Made by a program: the position numbers and the translations under genes. Below are positions 1 through 63,578 of a stretch of 63,578 nucleotides of DNA, in pieces. The notes beneath the pieces were generated by a model. It was not told where the DNA came from. It ran no database searches and worked only from the letters and a program-made list of their open reading frames with translations. Position 1 is the first letter of the stretch. Every line of letters begins with the position of its first letter. The stretch spans positions 1 to 63,578 of the forward strand of contig VGZJ01000003.1 in the NCBI GenBank assembly GCA_016872595.1. The letters are read 5' to 3'. The stretch comes from Planctomycetota bacterium. GTDB lineage: Bacteria > Planctomycetota > Planctomycetia > Gemmatales > Gemmataceae.

Positions 1-128
1 CGCCCCGTCGTCACACGGTGATGATGAAGAACGTCGCCGGACTCCACAACCGGATGTACGGGTAACGACCACACAGGATCGTCTGGCCGAAGTGCGACTG
101 AACCAACACCTATTGCGCAACGAGTCTA
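1..128 (+). mobile_element. Left copy of terminal inverted repeat; partial end of an inserted element
   Basis: Bases 34-128 are the exact reverse complement of 63484-63578 (95 of 95), and identity stops at 129. A short frame at 3-65 ends in ..NVAGLHNRMYG and TAA, running toward the element end at 128, as the C-terminus of a transposase would; I cannot identify it. The inner terminus contains TTGCGCAA followed by CGAGTCTA. Because the same terminus abuts two unrelated genes, I infer an insertion sequence end rather than a gene duplication. Family unassigned. Confidence 0.5.
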
Positions 129-141
129 TTACGTTGGGGTC

Positions 142-645
142 ATGGAGGAACTTACTGAGCGACTTGAAGAAGGAAAAGCGGACGTGGAAGGGCTGAACCG
201 AGCGTGGGCAGATGTGTACCAATCGCACGTCCAAGGCGATTCATCCGATTTGGTGTCCTTCTACGCCTTTCATGCTGTTCAGGCTTTCCGGCCACGCCCA
301 ACGCAGGAGTATTTGATCGACCTGTTCAGTGCCATTGCTAACAGCACGGGCTCCGCGATGCCGGCAGAGCGCCGTGATGATGAGAAAGAATGGCAGTGTT
401 GGCTCGTCCGCGAGGTGTTCGGCAACCCGTTCAGGCCGGTCGATTTCGCGCCGTGGCAGACGGACACCGCAGTGGCGCTGGCGCGGCAGATGTACGACCA
501 GAACGATTTTAGTGCGATGCCGATTCTAGCCGACGCGCTTCAAGACGCGGGCTGCGACAACTTGAATGTACTCGACCACTGCCGTGATCCGGGCGAGCAC
601 GTTTGCGGGTGCTGGGTGATCGACACGTTGTTGGGGAAGGGCTAA
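142..645 (+). CDS. Gemmata-type hypothetical protein, probably 5'-truncated
   Basis: The 167-residue product is soluble, with no signal peptide or membrane segment. Its C-terminal half carries a signature I associate with a large Gemmataceae paralogous family: FGNPFRP near residue 93, MPILADALQDAGC near 125, then DHCRDPGEHVCGCWVIDTLL close to the end. Family members as I recall them are longer at the N-terminus, starting with a Cys-rich segment that is absent here. The ATG lies 13 bases after the end of the terminal repeat, so the insertion probably removed the original start. The function of the family is unknown. A GGGGT stretch just upstream of the ATG may act as a ribosome site. Confidence 0.6.
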   Translation: MEELTERLEEGKADVEGLNRAWADVYQSHVQGDSSDLVSFYAFHAVQAFRPRPTQEYLIDLFSAIANSTGSAMPAERRDDEKEWQCWLVREVFGNPFRPVDFAPWQTDTAVALARQMYDQNDFSAMPILADALQDAGCDNLNVLDHCRDPGEHVCGCWVIDTLLGKG

Positions 646-762
646 TGCTCCTCACGGAATTAGATCGTTGACTTCGACGCGCGCCGGGCGCGGCGAGGGG
701 CGACAGCTTGCCGTCGCGACGGTGGAGGCTCAACTCGACGTAGTCCGCACCGAACGCGGCCT

Positions 763-793
763 TTGCGCCCGGCCGAGAGTTGCGGACTATAAT
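763..793 (+). promoter_or_regulatory. Candidate promoter for the TPR-like gene
   Basis: A perfect TATAAT lies at 788-793, preceded by a poor TTGCGC at 763-768 (spacing 19). It sits 45 bases before the GTG at 838. The 646-837 gap holds nothing else I can support. Confidence 0.4.
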
Positions 794-837
794 CTTGGTA
801 TTCGCGCGCAAGTCGCGCCAGTAACGGCGTTCCCGCG

Positions 838-1638
838 GTGAACCCGGCCGGACCGACCGGGACGATGAGGGCTACAATCATGACCCGGCCGACCGCAAGC
901 ACCCCGACCGCTCAGCCGACCATCGACAGCTTGATGGTGCGCTTCCTCGCCAACCGCTCAGACGCTGCCGCGGCAGCAGTCGAGACGGGCGAGAGCGAGG
1001 TGGAGCCGCACGAGGTCGCCGCCGGGTTCCGGGTGGACCCACGGGCCGCATGGCTCGACGCGACCGCACAACTCACCACGGGGGGGAACGCCCCCGCGCC
1101 CGCCGGTCCGCTCCCGAACGAATGGGCCGCGCTCGTGGCGCAGCCGGCCGCGGCGTTCGCGGTCCCGATGGCCGCGGGGCACTTCCCCCAGCGCGTCAAA
1201 GACCTGCAACCGCTGCTCACGAAGGTCCTCGCTGCCGAACTGCGGCCGACCGGCACACAGGCCGCGCTGCCGGGGTTCGTCGCCCTGCGGAGCTGGCTGG
1301 CGAAGAACGGCGCGGCCAACCCCGCCGTTGCCGCGGGCATCGCCCGCACGCTCGGCGACTTCGACACCGCGGACGCGCTTCTGAGTGCCGCCGGCACCGC
1401 CAGCGACCGCGCCGCGACCCTCTGGTCGCGCGGGCAGTGTGCGGACGCGCTCGCCGCGTGGGACTCCGCGCCCGAATCGCCCGCGGTGCTGTTCAACCGC
1501 GGCATGGCCCGGCTGTTCCTCGGTCGCGCCGCGGAGGCGCGCGAGCCGCTTCAGAAGGCAATCGACGCGATCCCCGAAACGAGCGGCTGGAACGCGCTCG
1601 CCCGGCTGTACCTCGCGCTGGCCGAGATTCAGGGCTAA
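838..1638 (+). CDS. TPR-like hypothetical protein
   Basis: The 266-residue protein is alanine-rich and soluble. From about residue 165 to the end it consists of short helical pairs with tetratricopeptide character: a hydrophobic pattern around LGDFDTADALL, then VLFNRGMARLFLGRAAEAREPL and WNALARLYLALAEI. The N-terminal half is unassigned. The GTG at 838 gives the longest form, but ATG codons at 865 and 880 are equally plausible; the 880 ATG directly follows a GGCTACAATC motif. Role unknown, probably protein-protein interaction. The gene is followed by a hairpin terminator and stands alone. Confidence 0.6.
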   Translation: MNPAGPTGTMRATIMTRPTASTPTAQPTIDSLMVRFLANRSDAAAAAVETGESEVEPHEVAAGFRVDPRAAWLDATAQLTTGGNAPAPAGPLPNEWAALVAQPAAAFAVPMAAGHFPQRVKDLQPLLTKVLAAELRPTGTQAALPGFVALRSWLAKNGAANPAVAAGIARTLGDFDTADALLSAAGTASDRAATLWSRGQCADALAAWDSAPESPAVLFNRGMARLFLGRAAEAREPLQKAIDAIPETSGWNALARLYLALAEIQG

Positions 1639-1663
1639 CGAACCTCTTAAGCGGGACGGTCCG

Positions 1664-1701
1664 CCGGTCTGTCGCGAACACAGACCGGGGGCATGTCCCC
1701 C
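1664..1701 (+). terminator. Hairpin pair after the TPR-like gene
   Basis: CCGGTCTGT (1664-1672) pairs with ACAGACCGG (1680-1688), 9 perfect pairs. It is followed at once by GGGGG/CCCCC (about 1687-1701). There is no T tract. Confidence 0.4.
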
Positions 1702-1825
1702 CCGCTTGCTCACTTCATGGCACATTCACGGCAGATTTCTCCTCACCCCCACGTTCACCGTTCGCTCACAGGCGCGCGCCAGCACAGGGCGTTGCACCCG
1801 GCCCACGCGTCGCGCGCCCCTGTGG

Positions 1826-2254
1826 GTAAAGTTCACCGCGGGGTACTGCGGCGTGGTGCCCGACTACAGTGGCATTCTCGTGGTGAACCGCACGTTCTCG
1901 GTGGCCGAGGTCGCGGACGGCGCGTCGAACACGTTCCTCCTGTCCGAGGTCGCGGGCCGGCCCGACCGCTACCAAGTCGGCCGGCTCATTAGCACCAACA
2001 CCCAGACCGACGGCGGCTGGGCTGACCCCAGCAACGAGTACATCACCCACGGGTTCAGCGCCGACGGCAACACCTCGCCCGGCACGTGCCACACGAACCG
2101 CACGAACAACAACGAAGCGTACAGCTTCCACATCGGCGGCGCGCACCACGTGTTCGCCGACGGCTCGGTGCGGTTCGTGAAGTCCGCGATCGACATCCGC
2201 CAGTTCGTGAAGTTCATCACCCGCGCCGGTGGCGACATCGTGCCGGAGAACTAA
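1826..2254 (+). pseudogene. DUF1559 (prepilin-like) C-terminal remnant
   Basis: In the frame ending at the TAA at 2252-2254 there are about 140 residues typical of the C-terminal half of planctomycete DUF1559 proteins: a segment on keeping an exposed fold (VADGASNTFLLSEVAGRPD), then SFHIGGAHHVFADGSVRF and an ending around ..FITRAGGDIVPEN. The family normally begins with a prepilin methylation helix (TLIELLVVIAIIAIL), which is absent. Upstream of about 1826 the frame stays open but is nonsense. The following gene is the lipoprotein that usually accompanies DUF1559, so this is a decayed cassette. There is no start codon I would trust. Confidence 0.6.
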
Positions 2255-2271
2255 CGAGGAGCGCTTCAGAG

Positions 2272-2772
2272 ATGCGAGTGACATGGCTGATCCTGTCGGC
2301 GGCACTAACCGCCGCCGGGTGTTCGCAAGCGCCCACACAACCCGACGCGCTGGCCCCACACCCCGTCACCGGGCGCGTGACCTACGAGGGCCGCCCGGCC
2401 GTCGGCGTCGTGGTCACGCTGATTCCGACCGACGCGCCGATGGTGCCGCAGATTCCGAAGAACCCGCGCGCGATCACCGGCGCGGACGGCGCGTTCACCA
2501 TCGACACGTTCGCCGACGCCAACGGCGCGCCCGCGGGCCGCTACCAACTGGTGCTGTAGTGGCCCGGCGAGAAGAAAGAGAACGCCGAGAGCGAGGCGAC
2601 GGAGATCACCGACAAGCTGATTGGCTGGTACGACGCGACCCACTCGACGATCACCGTGCGCGTGAAGGTCGAGACGAACGCGATCCCCGCGCTTGCTATC
2701 CCGCGGATCGCCGCGGCCCCGCCCAAGTCACACGGCGTGCCCGGCCGCAATTACTGCGAACGGCCGGCGTGA
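2272..2772 (+). pseudogene. Transthyretin-like lipoprotein gene with in-frame TAG
   Basis: From ATG 2272 the frame gives a lipoprotein signal peptide with lipobox AAGC at residues 14-17. A carboxypeptidase-regulatory/transthyretin-like beta domain follows (TGRVTYEGRPAVGVVVTLIP, then ADGAFTIDTF). A TAG at 2557-2559 stops it after 95 residues at ..RYQLVL. Past the TAG the same frame continues in family style (WPGEKK, then STITVRVKVETN) to a TGA at 2770-2772. In relatives I recall a Tyr (TAC or TAT) at the stop position, so one base change explains it. It lies 17 bases after the DUF1559 remnant, with GAGGAG as ribosome site. Sequencing error cannot be excluded. Confidence 0.6.
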
Positions 2773-2822
2773 GCCGGCCGGTGAGTGGTTACACACAAGA
2801 ACCGGCCGGCTCACGCCGGCCG
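2761..2822. repeat. Perfect 22-base inverted hairpin doublet, family 1
   Basis: Arm 2761-2782 is the exact reverse complement of 2801-2822, with an 18-base loop. Each arm is itself a hairpin (GGCCGGC, GTGA, GCCGGCC). A close relative lies at 54181-54252. Located between convergent genes, it could also serve as a two-way terminator for rtcB. Confidence 0.75.
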
Positions 2823-2827
2823 TACGC

Positions 2828-4291
2828 CTACCCCTTAATCACGCCGAGCGGCCTCATTCGCGCGACCCTGCGCGACAGGTCGGCGTCGTGGACCGTGCTC
2901 ACCACGTCGTCCACGTTCTTGTACGCCTTCGGCTGCTCTTCCGCGAGCCCGTGGCGGCTGCTCGCCATCGCGATCACGCCCTTGTGCTCCAGCTCGCGGT
3001 CGATGCGGCGACCGGCGGCGTCGAGCTTGGCCGCGGTGCGGCTCATCGCGCGCCCGGCCCCGTGGCAAGTGGTGCCGAAGGTCTTTTCCATCGCGCCCGG
3101 CGCGCCGACCAGCACCCACGACGCGCGACCCATGTCGCCGGGAATGATGACCGGCTGGCCGACGGCGCGGAACGCCTCCGGCACTTCCGGGTGCCCGGCC
3201 GGGAACGCCCGCGTCGCGCCCTTGCGGTGGACCCACACCTTCTTCTTCTTCCCCTCGACGGTGTGCTCTTCGAGCTTCGCGATGTTGTGGGCCACGTCGT
3301 ACAGTTGCTCCATGCCGAGGTCTTCCCACGAGCGCCCGAAGACGCTGGAAAAGACCTCGCGCGCCTGCTGCATGAGCAGTTGCCGGTTGCAGAACCCGTA
3401 GTTCGCGGCGGCGCGCATCTGGGCGATGTACTTGCGGCCCTCCGGTGAATCGGCCGGCGCGCACGCGAGCTGACGGTCCGGCAGTTCGAACCCGTACTTC
3501 TGCGGGCAGTTGCGGAACGTGGCGAGCGCGTCGTCGCACACCTGATAGCCCAGCCCGCGGCTCCCGCTGTGGATCATCACGCACACTTGGTTCAGTTCGA
3601 GGCCGAACGCCCGGGCAACGTCGGCGTCGTACACGCTATCGACGACCTGCACTTCCATGAAGTGGTTGCCGCTGCCGAGCGTGCCGCACTGCTCCGCGCC
3701 GCGCTTGACGGCGTGATCGCTCACCTGTTCCGGGTCGCCGCCGTCGATGAACCCGTTGGCCTCGGTGTGGTCGAGGTCGCGCTCGACGCCCAGCCCGCGG
3801 CCGATGACGAACTTCGGCCCCTCGCCCATGAGCCGGCGCGTGTCCACCGCGTCGAACTTGTACTTGCCCGTGCGCCCGGCCCCGCTGGGCACGGTCTCGA
3901 ACAGTTCGCGCACGAGTTCGCGCATGCGGTGCTTCACGTCGTCAAGGAACAGGTTCGTCTTCACGAACCGCACGCCGCAGTTGATGTCGTAGCCGACGCC
4001 ACCGGGCGACACGACGCCGCCCTCGGCCGGGTCGGTGGCGCACACCCCGCCGATGCAGAACCCGTAGCCCCAGTGGATGTCCGGCATCGCGATGCTGGCG
4101 ATCTGGATGCCCGGCAGCGTGGCGACGTTGGCGACCTGCTCCGGCGCTTGGTCCTTGCGGAGCTGCTCCAAGAGGGTGTCGTTGGCGTAGATGTGCCCCG
4201 GCACGCGCATGCCAGCCTTGTAGCTGGTGGGGATGCGGTGGCAGCAGCAGCCGATGTGTTCCAGCGGCCCGGTGTACGCGGTCTTCGTCAT
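2828..4291 (-). CDS. rtcB: RNA-splicing ligase RtcB
   Basis: The 487-residue protein is of full family length. It joins RNA 2',3'-cyclic phosphate or 3'-phosphate ends to 5'-OH ends using GTP and Mn2+. Metal and active-site signatures are all visible: YDINCGVR (Asp102, Cys105), GTLGSGNHF, IHSGSRGLGYQ and TTCHGAGRAMSR, whose His is the expected guanylylation site. It lies 56 bases downstream of an archease gene, its known activating partner, and is probably cotranscribed with it. The hairpin doublet at 2761-2822 follows directly. In bacteria it acts in RNA repair or tRNA/rRNA ligation; the substrate here is not evident. Confidence 0.95.
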   Translation of the reverse strand: MTKTAYTGPLEHIGCCCHRIPTSYKAGMRVPGHIYANDTLLEQLRKDQAPEQVANVATLPGIQIASIAMPDIHWGYGFCIGGVCATDPAEGGVVSPGGVGYDINCGVRFVKTNLFLDDVKHRMRELVRELFETVPSGAGRTGKYKFDAVDTRRLMGEGPKFVIGRGLGVERDLDHTEANGFIDGGDPEQVSDHAVKRGAEQCGTLGSGNHFMEVQVVDSVYDADVARAFGLELNQVCVMIHSGSRGLGYQVCDDALATFRNCPQKYGFELPDRQLACAPADSPEGRKYIAQMRAAANYGFCNRQLLMQQAREVFSSVFGRSWEDLGMEQLYDVAHNIAKLEEHTVEGKKKKVWVHRKGATRAFPAGHPEVPEAFRAVGQPVIIPGDMGRASWVLVGAPGAMEKTFGTTCHGAGRAMSRTAAKLDAAGRRIDRELEHKGVIAMASSRHGLAEEQPKAYKNVDDVVSTVHDADLSRRVARMRPLGVIKG

Positions 4292-4347
4292 GTTCGACCT
4301 GTGTTCGGAGTGCGCGCTCGCCTACGGCTCGCGGCTAACGCGCTATG

Positions 4348-4758
4348 TCAGATGTCAACAATCACCTCAGCGAGCCATGCGCCGTCGACCTGTTCGACTT
4401 TCAGCTCGTGGTAGGTGATCGCCTTGACCTCATGCGCGAGGGCGTGGCGTGCGGGGTCGTAGCGCTCGCCGCGGGCGGTCGCGACGAGGCCGGCGTCGGT
4501 TGCGGCCACGTCGAACGACGCGAACAGCATCTGTTCCGTCTCGAACCGCAGCAGCAACTCTTTGAGCCAATCGAACATCAGGAACTCGCGGTCGGTGCCC
4601 GCGAGTTCGATCCGCACATCCTGTGCCGGGCGCACGCTCGCCGGGTCTTCGACGACGCTGGCGAGCAAGCACCGCCCCATCTCCGCGAACAGCGAAGACA
4701 GGTCCGGCGCGGTCGCCCGCAGTCCCAAATCGGCGGTGTGTTCGAACAGCTCGTACAT
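4348..4758 (-). CDS. Archease, RtcB activator
   Basis: I start the protein at the ATG at 4758, giving 136 residues beginning MYELFEHTADLGL. This matches the archease N-terminus, with metal-ligand Asp10 after the conserved His-Thr-Ala. The C-terminal HELKVEQVDG..AEVIVDI also matches. Upstream in-frame starts would add a non-homologous Pro-rich leader. Archease promotes guanylylation and turnover of RtcB, and the rtcB gene follows at 56 bases on the same strand. A GC-rich hairpin around 4850-4885 separates it from fabH, so the archease-rtcB pair may be a separate unit. Confidence 0.9.
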   Translation of the reverse strand: MYELFEHTADLGLRATAPDLSSLFAEMGRCLLASVVEDPASVRPAQDVRIELAGTDREFLMFDWLKELLLRFETEQMLFASFDVAATDAGLVATARGERYDPARHALAHEVKAITYHELKVEQVDGAWLAEVIVDI

Positions 4759-4894
4759 CGGCGAAACCACGGACACGAGGAGTGGGGCCGGGGTTCGGAG
4801 GTGTGGCGTGCGATCAGAGGTGCGCGGGTTCGTCAAGCCGCTTGCTGCTTCGCGGGCGGACGCGCGACTCGCGAAGCCGCCCGCGGCTTAGGTG

Positions 4895-5911
4895 TCACCA
4901 CCGCACGACGGCGGTGCTCCATGCGAGGCCCGCGCCGAAGCCGCTGAGTACGATCAGGTCGCCGGGCCGCACGCGGCCCTCGGCCGCGGCCTCGTCTAGT
5001 GCTAGCGGGATGCTGCCGGCCGACGTGTTCCCGTAGCGGTCGAGGTTGTTGAACACCTTCGCGCGGGGGATGTGAAGGGAGTCGATGGCCGCGTTGATAA
5101 TGCGGATGTTCGCCTGATGCACCACGAACAGCGACACGTCCTCGACCGTGAGCTTGGCGGCGTCAAGGACTTCGCGGATCGTGTCGCACAGGATGTTCAC
5201 GGCCCACTTGAACACCGCGTAGCCGTCCATGAACATGTAGTGCTTGCCGGCCGCGATCAGGTCGGGCGTGACCGGGGTGCGCGAGCCGCACGCCTCGCGC
5301 TGGAGCAGCGGCCCTCCGGAACCTTCGGACCCCATGCTGTAGGCGAGGAACCCTTGCTCCGGCGTGCCCGGCTCCACGAACACCGCGCCCGCGCCGTCGC
5401 CGAATAGGGGATAGGTCTTGATGTCGGTGGGGTTCAGCACGCGGCTGTTGGTATCGCCGCCGATGACCAGCGCGCGGTCGCTCTGCCCGGCCTTCACGAA
5501 CGCGGCGGCCGCGAGCAGCGCGTACATGAACCCGGCGCACGCGGCCTCGACCTCAATCGCCGGGCCGGTCATCTTCAGCCGGTCTTGGACGAGGCACGCG
5601 GTCGAAGGGAACGACATGTCGGGCGTGAACGTGCCCAGCACGAGCAGGTCGCAATCGGCGGCCGTCCGCCCGGTTTTCGCGAACAGGTCGTTGGCCGCTT
5701 CGACGCACAGGTCCGAGGTCGCTTGGTGCGGGGCCGCGTGGCGGCGCTCCAAAATGCCGGTGCGCTTGACGATCCAATCGGAGTCGAACCCGAGGCGGGC
5801 GTGGAGGTGCTCGTTATCGACGACCATTTCCGGCACGTACTTGCCGGTGCCGACGACGCGGACGCCCATCATCGACCGGCACTTCGGCCTGAACGGGGGT
5901 CGCTCGCTCAT
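4895..5911 (-). CDS. fabH: 3-oxoacyl-ACP synthase III (FabH)
   Basis: The 338-residue KAS III enzyme condenses acyl-CoA with malonyl-ACP to start fatty acid synthesis. The catalytic triad is visible: Cys125 in EAACAGF, His265 in VVHQANIR and Asn295 in YGNTSAGS. The C-terminal LSGFGAGLAWS is also typical. The family usually begins near VRVVGTGKYVP, so the true start may be one of the two Met codons at residues 14-15 (5872 or 5869). It is the first gene of a minus-strand run toward archease and rtcB, with no functional link known. accD lies elsewhere in this window (30.2 kb). Confidence 0.93.
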   Translation of the reverse strand: MSERPPFRPKCRSMMGVRVVGTGKYVPEMVVDNEHLHARLGFDSDWIVKRTGILERRHAAPHQATSDLCVEAANDLFAKTGRTAADCDLLVLGTFTPDMSFPSTACLVQDRLKMTGPAIEVEAACAGFMYALLAAAAFVKAGQSDRALVIGGDTNSRVLNPTDIKTYPLFGDGAGAVFVEPGTPEQGFLAYSMGSEGSGGPLLQREACGSRTPVTPDLIAAGKHYMFMDGYAVFKWAVNILCDTIREVLDAAKLTVEDVSLFVVHQANIRIINAAIDSLHIPRAKVFNNLDRYGNTSAGSIPLALDEAAAEGRVRPGDLIVLSGFGAGLAWSTAVVRW

Positions 5912-6004
5912 CGGTTCTACCCGGATCGTGTCGGCCGCGGTGCCCGCGCTCGGCCGTGAGCAGAGATTATACGAACGCGCGGCGCGACGGGCAGAAGAAC
6001 TGAG

Positions 6005-6733
6005 TCACGCGCCGCCGGCGCGATTGCGGGCCGCGGCCCGCGCCGGCACACACCCCACCGGCAGCAGCTTCGGGCGCGGCACGACCACGCCCGTCACGCC
6101 GCCGAAGTTGTCCCACAGGTCGCGGTAGCCGTACCGCAAAAATGCGAACACGTCCGGGTCCGGGTGGCCTGCGAGGTACGCGCGCACCAGATCGGTCATG
6201 CGCGCGTCGTAGCGGTCCTTCGAGTGCGAGTGGACCGCGTACCGGCCGGGGTGCCGGCGCAGGTCGCCGTCGAACGTGGGGCCGATGTGGTACAGCTCGT
6301 GGAACACGGTCACGAGCTTCTCGCGGAACGGCTGGTCGAGAAACCGCGGCAGGCAGAACGTGAGCACGTACAGCATCTCGCGCCCGTCCACGAAGTACCG
6401 CTGCACTTGGTACTCGGTGGCCCCGTGGCGGCGGGTCAGCGCGCCGCCGCGGAACCGCAGCGGGGTGACGCGGGCCTGCAGCCCGTACCGGCTCCGGTTC
6501 CGGCACGGCGTAAAGCTGACGAGTACCCGCGGCATCTCGACGTGGCCCAACTCCGGGCACCGGGCCGCTACGTCGTCGCACAGCGTGCGCATGCGCGCGG
6601 TGAAGTCGAACCCGGTCGGCTCGGGCGGGTCCGGCAGGCGCAACGGCGAACCTTCTGGGATCACCCAGCGCGCCGCCAGCGGCGCGCGGGCGCTCCAGCG
6701 CAGTACGAGAGGCAACGAGCGGGTGCCGGTCAT
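6005..6733 (-). CDS. Putative zinc metallopeptidase (HELYH motif)
   Basis: The central segment VFHELYHIGPTFDGDLRR carries an HExxH zinc motif (HELYH). Downstream, YAVHSHSKDRYDARM could supply further ligands. This layout resembles the putative phage metallopeptidase family (PF18894) as I recall it; assignment is tentative. There is no signal peptide. The start is uncertain: a good promoter (6774-6802) overlaps the Met codon at 6775, so I prefer the ATG at 6733, giving 242 residues. The N-terminal 60 residues are Arg/Pro-rich and unassigned. It is monocistronic, divergent from the lipoprotein at 6949. Confidence 0.6.
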   Translation of the reverse strand: MTGTRSLPLVLRWSARAPLAARWVIPEGSPLRLPDPPEPTGFDFTARMRTLCDDVAARCPELGHVEMPRVLVSFTPCRNRSRYGLQARVTPLRFRGGALTRRHGATEYQVQRYFVDGREMLYVLTFCLPRFLDQPFREKLVTVFHELYHIGPTFDGDLRRHPGRYAVHSHSKDRYDARMTDLVRAYLAGHPDPDVFAFLRYGYRDLWDNFGGVTGVVVPRPKLLPVGCVPARAAARNRAGGA

Positions 6734-6773
6734 CCGGGATCGATCCGAAAAGGGGGCGATGCGATAGAGGGCC

Positions 6774-6802
6774 ATGCTAGGGCGGAACTGTGGCGCGGTC
6801 AA
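6774..6802 (-). promoter_or_regulatory. Sigma-70-like promoter for the metallopeptidase
   Basis: On the minus strand TTGACC (6802-6797) is followed after 17 bases by TAGCAT (6779-6774). The expected start of transcription is near 6767, about 34 bases before the ATG at 6733. Confidence 0.5.
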
Positions 6803-6948
6803 CGACGTAACCGGCTCGTGTCGCAAAGTCGGACGATCCGGAAAAACAGTTTAAGGTGCCGAACCGCGCCATCCGATACAAGCGGCAACACCGGATCGGC
6901 CCGCGAGTGGCGGGCGCGGTCCGCGTAGGTTCAGGAAACGAGGACGAG

Positions 6949-7212
6949 ATGCGAACCCGAGTGCGCTGGCTGGCGAGCGTCGCGGCCCTGCTGAGCCTGT
7001 CCCTTTCGAGCGGGTGCCAGACGTGGTTCGGCGGCATGACGCTTCCGAGCGGGCGCTACCTCGACCACTTCCCGCAGTACATCGCGCCGGACCCGGCGTT
7101 CCCGCTGCCGCGCGAACTGGCGAGCCAAGAAGACCCCGAGGGCGCGGCCCGGCGCGCCGGCGGCCCGGCCATCGGTGCGCCCGTCGCGCCCCTCGCGCCG
7201 GTGCCCAAGTAG
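6949..7212 (+). CDS. Small lipoprotein
   Basis: The 87-residue product has an Arg-rich N-terminus, a hydrophobic stretch and lipobox SSGC (Cys22), so it should be a lipid-anchored export. The mature part is short, with GRYLDHFPQYIAPDPAFPLPRELASQE followed by an Ala/Pro tail. I recognise the YLDHFPQYI type of segment as recurrent in Gemmata lipoproteins of unknown role. AGGAAACGAGG upstream gives a ribosome site and fixes the ATG at 6949. A clear terminator follows. Confidence 0.7.
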   Translation: MRTRVRWLASVAALLSLSLSSGCQTWFGGMTLPSGRYLDHFPQYIAPDPAFPLPRELASQEDPEGAARRAGGPAIGAPVAPLAPVPK

Positions 7213-7235
7213 GCGCGAGCCGAACCGACGACGCG

Positions 7236-7263
7236 AACAGGGGGCACGCGCCCCCTGTTTTCG
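7236..7263 (+). terminator. Rho-independent terminator
   Basis: AACAGGGGGC (7236-7245) pairs perfectly with GCCCCCTGTT (7250-7259) over a 4-base loop, followed by a TTTCGTTT run. It ends the 6949-7212 lipoprotein unit. Confidence 0.8.
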
Positions 7264-7267
7264 TTTC

Positions 7268-7378
7268 GTGTTCCAAGTTCCAGCAGTTCCAAGTTCCAGA
7301 GTGCCTGCAGTTGCAGGTGTGCGCGGCGATAGCATGGAACTCACTTGGAACTCTGGAACTGCTGCAACTTGGAACTAC
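7268..7378. repeat. Imperfect inverted repeat built of TTCCAAGTTCC units
   Basis: Arms of about 36 bases (7268-7304 and 7341-7378) are inverted copies made of repeated TTCCAAGTTCCAG words. The centre has a CCTGCAGTTGCAGG palindrome (about 7304-7317). It is intergenic between two lipoprotein genes, with lower GC than its surroundings. One of several such elements in the window. Confidence 0.65.
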
Positions 7379-7519
7379 TTCGGCTCGTCTTGATTCGTTC
7401 CGAAGCGGTCGCTATTGGCCCCGCAACCGAGCCATCGACTCGCGCCCGCGGTACGGATACCGCGGGGACGCCGAGGACCGGCGAACTGGGGTCGCCGCGA
7501 CGTTCGGGGGAGGGGAATC

Positions 7520-8062
7520 ATGGCGCAAGGAACGCGCAGGCGGTTGGTCCGGCTCGCGACCGCGAGCTTCGGCGTGCTGCTCTCGACCTCGTTGGTCGGG
7601 TGTCTCAATTGGGACAAGTCGAAAGACACGAAGAAGAACAATCAGCCGACGCCCGGTCTGTACGGGACGCCGACGATCCCGCCCGGCGGTCAGCCCCCGG
7701 TGAACAACACCGGCGCGTTCAAGGGACCGGGCGGGAACCTCCAGAACACGGGCGCGCCGCGCCAGCCGTCGAACGGGTTCAACACGAACACGGGCAACTA
7801 CGGCCAACCGGTCGATTACCGCGGGCAGCCCGGCGGCCCGACCCCGTTCGGCACGCCGGGTATCCCCGGCGCGCAACCGCCGGTGTTCGGGAGCAACCCG
7901 CCGCCGCCGTCGCTGCCGCTCGACGGCATCTATCCGCCCGGCCCGCCGCCGTACTCGCCGCCCGGCGCGCCCGCAGGTGGCGGATTCGGTGTGGACGTCC
8001 AGCCCATCGCGCCGCCAACGGCCCCGCCGGGCGCTGCTGGCAAGGGCTGGGGTGGGCAATAA
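7520..8062 (+). CDS. Pro/Gly-rich lipoprotein
   Basis: The 180-residue protein has a twin-Arg-rich N-terminus, a hydrophobic core and lipobox LVGC (Cys28). After that it is almost wholly low-complexity Pro, Gly and Asn (for example YPPGPPPYSPPGAPAG). It is probably an extended surface-anchored or periplasmic protein of unknown role. The start is fixed by GGGGGAGGGGAATC just before the ATG; longer in-frame starts would destroy the signal peptide. It is monocistronic, followed by a hairpin at 8100. Confidence 0.75.
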   Translation: MAQGTRRRLVRLATASFGVLLSTSLVGCLNWDKSKDTKKNNQPTPGLYGTPTIPPGGQPPVNNTGAFKGPGGNLQNTGAPRQPSNGFNTNTGNYGQPVDYRGQPGGPTPFGTPGIPGAQPPVFGSNPPPPSLPLDGIYPPGPPPYSPPGAPAGGGFGVDVQPIAPPTAPPGAAGKGWGGQ

Positions 8063-8099
8063 CGTCGGACGGTGTGGACCGGCCTTCCTCTTTCTGTAG

Positions 8100-8118
8100 C
8101 CGGGGTCTTTGACCCCGG
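8100..8118. terminator. Hairpin between convergent genes
   Basis: CCGGGGTC (8100-8107) and GACCCCGG (8111-8118) form an 8-pair stem with a TTT loop, between the lipoprotein and larB. It may serve both strands. Confidence 0.5.
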
Positions 8119-8223
8119 TGCCACACGCGCGAATCAAGTCAGCGGTTCTCGCATCGCTCTTTATTCTCTTGGCACCGGCCTCGCAGAAGCCGGCTCCGGA
8201 CGACAACCAGCGCACCACGGTCC

Positions 8224-8997
8224 TTACGCCGTGGTGTTCTTCTTTGCCATCCGTCGGACGAACCGCGCGGCGACGTACCCGGCCTTGAACCCGGCGTCGA
8301 TGTTCACCGCGCATACGCCGGCCGAACAGCTATTGAGCATGGTGAGCAGCGCCGCCAGCCCACCGAACGCGGCCCCGTAGCCGATGCTCGTCGGGCACGC
8401 GATCACCGGGCAATCGACCAGCCCGCCCACCACGCTCGGCAGCGCGCCGTCCATCCCCGCGACCACGATCACCACGTCCGCCGTCGCGAGCCGCTCGCGG
8501 TGCCGCAAGATGCGGTGCAACCCCGCTACCCCCACATCGACGACCAACTCGACGCCCGCGCCCATCACCCGCGCGGTAACGAGCGCTTCCTGTGCGACCG
8601 GGAGGTCGCTGGTGCCCGCGGTCACGACGAGAACATTCCCGACCGGCGCGGGCCGCACGCCGCTCGTGGGAAGCCAGAACGTGCGCGCCAGTCGGTCCTG
8701 ATCGGCGCGCGGGAACGCCGTCGCAAGGCGGGCCGCTTGCTCGGCGCTGACGCGCGTGACGAAGCAGTCTTGGTCGGCGTCCGCCAGCCGCCGCGCCGCG
8801 CCTTCGACCCATTCTGCGGTCTTGCCTTCGGCGAACACCACTTCCGGGAACCCGCACCGCTGCCGCCGGTCGAGGTCGAGCGTCGCGAAGCCCAACTCCG
8901 CAACCGACGACTGATCGAGGCGCGAAAGCGCCGCGTCCACCGCGACCGCCCCGCTTTGCACGCCTTCCAGAAGTACCCGAAGCTCGTCCGCGGTCAT
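8224..8997 (-). CDS. larB: LarB-type (AIR-carboxylase-like) protein
   Basis: The 257-residue protein matches LarB, which carboxylates nicotinic acid adenine dinucleotide in the nickel-pincer cofactor pathway of lactate racemase. Visible signatures are CGFPEVVFAEGKT (residues about 48-60), TAGTSDLPVAQEA, and the PurE-like block GMDGALPSVVGGLV, CPTSIGYGAAFGGLAALLTMLNSC. Length fits the family. The sulfur and nickel insertion partners LarE and LarC, and LarA, are not in this window, so it is a lone larB here. The neighbours are unrelated. Confidence 0.9.
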   Translation of the reverse strand: MTADELRVLLEGVQSGAVAVDAALSRLDQSSVAELGFATLDLDRRQRCGFPEVVFAEGKTAEWVEGAARRLADADQDCFVTRVSAEQAARLATAFPRADQDRLARTFWLPTSGVRPAPVGNVLVVTAGTSDLPVAQEALVTARVMGAGVELVVDVGVAGLHRILRHRERLATADVVIVVAGMDGALPSVVGGLVDCPVIACPTSIGYGAAFGGLAALLTMLNSCSAGVCAVNIDAGFKAGYVAARFVRRMAKKNTTA

Positions 8998-9145
8998 TGG
9001 TTCTCTCGCGGAGCCGCTAGCGGCTCAGGAAACTTGAACGAATCTGGTCTATTTCCCAAGTGCCGTTAATTCTACCGGCCGCACGGACGATACAGGCGAT
9101 ACGCCCCGCGTTCGCGCGGGCGCTTCGCACGTCGGGGGCACGAAC

Positions 9146-10780
9146 ATGACGTTCGCCGCGGTCACGCTGTTGGGGATGACGGTCGGCCAGCCGCTCGGCG
9201 CGGACTACCACGCCATGACCTCGCGCAGCATCCGGCTGCCCATCGAGTACAAGAAGGACCGCAAGACGATCCGCCACGTGCTGCTCTACGTCGCGCGCAA
9301 CGGCGAGAACACGTGGACCCAAGAGGCGTTCGTCACGCCCGACAAGGACGCCTTCGTGTACGCCGCGAAGGACGACGGCATCTACTGGTTCAAGATGGTG
9401 ATCGTGGACGTGAACGGGACCAAAGACCCGGCCGACGTGACCCGCGACCCGCCCGACCTGAAGATGGTGATCGACACCGCCGCGCCGCAGGTGCGCGTCA
9501 CCAACGCCAAGCGCAGCGGCGAGGAGATCGTCGTCGAGTGGCTCGTCGAGGACAAGTTCCCGAACGACGCCGAAACGAAGGTCTACTTCCGCCCCGCGGA
9601 TAAGCCGACCGCGTTTTGGCAGGAAGTGACTTTGCCGGCGAACTCGCGCACCGGGGTGAAATTCCCGTGCGGCACGAGCGACGGTGTGACGGTGAAGATC
9701 GCGGTCGCGGACGTGGCCGGGAACCGCAACGAGATCACTAAGGACTTCCCCGCGGGTAACGGCAACACCACGACGGCGCTCTCGCCGCCCGCGACGCCGG
9801 CGACTGCGGGCACCGGCCCGATCGTGCCGCCGCCGGCGCTCGACCCGGTGATTCCCTCCGGCCCCGGCCCGGTCGCGCCGGCGATGCCACCCGCGCCGCC
9901 CTACGTTCCGCCCGTGCAGCCGTACACGCCACCGCTGAAGGTGGACCCCAACCTCAACACGGGTGGCCCGCAACCGCTGGGCACGTTCGACCCGAAAGCG
10001 CCCCCGCCCGCGCCGCCGACGCACACCCCGGCGGGGGCGTGGAGCGGCGCGGCCCCCGCCGACGCCCCGCGCGCGCAGGTCATCAACTTCCCGCGCTTCG
10101 ACCTCGGCTTCGACCTCGAACAGCGCGGCCCCTCCGGGATCAGCCGCGTCGATTTGTGGGTGACGCGGAACGAGGGCAAGACGTGGCAGATGTGGAGCCA
10201 GCACGACGGCAAGGGCGGCTCGGTGCGCGTCGTGCTGGACGTGCGCGAGAACGCGCAACTGGAAGGGAACTACGGGTTCCGCCTCGTCCCGGTCAGCGGG
10301 GCCGGGCTGAGCGAGCGCGAGCCGGCCGCCGGCGACGCCCCGGACATGCGCGTCACGCTCGACGTGACCGCCCCGCAGATCGAATTGTTCCCGCCGCTCT
10401 CGGACCCGAACGCCCCGGACACGCTTCTCCTCCAGTGGAAGGCGACCGACCGAAATTTTGGGGACGACCCGATCACACTTGAGTGGAGCGAGAACCCGGC
10501 CGGGCCGTGGAAGCCGGTGGTGTCCGCGGCCAACGATCCGGTGATTCAGGCGACCGCGATGAACGCGCCGGCGCTGAAGCGCCTCGCCAACACCGGGCAG
10601 TACGGCTGGCGCGTGCCTGCCGGCGTACCGGCCCGCGTGTACCTGAAGGTGACCGCCCGCGACGCCGCCAACAACGTCAAAGAGGTGGTTACGCGCGAGC
10701 CGATCCTCGTGGACCTGACCAAGCCGCGGGCGAAGATCAGCGGCATCGTGCCCCCGCCGCCGACTATCGTACGGCCGTAG
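9146..10780 (+). CDS. Large beta-sandwich repeat protein with Pro-rich linker
   Basis: The 544-residue protein has two halves of Ig/fibronectin-like beta repeats. Each carries segments such as HVLLYVARNGENTW, WFKMVIVDVNG, VDLWVTRNEGKTW and TAPQ(I/V). A Pro/Ala-rich linker of about 100 residues (roughly 215-305) joins them. The repeated ..TRNEGKTWQ.. and DTAAPQVRV motifs suggest an extracytoplasmic scaffold. The N-terminus is only weakly signal-like. I recognise this as a recurrent Gemmataceae hypothetical, not a named enzyme. It is followed by a 13-pair hairpin. The start at ATG 9146 is plausible, without a strong ribosome site. Confidence 0.7.
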   Translation: MTFAAVTLLGMTVGQPLGADYHAMTSRSIRLPIEYKKDRKTIRHVLLYVARNGENTWTQEAFVTPDKDAFVYAAKDDGIYWFKMVIVDVNGTKDPADVTRDPPDLKMVIDTAAPQVRVTNAKRSGEEIVVEWLVEDKFPNDAETKVYFRPADKPTAFWQEVTLPANSRTGVKFPCGTSDGVTVKIAVADVAGNRNEITKDFPAGNGNTTTALSPPATPATAGTGPIVPPPALDPVIPSGPGPVAPAMPPAPPYVPPVQPYTPPLKVDPNLNTGGPQPLGTFDPKAPPPAPPTHTPAGAWSGAAPADAPRAQVINFPRFDLGFDLEQRGPSGISRVDLWVTRNEGKTWQMWSQHDGKGGSVRVVLDVRENAQLEGNYGFRLVPVSGAGLSEREPAAGDAPDMRVTLDVTAPQIELFPPLSDPNAPDTLLLQWKATDRNFGDDPITLEWSENPAGPWKPVVSAANDPVIQATAMNAPALKRLANTGQYGWRVPAGVPARVYLKVTARDAANNVKEVVTREPILVDLTKPRAKISGIVPPPPTIVRP

Positions 10781-10788
10781 ACCGTCGG

Positions 10789-10820
10789 CCCGGCGCGAAC
10801 TGACACGAGTTCGCGCCGGG
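10789..10820 (+). terminator. Strong 13-pair hairpin
   Basis: CCCGGCGCGAACT (10789-10801) is the exact reverse complement of AGTTCGCGCCGGG (10808-10820), loop GACACG, eight bases past the stop of the previous gene. No T tract. Confidence 0.6.
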
Positions 10821-10923
10821 CGCGAACCGAGGGAAAACTCGGCGCACCGCGCACTTCGACCATTCGTGACCTACTTTTCAATGCCGGTTGAGTGTCCTCA
10901 CCCTCGGACCCAACACGGGTCAA

Positions 10924-11817
10924 ATGATGGTCGAGAAAATCACCGACACGTGGATTTCCACTCCCAAGAAGCTCCTCTCGACGGCGACGCGAGAGGCGTG
11001 TCTGGTTCACATTTACCCAACCGGCCCCAGTATGGGCTGCCGGTACCTGCTCGCCGACCGCACACTCACAATCGGTCGCGGCGATGACTGCGAAATCCGC
11101 CTCGTCGATCATTCCGTGTCCCGGCGGCACGCGCTCATCGAGCATGCGGACGACGGGTACTACGTCACCGACCAGAACAGCACCAACGGCACGTTCGTCA
11201 ACGACAAGCAACTCGACGACGCGCGCCTGCTAAAAGACGGCGACTACCTGCGCGTCGGCAACTGCCTGTACCGCTACCTCGCGGGCGGCAACATCGAGGC
11301 CGAGTACCACGAAGAGATTTACCGCTTAACTATCCTCGACGGCCTCACGCAAATCCACAACGCGCGGTACCTGAACGAATTCCTCGAGCGCGAGGTGATC
11401 CGCTCGCAGCGCCACAACCGCCCACTCGCGCTGCTCGCGCTCGACATCGACAAGTTTAAGAACTTGAACGATTCGCTCGGCCACCTGTGCGGCGACTTCG
11501 TGCTGCGCGAACTGGCGGCCGTGATCCGCAAGGCCGTTCGGCAAGAAGACCTGTTCGCCCGGTGCGGCGGGGAAGAGTTCGTACTCGTGCTGGTCGAAAC
11601 GACCACCGACGGCGCGCTGTTGGTCGCGGAGCGCCTGCGCGAAGCGGTCGCGGCCCACCGCTTCCTGTTCGAGTCCACCCCCGTCTCGCTCACCATCAGC
11701 ATCGGCGTGGCGAGTACCACAGGTGACGCGACCGTCACGCCCACCACGCTCCGCAAGGCGGCCGACGAGAAACTGTACGAGGCCAAGCGGACCGGCCGCA
11801 ACCGAGTGTGCTGTTAG
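10924..11817 (+). CDS. FHA-GGDEF diguanylate cyclase
   Basis: From the ATG at 10924 the protein has 297 residues. A forkhead-associated phosphothreonine-binding domain (about 30-115: TIGRGDDCEIRLVD, VSRRHALIEH, NSTNGTFVND) is followed by a GGDEF domain (about 135-290) with active loop CGGEEF. An RxxD inhibitory site (RQED) lies five residues before the loop, so product inhibition by cyclic di-GMP is expected. It should make cyclic di-GMP, with the FHA domain coupling activity to Ser/Thr phosphorylation; protein kinases are present at 31 kb. A TTG at 10888 would add 12 residues without homology. It is monocistronic, ended by two hairpins. Confidence 0.9.
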   Translation: MMVEKITDTWISTPKKLLSTATREACLVHIYPTGPSMGCRYLLADRTLTIGRGDDCEIRLVDHSVSRRHALIEHADDGYYVTDQNSTNGTFVNDKQLDDARLLKDGDYLRVGNCLYRYLAGGNIEAEYHEEIYRLTILDGLTQIHNARYLNEFLEREVIRSQRHNRPLALLALDIDKFKNLNDSLGHLCGDFVLRELAAVIRKAVRQEDLFARCGGEEFVLVLVETTTDGALLVAERLREAVAAHRFLFESTPVSLTISIGVASTTGDATVTPTTLRKAADEKLYEAKRTGRNRVCC

Positions 11818-11863
11818 TCTTCCGAAACCGCCCGCAGTGAGGGGTCGGAGCCATCTTCTGCAG

Positions 11864-11945
11864 CCGGCCTCACTGAGGCCGGAGCCACGTTGCGAGAATT
11901 GCGGACCAAGTTCGTGCGCGCTGCGCCGGCCTCAGTCAGGCCGGC
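11864..11945. terminator. Two related hairpins between convergent genes
   Basis: CCGGCCTCA/TGAGGCCGG (11864-11882) and GCCGGCCT/AGGCCGGC (11925-11945) are near-identical hairpins in a 157-base gap. They look like a loosely arranged hairpin doublet and may terminate both flanking genes. Confidence 0.55.
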
Positions 11946-11974
11946 TACAAAAGTACCGGCACACCGCTCGCCGC

Positions 11975-13411
11975 TCACAGCACCGGGCTGAACAGCCGGC
12001 AGGCGTTCTCGGCGATGCGGCCGATCAGCGGGCGCGTAGCGAACACCGCCGGGTCGATCCGCACCGACCACTCCAGATCCGCGAGGAACGCCGCCTCAAG
12101 TTCCGCGGTCACGCCGGTATCGAAGAACTGGCAGTTCAACTCGAAGTTCAGGAGCAGACTCCGGTTGTCGGTGTTCGCGGAACCGACCGAGGCCCATTCG
12201 CCGTCCACAAGTACGTACTTGCTGTGCATCATCCCGCGCGCGTACTGGTACACTTTCACGCCGGCCGCGAGCATGTCGGCCCAATAGTACCGGGCCGCGA
12301 GGAACGGGAGCCACTTGTCCGGTCGGTACAGGCCGAGGAAGCGCACGTCCACGCCGGAGCGCGCGGCAAGAAGTAAGGCGTCGCGCAGGCCGGCGTCGGG
12401 CACGAAGTACGGGCTGGCGATCCAGACCCGGGAACGCGCGCGCAGAATCGCCGCGACGTAGGTTTCGCGAATCGCCTTGAAGTCGGCGTCCGGGCCGCTG
12501 GTCACGACCTGCGCGAGTACGTCGCCGACCGCGCCGCGCGCCGGAAAGTACGCCCCGCCCTTCACGACCTCGCCCGACGCGAAGTGCCAGTCTTCGAGGA
12601 ACGAGTGTTGCACGCCGGCGACCGCCGGCCCATCGATCCGGAAGTGCGTGTCGCGCCAGTACCCGAACTTCGGGCTCAGCCCCATGTACTCGTCGCCGAC
12701 GTTCAGCCCGCCGGCGAACGCGGTCAGCCCGTCCACGACCAGTACCTTGCGGTGGTTGCGGAGGTTGACCCGGAGCGGGTTGATGATCGGGAGGAACGAC
12801 GCGACCTTGCCCCCGGCGCGGGTGAGCCGCTTCAGCGCCCGTGAGCGCAGCCCGTACGAGCCGACCGAGTCCACCAGCAACCGCACCTCCACGCCGCGCG
12901 CGGCGCTCGCGCACAGCGCGTCGAGGAACCGGGTGCCGATCCCGTCGGCGTGGAAGATGAACGACTGCAGGTGAACGTGGCGCTCGGCCCGGCCGACGGC
13001 CGCGAGCATGACCTCGAACGCCGGCGCGCCCTCGTGGTACAACGCGACCGCGTTCCCCCCGGTCACGGGTTCCCCGCCGCCGAGGTGCGCGACCTTAGCC
13101 AGCACGTCCCAGTGCTCCGGCACGCCCGCGCTCGTGCCGCTCGCGCGCGCCGAAAACGCCTTGTACGCGCGCCCGCGCGTGCGCCGCCGCACCAGCCGCC
13201 GGTGAACGGTCTGGTACCCGAACACGAAAAACAGGAACGAGCCGAGGAACGGGACCAGTATGACCGTCAGGCCCCACGCGATGGCCGACATCGTCTCGCG
13301 CTTAATGTGCAGCACGCACCCCAGTGTGCCGACGGTCAGAACCACCTCGGCCAACAACAGCCACGCCGCGATTTCCTGCCACGAGTTCGCGAGTAGGGTC
13401 ATGGACGACAT
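11975..13411 (-). CDS. cls: Cardiolipin synthase (phospholipase D family)
   Basis: The 478-residue protein has two N-terminal membrane segments (about residues 10-55). Two PLD domains follow, each with an HxK..D signature: NHRKVLVVDG and MHSKYVLVDG, the latter followed by the SANTDNRS block. Linking blocks (LQSFIFHADGIG, IASPYFVPD) match bacterial cardiolipin synthases, which condense two phosphatidylglycerols at the inner membrane. I choose the ATG at 13411 because a TACACT -10 element ends 6 bases upstream, implying a leaderless message; the ATG at 13402 is an alternative. It is divergent from the MDR gene. Confidence 0.9.
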   Translation of the reverse strand: MSSMTLLANSWQEIAAWLLLAEVVLTVGTLGCVLHIKRETMSAIAWGLTVILVPFLGSFLFFVFGYQTVHRRLVRRRTRGRAYKAFSARASGTSAGVPEHWDVLAKVAHLGGGEPVTGGNAVALYHEGAPAFEVMLAAVGRAERHVHLQSFIFHADGIGTRFLDALCASAARGVEVRLLVDSVGSYGLRSRALKRLTRAGGKVASFLPIINPLRVNLRNHRKVLVVDGLTAFAGGLNVGDEYMGLSPKFGYWRDTHFRIDGPAVAGVQHSFLEDWHFASGEVVKGGAYFPARGAVGDVLAQVVTSGPDADFKAIRETYVAAILRARSRVWIASPYFVPDAGLRDALLLAARSGVDVRFLGLYRPDKWLPFLAARYYWADMLAAGVKVYQYARGMMHSKYVLVDGEWASVGSANTDNRSLLLNFELNCQFFDTGVTAELEAAFLADLEWSVRIDPAVFATRPLIGRIAENACRLFSPVL

Positions 13412-13423
13412 GCCCTTAGTGTA
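13411..13423 (-). promoter_or_regulatory. -10 element and leaderless start for cls
   Basis: On the minus strand GCTACACTAAGGGC runs directly into ATG at 13411, with TACACT at 13423-13418. A normal -10 to start distance places transcription start at or next to the A of the ATG. Confidence 0.4.
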
Positions 13424-13497
13424 GCGGGCGCGCTTCCCCTTGAGCGCCCCAGCAATAGACCAGCACAGGTTTCGCACGCGGGCGAGAGGGCGTCGTC

Positions 13498-14493
13498 GTG
13501 AAGCGCGTGGTGTTCGACCGGGTCGGGCCGCCGGCGGAAGTGCTGCGGATCGAGGACGACGTGCCCGCGCCGCAACCGCGGCGCGGCGAGGTGCTGGTGC
13601 GGATGCTCGCCAGCCCGGTGAACCCCTCGGACCTCATGTACGTCGAGGGGCGCTACGGGCTGAAGCCCGCACTCCCGGCCACGCCGGGGTTTGAGGGCGT
13701 CGGCATCGTCGAGGCCACCGGCGGGGGGTTGCTCGGTTGGTTCCGCAAGGGGAAGCGCGTCGCCGTCATCAACGACCGCGTCGGCAACTGGGCCGAGTAC
13801 ACGGTAACGAAGGCCCGTCAGGTGGTCCCGGTGCCGGACGACCTGAGCGACGAGCAGGCCGCGAGCTTCTTCGTGAACCCCGCGACCGCGGTCGCCATGA
13901 CGCAACACGTGCTGCACGTGCCGCGCGGCGCGTGGCTGCTGCAAAGCGCCGCGGGCGGCGAACTCGGCAAGATGGTGATCCGCCTCGGCCACAAGCTCGC
14001 GTTCCGTACCGTCAACGTCGTGCGCCGGCGCGAACAGATCGACGAGCTGAAGAAGCTCGGCGCGGACCACGTGATCGTGGAGGGCGACGGCCCGGTCGCG
14101 GAGCAGGTGCGGAAGCTGGTGCCGGACGGCGTGCGGTACGCCATCGACCCCGTGGGCGGCGCGACCGGCACGCAGGTGATCGCGGCGCTCGCCCGCGGCG
14201 GGCGGTGCCTGCTGTACGGCTCGCTCTCCGACGACCCTGTTCAGGTCCACCCGCGACAGGCCATCGGTGCCGGGCTGCGCGTCGAGGGCTTTTGGCTCGG
14301 CGAGTGGGCGAAGCGCCAGCGCGTGCTCACGATGCTCAAACTGTTCCGCCGCGTGAAGGCGCTGATGCGCGAGGGCGTGCTCACCACGCACATCGGGGCG
14401 ACCTACCCCATTGAGCAAGTCGCAAAAGCGGTGGCCCACGCCGCCGCCCCCGGCAAGGGCGGCAAAGTGCTCCTCAAGATCGGCGACCGCTGA
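13498..14493 (+). CDS. MDR-family enoyl reductase/quinone oxidoreductase-like
   Basis: The 331-residue zinc-free medium-chain dehydrogenase is most like the trans-2-enoyl reductase (ETR/MECR) branch. The N-terminal GroES-like domain contains NPSDLMYVEGRYG and PATPGFEGVGIV. The nucleotide-binding fold has a degenerate dinucleotide loop, QSAAGGELGKMVIRLG. The R-R-E-Q segment that follows suggests NADPH preference. It probably reduces a C=C or quinone substrate; the exact substrate is unknown. GTG 13498 gives the full N-terminus. It converges on the rhodanese gene with only 5 bases between stops. Confidence 0.85.
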   Translation: MKRVVFDRVGPPAEVLRIEDDVPAPQPRRGEVLVRMLASPVNPSDLMYVEGRYGLKPALPATPGFEGVGIVEATGGGLLGWFRKGKRVAVINDRVGNWAEYTVTKARQVVPVPDDLSDEQAASFFVNPATAVAMTQHVLHVPRGAWLLQSAAGGELGKMVIRLGHKLAFRTVNVVRRREQIDELKKLGADHVIVEGDGPVAEQVRKLVPDGVRYAIDPVGGATGTQVIAALARGGRCLLYGSLSDDPVQVHPRQAIGAGLRVEGFWLGEWAKRQRVLTMLKLFRRVKALMREGVLTTHIGATYPIEQVAKAVAHAAAPGKGGKVLLKIGDR

Positions 14494-14498
14494 GGGCG

Positions 14499-15029
14499 TC
14501 ACGTGGCGCAGGTCGGTTTGCGGCGGTTCCACGGCATGCGGGCGAGCAGCATCCCCATGCCGCAGGTGTCGGTCACGCCGGCGAACACCAGCCCCGCGCC
14601 CACGAACGCCGCGATGCCCGCGAACGCCGGGTGAACGAAGCTCAAGCCGACGCCGAGCAGCACCAGCGCGCCGGCCGCGATGCGCACCTGACGTTCGAGC
14701 GAAAGTGCCTTCCGCCCGCGCGCCACCGGCAGCCCGGCGGCGGCGCAGGCCAGTGTGCCGCCCTCGACGTTGGTGGCCTGCGCGAACCCGGCCGCGGCCA
14801 GCTTCTCGCACGCCTTCTGCCCGCGCCCGCCCTTCTGACACACCACGAACACCGGGGCCGCCGGGTCCGCGCCGAGGGCCGCGGGGTCGAGTTGGTCGAG
14901 CGGAACGTTCCGCGCGAACGTCACGTGGACCTCGTCGAACTCGGCCGGCGTGCGCACGTCGATGAGCGTGACCGCGCCGGCGCGCGCGAGCTCCGCGAGA
15001 CGGGCCGGGGTGATGATGGGAACGGACAT
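14499..15029 (-). CDS. Rhodanese domain with DUF2892 membrane tail
   Basis: The 176-residue protein has an N-terminal rhodanese domain (about 5-105). It carries TLIDVRTPAEFDEVH and the active-site loop VVCQKGGRGQ, with the persulfide-forming Cys. A C-terminal DUF2892 segment has two membrane helices (about 120-160), the YgaP-like architecture. It starts 2 bases after the CoA-disulfide reductase gene, so the two form an operon for moving sulfane sulfur. A short Cys-containing tail (DTCGMGMLLARMPWN) is typical of DUF2892. It should act at the inner membrane. Confidence 0.9.
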   Translation of the reverse strand: MSVPIITPARLAELARAGAVTLIDVRTPAEFDEVHVTFARNVPLDQLDPAALGADPAAPVFVVCQKGGRGQKACEKLAAAGFAQATNVEGGTLACAAAGLPVARGRKALSLERQVRIAAGALVLLGVGLSFVHPAFAGIAAFVGAGLVFAGVTDTCGMGMLLARMPWNRRKPTCAT

Positions 15030-15031
15030 CG

Positions 15032-16741
15032 TTAGGCCTCCGGGGTAGGGGTTTGGTTCGCGCGCGACGCCCGCAGGCCCGCTTGTGCCGCCTGCCACGT
15101 CTTGTACGAGCCGGCGAGGTTCCGGCACCGGAACCCGTTTTGCATCAGCACGCGGCACGCGCTGTACGAGCGCTGGCCGCTGGCACAGTGGGCGACGATC
15201 TCCATGTCGCGCGGCAGTTCGTTCAGCCGCGCGCGCAGCTCGCCGAGCGGGATGTGGACCGAGCCGGGAATCGCCCCGCCGGCGCGCTCCTTCGCCTCGC
15301 GCACGTCGAGAATCATGACGCGCGAGCGGTCCAACTTGGCGACGTCGTCCCACTGGATCACGGCGACGCGCCCGGCGCGGACGTTCTGCGCCGCCATGCC
15401 CGCGAGGTTCACCGGGTCTTTCGCGGAGCCGAACGGCGGGGCGTAGCACAGCTCCAGCTCCGCGACCTCGTCCACGGTCATACCGGCGCGGAGTGCGGTC
15501 GCGAGCACATCGATGCGCTTGTCCGCGCCGTCGGCCCCGACCGCTTGCGCGCCGAGCAGCTTCCCGGTTGCTGGCGAGAACAGCACCTTGAGCGCGAGCG
15601 GCTTCGCACCGGGGTAGTACCCGGCGTGCGAGTTCGGGTGCAGGTGAACCGCCTCGAACGGGACGCCGGCCGCGGTCAGCAGCGCTTCGTTCGCGCCGGT
15701 CACAGCCGCGGTCAGCTCGAACACGCGCACGATCGCGGTGCCGAGCGTGCCGGGGTACGTCGTCTCGATGCCGAAGATGTTGTCCGCCGCGGTGCGCCCC
15801 TGCCGGTTCGCCGGCCCGCCCAGCGCGATCAGTGCCGGGTGCCCGGTCACGGCGTGCGTGACCTCGACGGCGTCGCCCACCGCGTAGACGTCCGGATCAC
15901 TGGTGCGAAGGTGCGCGTCCACCTTGATGCCCCCGGTGGGACCGAGGGTGAGGCCCGCGTCGCGCGCCAGCTTCGACTCCGGGCGCACGCCGAGGCCGAG
16001 GATCACCACGTCCGCCGGGAGCCGCGTGCCGTCGTCGAGGACGACGACCGAGGCGCGCGCGTCCTCGCCTTCGGCGGGGGCGTCGAACCGGGCCAGACCG
16101 TTGTTGAGGTGCAGGGCCACGCCGCGGGCGCGCAGTTCGGTGTGCAGGTGAGCGGCCATTTCCGGGTCGAACGGCTTCAGCACTTGGGGGTTGCGTTCCA
16201 CCACAGAAACCTGAAGCCCGCGGCGCTTTAACTGCTCGGCGACCTCGATCCCGATGAACCCGCCGCCGATGACGACAGCTGTTTCCGCGCCGCGGGCGCG
16301 CACCCACGTTTCGATGGCGTCGGTGTCTTCGAGCGAGCGCAGGGCGAAGTGCCCCGCGCGCTCGACCCCCGGCACGCGCGGGACCAGCGGCGCGGCCCCG
16401 GTGGAGAGCACGAGCGCGTCGTACCGCTCGAAGTACGTCATCCCGGTCGCGCGGTCGCGCACCTCGATCCGCTTCGCGGTGCGGTCGATGGCGACGACTT
16501 CGGCGCGGGTGCGCACGTCGAGGTTGTGGACCGCCTTCAGCCGCTCCGAGGTCTGAACGAGGAGCTTCTCGCGTTCGGTGATTTCGCCGCCGAGGTAGTA
16601 GGGCAGCCCGCAGTTGGCGAACGAGACGTGCGGCCCGCGCTCGAAGATGACGATCTCCGCGCCCTCGGACAGCCGGCGGGCCCGCGCCGCGGCGCTCATC
16701 CCGCCCGCCACGCCCCCTACAATCAGCACGCGCGTCGCCAT
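15032..16741 (-). CDS. CoA-disulfide reductase-like flavoprotein with C-terminal rhodanese
   Basis: The 569-residue fusion begins with a pyridine nucleotide-disulfide reductase: FAD loop GGVAGGMSAAARARR and the single redox Cys in SFANCGLPYY, as in CoA-disulfide/CoA-persulfide reductases. It has an NAD loop VVIGGGFIGIEVAEQL, then a dimerisation domain. A rhodanese domain ends it (about 470-555), with active loop VAHCASGQRSY. Such enzymes reduce CoA or polysulfide persulfides with NAD(P)H. It is first in the operon with the membrane rhodanese and divergent from an ArsR regulator, fitting sulfide or polysulfide response. ATG 16741 matches the family start. Confidence 0.9.
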   Translation of the reverse strand: MATRVLIVGGVAGGMSAAARARRLSEGAEIVIFERGPHVSFANCGLPYYLGGEITEREKLLVQTSERLKAVHNLDVRTRAEVVAIDRTAKRIEVRDRATGMTYFERYDALVLSTGAAPLVPRVPGVERAGHFALRSLEDTDAIETWVRARGAETAVVIGGGFIGIEVAEQLKRRGLQVSVVERNPQVLKPFDPEMAAHLHTELRARGVALHLNNGLARFDAPAEGEDARASVVVLDDGTRLPADVVILGLGVRPESKLARDAGLTLGPTGGIKVDAHLRTSDPDVYAVGDAVEVTHAVTGHPALIALGGPANRQGRTAADNIFGIETTYPGTLGTAIVRVFELTAAVTGANEALLTAAGVPFEAVHLHPNSHAGYYPGAKPLALKVLFSPATGKLLGAQAVGADGADKRIDVLATALRAGMTVDEVAELELCYAPPFGSAKDPVNLAGMAAQNVRAGRVAVIQWDDVAKLDRSRVMILDVREAKERAGGAIPGSVHIPLGELRARLNELPRDMEIVAHCASGQRSYSACRVLMQNGFRCRNLAGSYKTWQAAQAGLRASRANQTPTPEA

Positions 16742-16781
16742 GATTCGCTCCGGTTCGGGCCGCGCACCGCGCCGCCCGGTG

Positions 16782-16818
16782 TATACTACCGTGTGTGCGG
16801 TATCGTCATTACACGATA
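16782..16818. promoter_or_regulatory. Divergent promoter with candidate ArsR operator
   Basis: GTATAC at 16781-16786 is symmetrical, giving TATACT on the plus strand (16782-16787) and TAGTAT on the minus. An inverted repeat TATCGT (16801-16806), CATTAC, ACGATA (16813-16818) lies just downstream for arsR and over the -35 region of the reductase promoter. It is well placed for repression of both genes. The local sequence is much more AT-rich than its surroundings. Confidence 0.5.
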
Positions 16819-16850
16819 TTGCCGAATAGTAATAATTCAAGGGGTGCCGC

Positions 16851-17192
16851 GTGGCCGGCGCGCTCGATCGGGCCTCGCTGGAAGCCGTGGCCCGGCTGTT
16901 CGGGGTTCTCGCGGAGCCGACCCGGTTGGCCCTGCTCCAAACCCTCAAGGACGGGCCGCGCGCCGTCGGCGTTCTGGCCGACGAACTGGGCGCGAAGCAG
17001 GCCAACGTGTCGAAGCAACTGGGCGTGCTGCACGCGGCCGGGCTGCTGGCCCGCGCGCGCGACGGCAGCACCGTCCGCTATTCCATCGCCGACGCGATGA
17101 TCTTCGACCTGTGCGAACTGGTGTGCGGGAAGCTGCGCCGCGACGCGGAGCGCCAGCTGAGCGCGCTCGCGCCGGCCAAGAAACGGAAGTGA
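16851..17192 (+). CDS. ArsR-family repressor with Cys pair
   Basis: The 113-residue winged-helix protein contains the ArsR block LAEPTRLALLQTL, recognition helix KQANVSKQLGVLHAAGLL and wing ARDGSTVRYSI. The C-terminal helix has Cys88 and Cys92 (DLCELVC), a spacing that could form a metal or persulfide sensor. Because it is divergent from persulfide-handling genes, I infer a sulfide/polysulfide-responsive repressor, akin in role to BigR/SqrR, though the Cys arrangement differs from those. It begins at GTG 16851 after a GGGGTGCC site. It converges on the LRR gene with 3 bases between stops. Confidence 0.85.
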   Translation: MAGALDRASLEAVARLFGVLAEPTRLALLQTLKDGPRAVGVLADELGAKQANVSKQLGVLHAAGLLARARDGSTVRYSIADAMIFDLCELVCGKLRRDAERQLSALAPAKKRK

Positions 17193-17195
17193 CGG

Positions 17196-18221
17196 CTACG
17201 CGTTCAACCCGGAGCCGAAGCGCGCCTTGAGTGCGGCCCGCGCCCGCGCGCCGAGGTTGCACCCGCGCACGTCGAGGCGTTCCAGATTTGCGCCGTGCGC
17301 GGCGACGGCCCGCGCGCCGGCCTCGCTGCTGATGTGGTTGCCGCGCAGGTCGAGGTCGGTCAGGGCGGGGAAGAACGCGGCCCCGGCCAGCGCCACGATG
17401 CCGGCCGAGGTGATCGCGTTGTCCCGCAACTCGAGGCGGCGCAGGGCGGGGAAGTGGGCCGCGCCCGCCAGCGCCGCGGCCCCTAACGCGCCGAGCGAGC
17501 ACGCGGACAGGTCCAGCGAAACGAGTCCGTTCAGGTTCTTGGTCCCGACCAGCGCGCCAACGCCCTCCGCGCCGAGCGGGTTCCCCGACAGGTCGAGGTC
17601 CGTCAGGTTCGCCAGCACCTTCGAGCGCGCCAGCGCCCGCGCGCCGGCGGTGTCGATCCGGTCGAGCGACACGTTCAGGCACCGCAGCCCGGCGGCGTGC
17701 TTCGATTTGAACAGGTCGCGCAGTTCCTCGTCGATGCCGCACCAGCCGCAGGTACACATCTGGGTGAGGTCGACGGACGCGAGCCGCGCGAGGAACGGGC
17801 TGCCCGCGAGTTCCGTGACCTCGTTGGCCGCGTTCGGGAACCGCAGCGCGCGCAGGGTCGGCGCGAGGCGGAACAGCTCGTCACCCCTTTCGACGAACTT
17901 GGTGGGCGACATGGACCCGCCGTCAAGGAACCCGCGGCGGAACGTCCACCCGGTGCCGAGCTTCGCGGCACGCAGTTCCGCGGTCCATCCCCTTTCGTGG
18001 GCGCGCAGGAGCGCCTTGGCCTCGCGCTCGAGTTGCTTGCGCTCTTTGTTCCCGGCGGGCAGCACTTCTATGCGGCACTGCGCGCGGATGAGCGCGGCCC
18101 GCGCGCGGTCGTCGTCGGAGCCGCGCTCGTCGAGCCAGTCGGCGAACACCAGTCGCGGGGTGTCGTCGTCCGGGGCCGCGGCGATGGCGTGCAGGAACGC
18201 CGCTTCGTCGTGGGTGGGCAT
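17196..18221 (-). CDS. TIGR02996-domain leucine-rich repeat protein
   Basis: The 341-residue protein opens with the repeat-companion domain common in Gemmata (FLHAIAAAPDDDTPRLVFADWLDERG, then ALIRAQCRIE). Leucine-rich repeats from about residue 150 to the end follow the pattern LTDLDLSGNPLGAEG, LRRLELRDNAITSAG, LERLDVRGCNLG. There is no signal peptide. These proteins form a very large paralogous group in Gemmataceae and are presumed interaction scaffolds; the partner is unknown. A CxCxxC cluster (QMCTCGWCG) near residue 157 is unusual. Confidence 0.85.
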   Translation of the reverse strand: MPTHDEAAFLHAIAAAPDDDTPRLVFADWLDERGSDDDRARAALIRAQCRIEVLPAGNKERKQLEREAKALLRAHERGWTAELRAAKLGTGWTFRRGFLDGGSMSPTKFVERGDELFRLAPTLRALRFPNAANEVTELAGSPFLARLASVDLTQMCTCGWCGIDEELRDLFKSKHAAGLRCLNVSLDRIDTAGARALARSKVLANLTDLDLSGNPLGAEGVGALVGTKNLNGLVSLDLSACSLGALGAAALAGAAHFPALRRLELRDNAITSAGIVALAGAAFFPALTDLDLRGNHISSEAGARAVAAHGANLERLDVRGCNLGARARAALKARFGSGLNA

Positions 18222-18300
18222 GGAGAAGTTCTCAGCGGTCGAGGGTGGTCGGGTCGTCGTCTGGCGGTCCCGAACTGGGCCCGCATCCCATCCGGCTCCC

Positions 18301-18522
18301 TCACCCGACTACCGGCTCGATGGCCGGTTTCTCGCGCTGAACGCGCACGCGCGCGTTCCGGTCGTCAACGATTTCGAGGCCGGGCAACAGTTCCCGCACC
18401 AACCGCCGGTGCAGCATTTCGTGTTCGTGCGGGATCGCGTCGGCGTCGGCCCGGTAGCCGATACGGACGACGTACCGCCCGCACCTGCCGTCGCGCTCAA
18501 GCGAGATCGAAAGTTCGGCCAC
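18301..18522 (-). CDS. Small conserved-looking protein downstream of the MoxR gene
   Basis: From the GTG at 18522 the product has 73 residues: a beta-rich start (VAELSISLERDG, YVVRIGYRADADA), then HEHEMLHRRLVRELLPGLEI. GGAGGGGGAA eight bases before the GTG is a convincing ribosome site and decides against the longer frame that overlaps the AAA+ gene. It lies 40 bases after the AAA+ stop, so is probably cotranscribed. No family recognised. Confidence 0.55.
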   Translation of the reverse strand: MAELSISLERDGRCGRYVVRIGYRADADAIPHEHEMLHRRLVRELLPGLEIVDDRNARVRVQREKPAIEPVVG

Positions 18523-18562
18523 AGGCGTTCCCCCTCCGCAAGAATCGGGCGCATCGCGCGCC

Positions 18563-19648
18563 TTACGCATCGCCCAAGTATTCGGGCACCTTCGTGCGCA
18601 GGTGCTCGATCTCCTGAATCGTTTCGCCGAGGTACGTGAGCAGCCGCAGGTCGTCCTTCGTCACCGCGCCGCCGCTGAACAGCCACGAGCGCACGCGGAA
18701 CAGCTTGTACAGCTTCACGAGCTTGCGGTCGCTGATGAAAATCTTGTCCTCGCGCACCAGCACCTTCACCAACCGCTGGAACTCTTTGAACACGCTGTCC
18801 GGGAAGAACTTCTTGCGGTCGTTCTCCTCCTCGCCGCGGCCGTCCCCGGTCTTCCGCGCGAACAGGTGGGTCATGTAGCGGTTGGCCTTCAGGAAGTCGT
18901 CGAGCGTGGCGTGGCCCTCGATCCACGGCTTCTGGTTCAGCCCCTTGTAGGCCTCGCCCTGAAGCCCGGCGTCGATCAGCTCCGTGAAGAACTCGTCCTG
19001 CACGCTGCGGCTGAGCACCTTCAGCACGAAGCGGTCCTTGAGTGCGGCCAGTTCGCCCTGTTCGGGGATCTCGTTGGTCGCGGCGAACATGATCCGCAGC
19101 GGCACCGGCTCCGGCTTGCCCTCTTGGTAGAACTTCTTCTCGTTGATGATCGTCAGCAAGATGTTGAGGATCGCGGAGTTCGACTTGAAGATCTCGTCGA
19201 GGAACACGAGCCGCGCGGTCGGCAGCTTGCCCTCCTTCTTGCGGATGTAGCGGCCGTCGCGCAGCTCCTTGATGTCGATGGCCCCGATGATCTCACTCGG
19301 CTCGGTGAACCGCGTCAGCATGTACTCGAAGTAGTCCTCTTGCGCGATGCCGAGCGCGTCTTTGAACTTGACGACGATGTCGGACTTCGCGGTGCCGGGC
19401 GGCCCGATGAGCAGCAACGGCTCTTGGGCGATGGCCGCCACGCACATGAGGTCGATGATCTCCTGCTTGTTCACGAAGAACCGGCCGAGGGAGTCGCGGA
19501 AGCGGTTGATCCGCTTGCGGATGGTTTCGGCTTCGGACTGAAGATCGGCGAGCGAAAGCTCTTCGGGGTTGATCGCGGGCGCGTTCTTAACAGGGGGCAT
19601 GGCGGTCCCTTCGGGTGCGGCGCTCGGTTCGTGTTCGAGTAAGGGCAT
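18563..19648 (-). CDS. MoxR-type AAA+ ATPase (RavA-like)
   Basis: The 361-residue protein has a helical N-terminus (about 28-65), then a AAA+ module: Walker A LIGPPGTAKSD, the insertion TRFTEPSEIIGAIDI typical of MoxR, Walker B LVFLDEIF, sensor 1 FAATNEIPEQG and arginine region ALKDRFVLKV. These ATPases act as chaperones, usually with a von Willebrand-A protein, but no VWA gene is adjacent; only the small 18301-18522 gene follows. The Met at residue 17 (19600) is an alternative start. A TATACT/TATAGT promoter-like site lies about 100 bases upstream (19755-19762). Confidence 0.88.
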   Translation of the reverse strand: MPLLEHEPSAAPEGTAMPPVKNAPAINPEELSLADLQSEAETIRKRINRFRDSLGRFFVNKQEIIDLMCVAAIAQEPLLLIGPPGTAKSDIVVKFKDALGIAQEDYFEYMLTRFTEPSEIIGAIDIKELRDGRYIRKKEGKLPTARLVFLDEIFKSNSAILNILLTIINEKKFYQEGKPEPVPLRIMFAATNEIPEQGELAALKDRFVLKVLSRSVQDEFFTELIDAGLQGEAYKGLNQKPWIEGHATLDDFLKANRYMTHLFARKTGDGRGEEENDRKKFFPDSVFKEFQRLVKVLVREDKIFISDRKLVKLYKLFRVRSWLFSGGAVTKDDLRLLTYLGETIQEIEHLRTKVPEYLGDA

Positions 19649-19824
19649 GATAAGGGGTTGGGCGGGCGGTGGGAATCTCGGACGGGCGCGCGACCCGGGG
19701 AGTTGCCGCGCCGGGAAAATGGCGCGACGGGGCTTGAGTTAATGTGTTATCTCGTATACTATAAGAACGGAAGTTCAGGTTCTTGGTGTTGGTGCCGCGA
19801 GCCGAGCGGCACTCACGAAGGGGA

Positions 19825-20181
19825 CATTCTGATATGCGCCCGTTGTACTACAACTTGTCGTATTGCAACTTCGGCGGCGCGGCCTTCATTCTGATAAGCG
19901 CTTGTTGTACTAGGATTTTTCGTTTTGCAACTTCGGGGCGGGGGGCGGGTGCTGTGACCACCCCGTCGCTCACGCTCCGGGTCCGCCGGTCGCGCGGATC
20001 TTGTGCAACCGATTTCGATTTTGCCACTTCGCGCCGCGATGCCTCGACACGGAATGGCGGGCTACAATCGGGTCGCGCGCCTTGTGCAACCGTTTTCGTT
20101 TCGGCCACTTCGCGCCGCCGCGGCGCGGCGGTCTACTCTGGCGCGGTTGTACAACCGATTAGGAATTGTGCCCGTTCGCGG
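19825..20181. repeat. Repeat array A (about five degenerate 36-42 base units)
   Basis: In the 600-base gap 19649-20250, units with core TTGT(G/A)C(A/T)A..TTTCGTTTTGCAACTTCG begin near 19841, 19901, 20000, 20081 and 20145, spaced 60-100 bases. The first two are preceded by CATTCTGATA(T/A)GCGC with a 62-base period. The array is more AT-rich than the genes. A TATACT at 19755-19760 could drive transcription. An open frame (ATG 19834 to TGA 20196, 120 codons) spans it, with recurring (C)(A/T)T.F.FATSR peptides. A homologous array lies at 57076-57385. Repeats are too variable for CRISPR. Confidence 0.65.
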
Positions 20182-20212
20182 GCGCGCCCGCCGTGACGCG
20201 CCCGGATTCGGG

Positions 20213-20240
20213 TTGACGTGCGCGCCCGGTGCGCATTATC
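20213..20240 (+). promoter_or_regulatory. Promoter for the GT39-like gene
   Basis: TTGACG (20213-20218) and ATTATC (20235-20240) are spaced by 16 bases. Transcription would start near 20247, only a few bases before ATG 20251, implying an almost leaderless message. Confidence 0.5.
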
Positions 20241-20250
20241 GACGTGCGGC

Positions 20251-22023
20251 ATGGTGCCAACCCTGAACCCGGCCGCCGTGCGCGTCACCGTGCTGACATC
20301 GGACCCCCCGGCGACCGACCGGCTCACCGACCGAGCGTGCAACCGGCTCGCGCTGGCGCTAGGTACGCTTTCCGTCGTGTTTCACCTCGCGTACCTCGCG
20401 CTCGGGTGCCCGCTCGACCTGTCCCCGGACGAGGCCCACTATTGGCATTGGTCGCGGCACCTCGATTGGAACTACTACAGCAAAGGCCCGCTGGTCGCGT
20501 GGCTGATCCGTGCGTCGTGCGAGGTGTTCGGTCCACTCAGCAACGCGCTGGTCGGCTCGCCGATGTTGGCGGTCCGACTCCCGGCAGTGGCGTGCCACGC
20601 GGCGCTGCTCGCGGGGTTATACGTCCTCGCGGCGGGCACACTCAAGAGCCACAAAGCGGCGCTCGCGCTGGTCGCGCTCGCGCTGACGTTCCCGCCGGTC
20701 GCGGCCGGCGCGGTCCTGATGACTATCGACCCGCCGTTCCTCGTGTGCTGGTGCTGGGCCTGCGTCGGGGTGTGGAAGGCGCTCTCGGGGCAAGTGAGGA
20801 GTGAGGAGCTGGGAGTGAGGAGTGAAGAGTGTGGCCTTCGTAGTGAGGGCAGGTTCGCTCCTTCTACCGCCCCGCTCCCCACTCCCCACTCCCCACTCCT
20901 CGCTCCTCACTCCACACTGCGCTGGTGGCTGCTGGCCGCGACCTGCACCGCCCTCGGCGTGCTGGCGAAGTACCCGATGGTGCTGCTGCCGTGCGCCGTG
21001 TTCGGCTACCTGTTTGTACACCGGTGGGCCGAATTGCGCCGCGCGGGGTTCTGGCTGTTCGCGCTCGGCGCGCTTGCGGGTCTGGTGCCTGTGGTCGCGT
21101 GGAACGCGGCCAACGACTGGGTTTCGTTCCGGCACGTCGGGACGCAGGCCGCGGGGAAGTACGGGAGCGGGCTACGCTGGTACGGGCCGTTCGTGTTCGC
21201 CGGCGGGCAGATCGTGTTCCTGCTCGGGGCGTGGTTCGCGGTGTGGGCGTGTGCGGCGTGGGCGCACCGGCGCGGCACGGACTCGGCGCGCGGGTTCCTG
21301 TGGTGGTGTAGCGTGCCGGTGTGGGGCGTGTTCGCGCTCGCCAGCTTCAAGGCCGCGGGGCAACTGAACTGGCCCGCGGTCGCCTACGTGACCGGCTCCG
21401 TGCTCGCGGTCGGGTGGGCGCGCGACCGGCTCGCCGGGCCGCACCGGAAGGCCGTCGCGCGGCTGGTCGCGGTCGGGTTGGGGCTTGGCGTGGCGCTGTC
21501 GGCCCTCGTTCACTTCCCCGGCCTGATGCGCCCTGCGCTGGCGTCGATGGGCGGCGCGCCGCGACCCGGCAACCCGGCCCCGATCCGCCAGTTCGACCCG
21601 ACCGCGCGCCTGCGCGGGTGGAAGGCACTCGGCGCGGAAGTGGACGCCGTTCGCGCGCGCGTCCGCGCGGAATCGGGTTCGGAGCCGCTGATCGCCGGCA
21701 CCGTGTGGAACGTGCCCGGTTCGCTCGGCGTGTACTGCGCCGGGAACCCGGAGACGTACTCGTTCGGGGCTGCGATGGCCGACCGGCACAGCCAGTACGA
21801 CCTGTGGCGGCCGAACCCCGTGGCCCACCCGGAGGCGTTCCGCGGGCGCACGTTCGTATGGGTGGGCGACGGGCTGGCCGAGAACACGCCGGTGTTCGAG
21901 CGCGTCGAGTTGGCGAAGCGGTTCGTGTACGAGGAGAACGGCGTGCCGGTCGCCGAGTGGTGGGTGTGGATCGGCCACGGGTTCCGCGGGTTCCCCGAAG
22001 GCGCGCGCGGCCGACGGTATTGA
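20251..22023 (+). CDS. GT39/ArnT-like membrane glycosyltransferase with in-frame repeat insertion
   Basis: The 590-residue, multi-pass membrane protein (about 9-11 helices) carries the GT-C acidic motif LSPDEAHYWHWSRHLDW near residue 60 and YYSKGPLVAWLI shortly after. These are features of ArnT/PMT-type transferases that use polyprenyl-phosphate sugars on the periplasmic side. Residues about 181-222 (..QVRSEELGVRSEE.. and PLPTPHSPLLAPHST) are encoded by a palindromic repeat found elsewhere as an intergenic element (31022-31117). The insertion adds 42 residues in a loop between membrane helices without breaking the frame. ATG 20251 fits the promoter. Acceptor unknown. Confidence 0.82.
   Translation: MVPTLNPAAVRVTVLTSDPPATDRLTDRACNRLALALGTLSVVFHLAYLALGCPLDLSPDEAHYWHWSRHLDWNYYSKGPLVAWLIRASCEVFGPLSNALVGSPMLAVRLPAVACHAALLAGLYVLAAGTLKSHKAALALVALALTFPPVAAGAVLMTIDPPFLVCWCWACVGVWKALSGQVRSEELGVRSEECGLRSEGRFAPSTAPLPTPHSPLLAPHSTLRWWLLAATCTALGVLAKYPMVLLPCAVFGYLFVHRWAELRRAGFWLFALGALAGLVPVVAWNAANDWVSFRHVGTQAAGKYGSGLRWYGPFVFAGGQIVFLLGAWFAVWACAAWAHRRGTDSARGFLWWCSVPVWGVFALASFKAAGQLNWPAVAYVTGSVLAVGWARDRLAGPHRKAVARLVAVGLGLGVALSALVHFPGLMRPALASMGGAPRPGNPAPIRQFDPTARLRGWKALGAEVDAVRARVRAESGSEPLIAGTVWNVPGSLGVYCAGNPETYSFGAAMADRHSQYDLWRPNPVAHPEAFRGRTFVWVGDGLAENTPVFERVELAKRFVYEENGVPVAEWWVWIGHGFRGFPEGARGRRY
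20792..20918. repeat. GTGAGGAGTG-type palindromic element inside a coding frame
   Basis: The left arm consists of AGTGAGGAGTGAGGAG words, the right arm of inverted ACTCCCCACTCCCC/CTCCTCACTCC words, about 45 bases each, around a 35-base centre. The same family lies between accD and the kinase gene at 31022-31117. Here it adds a multiple of three without a stop. Confidence 0.75.
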
Positions 22024-22043
22024 GCCGGCCGCGCGGCGCGCCG

Positions 22044-22955
22044 CTACTTCCCGAACAGCTCGCGGTTGCGGAGCTCGCCGGTGGTCCTATCGAACGGGGT
22101 GGCGTCCTCGTCGAAATACAGCATCAGCTTGCGCTTGCTTGCGTCGCCGGTGTCGAACCCGTTCATGAACGAGGCGTACCGCTGCCGGTCGGTGCCGTGG
22201 TTGAAGCTCTCCGGGTGGCTCTTGCCGCGCATCTTCTCTTGAATGCGGTTGTCCCCAATGGCCCGCGCGGTCTTCAGCGCTTCCTCGATGTCGCCCTTCT
22301 CCAGAATCTTCCGCTTCTTCTCCGCGTGGTGCGCCCACACGCCGGCGAGGTAGTCGGCCTGAAGTTCGAGGCGGATGGAGTACTCGTTCTCCTGCGGCTT
22401 CTTGCGCTTGGCGTCGGTGCGGGCCGAGTAGCCCGGCAGGTTCTGGACGTGGTGCCCGACCTCGTGGCCGATCACGTAGGCTTGTGAGAAGTCGCCCTTC
22501 GAGCCGCCGAGCTTCTCTTCCAGTTCGGTGAAGAACGTCGGGTCGAGGTACACGGTGTCGTCGGCGGGGCAGTAGAACGGGCCGACCGACGACGGCGCGC
22601 TACCGCACCCCTTCGTATCGACGGCCTCCGAGAACAGCACCATCTTGGGCTTCTTGTACGCGCCGTAGCCGTTAGTTTTGAACTGTTCGACCCACACTTC
22701 TTCCGTGAGGCCGAGCACCTTGCTCGCGAACTCCTTGTACCCGTCCGCGGGGGGCTGGCCCTTCTTCCCGCCCTTTTGCCCGCCCTTGTCGTCGCCGTCG
22801 CCCTGCGGCCCGGCGAGCTTGTTCGTGTCGAGGCCGAAGACGAGGCCGAGGATGGCGAGCAGGATGCCGGCCCCTCCGCCGACGGCAAGGCCCGCGCGTT
22901 TCATCCCGCGCCGGTCCTCTACGTTGTCGCTCTGCGGGGCGTCGTCGAGTTGCAT
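22044..22955 (-). CDS. ypfJ: YpfJ-type neutral zinc metallopeptidase
   Basis: The 303-residue protein has one N-terminal membrane helix (about 20-42), a Gly/Lys-rich linker and a zinc peptidase domain. The motif is VIGHEVGHHVQNL (His164, Glu165, His168) with the downstream helix ELQADYLAGVWAHHA supplying the third ligand, as in the YpfJ/KPN family (DUF541-unrelated, PF04228). GCGSAPSSVGPFYCPADDTVYLD is family-typical. It is probably anchored in the membrane and faces out. ATG 22955 gives the standard start. Adjacent to the DUF2237 gene upstream (32-base gap), possibly cotranscribed. Confidence 0.92.
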   Translation of the reverse strand: MQLDDAPQSDNVEDRRGMKRAGLAVGGGAGILLAILGLVFGLDTNKLAGPQGDGDDKGGQKGGKKGQPPADGYKEFASKVLGLTEEVWVEQFKTNGYGAYKKPKMVLFSEAVDTKGCGSAPSSVGPFYCPADDTVYLDPTFFTELEEKLGGSKGDFSQAYVIGHEVGHHVQNLPGYSARTDAKRKKPQENEYSIRLELQADYLAGVWAHHAEKKRKILEKGDIEEALKTARAIGDNRIQEKMRGKSHPESFNHGTDRQRYASFMNGFDTGDASKRKLMLYFDEDATPFDRTTGELRNRELFGK

Positions 22956-22987
22956 GGGTGTGACTCGTTGGTGAGTGTCGGGCGCGC

Positions 22988-23371
22988 TCAGGCGTCGGTC
23001 TTGATGCTGACCGCGTGCCGTTGCAGGTCTTCGAGGTCTACGAACTCGAGGGCGTGCATGTGCGTGGCTTCCAGCACCACGGGGCACGCGAACCCGGCCT
23101 CCAGCGACTGCTTCCAGCGGGTGATGCAGACGCACCAGCGGTCGCCGGGTCGCAGGCCGGGGAACCCGTACATGGGGAACGGCGTGCTCAGGTCGTTGCC
23201 GATGTACTTCTGGTGCGCGAGGAACTCGGCGGTGACGTGGCAACAGATGGTGTGCAGCCCCTCGTCCTCCGCGCCGGTGTTACAACACCCGTCGCGGTAG
23301 AACCCGGTGAGGGGCTTCGTCGAACACGTTTGCAGCGGCCCGCCGAGGACGTTCTTCGCGGTGGACGGCAT
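22988..23371 (-). CDS. DUF2237 family protein
   Basis: The 127-residue protein matches DUF2237 over its full length: NVLGGPLQTCSTKPLTGFYR, DGCCNTG, GLHTICCHVTAEFL, GNDLSTPFPMYGFPGLRPGD and ALEFVDLEDLQRHAV near the end. Six conserved Cys (including CC pairs) hint at metal or redox chemistry, but the family has no established function as far as I know. It is soluble. It lies directly upstream of the zinc peptidase gene on the same strand. Confidence 0.9.
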   Translation of the reverse strand: MPSTAKNVLGGPLQTCSTKPLTGFYRDGCCNTGAEDEGLHTICCHVTAEFLAHQKYIGNDLSTPFPMYGFPGLRPGDRWCVCITRWKQSLEAGFACPVVLEATHMHALEFVDLEDLQRHAVSIKTDA

Positions 23372-23421
23372 GGTGACAACCTCCGGGGTGACGTGCGGAG
23401 GTCAGTGTAGCCGAACGGCGG

Positions 23422-24254
23422 TCAGGCGGCGCGGGCCTGTTCGCGCCGGACCGCGTCCTCGGCGAACATCTCGGACGCCGCGGCCCCGCTCCCGTTGCGG
23501 ATGCCGCGCGCGACCAGTAGCCGCCGCCGCATCTGGCGGAACGGCACGGCGAACACGCGGTGCAGGCGCAGCCACAGCGGGATCGGCGGTGGCGCGACCG
23601 CTTCGCCCGGCGCGCTCTTGGCGACGTGCTTGCCGAGGTGGTACACGTCGCCGATGCACAACTGCTCAAAGGCCCAGCGCGTGCCGGGCACCCAGCGCAC
23701 CCGCGGGTGTGTGACATCGAAGCAGATCTGGAAGTCCACGAGGTACGGGCGGCCGTCGTCCCCGACGATGATGTTCTCGCGCTTGTGGAGGTCGACGTAG
23801 GCGATGCCGTGGGCGTGCATGGCGGCGAGCGCGGCCCGCAGTTCGGGGAAGAAATCCGGGCCGACGCGCTCGCCCGCGCCGAGCGGGTGGCCGGCGATAA
23901 AGGTACGCGCGACGGCGTTGCGCTGCACCCGCCCGGCGGCGTAGACAGGGCCGAGTGCGCGCGGGACCCCGGCAGGTCCGCGAGGCGCGCCAGCGCGCGG
24001 GCCTCGCGCGCCGCGAGCCGGTTCCCCAGCCACCGCGCCGGCACCCCGCACAGCGTCTGCTGCCGGTTGAACTTGCAGACGATCTGCGTTCCGCCCGCGC
24101 CGCTGTAAACGGCGGTCGCGGCCCACGAGTCGTGCTTGTAGATTTCGGTGCGGGCGTAGGTCGCGCCGCCCACCACCACCTCGGCCGGCGGGTCGCTGGC
24201 CCCGAGAGCGCGGAACAGCGGCGGGCGCGGGCGAACGGCGCTGTCGGCGGGCAT
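23422..24254 (-). pseudogene. Kinase-like (LPS kinase/RIO-type) gene with a single frameshift
   Basis: From ATG 24254 the frame encodes a kinase-like N-lobe: ATAVYSGAGGTQIVCKFNRQ with the probable ATP Lys, then ARALARLADLPG. The homologous frame then shifts at a CCCC run (23967-23970) and continues in another frame: VPRALGPVY, the catalytic loop HGIAYVDLHKRENIIVGDDG and PYLVDFQICFD (DFG-like), ending at 23422. One extra base in the run restores a single frame of about 277 residues. It resembles small lipopolysaccharide-kinase-like proteins. Either a real mutation or a homopolymer error. Confidence 0.65.
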
Positions 24255-24367
24255 GGCAAACCTCGTGGCAAGACGGTCCACGAGTTTGCTTCGGCACCCC
24301 GCCGCGCCCGCCCTGACCTCGCGGGTGGGGCAAGACGGGGCGCGTGCCCGATGCGCTGGAGCAACCG

Positions 24368-24988
24368 CTACAGCTTACCAAGCCCGAAGGCACGGGCGAC
24401 GGCGGCGCGCGCCGCGGGCGCGTCCATGATGACGGTGTGAAGTGCCGGCACCGTCAGAGGTTCCGGGCCGGTTCCGCGTGCCTCGGCCACCGATACGAGG
24501 CCGTCGTTCAGTTCGCTGCCAAAGGGCGCGAACCGCCCGCGCGGGCCGCTCGTGCCGGCGACCGCGGTGAACGGGCACGCCGGCACGCCCAGATTCGCGA
24601 ACGTGCCCGGATTCATCAGGAACCGCGCGCAGTCGCGCGCGAACACGCGGAACGGCGGCAGCCAGCACCACGCCAGCCGCGCCGCATGCGACGGCGCGGC
24701 CGGCGTTCCGAGCGTCACGAGGTGATGCACGCGCACAGCCGGCACTCCGGGCAGCGCGGTGCGCAAGAACAGCCCGCCGAGGGAGTGCCCGACGAGGCCG
24801 ATCGGCGCGCCGCGCCCCGCGAGGTCGCGCAGCACCCGCTTCAAGCGGCGCAGGATGCGCGGCACATTCTCGAAGGTGGAGGAGTAACCGAAGAATCGCG
24901 TGTGGTGCCCGCGTGCGCGCAGAAACGCCGCCAGCCCGAACAGGGATAGCGGCGTGCGGCCGAGGCCGTGGACGAGGAGGAGTTGCAT
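24368..24988 (-). CDS. Alpha/beta hydrolase, lipase-like
   Basis: The 206-residue protein is a compact alpha/beta hydrolase. It opens with LLLVHGLGRTPLSLFGLAAFL (oxyanion region HGLG), has nucleophile elbow GLVGHSLGGLFLRT with Ser71 or so, and VTLGTPAAPSHAA after it, the pattern of PGAP1/lipase-type esterases. The acid is probably in NDGLVSVAEA and the His in VPALHTVIMD near the C-terminus. No signal peptide, so cytoplasmic. Substrate unknown. A repeat doublet follows its start and separates it from mdh. Confidence 0.82.
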   Translation of the reverse strand: MQLLLVHGLGRTPLSLFGLAAFLRARGHHTRFFGYSSTFENVPRILRRLKRVLRDLAGRGAPIGLVGHSLGGLFLRTALPGVPAVRVHHLVTLGTPAAPSHAARLAWCWLPPFRVFARDCARFLMNPGTFANLGVPACPFTAVAGTSGPRGRFAPFGSELNDGLVSVAEARGTGPEPLTVPALHTVIMDAPAARAAVARAFGLGKL

Positions 24989-24998
24989 GGAGGGCCGA

Positions 24999-25101
24999 AA
25001 CCTAACCCCCCAACCCCTTCCCTCAGAGGGAAGGGGAGTTCGAGGGCGGTCTGTACTTGCTCCCCCTTACCAATTAGGGAAGGGGGTTGGGGGGTTAGGT
25101 T
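24999..25101. repeat. CCTAACCCCCCAACCCC-type inverted doublet
   Basis: Arms 24999-25023 and 25076-25101 are inverted copies differing by one base in a C run. It lies between mdh (stop side) and the hydrolase gene start. Inner parts hold AGAGGGAAGGGG and CTCCCCCTTACC words of the same type. Confidence 0.75.
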
Positions 25102-25109
25102 CTTCTCGA

Positions 25110-26114
25110 TTACGAAGGCAGCAAGTCCTTCACCACGTCCTGCTCTTGCAGCAGTTCGTCGAGCGACTTCTTGAACTTCTCTTGGCCGAAGGCGTCGAGC
25201 TTCAGTCCTTCGACCACCTTCCAGTTGCCGTCGCCCGCGGAGGTACAGGGGTAGCCGAACACGAGGCCCGCGGGAACGCCGTACTCGCCCTTCGACACGA
25301 TGGCCGCGCTCGTCCAGTCGCCGGCCGGGGTGCCGCGCACGAGGCTCTTCACGTGGTCGATGGCCCCGTTCGCGGCCGAGAACGACGACGACACCTTCGT
25401 CGTGTCGATGATGAACTTGCCGCGGTCCTGCGTGTTCGGGACGAACGTGCCCTCGAGCCACGCGCGGTCCGTTATGACGCTGGTGGCCGGCTTGCCGCCG
25501 ATCTTGGCATTGGTGAAGTCCGGGTACTGCGTGTTCGAGTGGTTGCCCCAGATGGTCATGCACGTCACCTGCTCGTTGCCGACTCCGGCCTTGATGCCGA
25601 GCGCGGACACGGCGCGGTTGTGGTCGAGCCGGGTCATGGCGTGCCACCGGTCCGCGGGCACTTCGCGGCCGTTCTTGTAGGCGATGAGGCAGTTCGTGTT
25701 GCACGGGTTGCCGACCACGAGGACGCGCACGTCGCTGGCGGCGTACTTGGCGATGGCCTGCCCCTGCCCGACGAAGATGGGGCCGTTCTTGCGGATCAGG
25801 TCTTTGCGCTGCTCGCCCGGCCCGCGCGGGGCCGCGCCGACCAGCAGGGCGTAGTTGCACCCGGCGAACGCTTTGTTCGGGTCGTCGGTGATGATCACGT
25901 CTTGGAGCGTGCTGAACCCACAGTCTTGCAACTCGTACATCGCCCCTTCGAGGTTCTTCATCGCGGCCGGGGCGACGGACGCGGGCAGTTCGAGCAGTTG
26001 CAGGACGACCTTCGTTTCCGGGCCGAACACCTCGCCGGACGCGAGCCGCACGATCAGACTGCTGGACACCCGACCGGCCGCGCCGGTCACGGCCACGCGC
26101 ACAACCTTCGACAT
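25110..26114 (-). CDS. mdh: Malate dehydrogenase
   Basis: The 334-residue enzyme of the cytosolic-type MDH branch interconverts malate and oxaloacetate with NAD. Visible signatures are the dinucleotide loop [12 protein letters not shown], the substrate-binding Arg segment [26 protein letters not shown], the proton-relay pair [10 protein letters not shown] and [12 protein letters not shown], and a standard C-terminus. The glycine loop departs from the usual GAAGQIGY. It is divergent from gap across a 278-base region with an imperfect inverted repeat, in a block of central-metabolism genes. ATG 26114 fits the family. Confidence 0.94.
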
Positions 26115-26137
26115 TGGCAGATTCCTGTGTGGGAGGG

Positions 26138-26256
26138 CAGAGGGTAAGCGAGCGGCGCGGCGTAAGCCCGTCGGTGCCGCACAACGAAGAACCGTCATGC
26201 GTGTCTGTATCACAGCTCCCGGCGGGCTGACGCCCGCTCGCCGCTGCCCTCTGGTG
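26138..26256. repeat. Imperfect inverted repeat between mdh and gap
   Basis: GGGCAGAGGGTAAGCGAGCGG..TAAGCCCGTCGG near 26138-26180 is an imperfect inverted copy of CCGGCGGGCTGACGCCCGCTCGCCGCTGCCCTC near 26218-26256. It resembles the GGGGGCGTAAGCCCCC hairpin at 42129. Lying upstream of both divergent genes, it would be in their leaders or between promoters. Confidence 0.5.
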
Positions 26257-26392
26257 TAGCGACCGCGGGCGCGCGCGGCACTGGAATCGCGCGCCGCGGC
26301 GCATACCCTATCCCGTGAACGCGCATTCCGGCCCGCGGCCCGTTCGCCGCCCTCTCCGCCCGGTGCGCCGCTTCTAATCGGAGATCGCTGCG

Positions 26393-27427
26393 ATGGCTGT
26401 GAAGGTCGGCATCAACGGGTTCGGGCGCATCGGTCGCCAAGTGTTCCGCGCGATGGCCGAACAGGGCGCGCTCGGCACCGACATCGAAGTGGTCGCGGTC
26501 AACGACCCCCTGCTCCCGGCCGACAACCTCGCGTACCTGCTGAAATACGACTCCACGCAGGGCCGGTTCAAGGCCGACGTGAAGGCCGACGGCGACTTTA
26601 TCGTCGTCAACGGCCATAAGGTGAAAACCTTGGCACTCAAGGCCAAGCCGAACGAGCTGCCGTGGAAGGAGTACGGGGTCGAGTACGTGTTGGAGAGCAC
26701 CGGCCTGTGGACCAACGCCGCGGACGCGAAGGGGCACATCGCCGCGGGCGCGAAGAAGGTCATCATCTCGGCCCCCGGCACCGACGACGACATCACTATT
26801 GTGATGGGCGTGAACAACGACAAGTACGACCCCGCGAAGCACAACATCATCAGCAACGCGAGCTGCACCACGAACTGCCTCGCCCCGCTCGTTCACGTTC
26901 TCCTGAAAGAAGGGTTCGGCATCGAAGAGGCGCTGATGACCACCGTTCACGCCTACACCGCGACGCAGAAGGTGGTGGACGGGCAGGGCGGCAAGAAGGA
27001 CTGGAAGGGCGGGCGCGCCGCGGCCGTCAACATCATCCCCAGCAGCACCGGGGCGTCGAAGGCCATCGGCCGCGTGTTCGGCGACGAGGTCGGCAAGAAG
27101 TTCGCCGGCATGTCGTTCCGCGTCCCCACGCCGACCGTGTCCGTCGTCGACCTGACGGTGAAGACCTCGAAGGCGACCAGCTACAAGGACATCTGCGCCG
27201 CGATGAAGAAGGCGAGCGAGACGTACCTGAAGGGCGTGCTGAGCTACACCGAGGACGACGTGGTCTCGACGGACTTCGTCCACGACCCGTCGAGCAGCAT
27301 CTTCGACGCCGGCAGCGGCATCGGGCTGAACGGCACCTCGTTCAAACTGGTGTCGTGGTACGACAACGAGTGGGGTTACAGCAACCGCTGCGTGGACCTC
27401 ATGAAGTTCATCAAGAGCAAGGGGTAA
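26393..27427 (+). CDS. gap: Glyceraldehyde-3-phosphate dehydrogenase, type I
   Basis: The 344-residue enzyme oxidises glyceraldehyde 3-phosphate to 1,3-bisphosphoglycerate with NAD(P) and phosphate. Signatures: NAD loop [13 protein letters not shown], catalytic Cys158 in [12 protein letters not shown], His185 in [10 protein letters not shown], and the C-terminal [25 protein letters not shown] precedes ATG 26393. pgk lies 1.5 kb downstream on the same strand, separated by one unknown membrane gene, so the classic gap-pgk order is interrupted. The gene is divergent from mdh. Confidence 0.96.
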
Positions 27428-27509
27428 CGAGTGCCCGCGCAGCGCGCCCGCGGGTTGAAATCCGTGGGCCGTTGCGCATCCTTCGTTGCGTGTCCTCCGT
27501 AGGTGGCTC

Positions 27510-28889
27510 ATGCCCGCTGTCATCACCTGCGATTCCTGTAGCGCGAAGCTCCGCACGCCGGTCGCGCCGCTGGGCAAAACCGTGAAGTGCCCGAAGTGCG
27601 GTACCGCGTTCGTCGTGACCGCGACGAACGCGCAGGAGGTGGGCGCGCCCAAGCCCGCGCCGTCGTTCGAGGTGGTGGACGACGAACCGCCCGCGCCGAA
27701 GCCGGCTCCGGCCCCCGCGCCGAAGGCCAAGTCGAAGCCCGTCGTCGAGGTCGAGGCAGAGGTCGCCGACGAGGTCGAAGCCGCGGAGGTGGCGGAAGAG
27801 GACGACACGCCGCCGAAGCGCAAAAAGAAGGGTCGCGACGACGACGAGCGCCCGACGCGCAACAGGAAGAAGCGCGACGAGGAAGATGACGACGACGACC
27901 GCCCCACGCGGAAGAAGCGCCGCGACGAAGATTACGAGGACGACGACGACCGTACTTCGCGCAAGAAGAAGGGCGGCAAGCAGGGCGGGAGCAAACTACC
28001 GCTCATCATCGGTGGCAGCGTCCTCGCGCTCCTACTGCTCGGTGTCGGCGGGTACTTCGCGTTCAGCGGCGGTGACAAGGGCGGAGACGGTAAGGGCGGC
28101 GACACCAAGGGCGGCAACAGTTCCAAAGGGAACGAGAGCACGCTCAACACGCGACCGAAGCGCGACGTGTCGAAAGACCTGTTCGTGTACTGGCCGACGC
28201 AGCGCCACACGCTCACGTACACCGACTTCGCCGGGCCGCGCACCACCCCGGCCACGCTCCCCTCGGACGCCGCGGCCTTCGGGGTCACGCCCGACATGGT
28301 GCTGTGCGGACTCTCTTCGACCGAGTTGAGCAGCGATAATGTGGTAGCTTACACGCTGAAAGCCCCCTTCGATCTCGCGAAAGGTGCAGAGAAGGCCAAG
28401 TGGCGCGAGATCAAGGTCGGGGACAAGACCGCGTACCGGCACCCGTTGCTGGGGCAGGCCGTGTTCCAACCTAAGCCGACAGTACTCGTCGTGGTGGCCC
28501 GGTTCGGCAACGCCGAGCCGAACTCGAAGTTGATCGAGGAACTGTGGGCACGCACGCCGGAGTCGGCCCCGTTCCCCGATGCGTTCTGGTCGGTGTTGCA
28601 AGAGGTCAGTGGGTACGAGTCGTTCAGCGGGCGTGTGCCCAAACCCGGCGACGAGTTCGTGAGCGCCACCGCGAAGTACCGCATCGACGGGTATGCGAAC
28701 ACCGAGACGCACCGCGAGAACCTGACGATTTTTGAGTACACGAACGAGGCCGAGGCCAAGCGCGCGGAAACCAGCTACAAGCAGATCGATTCGTCCCTCG
28801 GTGGCAAAACGACGCGCGAGGTCAGTTACGAGGTTGTGGGAGCGCGACTGTACCGCTTCACCAAGACCCCGCTCGCGAAGAAGAAGTAG
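27510..28889 (+). CDS. Zinc-ribbon, charged-linker, single-pass membrane protein
   Basis: The 459-residue protein starts with an MJ0042-type zinc ribbon (CDSCSAKLRTPVAPLGKTVKCPKCG). A Pro/Ala linker and a highly charged Asp/Glu/Lys/Arg tract (about 85-155) follow, then one membrane helix (about 160-182), a Gly/Lys linker and an extracytoplasmic domain of about 260 residues. That domain has no family I recognise; it includes a KDLFVYWPTQRHTLTY start. This layout (ribbon, acidic-basic tract, helix, exported domain) is common in Gemmataceae. It sits between gap and pgk with short gaps and is probably cotranscribed. ATG 27510 begins the ribbon. Confidence 0.75.
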   Translation: MPAVITCDSCSAKLRTPVAPLGKTVKCPKCGTAFVVTATNAQEVGAPKPAPSFEVVDDEPPAPKPAPAPAPKAKSKPVVEVEAEVADEVEAAEVAEEDDTPPKRKKKGRDDDERPTRNRKKRDEEDDDDDRPTRKKRRDEDYEDDDDRTSRKKKGGKQGGSKLPLIIGGSVLALLLLGVGGYFAFSGGDKGGDGKGGDTKGGNSSKGNESTLNTRPKRDVSKDLFVYWPTQRHTLTYTDFAGPRTTPATLPSDAAAFGVTPDMVLCGLSSTELSSDNVVAYTLKAPFDLAKGAEKAKWREIKVGDKTAYRHPLLGQAVFQPKPTVLVVVARFGNAEPNSKLIEELWARTPESAPFPDAFWSVLQEVSGYESFSGRVPKPGDEFVSATAKYRIDGYANTETHRENLTIFEYTNEAEAKRAETSYKQIDSSLGGKTTREVSYEVVGARLYRFTKTPLAKKK

Positions 28890-28927
28890 CTCGACGCTGG
28901 GACCGTTCATCACTGAGGATCGATTTC

Positions 28928-30133
28928 GTGGCGAAGAAGACGCTTTCCGACCTCGGCGACATCGCGGGTAAGCGGGTGCTCGTGCGCGTGGACTTCAACG
29001 TCCCGCTCGACAAGAAGACCGGGGCCGTGAAGAACGACCGGCGCATCCGGGCCGCGCTCCCCACCGTCAAGCAGTTGCTCGGCGCGGGCGCGAGCGTGAT
29101 CGCCATGAGCCACCTCGGGCGGCCCGAAAAGGCCACCGCGGACGAGCGCAAGAACCTCACGATGGACAAGGTCGCGGCGCGGTTCGGCGAGTTGCTCGGC
29201 CTGCCTGTGACGAAGGCCGCGGACACCGTGACCGGCCCCGCGGTGACGGCCGCCGCTGCCGCGCTCAAGCCCGGCGGTGTGTTGCTGCTCGAAAACCTGC
29301 GCTTCGACCCGCGCGAGCAACAGAACGACGCGGCGTTCGCGGCCGAGATCGCGGCGCTCGCCGATGCGTATGTGAACGACGCCTTCGGCACATGCCACAA
29401 CGACAAGGACGCGAGCATGGTGGCCGTGCCCGCGGCGCTCAAGGCCGCCGGTAAGCCGCGCGCGGTCGGGCTGCTCGTGGCCAAGGAACTCGACATCATC
29501 GAAGGGCTGATGGGCGCGCCCAAGAAGCCGGTGCTCGGCATCATGGGCGGGGCGAAGGTGTCCGACAAGATCGCGTTCATCAACGCCCTGCTCGCCAAGG
29601 TCGATCACCTGCTGATCGGCGGGAAGATGGCGTACACGTTCCTGAAGGCCCGTGGCACCGACGTGGGTGCGACCCGCGTGGCCGACGAGGAACTGGCCGC
29701 AGCCGGTCCGCTGCTGCCGCACGTCGGCACGAAGATTTCGCTCCCGGTCGATTGCCTCGCGGCCAAGTCGGACGACCTCGCGCAAACGCGCGTGTGCGAG
29801 GGCGCGATTCCGGCGGGGTTCGAGGGCGTGGACATCGGCCCGAAGACACTGGCCGCGTTCGGCGCGAAGATCGCGAGCGCGGCCACGGTGATCTGGAACG
29901 GGCCGGTCGGCTGGTTCGAGCAACCGGCCTTCAGCGCCGGCACGAAGGGCGTCGCGGCGGCGATGGCCGCGAGCGCGGACGTCACGGTCGTGGGCGGCGG
30001 CGAAACGGCCGAGGCCGTCGAGCAGTTCGGCTACGCCGACAAGCTCACGCACGTTTCGACCGGCGGCGGCGCGTTCTTGGCCTACGTCGAGGGCAAAGCG
30101 TTCAAGAGTCTGCAACAGATCGACGACAAGTAA
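28928..30133 (+). CDS. pgk: Phosphoglycerate kinase
   Basis: The 401-residue enzyme transfers phosphate between 1,3-bisphosphoglycerate and ADP. Signatures: RVLVRVDFNVPLD, AMSHLGRPEK, ENLRFDPREQ, FGTCHNDKDAS, IMGGAKVSDKIAFI, IWNGPVGWFEQPAF and the nucleotide loop VVGGGETAEAV, ending STGGGAFLAYVEG. It starts at GTG 28928 in the usual family position, 38 bases after the zinc-ribbon gene, and lies 71 bases before accD. It is likely one transcript from gap onward. Confidence 0.96.
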   Translation: MAKKTLSDLGDIAGKRVLVRVDFNVPLDKKTGAVKNDRRIRAALPTVKQLLGAGASVIAMSHLGRPEKATADERKNLTMDKVAARFGELLGLPVTKAADTVTGPAVTAAAAALKPGGVLLLENLRFDPREQQNDAAFAAEIAALADAYVNDAFGTCHNDKDASMVAVPAALKAAGKPRAVGLLVAKELDIIEGLMGAPKKPVLGIMGGAKVSDKIAFINALLAKVDHLLIGGKMAYTFLKARGTDVGATRVADEELAAAGPLLPHVGTKISLPVDCLAAKSDDLAQTRVCEGAIPAGFEGVDIGPKTLAAFGAKIASAATVIWNGPVGWFEQPAFSAGTKGVAAAMAASADVTVVGGGETAEAVEQFGYADKLTHVSTGGGAFLAYVEGKAFKSLQQIDDK

Positions 30134-30204
30134 TTGGTTTGCAGTGAGCCGCAGGCGAGCGAGTAAGATACGCAGAACGCACAGAGGTAGCCGAGGTGGA
30201 ACGA

Positions 30205-31023
30205 ATGGCGACCGAGCGGCCGAAGCAGGGCGTCCCGGCGGGGCTGTGGCTCCGGTGCCCGAGTTGCAAGGCCACGGTGTACAAGAAGGAGGTCGAGGCC
30301 CGGCAGCACGTGTGCCCGGAGTGCGACCACCATTTCACCATGCCGGCGAAGGACCGCATCGCGCAACTGCTCGACGAGGGCACGTTCGAGGAGTGGGACA
30401 CGGACCTTAAGCCGTGCGACCCGCTGGAGTTCGTGGACCGCATCCCGTACCACCAGCGGCTCGCGGAGGAGCAGGACAAAACGAAGATGCTCGACGCGGC
30501 GGTGACCGGGAAGGGGTTCATCCGCGGGCGCGGCGTCGTGCTGGGCATCACCGACTTCTCGTTCATGGCGGGGAGCATGGGGAGCGTGGTCGGTGAGAAG
30601 TTGGCCCGCGCCGCCGAGCGCGCCACCGAAATGCGATTACCGCTCATCTTCGTCAGCGGGTCCGGGGGCGGCGCACGGATGCAAGAGGGCATCCTGTCCC
30701 TGATGCAGATGGCGAAGGTGTCCGCGGCGCTGGCCCGCTACGACTCAGCCGGCGGCCTCTACATCTGCATCCTGACGAACCCGACGATGGGCGGCGTGGC
30801 CGCGAGTTGGGCGCTCCAAGGCGACATCACGTTGGCCGAGCCGAAGGCGATGATCGGGTTCGCCGGCCGCCGCGTGATCAGCAACACCGTGCGCGTGGAA
30901 CTGCCGGACAACTTTCAGACCAGCGAGTTCCTGCTGAAGCACGGGTTCGTGGACCGCATCGTTCACCGGCGCGACCTGCGCACAGAGGTCGCGCGAATCG
31001 TGGACTACTGTCAAATTGTGTAA
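30205..31023 (+). CDS. accD: Acetyl-CoA carboxylase carboxyltransferase subunit beta
   Basis: The 272-residue beta subunit of the acetyl-CoA carboxylase transferase makes malonyl-CoA, feeding the FabH reaction. The N-terminal zinc finger is complete (CPSC..CPEC, residues about 18-40). The crotonase-like core shows [21 protein letters not shown], the oxyanion loop [12 protein letters not shown] and [20 protein letters not shown] 30205 has GAGGTGGA six bases upstream; GTG 30196 would add three residues. It follows pgk on the same strand; accA is not in this window. A GAGGAGTG-type palindrome separates it from the kinase gene. Confidence 0.95.
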
Positions 31024-31117
31024 AGTGAGGAGTGAGGACTGAGGACTGAGGAGAGCAGACAGGGGCGATGCCAGTCTTTCTCCTCGCTCCTCGCTCCTCG
31101 CTCCTCACTCCTCACTG
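31022..31117. repeat. GTGAGGAGTG-type palindromic element, intergenic copy
   Basis: AAGTGAGGAGTGAGGACTGAGG words on the left and inverted CTCCTCGCTCCTCACTCCTCACT words on the right (31079-31117) form long imperfect arms. It begins directly at the accD stop codon. It is the same family as the in-frame insertion at 20792-20918. Confidence 0.75.
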
Positions 31118-31126
31118 GGGTTTCCT

Positions 31127-32041
31127 GTGGGCCTGTTCGACTTTCTGTTCGGCAAGGGGAAGGGCGGCGCGAGCGCGGGCGGGGGCGGCGCGAAGAAGGG
31201 CCTCAAGCGCATCAACCTCGAGAAGCGCTTCGACCTGAGCGCCGGCCGCACCGGGCAGGGGAGCATGTCGAAGGTGTTCCGCGCCTATGACCGCGAACTC
31301 GGCCGCCACGTCTGCCTCAAACTGCTCGACAAGCTCAAAACCAAGAAGTTCGAGGAGCGGTTCGTCGGCCTCAAGAAGCCGAGCGAGGGCGAGATCTGCA
31401 TGGCGATGCGCCACGACAACATCGTCCGCACGTTCGAACACGGCGTTACCACGCAGGGCGAACCTTACCTCGTGATGGAGTGGGTGGACGGCCTCGGGCT
31501 GAACTACCTCGTCGAGACCCGCGCCCCGCAGTTGAAGGGGAGCCGCGTCAGCGTGATGGCGCAGTTGTGCGACGCGCTCCAGTACATGCACGACAACAAG
31601 TGGCTGCACCGCGACCTGTGCGCCCGCAACGTGATGGTGGACAAGGAGGGCGTGCTGAAGTTGATCGACTTCGGTCTGACGATCCCGTACACCCCGCCGT
31701 TCTGCGTGGGCGGGAACCGTACCGGCACGCCCGACATCCTCGCGCCCGAGATCATCAAGCGCAAGGCCACCGACCACCGAGTCGACCTGTTCGCGCTGGG
31801 CGTGACCGGGTACGAGGTGTTCACCAGCCAGTTGCCGTGGGAGCGCTCGGTGTCGAGCGAAGAAACCTTTCTGCGCCGGTTGAACACGGCCCCGCGCGAG
31901 GCGAAGGCGTTGAACCCGCAGATCGACCAGCGCCTCTCCGACATCCTGTTGACGGCCATCTCACGCGAACCGGCCGACCGCTACCCGACCGCGACCGCGT
32001 TCAAAGAGGCGCTGCTGAAAATGGAGAAGCAGGACTATTGA
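31127..32041 (+). CDS. Protein kinase with tyrosine-kinase-like catalytic loop
   Basis: The 304-residue soluble Hanks-type kinase consists of the catalytic domain only, after a Gly/Lys-rich start. Seen: the glycine loop region RTGQGSMSKVFRAYD, ATP Lys65 in HVCLKLL, catalytic loop HRDLCARN (161-168), LIDFGLT (181-183 DFG) and GTPDILAPEI in place of the usual GT.xYMAPE. The HRDLxARN form is a hallmark of tyrosine kinases rather than HRDLKPxN of Ser/Thr kinases, so specificity is open. It starts at GTG 31127, nine bases after a palindromic element. It could feed the FHA-GGDEF protein at 10.9 kb, which is inference. Confidence 0.88.
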   Translation: MGLFDFLFGKGKGGASAGGGGAKKGLKRINLEKRFDLSAGRTGQGSMSKVFRAYDRELGRHVCLKLLDKLKTKKFEERFVGLKKPSEGEICMAMRHDNIVRTFEHGVTTQGEPYLVMEWVDGLGLNYLVETRAPQLKGSRVSVMAQLCDALQYMHDNKWLHRDLCARNVMVDKEGVLKLIDFGLTIPYTPPFCVGGNRTGTPDILAPEIIKRKATDHRVDLFALGVTGYEVFTSQLPWERSVSSEETFLRRLNTAPREAKALNPQIDQRLSDILLTAISREPADRYPTATAFKEALLKMEKQDY

Positions 32042-32056
32042 GGAGGCGCACCTGAG

Positions 32057-32251
32057 TCAGTCAATCGCCATCGCCACGAGCAGCACTTCGCCTCTCTCCC
32101 TACAAATCGCGACAACTTGTCGGAACTCAAGAAGAACGGAGCCGAACTCGTGTACGGCTTCGGGGAGAGCGCGGAGCCGGTAACAGGCTGAGCCGACGAA
32201 CCGCGACAAGACCACGCTGGCAATCTCCTGTTGTGTTTCCTGTCGCGGCAT
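32057..32251 (-). CDS. Small hypothetical protein
   Basis: The 64-residue frame reads PRQETQQEIASVVLSRFVGS, then CYRLRALPEAVHEFGSV and ICRERGEVLLVAMAID. The hydrophobic pattern is protein-like and the codon use matches its neighbours. The short family with this look recurs in Gemmata to my recollection, with no function. It lies between the convergent kinase gene and the WD40 remnant. A longer upstream frame is continuous with the remnant, so part of the reading frame could be accidental. Confidence 0.4.
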   Translation of the reverse strand: MPRQETQQEIASVVLSRFVGSACYRLRALPEAVHEFGSVLLEFRQVVAICRERGEVLLVAMAID

Positions 32252-32320
32252 CGGTGCATCCTGTGCAAGACAGAACCCCTCGATCACGGCACAAGCGCAC
32301 GCTGGGGCATCGCCTCGAAC

Positions 32321-32664
32321 GCCCCCGCGCCAGACGATCCGCGGGCCGAGGTAGGCGTAGACACGTTGCCCGTCCGGTGTGACGACCAGCGGCGTGCCGG
32401 GGGTCGGGATCGTTCGCACGGTCGTCCCGGTCCCCGGGTCAAGGGCGCGGAGTTCCTTGCCCGCGCGCACGAACAAGTGGGACGCACCAGCGGGGAACCA
32501 CACGGCCCCGGAGCCGGGGTCTTCCTCGGGTCCGTCACCGCGCACGAACCGGGACACGACGCGCCCGGTTTCGGTGTCGAACACTTGAATCGCGCCTTCG
32601 CGGTCGATCACGAAGAGCCGTGTTCGGTTCGGCGCGAACGCGAAACTCGTGCGCCCCTCGATCG
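32321..32664 (-). pseudogene. WD40 remnant behind the ECF sigma gene
   Basis: In a frame offset from the sigma gene lie residues of a WD40-type propeller: GRTSFAFAPNRTRLFVIDRE, IQVFDTETGRVVSRF, VWFPAGASHLFV, LRALDPGTGTTV, VTPDGQRVYAY. Gemmata ECF proteins often continue from a membrane helix into WD40 repeats. Here most blades are gone and the remainder is out of frame, which points to an internal deletion. Confidence 0.55.
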
Positions 32665-33494
32665 TTGCGGTTCAGGGCCACCACCCCTGCCGTTGCAGTC
32701 CCGACGACCACGAGCCCTAGCGCGACACGTAGAGCCCCTCGTGCCGGCGCGGATACCGAGACAGACACCGCGAGCGATTCGACCGCGTGTGAGACGGGCA
32801 CCTCAAGGCCCGCTTCAACCGCGAGGAGCGCGACCGCGTCCGGCAGCACGGCCCGGAGTCCGGTCGGGTCGAGGACCGCCGCGACGACCAGCGCCGGGGA
32901 GAGGCCGCGCCGCGCCAGCCGGGACCGCAGTAGGGCGCGCCTCGCTTCGAGCCGGCGCTTCAACGTGTTCAGTGAATAGCCGAGTCGCGCGGCCGCCTCG
33001 TCCTGTGTCAGACCCTCGAGCCAACACAGGACAACCGCCCCGCGCAACTTCTCGGGCAGCGCGTCGAGTTCCTCGTCGAGTACGCGGCGCACGTCCCGCC
33101 ACGCGACGTTCGCGAGCGGGTCGGCCGGATCGACCGGCTCGGGCATGTCGGCCGAAGGCGCGGCGACCGCCGCACGGCGGGTGCGCGCCTTGTGTGCGGT
33201 GCGCAGTGCGACGCGGTGCAGCCACGACGCGAGCGCGCCGGAGTCGCGGAACGACCCGGCCTGTCGCGCGAGGGCGAGGAATACCGATTGGAACGCATCG
33301 TCCGCGTCCGGCGACGCGCCCAGTACCCGCCGACACGTACCCAGAACCATCGGTCCGTACTGTCGAACGAGGCCGGCGAACGCTTCGGCGTCGCGCGATC
33401 TGGCGTACCGTGCGAGCAGTTCGGCCGCCGGGAGTGCGGCGAGATGATCGGCGAGTGAGCGGCGGGCGATATCGGCGGGTGTCGCGGGGGGCAT
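32535..33494 (-). CDS. ECF sigma factor with C-terminal membrane helix
   Basis: The 319-residue protein has sigma region 2 (about 20-95: FAGLVRQYGPMVLGTCRRVL, DADDAFQSVFLALARQ, LASWLHRVALRTA) and region 4 (about 125-185: LPEKLRGAVVLCWLEGLTQDE, AARLGYSLNTLKRRLEARR). One membrane helix follows (about 255-275, GLVVVGTATAGVVAL). The last 40 residues (..RRRDSSVRHRNRARRVPVRAR) are a frameshifted reading of a WD40 segment. This is the planctomycete type in which a sigma factor is tethered to a WD40 sensor; the sensor is lost here. ATG 33494 is the best start. Confidence 0.88.
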   Translation of the reverse strand: MPPATPADIARRSLADHLAALPAAELLARYARSRDAEAFAGLVRQYGPMVLGTCRRVLGASPDADDAFQSVFLALARQAGSFRDSGALASWLHRVALRTAHKARTRRAAVAAPSADMPEPVDPADPLANVAWRDVRRVLDEELDALPEKLRGAVVLCWLEGLTQDEAAARLGYSLNTLKRRLEARRALLRSRLARRGLSPALVVAAVLDPTGLRAVLPDAVALLAVEAGLEVPVSHAVESLAVSVSVSAPARGALRVALGLVVVGTATAGVVALNRNDRGAHEFRVRAEPNTALRDRPRRRDSSVRHRNRARRVPVRAR

Positions 33495-33637
33495 GTGGCT
33501 TCTCGTGTGGACTATCATGCAGGTGCTGTTCGGCGGTCGAACCGGCCCAACATTTCGTGGCGGTTTTTCGAGCGCACCTAGCCCGCCTCACGGGTAACGT
33601 GGAGTTTCAGTCGATCACGGCACTACCGCGATTCGCC

Positions 33638-34966
33638 ATGCCCGCGCCCTTGCTCTCCCGCCGCTCGGTTATCGCCGGCGCGCTCGCGCTACCGGTACTG
33701 CGGCGCGCGCGGGCAGCCGGTGCGCCCGCGCCGCGCGCGGATTCGTGCATCCTGATCTTCCTCAACGGGGGCATGAGCCACCTCGACACGTTCGACCCGA
33801 AGCCGGAGCAACCGGCCGAGATTCGCGGCGAGTTCAAGACCGTGCGCACCAGCGCCGTCGGGGTGCCGATGACCGAGCACCTGCCGCGGCTCGCGCGCGT
33901 CGCGCACCGCCTCACCGTGGTGCGCAGCATCGGGTTCGACGGGCGGCTCGGGAACCACAGCCCCGCGTGCTACCACATGCTGACCGGGCAGGAGCCGGTG
34001 GGCGAGGACGCGGTCCTCGCGCCGCCGCGCCCCACCGACCAACCCACGCTCGGCGCGGGCGCGGCCCGGCTGCGGCCCACGCCCGTCACGGTGCCCGCGT
34101 TCGCGATGGTGCCGGACGTACTGATCGAGAACGCGCACCTGACGCCGGGGCAGTTCGCCGGGTGGCTCGGGGCGCGGTACGAGGCGTTCCGGTTGCACGG
34201 CGACCCGAACGCGCCCGACTTCGCGGTGCCCACCCTCACGCGCCCCGTGGACCTGCCCGACGCGCGCCTCGCGGCGCGGCGCGACCTGCTCGCGCGCCTC
34301 GACAAGCGCGCCGCCACGAACGGCCCCGATGCCCAGTACGGGCGCGCGTTCGACCTTCTAACGGGGACCCGCGCGCGGGCCGCGTTCGACATCGGCGCGG
34401 AGCCGGCCCGCGTCCGCGAGCGCTACGGCCGCGACACCTTCGGCCAGAGCGTGCTGCTCGCGCGCCGCGCGGTCGAAGCCGGCGTGCGGTTCGTCAACGT
34501 CAACTGGCCGAACGTCGGCGGCGGGCGCAACTGGGACACCCACAGTAACGGGTTCACGCGCCTGAAGTCGGCCCTGCTGCCGCCGTGCGACCGCGCCGTT
34601 TCTGCACTGATCGAAGACCTCGACGCGCGCGGGCTGCTCGCGCGCACGCTGGTGATGGTGCTGACCGAGTTCGGGCGCGCCCCGCAGATCGGCCGCACGT
34701 TCCAGAACTCCGGCGGGCCGGGCGGGCGCGACCACTGGTCGAACTGCTTCAGTGTGGTGCTGGCCGGCGCGGGGCTGACCGGCGGGCGCACCGTCGGCGC
34801 GTCCGACACGAAGGGCGCGTACCCGGCCGACAAGCCGCTCACGCCGGCCGACCTCGCCGCGACTACGTACCGCTTGCTCGGGATCGACCCCGCGACCACA
34901 CTCCTCGACCCCGAAGGGCGCACGCACCGTCTGTGCTACGGCCAACCGATCAAGGAATTGCACTAG
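33638..34966 (+). CDS. DUF1501 domain protein
   Basis: The 442-residue exported protein has a twin-arginine-like leader (SRRSVIAGALALP). The alkaline-phosphatase-like DUF1501 fold follows: ILIFLNGGMSHLDTFDPKPEQ, RSIGFDGRLGNHSPACYHMLTG, FVNVNWPNVGGGRNWDTHSN, VMVLTEFGRAPQIG, GRDHWSNCFSVVLAGAGL. These proteins are abundant in Planctomycetes and often pair with DUF1549/1553 cytochromes; their substrate is unknown. This copy stands apart from the pair at 37.1-41.2 kb and is shorter. ATG 33638 begins just before the signal. It is followed by an Ldh2-type gene. Confidence 0.9.
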   Translation: MPAPLLSRRSVIAGALALPVLRRARAAGAPAPRADSCILIFLNGGMSHLDTFDPKPEQPAEIRGEFKTVRTSAVGVPMTEHLPRLARVAHRLTVVRSIGFDGRLGNHSPACYHMLTGQEPVGEDAVLAPPRPTDQPTLGAGAARLRPTPVTVPAFAMVPDVLIENAHLTPGQFAGWLGARYEAFRLHGDPNAPDFAVPTLTRPVDLPDARLAARRDLLARLDKRAATNGPDAQYGRAFDLLTGTRARAAFDIGAEPARVRERYGRDTFGQSVLLARRAVEAGVRFVNVNWPNVGGGRNWDTHSNGFTRLKSALLPPCDRAVSALIEDLDARGLLARTLVMVLTEFGRAPQIGRTFQNSGGPGGRDHWSNCFSVVLAGAGLTGGRTVGASDTKGAYPADKPLTPADLAATTYRLLGIDPATTLLDPEGRTHRLCYGQPIKELH

Positions 34967-35010
34967 CGCTCTCACTTTTCGCCCGCGCGACGATTCGTAC
35001 CTCTGCTCCC

Positions 35011-36075
35011 ATGACGACCGCACGCGCACCGCGGTTCCGCGCCGCGGACCTCACCGATTTCGCCGCCGCCCTGTTCGCCGCCGCCGGGTGCGACGGCGAC
35101 AAGCCGAACGCCGTCGCCGTGGGACTGCTGGAGGCCGACCTGCTCGGCCACACGACCCACGGCTTACAGCTCGCGCCCACATACATCGGCGAACTCGAAT
35201 CCGGGGCGATGACCCCGCGCGGCGAACCGGACGTGGTCGCCGACCGAGGCGCGGCCGTGACGTGGGACGGCCGCCGGTTGCCCGGCGTGTGGCTCGCGGC
35301 GCGCGCCGTCGATCTGGCGTGCGACCGGGCGCTGAAGTTCGGCACCGCGACCGTCGTGGTTCGCAACAGCCACCACATCGGCTGTCTTGCGGCGTTCCTT
35401 CAGCGCGCCACCGACCGCGGGCTGATGGTGACGATCGCCAGCTCGGACCCGGCCGTTGCAACGGTCGCGCCGTTCGGCGGGCGCACCCCGGTGTTCACCC
35501 CGGACCCGCTCGCGGTCGGCATCCCCACCAGTGGCGACCCGATCTTGATCGATATCAGCGCCTCGATTACCACGAACGGCATGGCCGCGCGCTTAAGGCG
35601 CGAGGGGAAGCGGTTCCCCGGAATGTGGGCGCGCGCCGCCGACGGCGCGCCGACCGACGACCCGAACGCGCTATTTACGACTCCGCCGGGCACCTTGCTC
35701 CCGGTCGGGGGCGTCGATCACGGGCACAAGGGGTACGGCGTCGCGCTCATAGTGGAAGCGCTCACGCAAGGTCTGGGCGGGTTCGGGCGCGCGGAGAAGC
35801 CGACGCGATGGGGCGGTTCGGTGTTCGTGCAGGTCCACGACCCGGCGGCGTTCGGCGGTGCGGAAGCGTTCGCGCGCGAAACGAGTTGGCTTGCAGTAGC
35901 GTGCCGGGCGTCCGCGCCCGCGGGTGCGGAGCCGGTGCGGGTTCCCGGCGAGCGCGGCCTCGCGCGCAAGCGCGCCGCGCTCGCCAACGGGGTGGAGTTG
36001 TACGCGGGGATTCTGGACGCGCTCGCGCCGGTCGCGGCGCGGTACGGTGTGCCCGTTCCCGCGCCGCTGACCTGA
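35011..36075 (+). CDS. Ldh2-family malate/L-lactate/ureidoglycolate dehydrogenase
   Basis: The 354-residue NAD(P)-dependent oxidoreductase belongs to the Ldh_2 (type 2 malate/lactate dehydrogenase) family. Visible are LLEADLLGHTTHGLQLAPTYI, the active His region VVVRNSHHIGCLAAFL, the substrate loop SDPAVATVAPFGGRTPVFTPDP, and the NAD-site GGVDHGHKGYGVALIVEAL. It oxidises a 2-hydroxy acid or acts on a related keto substrate; specificity cannot be read off. It lies 44 bases after the DUF1501 gene on the same strand, so cotranscription is possible. ATG 35011. Confidence 0.9.
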   Translation: MTTARAPRFRAADLTDFAAALFAAAGCDGDKPNAVAVGLLEADLLGHTTHGLQLAPTYIGELESGAMTPRGEPDVVADRGAAVTWDGRRLPGVWLAARAVDLACDRALKFGTATVVVRNSHHIGCLAAFLQRATDRGLMVTIASSDPAVATVAPFGGRTPVFTPDPLAVGIPTSGDPILIDISASITTNGMAARLRREGKRFPGMWARAADGAPTDDPNALFTTPPGTLLPVGGVDHGHKGYGVALIVEALTQGLGGFGRAEKPTRWGGSVFVQVHDPAAFGGAEAFARETSWLAVACRASAPAGAEPVRVPGERGLARKRAALANGVELYAGILDALAPVAARYGVPVPAPLT

Positions 36076-36081
36076 ACGGGG

Positions 36082-36540
36082 CTACTTGCCCATCATTCCG
36101 AAGGCAACGAGGCCGAGGCCGATCACGATCAGGACGAGGCTGCCGAGGATGATCGTGCGGAGCAGGCCGTACATCGCGCGGAGCGAGCCGACCGCGTTCA
36201 TCAGGTGCCACACGTCTTCGTTCTTGGTTTCGGCGACCTTGCGGAACGACGTGGCCGCGCCGCCGGTCCAGAACCCGATGCACAGCGCGAGTAGGGCCGC
36301 GGAGCCGAGGCCGATGGCCGGACCGAACCCGGCGACGGTGTTCGCGCCGGCGCTGGACGCGCTCGCGGCCGTCAGTGCGGCCAGCACGACGAACGCCAAG
36401 CCCGCGAGTTGCAGCAGGCCCGCGGTCACGCGCATCGCGTCCGCGAGCGCCGAGAACTCGCGGTTCTGCTCGTCGTTGAATTCGTACTGCGCCGACTTGA
36501 ACTCTTTCATCGGCGGCAGATCGGGACCGTTTGTGGACAC
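36082..36540 (-). CDS. Three-helix small membrane protein
   Basis: The 152-residue protein has a soluble N-terminus (about 1-38, SAQYEFNDEQNREFSALADA), then three membrane helices (about 39-60, 72-92 and 128-150) with a short polar region around residues 97-120 (RKVAETKNEDVWHLMNAVGSL). I recognise the FNDEQNREFSALADAMR type of start as recurrent in Gemmataceae membrane proteins, without function. It converges on the Ldh2 gene with 6 bases between stops, and lies downstream of the XRE regulator on the same strand. Confidence 0.7.
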   Translation of the reverse strand: MSTNGPDLPPMKEFKSAQYEFNDEQNREFSALADAMRVTAGLLQLAGLAFVVLAALTAASASSAGANTVAGFGPAIGLGSAALLALCIGFWTGGAATSFRKVAETKNEDVWHLMNAVGSLRAMYGLLRTIILGSLVLIVIGLGLVAFGMMGK

Positions 36541-36609
36541 AGGGAACCTCCGGTGCAGGGTCGCGCGGCGCGGCGATGATGAGAGATTCGCCCGTGCGGG
36601 AGCCGGATT

Positions 36610-37005
36610 TTACACCGCGGCAAGCGCCGGTTCCTTCTTCTTTTCCTTCTTCGGCTTCTTCGCCTTCGCCGGCTTCTCGACGGCCGCGGCCGGTTCGGGC
36701 GGCGCGGCATCGGCTCCCGGTTCCGCGGTCCCCTCGTCGCGCTTCTTCTTTTTCTTCCCCTTCTTCTTGGGGAACGCGCCTTCCGGCGGCTTCGTCAGGT
36801 CCTCGATCAGTTGCCCGGCGCGCACACCGAGCGCGCCGGCGAGTGCCAGCAGCGTACTAGCCCGCGGGTCGGCCTTCCGCCCTTGTTCCATCTTGGTGAT
36901 GAGCGACAGGCTCAATTCGGCCTTCTGCGCGACCTCTTCCTGCGACAGCCCCGCGGCCTCGCGCAGCGTGCGAATGCGGTACGCGAGCTTCTTGGCAATC
37001 CCCAT
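36610..37005 (-). CDS. XRE-family regulator with Lys/Pro-rich tail
   Basis: The 131-residue protein has an N-terminal Cro/CI helix-turn-helix (about 7-65: IRTLREAAGLSQEEVAQKAEL, SLITKMEQGRKADPR, LLALAGALGV). A tail of Lys-rich clusters (KKKGKKKKKR, KAKKPKKEKKK) separated by acidic and Ala/Pro segments follows. The basic tail could bind DNA without sequence preference, like histone-like tails of other planctomycete proteins; that is inference. ATG 37005 is preceded by GAGAGGCGAT. The small membrane gene lies 69 bases downstream and may be coregulated. Confidence 0.85.
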   Translation of the reverse strand: MGIAKKLAYRIRTLREAAGLSQEEVAQKAELSLSLITKMEQGRKADPRASTLLALAGALGVRAGQLIEDLTKPPEGAFPKKKGKKKKKRDEGTAEPGADAAPPEPAAAVEKPAKAKKPKKEKKKEPALAAV

Positions 37006-37127
37006 ATCGCCTCTCAACGGATCGTGAAGGAACCGAGTAGTTCCTGAAACAATAGCAACACGGTGATAGCACTCAAGTACCATTTTCGGTTTCGCGCGCG
37101 CCCTCTCGCGTTCGCGGTGCCGCCGGC

Positions 37128-37133
37128 TATACT
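37128..37133 (+). promoter_or_regulatory. -10 element of the DUF1549/1553 gene
   Basis: GGCTATACTGTC contains TATACT at 37128-37133, 41 bases before ATG 37174. No good -35 is visible. The same GSYTAYAMT shape recurs upstream of several genes in the window. Confidence 0.4.
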
Positions 37134-37173
37134 GTCACTCTCACCGTACCGCCCTCCCTGCCGAAGCCATCCT

Positions 37174-39675
37174 ATGCGAACGCTGCTCTATCTCGCATGT
37201 TCGTTGCTGGTCGCGAAGGCCGCGCCCGCGGCCCCGGTCGATTTCGCCCGCGACGTGCGGCCCATTCTCTCCACGCAGTGTTACCAGTGCCACGGCCCGG
37301 ACGAGAAGAGCCGCAAGGCGAAACTGCGGCTCGACCTGCGCGACGAGGCGGTCAAGTCCGGGGCGCTGGTGCCCGGCAAGCCGGACGATAGCGAGCTGTT
37401 CAAGCGCGTGATCCACGCCGACCCGGACGTGCGGATGCCACCAGAGAAGTCGAAGAAGCCGGCGCTGACCCCGGCGCAGACCGCGACCCTCAAGCAGTGG
37501 ATCGCTGAGGGCGCGAAGTATAGCGACCACTGGGCGTTCACGAAGGTCGCGCGGCCGGACGTGCCAAAGGGCGCGGCCCACCCCGTCGACGCCTTCATCC
37601 GCGCGCGATTGACCGCGGAGAAGGTCGCGCCCGCCAAAGAAGCGGACCGCGTCACGCTCATCCGCCGCCTCACTTTCGACCTGACCGGCCTGCCGCCGAC
37701 CCCCGAAGAGGTGAAGGCGTTCGTGGAGGACAAAGACCCGAAGGCGTACGAGAACGTGGTGGATCGATTGCTCGCCAGCCCGCACTACGGCGAGCGCATG
37801 GCCGTGTGGTGGCTCGACCTCGTCCGCTACGCCGACACCATCGGCTACCACAGCGACAACCCGATGAACGTGTCGCCGTACCGCGACTACGTCATCAAGG
37901 CGTTCAACGACAACAAGCCGTTCGACGAGTTCACCGTTGAGCAGATCGCCGGCGACCTGATGCCGAACGCGACCCGATGGCAAAAGATCGCCAGCGCCTA
38001 CAACCGGCTGCTGCAAACAACGGAGGAGGGCGGGGCGCAGGCGCGCGAGTACGAGGCCAAGTATTCGGCCGACCGGGTGCGCAACTTCGGGCAGGTGTGG
38101 CTGGGCGGCACGCTGATGTGCGCCGAGTGCCACGACCACAAGTTCGATCCGTATTCGCAGAAGGACTTCTACTCGGTCGCGGCGTTCTTCGCGGACATTC
38201 AGGAACCGGCGGTCGGCGGCCGCGGGCCGGGCACGCCAATCCCCGTGACCGCCGAACAGGAAGCCGGCCTCGTGCGCACGGCGAAGGCCGTGACCGACGC
38301 GCAGGAGAGGTTGGCCGCCGCCGCGAAGAAGCTCGCGGGCGATGACAAGGCGTTCGCCGATGTCGAGAAGTGGCCGAACCCGGCGACCGGGAAGAAAGGC
38401 CCGGCCACCGTCGTTGTGCCCGCGAACATCAAGGCGGCGCTGGCGAAGCCGCGCGACAAGCGCACCCCGGCCGAGGCGACCGCGCTGGAGAACTTCGCAC
38501 GCGACAACGCCCCCGACCTCAAGGCCGAGCGCGCGGCGATTGTGGCGGCGACCGCGGCGCGCGCCGCGTTCGAGAACGCGATGCCGCGCGTGCTGATCAC
38601 CATCAGCGGCGCGCCGCGCACGGTGCGCGTCCTGCCGCGCGGCAACTGGCTCGACAGCACCGGTGCGGTTGTCACGCCCAACACGCCAGCCTTCCTGCCG
38701 CCGCTGCCTCCGCTCGCCGCCGGTACCGGGCGCTACAACCGCCTCGACCTCGCAAAGTGGGCCGTGGCCCCGGAGAACCCGCTCACGGCGCGCGTGACCG
38801 CGAACCGCCTGTGGCGCGTCTTCTACGGTTACGGCCTCGCACGCTCGCTCGAGGAAAGCGGCACGCAGGGCGACCTGCCGACCCACCCCGAACTGCTCGA
38901 CTACCTCGCCAGCGAGTTCAAGACGAAGTGGGACGTGCGGGCGCTGGTCCGCCTCATGGTCACGTCCGACACGTACAAGCAATCGTCGGTCGAGACGCCC
39001 GCGGTGCGCGAGCGCGACCCCATGAACAAGCTGTTCGCGCGCCAGACGCGCCAGCGCCTCGACGCCGAGTTCGTCCGCGACACGGCGCTCTCTGTCAGCG
39101 GGCTGCTGAACCCGACCATCGGCGGGCCGAGCGTGAAGCCGTACCAGCCGCCGGGGTACTGGACCGCGCTCAACTTCCCCCCGCGCGAGTGGCAGAAGGA
39201 CACCGGCGACAAGGTGTACCGGCGCGGCATGTACACGCACTGGCAGCGCTCGTTCCCGCACCCGGCGATGGTCGCGCTCGACGCGCCTTCGCGCGAGGAA
39301 TGCACCTGCGACCGGCCGAAGTCAAACATCCCGCAGCAGGCGCTCGTGTTGCTGAACGACCCCGTCTTCGTCGAAGCCGCCAAAGCGTTCGCCGCGAAGG
39401 TGCTCAAGGACGGCGGCGCGGGCGACGGCGCTCGCGTGCTGTGGGCGTTCCAGCGCGCCACCGGGCGCGCCCCGGCCCCGGCCGAAGCGCAGATCCTGCT
39501 CGCGCTGTTGCAGAAGCACCGCACGCAGTTCGCCGCGAAGCCCGACGAGGCCAAGAAGCTGCTCGCCGTCGGCGACACGCCCGCGCCGAAGGACGTGAAG
39601 CCGGAAGAGTTGGCCGCGTGGGTCAGCGTGTGCCGCACGATCCTGAACCTGCACGAGACGATTACGAGGCAGTGA
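37174..39675 (+). CDS. Planctomycete cytochrome C-DUF1549-DUF1553 protein
   Basis: The 833-residue exported protein has a signal peptide (about 1-20). A PSCyt1 heme domain follows (QCYQCHGPDEKSRKAKLRLD, with CxxCH), then DUF1549 (FIRARLTAEKVAPAKEADRV, LTFDLTGLPPTPEE, YGERMAVWWLDLVRYADT, and a second motif CAECHDHKFDPYSQKDFY). DUF1553 comes last (AVAPENPLTARVTANRLWR, GLARSLEESGTQGDLPTHPE, ALVLLNDPVFVEAAKAFA). The set is a planctomycete hallmark of unknown function, thought to act at the cell envelope. It is followed by its usual DUF1501 partner, with a hairpin doublet between them. Confidence 0.93.
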   Translation: MRTLLYLACSLLVAKAAPAAPVDFARDVRPILSTQCYQCHGPDEKSRKAKLRLDLRDEAVKSGALVPGKPDDSELFKRVIHADPDVRMPPEKSKKPALTPAQTATLKQWIAEGAKYSDHWAFTKVARPDVPKGAAHPVDAFIRARLTAEKVAPAKEADRVTLIRRLTFDLTGLPPTPEEVKAFVEDKDPKAYENVVDRLLASPHYGERMAVWWLDLVRYADTIGYHSDNPMNVSPYRDYVIKAFNDNKPFDEFTVEQIAGDLMPNATRWQKIASAYNRLLQTTEEGGAQAREYEAKYSADRVRNFGQVWLGGTLMCAECHDHKFDPYSQKDFYSVAAFFADIQEPAVGGRGPGTPIPVTAEQEAGLVRTAKAVTDAQERLAAAAKKLAGDDKAFADVEKWPNPATGKKGPATVVVPANIKAALAKPRDKRTPAEATALENFARDNAPDLKAERAAIVAATAARAAFENAMPRVLITISGAPRTVRVLPRGNWLDSTGAVVTPNTPAFLPPLPPLAAGTGRYNRLDLAKWAVAPENPLTARVTANRLWRVFYGYGLARSLEESGTQGDLPTHPELLDYLASEFKTKWDVRALVRLMVTSDTYKQSSVETPAVRERDPMNKLFARQTRQRLDAEFVRDTALSVSGLLNPTIGGPSVKPYQPPGYWTALNFPPREWQKDTGDKVYRRGMYTHWQRSFPHPAMVALDAPSREECTCDRPKSNIPQQALVLLNDPVFVEAAKAFAAKVLKDGGAGDGARVLWAFQRATGRAPAPAEAQILLALLQKHRTQFAAKPDEAKKLLAVGDTPAPKDVKPEELAAWVSVCRTILNLHETITRQ

Positions 39676-39677
39676 GG

Positions 39678-39758
39678 GTAGGCAACTCCCTCCGCGAGTT
39701 GCCACTTCTGCCTGACCTACGCATTCCGAAATGGCAACTCGCGGAGGGAGTTGCCTAC
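39678..39758. repeat. Perfect 27-base inverted hairpin doublet
   Basis: Arm 39678-39704 is the exact reverse complement of 39732-39758. Each arm is itself a hairpin (GGCAACTC..GAGTTGCC). It lies inside a two-gene unit, so it may modulate expression between the genes rather than end transcription. Confidence 0.75.
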
Positions 39759-39772
39759 TCTTGGAGCCACTC

Positions 39773-41197
39773 ATGAACCCCCAAGCCGTTCGCCTGCACC
39801 AGCGCCGCACCTTCCTCACGAACTCGTGCCGGGGCGTCGGCGCGGTCGCGCTCGCCTCGCTCCTCGACGACCGCGCGTCGGCCGCGGCGAAGGTCGAGAA
39901 GTGGAAGGGCGTCGTCACCAAACCGCACGTCCCGCCGAAGGTGAAGCGGGTCATTTTCATGGTGATGGCCGGCGGCGCGAGCCACCTCGAACTGTTCGAC
40001 CACAAGCCGGAACTGGGGAAGCGGCACGGCCAGCCTATGCCCGAGAGTGTCACGAAGGGCCAGCCCATCGCGCAGTTGCAGGGCGCGAAGCTGACCTGCT
40101 TCGGCCCGCAGTGGGGCTTCAAGAAGCAGGGCAAGAGCGGTCAGGAGATGAACGAACTGTTCGTTCACCTGCCGGAAGTCGCGGACGACCTGTGCATCGT
40201 GCGCTCCTGCAAGACGGAAGCCATCAACCACGACCCGGCGCACACGTTCATGAACACCGGCAGTTCGGTGTCCGGGCGCCCGAGTATGGGGAGTTGGCTC
40301 ACCTACGGCCTTGGCGCGGAGGCCGACGACCTGCCCGGCTTCGTAGTGCTCACCTCGAACGGGCGCGGCGGGCAGAACCAGCCCATCGCGGCGCGGCAGT
40401 GGGCCGCCGGGTTCCTACCGGGCGAGTTTCAGGGCGTGCAACTCCGCAGCAAGGGCGACCCGGTGCTGTACCTGCCCACGCCCGCCGGCGTCGCGCAGGA
40501 CCAGCAGAAAGACGTGATCGACGCGGTGGCCGAACTGAACAAGCTCCAAAACGCCGCAGTCGATGACCCGGAGATCGCCACTCGCATCGCGCAGTACGAA
40601 TTGGCGTTCAAGATGCAGACGAGCGTGCCGGCGCTGATGGAGTTCAAGGACGAACAGGCGAAGGTGCTCGAAAGCTACGGCACGAAGGGGCCGGACGGGT
40701 CGTTCGCCGGCAACTGCCTGCTCGCGCGCCGGCTCGCCCAGAAGGGCGTCCGCTTCATTCAGCTCTACCACCGCGACTGGGACCACCACGGCGGCATCAA
40801 GGACGGCATTAAGCTGAAGATCGAGGAAATCGACCGCCCGCTCGCGGCGCTCATCAAAGACCTGAAGCGCCTCGGCATGTACAACGACACGCTGATCGTG
40901 CTAACCGGCGAGTTCGGCCGCACGCCCATGTCGCAGGGCGGCAGCGGGCGCGACCACCACATGAAGGGGTTCAGCGTGCTGCTGGCCGGCGGCGCGGTAA
41001 AGGGCGGACTCAGCTACGGCGCGACCGACGAGTTCGGCTACCACGCGGAGAAGGACGTGTTCCCGATCCACGACTTGCACGCAACCATGTTGCACCTGCT
41101 CGGCGTCGACCACCTGAAACTGACGTACAAGTTCCAAGGCCGCGACTACCGCCTGACCGACGTTCACGGCCACGTGGTGAAGGACATCTTGGCTTGA
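39773..41197 (+). CDS. DUF1501 domain protein
   Basis: The 474-residue partner of the preceding cytochrome-like gene has a leader with HQRRTFLTNSCRGVGAVALASLL (Tat-like, RRTFL). The DUF1501 fold follows: VIFMVMAGGASHLELFDHKPEL, DHDPAHTFMNTGSS-like segment, RFIQLYHRDWDHHGGI, LIVLTGEFGRTPMSQGGSGRDHH, GFSVLLAGGAVKGG and HDLHATMLHLLGVDH. The His/Asp-rich motifs resemble the metal site of the alkaline phosphatase/sulfatase superfamily. It is exported. Three repeat units follow the stop. Confidence 0.92.
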   Translation: MNPQAVRLHQRRTFLTNSCRGVGAVALASLLDDRASAAAKVEKWKGVVTKPHVPPKVKRVIFMVMAGGASHLELFDHKPELGKRHGQPMPESVTKGQPIAQLQGAKLTCFGPQWGFKKQGKSGQEMNELFVHLPEVADDLCIVRSCKTEAINHDPAHTFMNTGSSVSGRPSMGSWLTYGLGAEADDLPGFVVLTSNGRGGQNQPIAARQWAAGFLPGEFQGVQLRSKGDPVLYLPTPAGVAQDQQKDVIDAVAELNKLQNAAVDDPEIATRIAQYELAFKMQTSVPALMEFKDEQAKVLESYGTKGPDGSFAGNCLLARRLAQKGVRFIQLYHRDWDHHGGIKDGIKLKIEEIDRPLAALIKDLKRLGMYNDTLIVLTGEFGRTPMSQGGSGRDHHMKGFSVLLAGGAVKGGLSYGATDEFGYHAEKDVFPIHDLHATMLHLLGVDHLKLTYKFQGRDYRLTDVHGHVVKDILA

Positions 41198-41200
41198 AGT

Positions 41201-41345
41201 AGGGTGAGACAAGGCTTTGCGTCGTCCCACCTTCTCCGCACAGGCAATGGTGAGGCCTCTTGTTGGGTGGGACAAGGCATTGCGCCGTCCCACCTTCTTC
41301 GCACAGGCAGTGGTGGGACGGCGCAATGCCTTGTCCACCCTACAG
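41201..41345. repeat. Two direct and one inverted copy of a 33-52 base unit
   Basis: AGGGTGAGACAAGGCTTTGCG..GGCAATGGTG (41201-41252) recurs directly as GGGTGGGACAAGGCATTGCG..GGCAGTGGTG (about 41264-41313). It is then followed by an inverted GTGGGACGGCGCAATGCCTTGTCCACCCT (about 41312-41344). The last two can pair into a long stem. It lies directly after the DUF1501 stop. Confidence 0.7.
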
Positions 41346-41386
41346 GTTGTTACACCCCCGTTGCGCCGTTCGGCGCTCACAGGCTT

Positions 41387-41392
41387 TACACT
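41387..41392 (+). promoter_or_regulatory. -10 element of the rhodanese gene
   Basis: GGCTTTACACTGG contains TACACT at 41387-41392, 58 bases before ATG 41450. No clear -35. Confidence 0.35.
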
Positions 41393-41449
41393 GGATCGTG
41401 AGGTGTGGTAGATCGCCCGCCGCGCCCTTCTCCTTACGGGAGCTTCGCG

Positions 41450-42109
41450 ATGAAGTACGTCGTTCTCGCGCTTGTGTTCGCCGGCGGGTTCCTCGCCGCA
41501 CACCTGAGCGGCGTCACCACCGCCGCGGTTCCGCCGCAGCAACCGCAAGGCCCCGGCGCGCCCGCGGCGAGTGGGCCGATTAACCCGGACCGGCTCGCGC
41601 CGGCGAACCCGAACATCGACTTCCAAGGGTACATGAAGATCGCAGTCGCGGCCCAAGAGCACCGGCTCAAGCGCCGCCTCACCGAGGCCGACTTCATCGA
41701 ACTGAGCAAGAAGGACGGCGTCATCATCCTCGACGCGCGGAGCAAGGAAAAGTTCGACCTGATGCACATCAAGGGTTCGGTGAACCTGAGCTTCGCAGAC
41801 ATCGACATCGAGAGCCTGAAACGCGTGCTGCCGGACAAGAACGCGACCATTCTGATATACTGCAACAACAACTTCACCGCGGGCGGCGCGCCGGCGAGTA
41901 CCACCATCACACCGCTCAACAACCCGCTGGCGAACAAGGGCCGGGCAGCGACGGCCGCCGCCGCGTTCCCCAGCAAGAACCCGGTGCTGTCGCTGAACAT
42001 CTCGACGTATACCGCGTTGTACGGCTACGGCTACCGCAACGTGTACGAACTGGGGCCGCTCGTCGATCCCACGAAGACCAAGATCGAACTCGTCTCGACC
42101 GCGAAGTAG
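41450..42109 (+). CDS. Exported rhodanese-like protein
   Basis: The 219-residue protein has a signal peptide or anchor (about 1-25), a Pro/Gln linker and a rhodanese-like domain (about 75-205): DGVIILDARSKEKFDLMHIKG, NLSFADIDIESL, and the active-site strand ILIYCNNNFTAGG with the candidate Cys. A long Ala/Thr/Pro-rich insert follows the Cys loop, unlike compact rhodaneses. It should act outside the cytoplasm. It is a single gene with its own promoter-like site, ended by a GGGGGC hairpin shared with the convergent WD40 gene. Confidence 0.8.
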   Translation: MKYVVLALVFAGGFLAAHLSGVTTAAVPPQQPQGPGAPAASGPINPDRLAPANPNIDFQGYMKIAVAAQEHRLKRRLTEADFIELSKKDGVIILDARSKEKFDLMHIKGSVNLSFADIDIESLKRVLPDKNATILIYCNNNFTAGGAPASTTITPLNNPLANKGRAATAAAAFPSKNPVLSLNISTYTALYGYGYRNVYELGPLVDPTKTKIELVSTAK

Positions 42110-42128
42110 CTCGTGACCGTGGCGAGCG

Positions 42129-42144
42129 GGGGGCGTAAGCCCCC
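42129..42144. terminator. Hairpin between convergent genes
   Basis: GGGGGC (42129-42134) and GCCCCC (42139-42144) with loop GTAA. No T tract. Confidence 0.5.
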
Positions 42145-42167
42145 TGCCGTTTGGTTCGCTGAGTACC

Positions 42168-44648
42168 TCACTTCTTGAGGCGCGCGAGGGCGGATTTGGC
42201 CTCGTCGCCGGCGCGCCCGCCGCCGCCCGCGATCGTTTGTAGCACGGCCTTCGCGCTGTCCGTTCCGATCTCTTCGAGGGCCTGTACCGCGCGGACAAGG
42301 CGCAGGGTGTCGGCACTCAGCCCATGGGCCGGGGTCGTTACACCCTTGTCGTCGAGCTTCTTCAGCACTTCCTTCGCCCGGTCGCGGGTGTCCATGTCGT
42401 CGGACGTGAGCGCCGCGGTCACGGCGGGCACGCACCGCGCGCCCTGCGCGACCAGTTCGCGAATGGCGATCTCGCGGACGCTAAACGTCTGCGAGCCGAG
42501 GTCCGTCACCCACTCCGCGATCTTCTTCTCCGCGGCCAGAATGTCTTTCGTGCCGCGCGCGATGGTGGCGGTACCGGCGTCGCCGGCCGCGGCGAGGGCC
42601 TTCGCCGCCGGGCACCCGACGGCGGCGTCGGCAGATTCCAGATCGGCCCATGCCAGTAGCAACTCGCCGGCCTTCGGCGCGGCCTTGCCCACCCGGTACG
42701 TCAGGTCCCAGACGGTCACGGCCTCTTCCGCGCCGGCGCTGGCGACGCGCGTCCCGTTGGCGAACACGCACATCCGCGAGGTGCCACCGTAGCCCGTGGT
42801 GAAGGCCCGCGCGAGGCCCTGCGTCGCGAGTTCCCACACCTCGACGCGCCCGTACGCGCCGACCGCGCCGACCACCACGTTGCGCCCGTCCGGGGTGAAC
42901 GCGGCGTGCTGAATCTGGCCCTGATCGGTGTACCTCTCGAACTGGTAGCGCGGCTTGCGCGGGTCGGCGTCCTTGTCGTAAGCGTCCTTGCCGTCGGCGG
43001 CGTCGAACACCGCGAGTTGGGCCGACGACACCGCGGTCACGAGCTTGCCGTCGGCGCTGAACGCGACCGTGCCGCGCAGCCCGCGGAGCACGCGCGCCTT
43101 CCACACCTCCTTCACCGCCGCGCCGGGCTTCACGTCCCAGAGGCGCAGGAACGGGTCGCGGCCGAGGACGCCGAGGCGGTCGCCGGCGGGGTTGTAGCCC
43201 ATGCCCAGTACGGTCGTGGCGACCGGGACCGTGCGCCGCGCCCCGGTGCCGTCGGCGTTAGCCTCGGTCACGACGCCGTCGGTGCCCTCCTTCTGCGCCC
43301 ACGCGACGCGCTTGCCGTCCGCGGTTACGGCGACCGCGCGCGCGCCGGCGCTGTCCTTGAACGTATGCGCCGGCTTCGCCGGGAGCGGCTTCGAGGGGTC
43401 GAACCCGGTGTAGGTAATGACCTCGTTTTTGGTGGCGACGACGAGCGTTCCGCCGGCCGCGGTCGCGGTCACGACTTGGCCCGGCAGCGTGCCCGCGGGC
43501 GTCGCGCTCGCCGCGCCCACCTGCCACAGGTACGCGGTATCGGTGGTAAGGAGGAACAGGGCCTTGCCGTCCGCGGAGCCGATCAGCAGAGCCGGGTCCG
43601 GGAAGCTGTCGTTCTCGGCGTGCAGTTGCTTGCCGGTCGTCAGGTCGTAGAGGCGGACGCGCAGGCCGGTGCCGGTGGCGGCGAGCTTCGTACCGTCCGG
43701 GGAGACGGCGAAGTCGCCGGTGATGCCCTTTACCCGGCCCGCGCCGGCCCACGCTTTCTTCGCGAGGTCGTACACGCCGGCCTCGGTGCCGCTGCCCACG
43801 GCCAGCGCGTCGGTGCCGACCCACGCCCGCGGCAGGTTCACCCCGGTGATCTCGGCGACCGGCTTCTCGTCGTCCTTGCCGAACTCGTACACGTGAACCG
43901 CGTCGTCCCCGGTCGCGGACTTCAGCCCGACCGCGAGCCGCGCGCCGTTGGTGCTGAACGCCACGCCTAGGACCGCACCGCCCAGTTTCGCGCGAAAGAT
44001 CGGCTTCCCGCCGGTGACGAGGTGGACGGCCACGTTGCCCTTCTTGTCGCCGATGGCGATGGCCTTCCCGTCCGGGCGGAAGTGGAACACGTCCGCGCCC
44101 GGCAGTTCGAGCTTGGGCAGGTCGTTGGCAAGTTCCGTGACGGTCACGGTCCCGACGAGGTCGGTCGTCGCCATGAGTGCGCCGTCCGCGGTGAACCCGA
44201 ACTGGTGCTTGTTGAGGAACGGGGTGGAGCCGGTCTCGCGGAGGGATTCGGGGTCGAAGTAGCGGATCAGCCCATCGGTTCCGAACTGGACCGCGAGGCG
44301 CTTGCCGCCGTGGGTGAGGCGCAGCTCGCTCACCTTCAGCCCGGATTTTTGGAGCAGTTGGAGTTGAGCGCCGGTGGCGACGGACCACGTGCGCACGGTG
44401 CCGTCCTCGCCGCCGGTGAGGAACGTCTTGCCGTCCGGGGCGAAGACCACGCACGTGGGCCGGTCGGCGTGGCGCAGGCGCGTCTGGCCGAGGCGCGCGA
44501 CCGCGCCGGACGGGAGCCCCCCCGCGGCCGGCTCCTCCGCCTTCTCCCCCTTCTCGGCCCCGGTCTTCGGCTCCTGCGCCGCGACGAGTCGAACCGCGCC
44601 AACGGCGAGCAGCCCCGCGAACCACCACGACCGGCGACCGAGCGACAT
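42168..44648 (-). CDS. Exported WD40 protein with C-terminal HEAT-like helices
   Basis: The 826-residue protein has a signal peptide (about 1-25), then many WD40-type blades from about 55 to 680 (VVFAPDGKTFLTGGEDGTVRTW, FRPDGKAIAIGDKKGNVAVH, VAFSADGKLVTAVSSAQLAVF, AAFTPDGRNVVVGAVG). A helical C-terminus has HEAT-like pairs (FSVREIAIRELVAQGARCVPAV, AVQALEEIGTDSAKAVLQTI). The same layout is common in Gemmataceae. It is probably periplasmic, binding unknown partners. It follows the PQQ-propeller gene by 108 bases on the same strand. Confidence 0.85.
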   Translation of the reverse strand: MSLGRRSWWFAGLLAVGAVRLVAAQEPKTGAEKGEKAEEPAAGGLPSGAVARLGQTRLRHADRPTCVVFAPDGKTFLTGGEDGTVRTWSVATGAQLQLLQKSGLKVSELRLTHGGKRLAVQFGTDGLIRYFDPESLRETGSTPFLNKHQFGFTADGALMATTDLVGTVTVTELANDLPKLELPGADVFHFRPDGKAIAIGDKKGNVAVHLVTGGKPIFRAKLGGAVLGVAFSTNGARLAVGLKSATGDDAVHVYEFGKDDEKPVAEITGVNLPRAWVGTDALAVGSGTEAGVYDLAKKAWAGAGRVKGITGDFAVSPDGTKLAATGTGLRVRLYDLTTGKQLHAENDSFPDPALLIGSADGKALFLLTTDTAYLWQVGAASATPAGTLPGQVVTATAAGGTLVVATKNEVITYTGFDPSKPLPAKPAHTFKDSAGARAVAVTADGKRVAWAQKEGTDGVVTEANADGTGARRTVPVATTVLGMGYNPAGDRLGVLGRDPFLRLWDVKPGAAVKEVWKARVLRGLRGTVAFSADGKLVTAVSSAQLAVFDAADGKDAYDKDADPRKPRYQFERYTDQGQIQHAAFTPDGRNVVVGAVGAYGRVEVWELATQGLARAFTTGYGGTSRMCVFANGTRVASAGAEEAVTVWDLTYRVGKAAPKAGELLLAWADLESADAAVGCPAAKALAAAGDAGTATIARGTKDILAAEKKIAEWVTDLGSQTFSVREIAIRELVAQGARCVPAVTAALTSDDMDTRDRAKEVLKKLDDKGVTTPAHGLSADTLRLVRAVQALEEIGTDSAKAVLQTIAGGGGRAGDEAKSALARLKK

Positions 44649-44756
44649 GGCACTGCCCCCCTCGAAGACCGTACGATCCGATACGAAGTAGACGCCGAAC
44701 CGGGCCGCGGCTCACGGCGATTCCGCGGTTAACTTGCCACGCCCCGGAGGCCGGGC

Positions 44757-46061
44757 TTACTTCCCCTCGACGCAGTACAGGTACTTCTCGCCGCGCAGGA
44801 ACAACTGCTTACCGACCGCCACGGGCGAGGCGTCGATGGGGTCGTTGAGCTTGTTGACTGCAAGCACGTCCACAGCGTCGCCGGCTTTAAGCACCAGTGT
44901 CGTGCCAGTCCGGTCCACGAAGTACACGCGGCCCGCGGCCGTGATCGGTGAGGCGTAGAAGTTCTTCGCCTGCGGCAACCGCTCCTTCTCGACGACCGCT
45001 TTGCCGGTTTTGGCGTTCACGACCGTGAGCAGCGCCTCGTTGGTCGAGGTGAAGTACAGGTTGTCGCCCACGAGCACGGGCGAAGGCACATACGGGGTGC
45101 CGGAGCCGTAGCGCCAGTTCACTTTCCCCTTGTCGGCGAGATCGCCCTGCGAGCCGAGCGGCACCGACACCGCCGCCGCGCCGCGGTAGCCACTGACGCA
45201 GATCACGGAGTCGCCGAACCGGAGCGGTGACGGAATGGGGTTCACGGTCATGCCCGCGACCTGCCACACGATTTCGCCGGTCGTGAGGTCGTAGCTGCGC
45301 ACGCGCGTCGTCCCGTTGGTGACGACCTGCTTCTTGCCGGCGTGCTCGACCACGAGCGGCGTGGACCACGTCGTCTTCTCGTCGCGCTTGGCCTCCCACT
45401 TCGTTTTTCCGTTGGTCGCGTCGAGGCAGTAGAGCTTGGAGTCGGCTTCTTGATCGTAGTTGAGCAAGAGCGCGCTGCCGGCGATCACGGGCGTGACCGC
45501 TTCGCCCCAGCCGAGGCGCGTGTGCATCCGGCCAAGGTCCGTGCGCGACCACCTCAGGTTCCCGTCGAAGTCGTAGGCATAGGTGCCGAACGAGCCGAAC
45601 GAGCCGTAAAGCAGTTTGCCGTCGGTGGTGGGCGAACCGGCGGCGTAGGAGTGCGTCTCGTGCGTGCCCTCGTGCGGCACCATCTCGGCCGCGAGTTTCT
45701 CCCACTGCTTCTTGCCCGTCGCGCGGTCGAAGCACAGCACGAGGAACTTGTAGTAGTTCTTCGGCGGTTCGGTCTTCACGTTGAACTTGGGATCGACCTT
45801 CGGGAGTTCGTCGGCCCTCGCGATCCGGTCCGTCTTCGCCGCGGTCACGACGAACACGCGGTCGCCCCAGACGATGGGAGTTGCGCTCCCTTTCCCGACG
45901 AGCGGGGCCTTCCACTTGATGTTGGAGTCGGCGTCCCACTTGGCGGGCGGATCGGCGGCGGGCGCGGAGCCGTCGGCGTTCGGCCCCCTCCAGTGCGGCC
46001 AGTTGGCAAGGGCCGAGGTCGAGAGCGTGAGGGTGAGGGCGCAGGCAAGGAAGCGCGTCAT
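44757..46061 (-). CDS. Exported PQQ-like (BamB-type) beta-propeller protein
   Basis: The 434-residue protein has a signal peptide (about 1-19, ..TLSTSALA) and NWPHWRGPNADGSAPA at the mature start. That is the standard opening of planctomycete outer-membrane PQQ-repeat proteins. Repeats follow, such as LVLCFDRATGKKQWEKL, LYCLDATNGKTKWEAK and RSYDLTTGEIVWQVAG. It has no catalytic dehydrogenase residues I can identify, so a binding or scaffold role is more likely. It starts 27 bases after the P-loop kinase gene and probably shares its transcript. A second paralogue is at 51.2 kb. Confidence 0.9.
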   Translation of the reverse strand: MTRFLACALTLTLSTSALANWPHWRGPNADGSAPAADPPAKWDADSNIKWKAPLVGKGSATPIVWGDRVFVVTAAKTDRIARADELPKVDPKFNVKTEPPKNYYKFLVLCFDRATGKKQWEKLAAEMVPHEGTHETHSYAAGSPTTDGKLLYGSFGSFGTYAYDFDGNLRWSRTDLGRMHTRLGWGEAVTPVIAGSALLLNYDQEADSKLYCLDATNGKTKWEAKRDEKTTWSTPLVVEHAGKKQVVTNGTTRVRSYDLTTGEIVWQVAGMTVNPIPSPLRFGDSVICVSGYRGAAAVSVPLGSQGDLADKGKVNWRYGSGTPYVPSPVLVGDNLYFTSTNEALLTVVNAKTGKAVVEKERLPQAKNFYASPITAAGRVYFVDRTGTTLVLKAGDAVDVLAVNKLNDPIDASPVAVGKQLFLRGEKYLYCVEGK

Positions 46062-46088
46062 GGACAGCTCCAGAATGCCGCTTGCGGC

Positions 46089-46631
46089 TTAGCACGACGG
46101 GCGAACGTAATCGAGAGCGCGGGCCGCACACTCGTCCAGCGACAGCGCCCCAGTATCGAGGGTGAGGCGCGGCACTTCAAGCGCGACGGCAGCGCCCTTC
46201 GCGCGGTCGAACAACTCCGGGGTGCGGTTCCCGGCCAAATGCGCGCCCGCGTCGCGCGCGATCCGCGCACGGGCCGTGTCGTCGGAACAGGTACATTCGA
46301 CGACGCGCACCGGCACGCCCAACAAATCAGCCAGCGTGAGCGGAACGGTGATCTGGCCGGGTTTACTGAACGTGCGGCCGTCGATCAGCACCGGGCGCGC
46401 CGGATCCGCGGTCAGCAGGTACGCCGCGGCCGAGTACACCGCGTTCATCGCCACGTCGTCTTGTTCGGAGGTGAAATCGACGCTGTTCGCGGGGAACAGC
46501 GCCGCGCGCACCACGTCCTTCGAGAGAACCGCCCCGCCGAGGGCGCGCGCGAGCTGGGTCGCCAGCGCGCTCTTCCCCGTCCCCGGCAACCCCGCCATCA
46601 CGATCAGCACACCGTTTCTCCGCAACTGCAT
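46089..46631 (-). CDS. P-loop kinase-like protein (zeta/chloramphenicol-phosphotransferase type)
   Basis: The 180-residue protein is a small P-loop kinase: Walker A VMAGLPGTGKSALATQLA, GGAVLSKDVVRAALFP in the substrate lid region, LIDGRTFSKPGQ as Walker B-like, and RVVECTCSDDTARARIARDAG at the nucleotide-base site. It resembles the AAA_33 group of small-molecule kinases; the phosphate acceptor is unknown. ATG 46631 avoids an in-frame upstream Met inside the repeat at 46635. It is first in a run with the PQQ and WD40 genes. No toxin-antitoxin partner is seen. Confidence 0.8.
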   Translation of the reverse strand: MQLRRNGVLIVMAGLPGTGKSALATQLARALGGAVLSKDVVRAALFPANSVDFTSEQDDVAMNAVYSAAAYLLTADPARPVLIDGRTFSKPGQITVPLTLADLLGVPVRVVECTCSDDTARARIARDAGAHLAGNRTPELFDRAKGAAVALEVPRLTLDTGALSLDECAARALDYVRPSC

Positions 46632-46634
46632 AAT

Positions 46635-46804
46635 GGCCGCAAAAAAGCATAAAGGGCACAATAGGAGGCAGAATAGTTCTGACAGGATTAACAGGATGCG
46701 AACAGGATGAAGACCAGTCGGCTCAACTCTTCATCCTGTCAATCCTGTCAAAAACGGCCTTTCTGCTTTCTGCCTCTATTGCGCCCTTTGTGCTGTTTTG
46801 CGGC
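46635..46804. repeat. Long imperfect inverted repeat with CAGGATTAACAGGATG core
   Basis: GGCCGCAAAAAAGCATAAAG (46635 on) and its continuation CACAATAGGAGGCAGA match inverted TCTGCCTCTATTGCGCCC and CTTTGTGCTGTTTTGCGGCC (to about 46804). Inside are inverted CAGGATTAACAGGATG and CATCCTGTCAATCCTGTC words. It lies between the starts and ends of minus-strand genes. The region has distinctly low GC. Confidence 0.75.
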
Positions 46805-46818
46805 CGTTCGGTCTTCGT

Positions 46819-49104
46819 TCACTTCACCTTCACCACCATCGGGGTCTTTTCGACGTTGCCCGCGGCGTCTTCGCTCGTGGCCTTCACCTCGGGCGCGGCG
46901 TCGACGGTCGCTTCCCACTCGCCGAAGTTCGCGCCGGTGGCTTTCGCCTCGGTGCCGTTCACGGTCACGCGCTTCACGGTCCCGTTGTCGATGGTGCTGC
47001 CGCGAACGAGCAACTTCCCGTCTTTCTTACTGACGCCGGTGATGATCGTGGCCGGGGGTAGGTCGTCGATGAACTTCGGGAACGCAGGGAACTCCACGTC
47101 CTTCACCTCCGTGACCCGCGACCCGTCGCCGGTCAGGTTCTTCTCTTCGCGGAACGTGTTCGGCTGCTCCTTGAACTCGCCCGACTTGGTGCTGACCACC
47201 ATCGCGACGCGGCCCGGCCCGAAGTAGCCGTGGAAGAAGATGGGCACCCCCTTCGCGCTCTTGGGCGTGGGCCGGGGGCCGCCGCCGAGGTTCGCCAGCG
47301 CGCGCTGCTTGCTCCCGTCGGTCCAGTTCACGGTCTTCACGTTCCGCATGTGCGTGACCGCGTTGCCGGTAGGGTTGTCGTCCGAAATCTGGATCAGCGG
47401 CATCCCCCCGCTGCGGCAGCCGTCGAACGTGAGGCCGTCCACGACGAGCGTTCCGTACTGCACGCTCGCGTCGTCGTGTCCGCGGTTGAACGGCTCCGTG
47501 TTGGTCTGGCTGATGAGCACGTTCTTGTAGTAGTGCCCGTCGAAGTTCGGGTGGTACACGCCGTAGGCCACTTTGTGGATGTGCAGGTTCTCGACGATCA
47601 GGTTCGGCACCTGCGGGCGGAAGCCGTAGTGCGTGTCCCAAATCTTCAGGTTCTTGACGACGAACGGGTGCGCCGCGTCAGGGCCGACGCGGTTCACGCC
47701 CTCGCCCAAGTTCACGCCGTACAAGCCGTGAACGCTGTGAACCTCGTTGTCCTCGAACCGCACGAACGGGAGCGTCCGCACGTCCACGTTCTTGCGCGAG
47801 CCGTCCGGCTGGCGGATCGGGAACACCAGCTTGAGCGAACTGCCCGACGTGGCTTCGTAGCGGAACCAGTAGTTGTCGCACTCGGTGGCGACGTTGCGCG
47901 TGAAGCTGTTGAGGCTGCACGTCCACCAGAAGCCCGCGCCCTCGTTGCCGTCGAACGGGAGCACCTGCTTCGGCAACCGCTTGCCGCGGACCGCGCCCAC
48001 CGCGAGGTTGCGGTCGAGCACGTTGTACGTCTCGGTGCCGTCCTCAAGGAAGAACCCGTGGCCGATGCTCTTGTAGCCGACGTTGTCGCGGACCACGAGG
48101 TAATCGGTGCCGTGGACCGTGACCCAGCGGTTGTGGCTGTCCCAGATCGAACAGCCGACGACCGACGAGCCGCGCATGGTGTCGCGGCACAGGTGGAAGT
48201 GGATCGCGTACTTGCCGAGGATCTCCTTTTTGCCGAGGTGCCGGAACTCGGCGTACGAGAGGGAACCGCTCGAATCCTTGTGGTACATGGTGTGCCCGCG
48301 AACGCCGGCCGGGTCCGCGCTCTCGACCACGACGTTGCGGCTCAGGTTCGCGACCTCCGCGCGGTACTCGCCGTCGCCGAGGTGTGCCATCGACAGCGCC
48401 TTGTCGAATATCAGCTTCGTGCCCTCAATCCCAGTGATGACGCGCTCTTCGGTGGTCGATTCGGTCTTGGCGTTGCCGTGGGTCTGCGTGCCGGTCACGA
48501 TGATCCGGTCGCCGACCTTCCAGCCCTTCACACCTTCTGCGAGTGTGATGTTGGTGTCGCCGATCTTCGCGGGCGCGCCGAGCTTCACCCAACCGCGCGA
48601 CAGCGGTTGGCCGTGCAGGTCCATGCGCCCGCCGCAGCACACAATCGCCGGGCACGTCTCCCTGTTCATCCCCTCGACGTGGTGCAGGCGAATGCGCGCG
48701 GTCTTTTTGATCGGCAGTTCGCCGCTGCCGACGACCAGCGCGGGCGGCGCGCCCTTCTTCTCGCTCGGCGCGGCGTGGTCGCAGTCGAACCCCTCTTCGC
48801 TGTACTCGTTGCCCGCCTGAATCTTGATGAGGCCGACGTTCAGCACGGTGTCCTGTTCCGTGTTGAAGACGAGTGTACCACTGACGCTGATGCCGCGGAT
48901 CACGGCGTCCGACTTCGCATCGTAGACGACGGTGTGGCCTTCACAGACGAGCACGCGCGCCCCGGCGGCGGGCACCGCCCCGCCGACCCACGTTGTCGGC
49001 GCGGACCACGGCCCGCCCTTTAGTGACTTGATGACCGGGGGATCGGCGGCGAACGCGCCGGGCGCGACGAGCGCGAACGCTACGAGAGAGGGAGCGAATC
49101 GCAC
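46819..49104 (-). CDS. G8-domain, right-handed beta-helix exported protein
   Basis: From GTG 49104 the protein has 761 residues with a signal peptide (about 1-18, FAPSLVAFALVAPGAFA). A G8 domain follows (GPWSAPTTWVGGAVPAAGAR, VLVCEGHTVVYDA), then a long parallel beta-helix with recurring strands (AIHFHLCRDTMRGSSVVGCS, LVVRDNVGYKSIGHGFFLED, WWTCSLNSFTRNVATECDNYW). Vertebrate TMEM2 and CEMIP, with the same G8 plus beta-helix arrangement, depolymerise or bind hyaluronan, so a role in glycosaminoglycan-like polysaccharide turnover is an inference. A C-terminal bacterial Ig-like segment follows. It is divergent from the sialidase gene. Confidence 0.85.
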   Translation of the reverse strand: MRFAPSLVAFALVAPGAFAADPPVIKSLKGGPWSAPTTWVGGAVPAAGARVLVCEGHTVVYDAKSDAVIRGISVSGTLVFNTEQDTVLNVGLIKIQAGNEYSEEGFDCDHAAPSEKKGAPPALVVGSGELPIKKTARIRLHHVEGMNRETCPAIVCCGGRMDLHGQPLSRGWVKLGAPAKIGDTNITLAEGVKGWKVGDRIIVTGTQTHGNAKTESTTEERVITGIEGTKLIFDKALSMAHLGDGEYRAEVANLSRNVVVESADPAGVRGHTMYHKDSSGSLSYAEFRHLGKKEILGKYAIHFHLCRDTMRGSSVVGCSIWDSHNRWVTVHGTDYLVVRDNVGYKSIGHGFFLEDGTETYNVLDRNLAVGAVRGKRLPKQVLPFDGNEGAGFWWTCSLNSFTRNVATECDNYWFRYEATSGSSLKLVFPIRQPDGSRKNVDVRTLPFVRFEDNEVHSVHGLYGVNLGEGVNRVGPDAAHPFVVKNLKIWDTHYGFRPQVPNLIVENLHIHKVAYGVYHPNFDGHYYKNVLISQTNTEPFNRGHDDASVQYGTLVVDGLTFDGCRSGGMPLIQISDDNPTGNAVTHMRNVKTVNWTDGSKQRALANLGGGPRPTPKSAKGVPIFFHGYFGPGRVAMVVSTKSGEFKEQPNTFREEKNLTGDGSRVTEVKDVEFPAFPKFIDDLPPATIITGVSKKDGKLLVRGSTIDNGTVKRVTVNGTEAKATGANFGEWEATVDAAPEVKATSEDAAGNVEKTPMVVKVK

Positions 49105-49231
49105 GGCAGGCTCCGGGGAAAGGTGACAACTGGCGGATGGTGAGAGTGTACGCGCCGCCGGTCTGCAATGAAAGTGGCACTGCGGCGCGCGCCGCGGTAT
49201 CGTGTCGTCACCCCACGCCGGAGACGCTGCC

Positions 49232-50212
49232 ATGCGCCTGTCGTTGATCGCACTCGCCCTGTTCGCCACCACCGCCGCGGCCGACGACGCGCCCAAGCCG
49301 GTGCGCATCGCCAGCGGCGTGAGCGGGCACATTCACCCGGCAGCCTGCGTCACGACGGCCGGCACCGTGCTCGTCATCTACAGTCAGACCAACTATCGCG
49401 ACCTGAGGCTGACGCGCTCCGCAGACGGCGGCAAGACGTGGAGCAAACCGGAAGCGTTCGCGCTGACCGAGCGCGCCGAGATTTACCCCGGTTCGCTCAC
49501 CGCCCTGCGCGACGGGCGCGTCGTTCACGCGTGGAACGTGTGGTACACCGACACGAACAACGGCAACAAGAAGTCGCGCTACGTCGAGTTCAGCGTGAGC
49601 GCCGACGACGGCAAGACGTGGGGCAAGCCGAAGGCGCTACCGATGAACCCGAAGGAGTTCAGCGTCGTGCGGCACCCGTTCATCGAACTGCCAACGGGCC
49701 AGTGGGTGTTCTCACTTAGCGACCGCACGCTGGCTTTCGATCCGCAAACCGACAAGGTGACGGATTTCGACAAGACCCCGCACGGCCTCGTGCCAATTGT
49801 GCGAACGCCGAAGGGTACGCTGGTCAGCGGCACCGGCCGCAGGCTCACGACCGAGGGGCCGAAGTGGGAGGAGATCGCGCCGTTCCCGAAGATCGCGCAG
49901 AACGGTTGGCGGTTCGACATGGTTGGCCTCGACAACGGCTATCTGGTCGCCAGCGAAGTACTGGGCGAGGGCGTGGGCGGGAACAAGTGGCGGTTCGTGG
50001 TGTCGCGCGACGACGGCAAGACGTGGGACTTCGACAACGCGGTGGTGTTCTACGACCCCGGCCGCGCGATCGGCGGCCGGGCGTGTCCGCGCACGGTACA
50101 GCTCGACAAAGACACCATCGGCACCGTGTTCTACGACGACGATAAGGCGCAAACCGGGGGCAGCGGCGTGTTCTTCTTGCGCACGCCGATCAAGGCGCTC
50201 GCGGGGAAGTGA
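49232..50212 (+). CDS. BNR-repeat sialidase-like protein
   Basis: The 326-residue exported protein has a signal peptide (about 1-17) and a six-bladed sialidase-type propeller with three Asp boxes: SADGGKTWSK, SADDGKTWGK and SRDDGKTWDF. FRIP-like Arg residues may lie in PVRIASGVSG, and the VVRHPFIELP and GGRACPRTVQLD segments are typical of the exo-alpha-sialidase family PF13088. A sialic-acid or related glycan substrate is likely but unproven, as many planctomycete members act on sulfated glycans. ATG 49232. It is divergent from the G8 gene and followed by a hairpin doublet. Confidence 0.85.
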   Translation: MRLSLIALALFATTAAADDAPKPVRIASGVSGHIHPAACVTTAGTVLVIYSQTNYRDLRLTRSADGGKTWSKPEAFALTERAEIYPGSLTALRDGRVVHAWNVWYTDTNNGNKKSRYVEFSVSADDGKTWGKPKALPMNPKEFSVVRHPFIELPTGQWVFSLSDRTLAFDPQTDKVTDFDKTPHGLVPIVRTPKGTLVSGTGRRLTTEGPKWEEIAPFPKIAQNGWRFDMVGLDNGYLVASEVLGEGVGGNKWRFVVSRDDGKTWDFDNAVVFYDPGRAIGGRACPRTVQLDKDTIGTVFYDDDKAQTGGSGVFFLRTPIKALAGK

Positions 50213-50226
50213 CGACGCGCGAACAA

Positions 50227-50320
50227 TGTTCGTAGTGACCCGCTTCAGCGGGTCTTAGCTCAGGGCGCTGCCGTGAAGACCGCAAGCGCTCTGACCCGCT
50301 GAAGCGGGTCACTACGAACA
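50227..50320. repeat. Perfect 28-base inverted hairpin doublet, family 2
   Basis: Arm 50227-50254 is the exact reverse complement of 50293-50320. Each arm holds the hairpin GACCCGC, TTCA, GCGGGTC. A second copy lies at 55963-56056. Between convergent genes. Confidence 0.8.
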
Positions 50321-50324
50321 TCAA

Positions 50325-51026
50325 CTACTTCAGTTCCTTGATGTAGATGTTCTTGAACCAGAGCGGGTCGCCGTGGAACTGGAGCTCGACCGGCCCGGCG
50401 GCCGGCGTCGGCTCCTTCGGGAACCAGTAGTTCCGCAGCTCGCCCTTGTCGACGACCAACTCGCCGTTGAGCTTCACGGTCACTTCCTTGCCCTTCACAA
50501 CGATGTGGAACGTGTTCCACTCGCCGACCGGCTTGTCGGCCTTCTTCAGCGGCATCTTGGCCTTTTCGCCGGCCGGGTTGTTCCACAGCCCGCCGGACCC
50601 GGAGTTCTTGTCCGCGCCACGCGCGCCGGGCGTGTTCTCGGAGTCCCAGATTTGCACCTGCGGCTGGCCGCGCAGGTACAACCCGCTGTCGCCGTTCTTC
50701 TCGATCTTCCAGTCCACCATCAGCTCGAAGTCGCCGTAGTCCTTGACGGTCTGGAGGCTGACCCCGCCCTTGCCGTCGCAGTGGATCACGCCGTCCTTGA
50801 CGGTCCAGTGTTGGTGCGCGGTCTTGGTGCGCCCGGCGACGAAGTCGGCCTGCTTCTCTTTGGGCATGGTGGCCCGCTGCTTCATGTCGATGTTGCCCTG
50901 CCAGCCGTTGAGGTCTTTGCCGTTGAACAGGGCGGTGAAGCCCGCGGGGGGCTTGTTGTCTTCGGCGCGGGCGCTGGGGACGAGGAGAGCGGTCGCGAGC
51001 GCGACCGCGACGAGGCGGGCTTTCAT
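50325..51026 (-). CDS. DUF1080 (3-keto-disaccharide hydrolase-type) protein
   Basis: The 233-residue exported protein has a signal peptide (about 1-21). The DUF1080 concanavalin-like sandwich follows: GFTALFNGKDLNGWQGN, WTVKDGVIHCDGKGGVSLQT, DFELMVDWKIEKNGDSGLYLR, QVQIWDSENTPGARGADKN, GEWNTFHIVVKGKEVTVKLNG and VELQFHGDPLWFKNIYIKEL. Members are now linked to 3-keto-glycoside hydrolysis in gut bacteria; in Planctomycetes they are very abundant. ATG 51026. It is divergent from the second PQQ gene and adjacent to the sialidase gene, inside a glycan-related region. Confidence 0.9.
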   Translation of the reverse strand: MKARLVAVALATALLVPSARAEDNKPPAGFTALFNGKDLNGWQGNIDMKQRATMPKEKQADFVAGRTKTAHQHWTVKDGVIHCDGKGGVSLQTVKDYGDFELMVDWKIEKNGDSGLYLRGQPQVQIWDSENTPGARGADKNSGSGGLWNNPAGEKAKMPLKKADKPVGEWNTFHIVVKGKEVTVKLNGELVVDKGELRNYWFPKEPTPAAGPVELQFHGDPLWFKNIYIKELK

Positions 51027-51133
51027 TCTGCGGCTCCGGCGTGAGGGAAAGGTGGGCGGCATCAGGCTACCCCGCGCGCCGCGCGCGGGCAAGGGGCCGC
51101 GCCTTTCTCCCTTCACGCGCGCCCGGTCTCCGC

Positions 51134-51139
51134 TACACT
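51134..51139 (+). promoter_or_regulatory. -10 element of the PQQ-propeller gene
   Basis: CGCTACACTGTG contains TACACT at 51134-51139, 37 bases before ATG 51176. No clear -35. Confidence 0.35.
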
Positions 51140-51175
51140 GTGCGCTCCCCCGCCGCTCTCCTTCTGGGGCCACTC

Positions 51176-52435
51176 ATGAACCGTCGCGACTTCCTCGCCG
51201 CCGCGCCCGCGGTCGCGCTCGCCCCGTACTTGCCTGCCGCCGACGCCAAGCCGAACATCGGGCCGAACGATTGGCCGTGGTGGCGCGGGCCCACGCGCGA
51301 CGGGGTCGCCCCGGCGCAGAAGTTCCCCCAGCAGTGGACCGCGCTCAAGAACATCGTGTGGGAAGCGCCGGTGCCGGGCCGCGGGCACGGGTCGGCCATC
51401 GTCGTCGGCGACCGCGTGTTGCTCGCCACCGCCGACGAGAAGTCCGAGACGCAGGGCGTGCTGTGCCTCGACCGCAAGACCGGCAAGGAACTGTGGCACA
51501 CCCCCGTTCACAAGGGGAAGTTCATCAAGGCCGGGCTGAACGGGAAGAGCACGCACGCCTCGGCCACGCCCGCGTGCGACGGCGAGAAAGTGTACATCAA
51601 CTTCCCCAACGACGGCGCGATCCGCGCCACCGCGCTCGACCTGAACGGCAAGCAGGTGTGGCAAACCAAGGTCGCCGACTACACCCTCCATCAGGGCTAC
51701 GGCAGCTCGCCCGCCGTGTACGGCCCGCTCCTGCTCGTGACCGCGGACACGAAGGGCGACGGGCAGGGCCGGGTCGCGGGCCTCGACCGCGCGACCGGGA
51801 GGATCGTGTGGGAGCGCAAGCGGCCGAAGCTGCCGAACTACTGCTCGCCCATCGTCGTCCCGGTCGGCGGCAAGGACCAACTCATCGTGATCGGCTGCAA
51901 CCTCGTGACCAGCCTCGACCCGCTGACCGGGAAGGAGAACTGGGAGCTGAAGGGCGCGACCGAGGAGTGCGTCACGTCCACCGTTACGGACGGGAAGCAC
52001 GTCTTCACCAGCGGCGGCTACCCGCGGAACCACGTCGCCGCGGTGAAACTCGACGGCTCAGGGATCGCGTGGGACATCAAGACGCGCGTCTACGTGCCCT
52101 CGATGCTGTACCGCGACGGCTACCTGTACGCGGTCACGGACGACGGGATCGCGATGTGCTGGAAGAGCGACACCGGGGCGGAGCAGTGGAACGCGCGGCT
52201 CGGCGGCACGTTCACCGCGTCCCCGGTGCTGGTGGGCGACACGGTCCTTGCCACCAACGAGAGCGGCAAGACGTTCCTGTTCAAGGCGAACCCGAAGGAG
52301 TACCACGCGCTGGAGGAGAACCAGTTGGGGAACGACACGTTCGCCACGCCCACCGTGTGCGACGGGCGCGTCTACATCCGCGCGGGGCTGCGCGACAAGG
52401 GCGCGCGAACCGAGAAACTGTTCTGCATCGGGTAG
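51176..52435 (+). CDS. Exported PQQ-like beta-propeller protein
   Basis: The 419-residue protein has a short Tat-like leader (NRRDFLAAAPAVALAPYLP). The mature start DWPWWRGPTRDGVAPAQKFP matches planctomycete PQQ-repeat proteins. Blades include VLCLDRKTGKELWHTPV, VAGLDRATGRIVWERK, LTSLDPLTGKENWELK-like, and TFLFKANPKEYHALEENQLG. It is a paralogue of the 44.8 kb protein, but Tat- rather than Sec-type in leader. It ends just before a GCCGCGGG hairpin and the esterase gene. Cofactor binding cannot be judged. Confidence 0.88.
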   Translation: MNRRDFLAAAPAVALAPYLPAADAKPNIGPNDWPWWRGPTRDGVAPAQKFPQQWTALKNIVWEAPVPGRGHGSAIVVGDRVLLATADEKSETQGVLCLDRKTGKELWHTPVHKGKFIKAGLNGKSTHASATPACDGEKVYINFPNDGAIRATALDLNGKQVWQTKVADYTLHQGYGSSPAVYGPLLLVTADTKGDGQGRVAGLDRATGRIVWERKRPKLPNYCSPIVVPVGGKDQLIVIGCNLVTSLDPLTGKENWELKGATEECVTSTVTDGKHVFTSGGYPRNHVAAVKLDGSGIAWDIKTRVYVPSMLYRDGYLYAVTDDGIAMCWKSDTGAEQWNARLGGTFTASPVLVGDTVLATNESGKTFLFKANPKEYHALEENQLGNDTFATPTVCDGRVYIRAGLRDKGARTEKLFCIG

Positions 52436-52448
52436 CGCGCGCTGCGGA

Positions 52449-52472
52449 GCCGCGGGCGGCTTTTCCCGCGGC
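52449..52472 (+). terminator. Hairpin with TTTT in the loop
   Basis: GCCGCGGG (52449-52456) pairs with CCCGCGGC (52465-52472), 13 bases after the previous stop. Confidence 0.45.
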
Positions 52473-52563
52473 ACTACGTTGCTTTTCGCGCGTGCGGCGC
52501 TTACCTTGTCGTTCGCCTACCTTACAGTTGGCTCGCGTTTCCACACCTTCGGAGTCTCTCCCC

Positions 52564-54171
52564 ATGCGACCGTTCAAGGCCGTACTGCTCGCGCTTGGCG
52601 CGAGCGTGTTTGCGCTGGGCACCGCCCGCGCCGACGTCAAGCCACACCCGATCTTCTCCGACAACATGGTGCTCCAACAGGGCACCGACATCGTCGTCTG
52701 GGGCACGGCCGCGCCGAACGAGGGCGTGAACGTCACACTCGAGCGCAAGGGCGACGGCGCGGCGTCCACGAGCGCGTCGGGCGTGAAGGCCGACGACAAG
52801 GGGAACTGGTCGGCCAAGTTCGGCAAGCAGAAGGCCGGCACCGGGTACACGATCACCATCGAAGGGAAGAACAAGATCGAGTTCAAGAACGTGGCCGTGG
52901 GCGAGGTGTGGGTGTGCAGCGGTCAGTCGAACATGGAGTGGTCGGTCAACGCCAGCGAGACGCCTCAGAAGGTGAAGGACGGGTCGAAGAACGCGGACCT
53001 GCGCCTCTTCACCGTGAACAAGCGGACCGCGGCGAAGCCGATCACCGACCAGAGCGACCTGACCCACTTCACCAAGTGGGTCGAAGCCGGCCCGGACACC
53101 GTGGGCGGGTTCTCCGCCGTCGGCCTCGCGTTCGGCCAGAAGCTCCAGAAGGAACTGGGCGTTCCCGTCGGCCTGATTCACAGCTCGTGGGGCGGCACGC
53201 CGGCGCAGGCGTGGACGAGCCTCGAAGCGCTCGACGCCGACCCGATGCTGAAGTACTACGCGGACGCCGCCCGCGCCACCGCGAAGGCCGCGGACGACTT
53301 CAACCCGAAGGCCGCGCTCGAGGCCTACGAGAAGGCGCACGCCGCGTGGAAGATCGCGGCGGACAAGGCGAAGGCCGACAACAAGCCCGTGCCGAAGGAG
53401 CCGGCCAAGCCCAGTGCGAAGCCGGCCGCGCCCGGCCCCGGTAGCCCCAGCGTGCTGTACAACGCGATGATCTACCCGATGCTCAGCTTCAAGACGAAGG
53501 GCGCGATCTGGTATCAGGGCGAGTCCAACGCGGGCAAGGCCTACGAGTACCGCACCCTGTTCACCGCGATGATCAAGGACTGGCGCAAGCAGTACAACTG
53601 CGACCTGCCGTTCATGCTGGTGCAACTGGCCCCGTTCCGCGGCGGCGCGAGCGGCGTCGATTACGCCGAACTGCGCGACGCGCAACTGTACGCGGCCAAG
53701 AGCCTGCCCAAGACCGGCATCGCGGTCATCACCGACCTCGGCAACGAGACTGACATCCACCCGAAGCCGAAGCAGCCGGTGGGCGAGCGCCTCGCGCTGG
53801 CCGCGCTCGGCATCGAGTACGGGAAGAAGATCGTGTACTACGGCCCGACGCTGAAGGACGCCAAGTACGCGAGCGGCACCGCGACCCTCACGTTCGACAA
53901 CGTCGGCGGCGGGCTGGTGGCGAAGGACGGCGACCTCGTCGGGTTCACGGTCGCCGGCAAGGACGGCAAGTTTCACCCGGCGAAGGCGACCATCAAGGGC
54001 GACACCGTCGTGCTGACCTGCGAGATGGTACCGGAACCGGCCGCCGTGCGCTTCGGCTGGGTGAACTTCGCCAAGCCGACGCTGAACTTCTTCAACAAGG
54101 AAGGGCTGCCGGCCACGCCGTTCCGCACGGACGACGCGCCGTACACCACGCAGCCGAAGCCCAAGAAGTAG
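52564..54171 (+). CDS. Sialate O-acetylesterase-type (SASA) esterase
   Basis: The 535-residue exported protein has a signal peptide (about 1-23). An N-terminal beta domain (about 25-110: HPIFSDNMVLQQGTDIVVWG) precedes the SGNH-like SASA domain: nucleophile Ser in VCSGQSNMEWS, the oxyanion block GLIHSSWGGTPAQAWTS, IWYQGESNAGKAYEYR with the conserved Glu, and NETDIHPKPKQPVGERL with the Asp-His pair. A Lys/Ala-rich insertion (about 235-290) is extra. It should remove O-acetyl groups from sialic acids or xylan-like sugars. It is near a sialidase-like gene. ATG 52564 begins the signal; the longer open frame upstream is accidental. Confidence 0.9.
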   Translation: MRPFKAVLLALGASVFALGTARADVKPHPIFSDNMVLQQGTDIVVWGTAAPNEGVNVTLERKGDGAASTSASGVKADDKGNWSAKFGKQKAGTGYTITIEGKNKIEFKNVAVGEVWVCSGQSNMEWSVNASETPQKVKDGSKNADLRLFTVNKRTAAKPITDQSDLTHFTKWVEAGPDTVGGFSAVGLAFGQKLQKELGVPVGLIHSSWGGTPAQAWTSLEALDADPMLKYYADAARATAKAADDFNPKAALEAYEKAHAAWKIAADKAKADNKPVPKEPAKPSAKPAAPGPGSPSVLYNAMIYPMLSFKTKGAIWYQGESNAGKAYEYRTLFTAMIKDWRKQYNCDLPFMLVQLAPFRGGASGVDYAELRDAQLYAAKSLPKTGIAVITDLGNETDIHPKPKQPVGERLALAALGIEYGKKIVYYGPTLKDAKYASGTATLTFDNVGGGLVAKDGDLVGFTVAGKDGKFHPAKATIKGDTVVLTCEMVPEPAAVRFGWVNFAKPTLNFFNKEGLPATPFRTDDAPYTTQPKPKK

Positions 54172-54180
54172 TGTGTTCTT

Positions 54181-54252
54181 GGCGAACGGCCGGTGTCAGC
54201 CGGCCGGTGAGAGGTCAACGTCTCACCGGCCGGCTGACACCGGCCGTTCGCC
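54181..54252. repeat. Perfect 32-base inverted hairpin doublet, family 1
   Basis: Arm 54181-54212 is the exact reverse complement of 54221-54252 around an 8-base loop. Inner part GGCCGG..GTCAGCCGGCC is closely related to 2761-2822. Lies between two same-strand genes. Confidence 0.8.
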
Positions 54253-54267
54253 ATTCATGGAGTTCCA

Positions 54268-55515
<1,248 letters not shown>

Positions 55516-55556
55516 CCCGCGCCGACATTTGCTCAACCTCTACTCGGAGCCGCGCC

Positions 55557-55958
55557 ATGCCGAAGGAGTTCTACAACCCGCCCGCCCTGAATCCGGCGAA
55601 CGGGTTCACCCACGTCGTCGCCGCGCCCGCCGGGCGCACGGTGTACGTATCCGGTCAGGTCAGCGTGAACGAGCGCGCCGAGGTCGTGGGCAAGGGCGAC
55701 TTCCGCGCGCAGGTCGAATACACGTTCGTGAACCTCGGGGCCGCGCTCGCCGCCGCGGGCGCGACCTTCAAGGACGTGGTGAAGGTGTCCTACTTCGTAG
55801 TCGGCCTGAAGCCGGAACACGTGCCGATCATCCGCGAGGTGCGCCGCAAGCACCTGAACCCCGACAGCCCGCCCGCGAGCACGCTCGTCGGCGTCGAAGC
55901 CCTCGTCGTCCCCGACTGGCTCATCGAGATCGAACTGATCGCGGTTGTTGAGGGGTGA
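55557..55958 (+). CDS. Rid (YjgF/YER057c/UK114) family protein lacking the catalytic Arg
   Basis: The 133-residue Rid protein has FTHVVAAPAGRTVYVSGQVS, VGKGDFRAQVEYTFVNLGAAL, FKDVVKVSYFVVG and VEALVVPDWLIEIELIAVV. RidA proper has PxRTxVxV with an Arg that deaminates reactive enamines; here the corresponding stretch is PPASTLVGV with Ser, so this belongs to an Arg-less Rid subgroup and may not be a 2-aminoacrylate deaminase. It starts 41 bases after the oxidase gene. It probably acts on, or binds, the imine product of the oxidase. Confidence 0.88.
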   Translation: MPKEFYNPPALNPANGFTHVVAAPAGRTVYVSGQVSVNERAEVVGKGDFRAQVEYTFVNLGAALAAAGATFKDVVKVSYFVVGLKPEHVPIIREVRRKHLNPDSPPASTLVGVEALVVPDWLIEIELIAVVEG

Positions 55959-55962
55959 GCAA

Positions 55963-56056
55963 TGTTCGTAGTGACCCGCTTCAGCGGGTCTCGGCTTCAG
56001 CGGCAATCGGTAAAGCCACCTGCGCGATGACCCGCTGAAGCGGGTCACTGCGAACA
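55963..56056. repeat. 28-base inverted hairpin doublet, family 2, one mismatch
   Basis: Arms 55963-55990 and 56029-56056 differ by one base and match the copy at 50227-50320, but with a different centre. Lies between the Rid and creatininase genes. Confidence 0.8.
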
Positions 56057-56107
56057 CGCGCGCCCCTTCGCCCCATCAACCTCCCACCTTCCTCACCCGG
56101 AGTCGCC

Positions 56108-56980
56108 ATGAGTCGCGCGAAGACCGAGTACCGCTACGAGAAGCTGACGTGGCCGGAGATTAACGACGCCGTCGATCTCGGCAAGGTGTGCGTCGTGCCG
56201 TGCGGCGCGGTGGAACAGCACGGCCACCACCTGCCACTCGACGTCGATCTGGTGTGCCCGTGCGGGATCGCAAAGGGCGCGGGCCAAGAGATCGCCGACA
56301 AGATGCTCGTGCTGCCGGTCGTGGCCTACGGCTACACCGGGCACGTCATGGACTTCCCCGGCACGATCAACACCGACTTCGAGCACTTCATGCACCAAGT
56401 GCTCGACATCACCAAGAGCCTCGCGTACCACGGGTTCAAGAAGATCATCCTGTTGAACGGCCACGGCTCGAACATGCCGAACCTCGACCTCGTGGCGCGG
56501 CGCACGAACTTGGAGACCGACGCCGAGTGCTGCGTGGTCGCGTGGTGGAACCTGCTGACCGTGGACAAGGCGTTCATGCCGAGTTGGAGACAGAGCAAGT
56601 TCCCCGGTGGGTGCTCGCACGCCTGCGAGCTCGAAACCAGCCTGTACCTGTACCTCGACGGCGACAACGTCCGTAAAGACCTCATCAAGAGCGGGACGAT
56701 CAGCTTCAACAACGACGACAGCCCGTTCAACTGGGTGGACCTGTTCGCCGCCGGCCCCGCGACCACCGTGTCGTGGACCAGCAGCTACTCGGACACGGGC
56801 ACGCTGGGCGACGCGGAGCTGGCGACCGCGGAGAAGGGCCGGCGCGCGTACGAAGAAGCGGTGAAGCAACTGGTGCGGTACGTGTCGTGGTGGAAGGACC
56901 GGCCGAAGGACGCGCGCAAGGACCGGCACCGCAACCCCCCGACGATGCCGATCCCGTGGGGTCAGCGCCCGCTGTCATGA
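56108..56980 (+). CDS. Creatininase-family amidohydrolase
   Basis: The 290-residue protein matches the creatininase fold. Metal ligands are GAVEQHGHHLPLDVDLV (Glu, His, Asp), the glycine-rich NGHGSNMPNLDL and the downstream HACELETSLYLYLDGD (Glu). Relatives hydrolyse cyclic amides (creatinine, formamides) or process peptides, as in mycofactocin biosynthesis. With a DadA-like oxidase and a Rid protein upstream, a role in degrading an N-methylated or cyclic amino compound is likely; the substrate is not evident. The C-terminus is basic (WKDRPKDARKDRHR). ATG 56108. Confidence 0.9.
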   Translation: MSRAKTEYRYEKLTWPEINDAVDLGKVCVVPCGAVEQHGHHLPLDVDLVCPCGIAKGAGQEIADKMLVLPVVAYGYTGHVMDFPGTINTDFEHFMHQVLDITKSLAYHGFKKIILLNGHGSNMPNLDLVARRTNLETDAECCVVAWWNLLTVDKAFMPSWRQSKFPGGCSHACELETSLYLYLDGDNVRKDLIKSGTISFNNDDSPFNWVDLFAAGPATTVSWTSSYSDTGTLGDAELATAEKGRRAYEEAVKQLVRYVSWWKDRPKDARKDRHRNPPTMPIPWGQRPLS

Positions 56981-57075
56981 GGCACGAAAAATCACGGCTA
57001 CCGAGCTTGATCGAGTGTGTCATAAAGTATAGTGTGGAATTAAGTGCAGAAGTGGGCGCGCTCAGCGCGCCGCGC

Positions 57076-57385
57076 GGGATATGCCGATATGCGCCAGTTG
57101 TACTCCACTTTTTCGTTCTGCAACTTCAGGACGGCGGTCCTCATTCTGATAAGCGCTTGTTGTACTAGGATTGTCCGTTTTGCAACTTCGGGGTGTTGTG
57201 CAACCACCCCGGCGCTGCCGCTCCGGGTTCGCCCGTCGCGCCGGCGTTGTGCAACCGATGTTGAATTCGCCCCAGTTCATGTCGGGCAGGCTTCTTGTCT
57301 GCCTTCGTTGGGTAGGCCAGCGGCCTTCACCACCACAATCAGGAGCGCGGCCGTTGTGCAACCTCTTGGGAAACGGCCACTGCGT
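57076..57385. repeat. Repeat array B, homologous to the 19.8 kb array
   Basis: The gene-free gap 56981-57448 contains units beginning near 57097, 57157, 57195, 57246 and 57352 with the core TTGT(A/G)C.. and TTTCGTTCTGCAACTTC as at 19825-20181. The stretch CTCATTCTGATAAGCGCTTGTTGTACTAGGATT is nearly identical in both arrays. A frame from ATG 57089 stays open for 110 codons in the same phase as in array A (starts M-R-Q-L-Y vs M-R-P-L-Y). TATAGT at 57028-57033 could be a promoter. GC is clearly below the surroundings. Confidence 0.65.
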
Positions 57386-57448
57386 ACCCGCGCGCCACAC
57401 ATAGGGAGGGCTGTTGGGTAGCGCTTCCAACTTGTGCTACTCGCGCAC

Positions 57449-59720
57449 TCATTTCTTGCCGGTGAGGGCGGGGCCGTCCGCGCCGCGGGTGAAGCCGAAG
57501 AGCGCGGGCAGTTGCGTGACCGATTGCTTGCCGTCCACGGGCACGAGCGCGGCCGGTCGAACTGACGGCGCGGGCCTTGCCGCTGGCGACCTCGTCGGCC
57601 AACCCCGGTACGCGGCCGACGCCGTAGCGCAGCCACTCGCCCACCGACACGACGCCGTTGGGCGGGTCGAAGTCGGCGCGGTTCTTGGTCAGGCCGTCTT
57701 TGCACAGCGCGTAGGTGAGCAGCCCGTGGCCGACGCGGTCGTCTTCGAGGGCCACGTCGTCGGTCCGACTCCCGTCCAGCACGCGCATGCGCTTGTCGAC
57801 GGCGCGCTTTAAGGTGTCGTCAGTCACGTCGCGGCCTTTGCCGATGTCGGACGGGAACAGGTAGAACCGGCCGCCGGTACCGTTGAACCCGTGCGTGCTG
57901 AACGTGAGGATCACGGCGTCTTCGGGGCGCGCAGCCCGCAGGTCGGCCAAACCGGGCACGGCCCTCACCAGCTCAGAGGGTGGCTTCTCGCCGGCCAGCG
58001 CGCCGAGCGCGGCGCGCACATTGGCCTTCGTCGCGGTCGATACGATCCCGGTGCGCTTCCCGACATTGTCGAACGTCGGCTCCGAAAGGAGCGTGACGAC
58101 GACCCTCTCGTACCGCCCGGACGCCTTCAGCCCCGCGGCCAGCGTGTCGCCCATGAGCTTCGCGTCCGGCGCGGCGAAGCGCAAGTCCCACTTCGGTTCG
58201 TCGGAGCCGTTCACACCGACGCACACGATGTACGCCGTATCCTTGTGCGGGTCGAGCGCCGGGAGCGCGTGCGCGCGCCGGTGCGTGTCGCTCTTCACGC
58301 AGTCGACGTTGAAGGCATTGCCCGAGAACTCGACGCCCTTCTGCCCCGCTCGCGGGAGCTTGACGCGGTCGAAGGTAACGGTCGCGCGGCCGGTCTTGGG
58401 GTCGAGCGCGAGCGGCCCGGCGCGGAGGCCGACGAGCCGGCCGTCGCGGAACAGGTGCAGGTCGGCCGCGCCGCTACGCACCAGCGCCGGCCCGATGACG
58501 CGCTCTTGCCCCGCGATCTCGACGGTCACGCTCACCTCATCGGCCGCGCCGGGCGCGGGCGCTACTTTCACGACGCGTACGAGGGGCTGCACGCGGTTCA
58601 GGTCCGCGACCGAGCGCACGGCCGGCAGTTTCTCGCCCGCCAGCACTCGCGCGAGCAGCTTGGGTTCGTAGTAGTCGCGCAAGAAGATTTCCGGCGGCAG
58701 CGGGCGGAACGGCTCGTCGGCCGCCACCCAGTGGACGCCGTTCACCGCGTTGAGGTTGTTGGCGTCGAAGCGCCCGTCCGGGGCGACGACGGCCCACTCG
58801 CCGTTTCAGAACGCGACGATCCGGCACCGCTCCTTCTCGGTGTCGGCGTCCCAGAGGCGCGCGGTCCCGTCAGACCCGGTGGTGCCGACGTGCGCGCCGT
58901 CCGGCGACAGGGCCGCGGCGTTCACGGTGGCGTCGTGGCGCGCAAACTCCTTGAGCTGCTTGCCGGTCGCGGCGTCCCAGAGCCGCGCGGTGCCGTCCAC
59001 ACCCGCGGTCAGCACGCGCTTCCCTTCGGACACGAACGCCGCGACCGGCAGCCCGGACGTGTGCCCCGCGAACTTCACCTTTTCCTTGCCGGTCGCGGCG
59101 TCCCACTCCCGGCCGCGGTTCTTGTTGCCGCCCGCGGTTGCGAGCCACTTGCCGTCTGCACTGTACGCGACGTGGCCGTTAAACCTGTGGCCGGGCAGTT
59201 TGTGTACCACTTTCCCGGTCGTGACCTCGATCACAGTCGCCGTTTCGTCGCCGCCGACGATGACGCGCGCCCCGTCCGGGTCGAACGCGACCGAGTTGGC
59301 ACTGATCCAATCGGCCTTCAGCACCTGAAGCGGTTTGGCGGTGGCGGCGTCCCACACGCGCACGGTGTTGTCGCCGCCGATGGTGGCGACGCGCGTCCCG
59401 TCGGCGCTGTACGCGACCGCGGAAAGGGTGAGCGTGTGACCGACCAGTTTGGCCACACGCTTACCGGTTCTCGTGTCCCAGATGGTGGCGTCCTTCTCGA
59501 AGCCCCCGCCGGTGACGATGCGAGTGCCGGCGCGGTTGAACGCCACCGACTCGGCGTTCATCCCGGGCTCGCGGCTCGTCAGCCGCTCCGTGCCCGTGGC
59601 CGTGTCCGCGAGCACAACCGAACCAACGCACGCGAGCGCGACGAGGCTCCCGTCGCGGCTGAACGCGGCCCCCTGCACGTCGCCGCCGCGCGGCCCGAGC
59701 GCGCAGTTGGGCACCGGTCG
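57449..59720 (-). pseudogene. WD40-caspase-like gene, multiply disrupted
   Basis: On the minus strand, from about 59720, runs a WD40 propeller cut at its 5' end (AAFSRDGSLVALACVGSVVL, VWDAATAKPLQVL, ARLWDAATGKQL). It meets an in-frame TGA at 58806-58808, then continues in frame with NGEWAVVAPDGRFDANNL into a caspase-like domain (IVCVGVNGSDEPKW.., His in LTFSTHGFNGTGG). The segment that should carry the DACHSG active Cys is deleted: TLKRAVDKRMRVLDGSRTDD joins directly. A frameshift near 57550 precedes the family C-terminus (QSVTQLPALFGFTRG..TGKK, stop 57449). It is a dead gene unless recoded. Confidence 0.7.
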
Positions 59721-60837
59721 CGGCGTCGTGCATCGCGACCTGAAGCCGCAACACGTGATGCTCGACTCCGCCGGCCGCGTGCGCGTCATCTACTTCGGCC
59801 TCGCGCGCCTGTTCGCGCCGACCGAAGGCGTTCCGTCGGACCTCGGCGCGATTTCGGGCACCGTGCAGTCCATGGCCCCGGAACAGGCCCGCGGCGACAC
59901 GAACGCCATCGGCCCGCGTGCCGACGTGTTCGGCCTAGGCGGGGTGCTGTACTTCCTGCTGACCGGCGCGCCGCCGTATGAGTGTGGCACGAAGCTCGAC
60001 ATGCTCACGCGCGCCGCCCGCGGCGAGTGGGACCGCACGAAGCTGGGCGTGTTCGGCACCCCGCGCCGGCTGCGCGAGGTGTGCGCGAAGGCGCTCGCCC
60101 CGGACCCGGCCGACCGCTACCCCACCGCTGACGCGCTCGCAACCGCGCTGCGCCGCGCGGTCGCCCCCGCGCGCCGCTGGCGCGCCGTCGGTGCGGTCGC
60201 GCTGTGCGCGCTAGCGCTCGGCGTGTGGGCCGCGACCCGCAAGCCGGCCGAACCCGCGCCGCCGCCTTCGCCTGAGGTGGCGAAGCCCGAACCCGCGCCG
60301 GCGCAGCCCATCTTTAATGTGCGCGTCTGGAACGAGCGGCAAGGGAAGTACGTGAGCGCCGCGACCGCGCTGCCGCTGCAACTGGGCGAGAAACTGCGCT
60401 ACGAGGCCGACGCGCCCGCGAACCGGCACCTGACGCTGTTCGTCGTCGAGCCAACGGGCGAAGTTCGCGAACTGACCACGACCGCGCCGCAAACGGACGC
60501 CGGCACCATCGGCTTCCCCGCGAACCCGCAACAAAGTTCGCCACTGGTGATGCCCGCGGGGACCATGATGGTGTTGCTGTGCGGGCGCGCCGCGGGGCCG
60601 GTGAGCGCGGACGAGGTTCGCGCCGCGCTCGGTTCGGAACCGTGGCCGACACTCCCGCAATAGTCGCTTGTGTTGCTGGAGCGCGGCAAGGTGACGACGT
60701 TCGGCGGGCGCTGCCCCGGCGCGCCGGTCGCGCAGCCCGACCCCGAAGGCGAAGTGCTGCGCCGCCTCGACGCGGCCCGCCGCGCGCTGCACCCGACGTG
60801 CGACGTGCTCGCCGGCGTCGTGTTTGCGTTCAAGTAA
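59710..60837 (+). pseudogene. Ser/Thr kinase gene remnant (C-lobe and C-terminal domain)
   Basis: The frame begins abruptly at the catalytic loop: VVHRDLKPQHVMLDSAGRV. The loop Asn is His, and DFG reads YFG (VIYFGLARLF), so activity is lost. The C-lobe (GTVQSMAPEQARGDT, DVFGLGGVLYFLLTGAPPYE, DPADRYPTADALATAL), a membrane helix (about 60185-60240) and a beta-rich exported domain follow. TAG at 60661-60663 interrupts the last domain, which continues in frame to a TAA at 60835-60837. The 5' half is missing where it meets the WD40-caspase remnant head to head. Confidence 0.7.
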
Positions 60838-60838
60838 G

Positions 60839-60954
60839 ACCGTAGGCATCACGCTCCGCGTGATGCCGTGCGAACCGCCCACTTGGGTTTCCGAGGATGC
60901 GAAGAACTTCACCCCGTGTCTACGCGGCATCACGCGGAGCGTGATGCCTACGGT
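60839..60954. repeat. Perfect 30-base inverted hairpin doublet
   Basis: Arm 60839-60868 is the exact reverse complement of 60925-60954. Each arm is also a 10-pair hairpin (GGCATCACGC, TCC, GCGTGATGCC). Between the kinase remnant and the small-gene cluster. Confidence 0.8.
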
Positions 60955-61047
60955 GAAGCCGGCTTCTTGTAGGTCGCGGTCGAGCGAGGCTTTGCGAGCG
61001 AGGCCCGGCAGCCAGAACGCAAGACGTATCCGCGAAGCTCGGGCCAG

Positions 61048-61458
61048 CTACTCGCCCCAGAACCCACGAACAAATGGCGGAAACGCGAGGGCATCGGCAG
61101 GGGCAATGCCGAAGTTCGCCATGAGCTGGAGAAACGCCTGTCGTGTTCCATTGCGTGAGTCATCGCGAACAGGTCCGAAGGACTGACCCGCTACAACGCC
61201 CAAGCCATACACGCACTCGATCTGCCCTGCCCAAGTGCTGTAATGCAGATACAGCCAGTCCGCTGCGTCACTCAACCCAACGTCGGCAAGCAGCCGTTGC
61301 GCTTCGTCGGGAGCAGACTCATCGTTCGCGAGACCAGTGACGCGCAAGCCGACACCGACGAACGGTGCTGTGATTTCACGCCAAACCGCGTAAGGCAGCA
61401 CCAGCGTCGGCGCAGCGAGATCAGGCCGCGCGAAGAAGCCCGTGAACCGATACGACAC
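61048..61458 (-). CDS. Small hypothetical protein
   Basis: The 136-residue soluble protein begins SYRFTGFFARPDLAAPTLVLP and ends ..FGIAPADALAFPPFVRGFWGE. The middle (LADVGLSDAADWLYLHYSTWAGQIECVYGLG) has regular helical and beta character, and its codon use fits real genes. It resembles small proteins of unknown function that sit in immunity-type clusters in other bacteria, but I name no family. ATG 61458. It is one of three unrelated small genes in a row on the minus strand. Confidence 0.5.
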   Translation of the reverse strand: MSYRFTGFFARPDLAAPTLVLPYAVWREITAPFVGVGLRVTGLANDESAPDEAQRLLADVGLSDAADWLYLHYSTWAGQIECVYGLGVVAGQSFGPVRDDSRNGTRQAFLQLMANFGIAPADALAFPPFVRGFWGE

Positions 61459-61487
61459 GATACAAATCCTATGAGGGGAACGAGCCT

Positions 61488-61557
61488 CGCGAGCGGGCGG
61501 GTTTATCCCGGCCGTGCTGCGCGCGTCAAAGACGGCGGGGATAAACCCGGCCGCTCG
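61488..61557. repeat. Imperfect inverted doublet (CGGGTTTATCCCGG type)
   Basis: CGAGCGGGCGGGTTTATCCC (61490 on) and inverted GGGATAAACCCGGCCGCTCG (to 61557) pair with few mismatches. Between two small genes. Confidence 0.65.
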
Positions 61558-61590
61558 AACACCCGCGCAATGCTACGCTCAGCCGTGACC

Positions 61591-61941
61591 TTACACTCCG
61601 ACCGCGCTCAAATCCCAATGTGCAATCGTGTCGGGGTGCCCGCACGATAGAGCGACTACCTCCAACTCGTAGACTCGCCCTCGGCAGATGTAGAGGTGTG
61701 AGATTGCTCCGCAATCAAGTTCCGAACTCGTGATAAAAGGGCCATCAAGCGAGCAGTCCTGCGGCCCGTTTGAATCGACGATCAATTCGAGCGCTTCGGG
61801 CTCAAGTGTCGTGAAAAAGCCTGATGGGGTAACGAGGCGTTCGGTTACGCGGGCCACCGCTAACTGGCGAGCGAGTGGTTCACTCGTCGCACGCAGGGCG
61901 ATCCACACAAGGATGTCGCGTTCAAGTGGTGTTGGCTCCAC
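61591..61941 (-). CDS. Small hypothetical protein
   Basis: The 116-residue soluble protein starts EPTPLERDILVWIALRATSE, with a helical first half. Its second half is beta-rich with three Cys (DCGAISHLYICRGRVYELEVVALSCG). No family recognised; the composition and size resemble immunity-type proteins. ATG 61941. It lies between an inverted doublet and a decayed end of a racemase gene. Confidence 0.5.
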   Translation of the reverse strand: MEPTPLERDILVWIALRATSEPLARQLAVARVTERLVTPSGFFTTLEPEALELIVDSNGPQDCSLDGPFITSSELDCGAISHLYICRGRVYELEVVALSCGHPDTIAHWDLSAVGV

Positions 61942-61983
61942 ATCCCGCCCCTTTCGTTGAACTTGGTCCGCACGCCAACCACC

Positions 61984-62014
61984 CTACACCTCGAACCGCT
62001 TCAGCGCGTCGTGG
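61984..62014 (-). pseudogene. C-terminal stub of a second enolase-superfamily gene
   Basis: Reading minus-strand, 62014-61984 gives ..HDALKRFEV and TAG, matching the end NRDALKRFGV of the racemase gene at 62618. About 29 of 33 bases agree with 62618-62650. It is an isolated fragment with no body. Confidence 0.45.
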
Positions 62015-62031
62015 GTACCTCATGAAGCGCA

Positions 62032-62598
62032 TCACACCACCGACTGCCCCAATTCGACCAGCAGATCAAACTCGGCTTCGCACCACCGACACATGAACCA
62101 GCCGGTAGCGCGTTGCAGTAAACAGCCCAAACGATGCTGTCCTTGAAACCCGGCCAATGCCGCCATCAACTGCAGCCGATCACGCTCTGCGTCAGGGCCA
62201 GATGGTGGTACCACGAGCGCTTCGCACGTCAGGGGTACAGCGTCCCGAACTGCGCTATCGTAGTCAGCGACCAGCCACTCAGGAGGTTCGGGCATTTCTT
62301 CTCTCGCCCCGAAAGGCACTCCGAGCAACAGCGCATCCAACCCGGCAGAGGAGAGCAGTTCTCTACGTTGGCCGGGTGGCAACCGACCGGCTGCGTAAAT
62401 GAAGTGCGGAATCACAGCCAGTGTCGTGTGGTACACGGAACACTGGTGACAGACATAGTTCTCGGAGTCGAACTCGCTCACCACCTGCTTTGCGGTTGTG
62501 GGGTCTTCCCACAGACGGCGCAACGCTGGCAGGAACCTGCTCGCTACGGAGTAGCCAGTCCACAACTCGTGCCAGCGCGGATCGTCGAGGGAGAGCAT
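62032..62598 (-). CDS. Hypothetical protein of the DPRW-type immunity-like family
   Basis: The 188-residue soluble protein starts LSLDDPRWHELWTGYSVASR, followed by YVCHQCSVYHTTLAVIPHFIY. This pattern (DPRW..L, then CHQ..V..AS.AAVPHL) I associate with a HEAT-like family often found beside polymorphic toxins or as orphan immunity genes. The C-terminal half holds ALAGFQGQHRLGCLLQ and a Cys-rich CRWCEAEFD. ATG 62598. It lies 20 bases from the racemase stop and downstream of it on the same strand. Function unproven. Confidence 0.6.
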   Translation of the reverse strand: MLSLDDPRWHELWTGYSVASRFLPALRRLWEDPTTAKQVVSEFDSENYVCHQCSVYHTTLAVIPHFIYAAGRLPPGQRRELLSSAGLDALLLGVPFGAREEMPEPPEWLVADYDSAVRDAVPLTCEALVVPPSGPDAERDRLQLMAALAGFQGQHRLGCLLQRATGWFMCRWCEAEFDLLVELGQSVV

Positions 62599-62617
62599 TT
62601 GTGGCTCCGTAATTGCG

Positions 62618-63520
62618 TTACACCCCGAAGCGCTTGAGCGCGTCGCGGTTCAGTTCGATTCCTAGCCCCGGCGCGTCGGGGATCGTGAGGTAGCCGTCGG
62701 CGTCGGGGCGGAAGGGAACCGTCAGCAGGTCGTCGATGTACGGCGACGGGGACAGGAACTCGACGTACTTCGCGACTGGCATTGCGGCCGAGAGTTGTAG
62801 GTCGGCGGCGAGGCCGATGGCCGTGTTCCAGCCGTGCGGCACCCACTGTACGTTGTGCTCGTATGCCATCCACGCGATGCGATACGCTTCCGTCAGCCCG
62901 CCGCACTTGGTGCAGTCCGGTTGAATGATGTCCGCGGCGTGCTGCTGGATCAGCGGCCAGAAGCTCTGGCGGCGTGTGAAGACTTCGCCGGTGGCGATGG
63001 GCAGTGGGGCGTTCTTGCGCAGTTCCGAGAAGCCCGCGAGGTCGTCCGGCGGGAGCGCTTCCTCGAACCACGTCACGTCGTAGTTGGCGAGCATGTGCGC
63101 GGTGCGCAGCGCCCACTTGTAGCCGTGCGGCCAGTAGGCGTCGCTGCCGCCGGCATCGACCATGATCTCGACGTTCGGCCCGACAGTGTCGCGCGCGGTT
63201 CGAATCAGAAGCTCGTCGGTCTTCGCGTCGCGCCGGCCGAACGGCTTCCAGCCGAGCTTGATCGCCTTAAAGCCGCGCGCGACCGCGGCCTTCAGCTTCT
63301 CGCGCAGCGCGTCCGGCTCCGCGAACAGCAGCGACCCGTAGGGCTTGATCTTGGTGCGGTAGTTGCCGCCCAACAACCGCGACACCGGCTGCTTCGTGAG
63401 CTTGCCGAATAGGTCCCAGAGGGCGATGTCGATGCCGCTGATAGCGTGTTCGACGCTGCCCCCGCGACCCTGCCAGAAGGTATTAGACTCGTTGCGCAAT
63501 AGGTGTTGGTTCAGTCGCAC
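62618..63520 (-). CDS. Mandelate racemase/enolase superfamily enzyme, N-terminally truncated
   Basis: The real homology spans from 63484 (NTFWQGRGGSVEHAISGIDI) to the stop. It covers the barrel domain: KAIKLGWKPFG (catalytic Lys), metal ligands VDAGGSDAYW, WFEEALPPDD and ATGEVFTRRQS, and VPHGWNTAIGL. The N-terminal capping domain of about 110 residues is missing. Upstream residues ..RLNQHLLRNES come from the terminal repeat, which keeps the frame open to the window end, with a GTG at 63520 as nominal start. It is probably a dehydratase-type member (galactonate-like). Function is doubtful without the cap. Confidence 0.75.
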   Translation of the reverse strand: MRLNQHLLRNESNTFWQGRGGSVEHAISGIDIALWDLFGKLTKQPVSRLLGGNYRTKIKPYGSLLFAEPDALREKLKAAVARGFKAIKLGWKPFGRRDAKTDELLIRTARDTVGPNVEIMVDAGGSDAYWPHGYKWALRTAHMLANYDVTWFEEALPPDDLAGFSELRKNAPLPIATGEVFTRRQSFWPLIQQHAADIIQPDCTKCGGLTEAYRIAWMAYEHNVQWVPHGWNTAIGLAADLQLSAAMPVAKYVEFLSPSPYIDDLLTVPFRPDADGYLTIPDAPGLGIELNRDALKRFGV

Positions 63521-63578
63521 TTCGGCCAGACGATCCTGTGTGGTCGTTACCCGTACATCCGGTTGTGGAGTCCGGCGA
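63484..63578 (-). mobile_element. Right copy of the terminal inverted repeat
   Basis: Exact reverse complement of 34-128. Its inner terminus (63484) cuts the racemase gene inside an Asn codon. The sequence continues past the window end. See the left copy for interpretation. Confidence 0.5.

Follow-up and report, generated by a model that had tools for sequence, protein, structure and literature searches.

Scattered bacterial repeats of the kind described below are best known from well-studied pathogens. BOX elements from Streptococcus pneumoniae are described as extensively structured small interspersed repeats that are nearly limited to a single species and its closest relatives; some of the large copies are transcribed, with reading frames that they encode by chance, and the elements are judged likely parasitic (PMC3049150). 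The STAR elements of staphylococci are described as interspersed intergenic direct repeats with variable spacers, found at species-specific loci (PMC3532100). The BrickBuilt MITE from Porphyromonas gingivalis is presented as a dispersed intergenic element of tandem short units between a leader and a tail; its 23-nt units lack spacers, its ends are small inverted repeats, and its promoter activity is bidirectional (PMC4596501).

The window analyzed here is the whole stretch of 63,578 nucleotides, and it contains two arrays of short repeat units, designated as A and B. It is judged with moderate confidence that array B is a copy of a dispersed, directional, non-coding, and non-autonomous repeat element, which is probably transcribed and carries its own promoter-like head. 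The element is like BOX in being a modular intergenic repeat with many copies and a narrow host range, a likeness by description only (PMC3049150). Unlike BOX, it resides in a different bacterial group, and sister species here keep the head and change the repeats. BOX is not known to include a conserved promoter-like head with a direction. Interspersed intergenic direct repeats with variable spacers and loci differing by species are shared by description with STAR, while the promoter-headed layout with two unit types and the host group differ from STAR as it is described (PMC3532100). BrickBuilt is likewise a dispersed intergenic short-unit element behind a leader; in contrast to it, the units here are about 31 nt with variable spacers, terminal inverted repeats were not found, and the head is one-sided only (PMC4596501). 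Concerning the features that characterize a MITE, an insertion against empty sites was observed at locus A only, and in A and B every inverted repeat detected is internal, with no terminal pair.

The element works like BOX, STAR, and BrickBuilt, with the conserved one-sided head and the species-rewritten repeats as added features, by which it is set apart from them as they are described. It probably acts for the most part as a non-autonomous and largely parasitic repeat comparable to the pneumococcal BOX elements. Among the titles and abstract openings searched, no scattered repeat family was described for this planctomycete group. The unusual feature is a promoter-like head that several species have in common, followed by repeats that are exchanged from one genome to the next. 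If the units are transcribed, a cell would contain dozens of similar RNAs, and the pattern of a head plus rewritten repeats would point to a partner that could be isolated biochemically.

Layout and census of the arrays

Arrays A and B (Table 1) align from the TATA-like box through the leader and the two type I units to the type II units, and the shared unit type proposed for them in the initial annotation is thus confirmed. The 31-nt block reported there as common to both arrays is exact at 19887-19917 and 57142-57172; in the window it has two matches at 3 or fewer mismatches, against none in 100 shuffles. The TATA-like site noticed before the ATG corresponds to a conserved GTATA[CG]TAT box, which lies in array B at 57027-57035, 62 bases 5' of the ATG. 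The 3' half of the first type II unit in array B merges into a ACCCCGGCGCTGCCGCTCCGGGTTCGCC repeat, which is present in several genomes of the genus.

Table 1. Coordinates of the parts of arrays A and B in the window.
Feature	Position	Strand	Basis
Array B, head included	57006-57383	+	
Array B promoter-like head, CTTGA-N16-GTATAGTGT, 17 bp from TTGATC to TAGTGT	57006..57035	+	one mismatch to CTTGAN16GTATASTAT
Array B leader, GC-rich inverted repeat GGGCGCGCTCAGCGCGCC	57036..57079	+	sequence reading; hairpin on folding
Array B first type I unit, contains ATG at 57089	57080..57127	+	HMM match 57097-57127 and 17-nt prefix
Array B second type I unit, opens with the exact 31-nt shared block	57142..57189	+	block match and HMM
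Array B type II unit, GTTGTGCAACC	57195..57225	+	profile, 4.1 bits (weak)
Array B type II unit	57246..57276	+	core pattern and profile
Array B final type II unit	57353..57383	+	profile
Array A, head included	19733-20176	+	
Array A promoter-like head	19733..19762	+	exact CTTGAN16GTATACTAT
Array A first type I unit	19825..19872	+	profile and sequence reading
Array A second type I unit, carries the 31-nt shared block	19887..19934	+	block match and profile
Array A type II unit	20000..20030	+	profile and generic unit pattern
Array A type II unit	20081..20111	+	profile and generic unit pattern
Array A diverged type II unit, GTTGTACAACC	20146..20176	+	profile
Locus A DNA missing from the matching site in relatives, approximate extent; best empty site in G014	19700..20205	+	

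The genome of the window (G000; 6.8 Mb in 590 contigs, with the window as contig C3) was searched with the 31-nt block and the type II core. The block has 11 copies at 3 or fewer mismatches, of which 7 are exact, and the 21-nt type II core has 70 matches at 3 or fewer mismatches, with 0 for the control. Forty other loci were retrieved from the block and core searches, which makes 42 with A and B. One further array, on contig C138, was found through its head alone, and units are present in it. The family therefore consists of 43 loci with differing flanks, and the two arrays do belong to a dispersed family as had been suggested. The initial annotation had named as a counter-case that only two copies exist and derive from one segmental duplication. 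Such a duplication would fit the block of 31 nt and the arrangement of parts that A and B have in common, but it is most improbable, with 43 loci in different flanks and an alignment of A and B that ends with the array.

The core profile has 143 matches over the 42 loci, and 140 of them are on the main strand of their own locus. The family has about 140 homologous units; some low scorers among the 140 matches sit off the main cluster and are due to chance. The type I unit is CATTCTRATAWGCGCNN-GTTGTACYAGAGTTTTTCGTTTTGCAACTTC (GTTGTAC..TTGCAACTTC) and the type II unit is GTTGTGCAACCGATTTTGATTTYGCCACTTC (GTTGTGCAACCGATTTTGATT). The unit core is about 31 nt, a length which is partly by construction because the seed pattern of the profile required 31 nt. 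The best copies of the two types are equal in length and can be aligned without gaps, and others differ by a few bases. Usually, the promoter-like head and the leader come first, then at most two units of type I, and last at least one unit of type II, all on a single strand, and the element is about 0.3-0.6 kb in size. Type I units, counted by pattern in the 42 loci, number at least two in 15 loci and one in 14, and none was found in 13. This order has exceptions: at least in L043, L047, L049, L074, L080, and L160, the type I units are preceded by one that is type II-like (GTTGTGCAAC or CTTGTGCAAC). Six of the 43 loci (L051, L055, L070, L071, L073, and L078), some of them near contig ends, are a lone type II unit without a head.

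A CRISPR-like regular period is absent, as exemplified by unit starts that are 42, 56, 42, and 67 apart in L054 and 71, 66, and 69 apart in L066. No cas genes were found among the best 25 of the 107 Pfam families from 72 array-neighboring proteins.

The spaces between units (57205-57232 and 57283-57340 in the window, and many loci such as L043, L050, L065, and L069) often contain other dispersed hairpin repeats, such as GGTGCCGC...GCGGCACC, TGTGGGACAGGCC...GGCCTGTCCCACA, and ACCCCGNCGCTNNCGCTCCGGGTTCGCC. At least ACCCCGNCGCTNNCGCTCCGGGTTCGCC also matches several other genomes of the genus. These hairpin repeats may insert preferentially inside the arrays.

Coding potential, folding, and the promoter-like head

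The in-phase open frame pointed out in the initial annotation is seen in both A and B, where the units are spaced by 62 nt. If a small protein family (MRxLYxNFSFCNF...) were translated from the first unit, it would explain the ATG and the open frame spanning both type I units in A and B, and the phase is kept in 10 of the 15 arrays with two type I units. Such a family is nevertheless very unlikely. The codon at the position of the ATG is AAG, ACG, ATC, or GTG in many other units, and the phase is broken in 5 of the 15 arrays. Phase-keeping mostly reflects inherited spacing, as 9 of the 10 phase-keepers use spacings of 62 or 68 nt, and the high G+C content yields long open frames by default. 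Since the start is lost in many units and the phase is broken in a third of these arrays, the element is considered not to be coding. A protein-coding gene family was rejected, as neither the start codon nor the frame is conserved, and the open reading frame does not hold as a shared feature of the family.

Folding was compared with shuffled sequences (34 arrays, 25 shuffles each), and the mean z was -2.56 for the sense strand versus -1.63 for the antisense strand (Wilcoxon p = 0.0007); the values for array B were -1.49 and -0.18, respectively. The better folding of the sense strand and the conserved head give partial support to the initial idea of a regulatory RNA family, but covariation is weak. 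As a functional multicopy regulatory RNA, the arrays would be repeat-RNA genes whose units bind protein or RNA as a sponge or scaffold, with selection keeping the head and the units coevolving with their partner. Besides the folding, two observations favor it: swapping the partners in the type I stem GTTGTAC/TGCAAC worsens its pairing, only 1 of 2000 permutations being as good, and the head is common to G000 and its relatives G014 and G020, and found once in G019, while the repeats differ. Own partners, however, gave no advantage for the outer type I flanks (924/2000) or the type I loop (1093/2000). RNAalifold returned no consensus structure for the type I alignment, which includes 44 of the 45 candidate units, the poorly matching L059:1462-1521 being left out. 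A two-sided change at a pair of the stem other than the outermost was seen in 2 of the 44 sequences only, and the covariation over the whole type I structure was equalled by 68 of 500 shuffles. In the named type I structure 91.6% of helix 1 cells pair, with covariation little above shuffles. Rfam 15 gave no match in the whole window at the gathering score and none around array B at E<=5, and the RNA is a predicted one. A functional regulatory RNA is thus rather unlikely, and a structured RNA is weakly supported.

The type II units were also considered as hairpins with a variable stem and a conserved loop. This candidate seemed convincing in a few copies but was rejected, as the flanking stems failed the swapped-partner test in three windows, where 1960, 1657, and 1855 of 2000 swaps paired as well.

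The head is CTTGA-N16-GTATA[CG]TAT, that is, TTGAnn and TA[CG]TAT separated by 17 bp, and an A-rich stretch often precedes it. The GTATASTAT box is present at one or no mismatch in 28 of the 42 loci, where about 0.1 per locus is estimated by chance with equal base frequencies assumed; matches with two mismatches are near the chance level and were not counted as heads. The scan took non-overlapping matches, and array B and L044 are among the 14 of 42 loci without the box only through the choice of register. The exact full head occurs 21 times in the genome, always before arrays: 20 are at the loci listed from units and the 21st belongs to the array on C138. As the exact head is confined to arrays, it is part of the element and not an ordinary promoter of the genome. 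A unit was detected with a narrow regular expression after 18 of the 21 heads, and the remaining three (L044, L061, and L072) have units by the profile.

The head is predicted to act as a sigma-70 promoter. A generic sigma-70 scan with a 9-of-12 rule, which is stricter than these boxes, called no promoter at A or B, and the predicted promoter activity is therefore argued from conservation. Each headed copy would make a short repeat RNA from the sigma-70 head.

Heads and repeats in other genomes

The 31-nt block has 0 copies in 94 other genomes of the family. The type II pattern matches once each in 11 of these genomes and not in the other 83, and its control has one match in one of the 94. Among the other genomes of the genus, 18 in number, G014 (65% complete) has 20 copies of the exact head, G020 has 12, and each of the other 16 has 0-1, with 0 for the control in all 19 genomes of the genus. 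By the narrow regular expression, units follow 18 of the 20 exact heads in G014 and 6 of the 12 in G020, and no following unit was seen by it for the remaining six heads in G020.

The repeats behind the common head differ between these genomes. The units in G014 are of the same style with a different sequence, such as GGATTTGTGCAACACTTTTTGCAAACTACCAATTCG-like and CCTTGTGCAAGGTTTTGAGATTTTCCACTTCG, and those in G020 are GTTGGCCAACTCGG. In G019, the single exact head is followed by CATTCAAACAACGG..GAGTTGTGCTACACTTTTTCAAAATGCAACTC. The G020 unit pattern has 56 matches in its own genome; eight others have 1-2 matches each, and 86 have none. Its control has 1-2 matches in three genomes. A generic unit pattern (TTGTGCAA, 8-22 nt, CCACTTCG) has 23 matches in G000, 11 in G014, and 2 in G019; G010, G017, and G032 have a single match, and the remaining 89 genomes have none. 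When reversed as a control, this pattern matches 1-3 times in 8 genomes, and thus single matches are at the chance level. At least one of the 23 matches in G000 (C111) shares its spacer with a match in G014 (C282) and is probably conserved gene sequence. Exact matches to the type I prefix numbered 0 in collections of genome contigs and viral contigs, which may omit the genome of the window itself.

The same head before different repeats in sister species hints at a fast-evolving repeat RNA family. A repeat motif rewritten per species (GTTGTGCAAC versus GTTGGCCAAC) is as expected if it matches a fast-evolving trans-acting partner, for which a defence protein, an RNA-binding protein, or a mobilising enzyme would be candidates. 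It is a tentative and somewhat doubtful proposal that the arrays constitute a new multicopy repeat-RNA system of Gemmata-like bacteria, with dozens of transcription units, one conserved promoter, and a species-rewritten repeat motif.

The changing repeats could instead be read at the DNA level, as clusters of TTG-N2-CAA dyads that bind a nucleoid or regulator protein whose site changed between species. The short dyad is indeed kept in GTTGTGCAAC from G000, in CCTTGTGCAAGG from some G014 units, and in GTTGGCCAAC from G020, and the copies are many and intergenic. The dyad is, however, broken in the type I units (GTTGTACYA), and CTTGTGCAACC variants disrupt its outer pair. Neither the one-strand direction nor the promoter-like head would be necessary for protein-binding sites, and DNA-level site arrays are considered unlikely.

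In the G020 arrays L124, L142, L145, and L158, a small hairpin-like stretch separates the GTTGGCCAACTCGG repeats; it is of the GCTAGNATTTCTAGC type and has diverged in some of these arrays. Their leader contains GTTCGTT...GCGCGAAC.

Insertion, spread, and neighboring genes

The array at locus A is flanked by a MoxR-type ATPase gene and a PMT_2 gene. At least one flank is matched in 17 of the 18 relatives, and none in G017. Both flanks are on one contig in 12 relatives (G009, G010, G011, G012, G014, G019, G020, G021, G023, G024, G025, and G026) and on separate contigs in five (G013, G015, G016, G018, and G022). Compared with the window, 11 of the 12 relatives with single-contig flanks have 436-513 fewer bases between them; G025 has only about 60 fewer, and a different palindromic repeat is present there. 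Because 11 of 12 relatives are without 0.44-0.51 kb at this site, the array at A is an insertion. The flanks abut in G014. In the other relatives, 200-380 unaligned bases separate the aligned blocks, and for these the array was judged absent by length and pattern counts. No array is present at this site in G014 and G020 either, although both have their own families. The mobility considered in the initial annotation is therefore supported by an empty site in relatives, at locus A only. No clear target duplication was found among the flank alignments listed for A, where the G014 empty site was compared by eye and its flanks are diverged. The site may take insertions repeatedly, as seen from the other palindromic insert in G025 (L108).

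At locus B, the upstream creatininase gene is kept in most of the genus and its downstream neighbor is not. The two flanks are not adjacent among the relatives listed, and the flanks of L077 and L058 also lie apart among the relatives listed and are uninformative on insertion; A is the sole usable empty site. Relatives found with the creatininase protein include Gemmata, Zavarzinella, Fimbriiglobus, and many MAGs of Gemmataceae and other planctomycetes, from which the genome of the window is regarded as Gemmata-like. None of the 80 named creatininase loci listed has an exact head or more than one unit by the regular expression.

The flanks of the 43 loci were compared with those of the 20 G014 and 12 G020 head loci. 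Arrays are near the same gene across two genomes at three sites (L046/L153, L061/L137, and L062/L142). A fourth pair, L043/L152, has about 130 bp in common in one comparison and no match in a one-strand comparison. Arrays near the same gene in two genomes could be old, conserved loci rather than fresh insertions, and some arrays may thus be old.

The similarity between type II units is 0.694 within arrays and 0.690 across arrays, and 346 of 1000 permutations are as high. For the type I units of 15 arrays, the first and second units of one array have a similarity of 0.742, compared with 0.828 between second units across arrays. This pattern indicates that arrays spread whole and not by local multiplication of units. 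Since the head sits upstream of any transcript start and would move along with the array, it is likely that DNA, not RNA, is copied. The likeness of units within a genome and their difference between genomes would reflect turnover by transposition or conversion, probably involving a trans-acting factor that recognizes the unit, for which most type II units have a TTG-N2-CAA core.

Mobilization by a neighboring Y1 transposase, as for REP/BIME repeats moved by RAYT, was rejected. Y1_Tnp has five matches in G000 (C48, C119, C241, C291, and C296), none of them on an array contig, and within the genus 15 of 18 further genomes also have matches, most of them without these arrays.

No common theme was found among neighboring genes: 107 Pfam families were recognized in 72 proteins beside 41 loci (A and B excluded), and none is in more than two proteins. 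This agrees with the earlier view that the proximity of array B to caspase and kinase genes may be a matter of chance. As to the decayed state and identity ascribed to these neighbors, Pfam confirms a minus-strand WD40 protein at 58806-59789, but the caspase and kinase labels were confirmed by no tool. Beyond a single in-frame stop (58806-58808), the WD40 frame (minus strand, 57381-59789) goes on into sequence that looks caspase-type by eye. Pfam made no call in this sequence or in four other frames at E<=1, and a PDB search gave one weak match with an E-value of 0.048, which is probably due to chance.

The upstream gene is on the array strand at 28 of 37 loci (p = 0.0026) and the downstream gene at 19 of 39, in counts that omit loci without a gene call on that side and that use approximate gene calls by codon-position G+C. 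The upstream bias indicates that arrays tend to follow stop codons. Eight arrays in G000 (L044, L045, L048, L050, L068, L069, L076, and L080) have a convergent downstream gene. At these arrays, the last unit stops no more than about 2-7 nt from the open frame of the gene, and the whole intergenic space is apparently filled.
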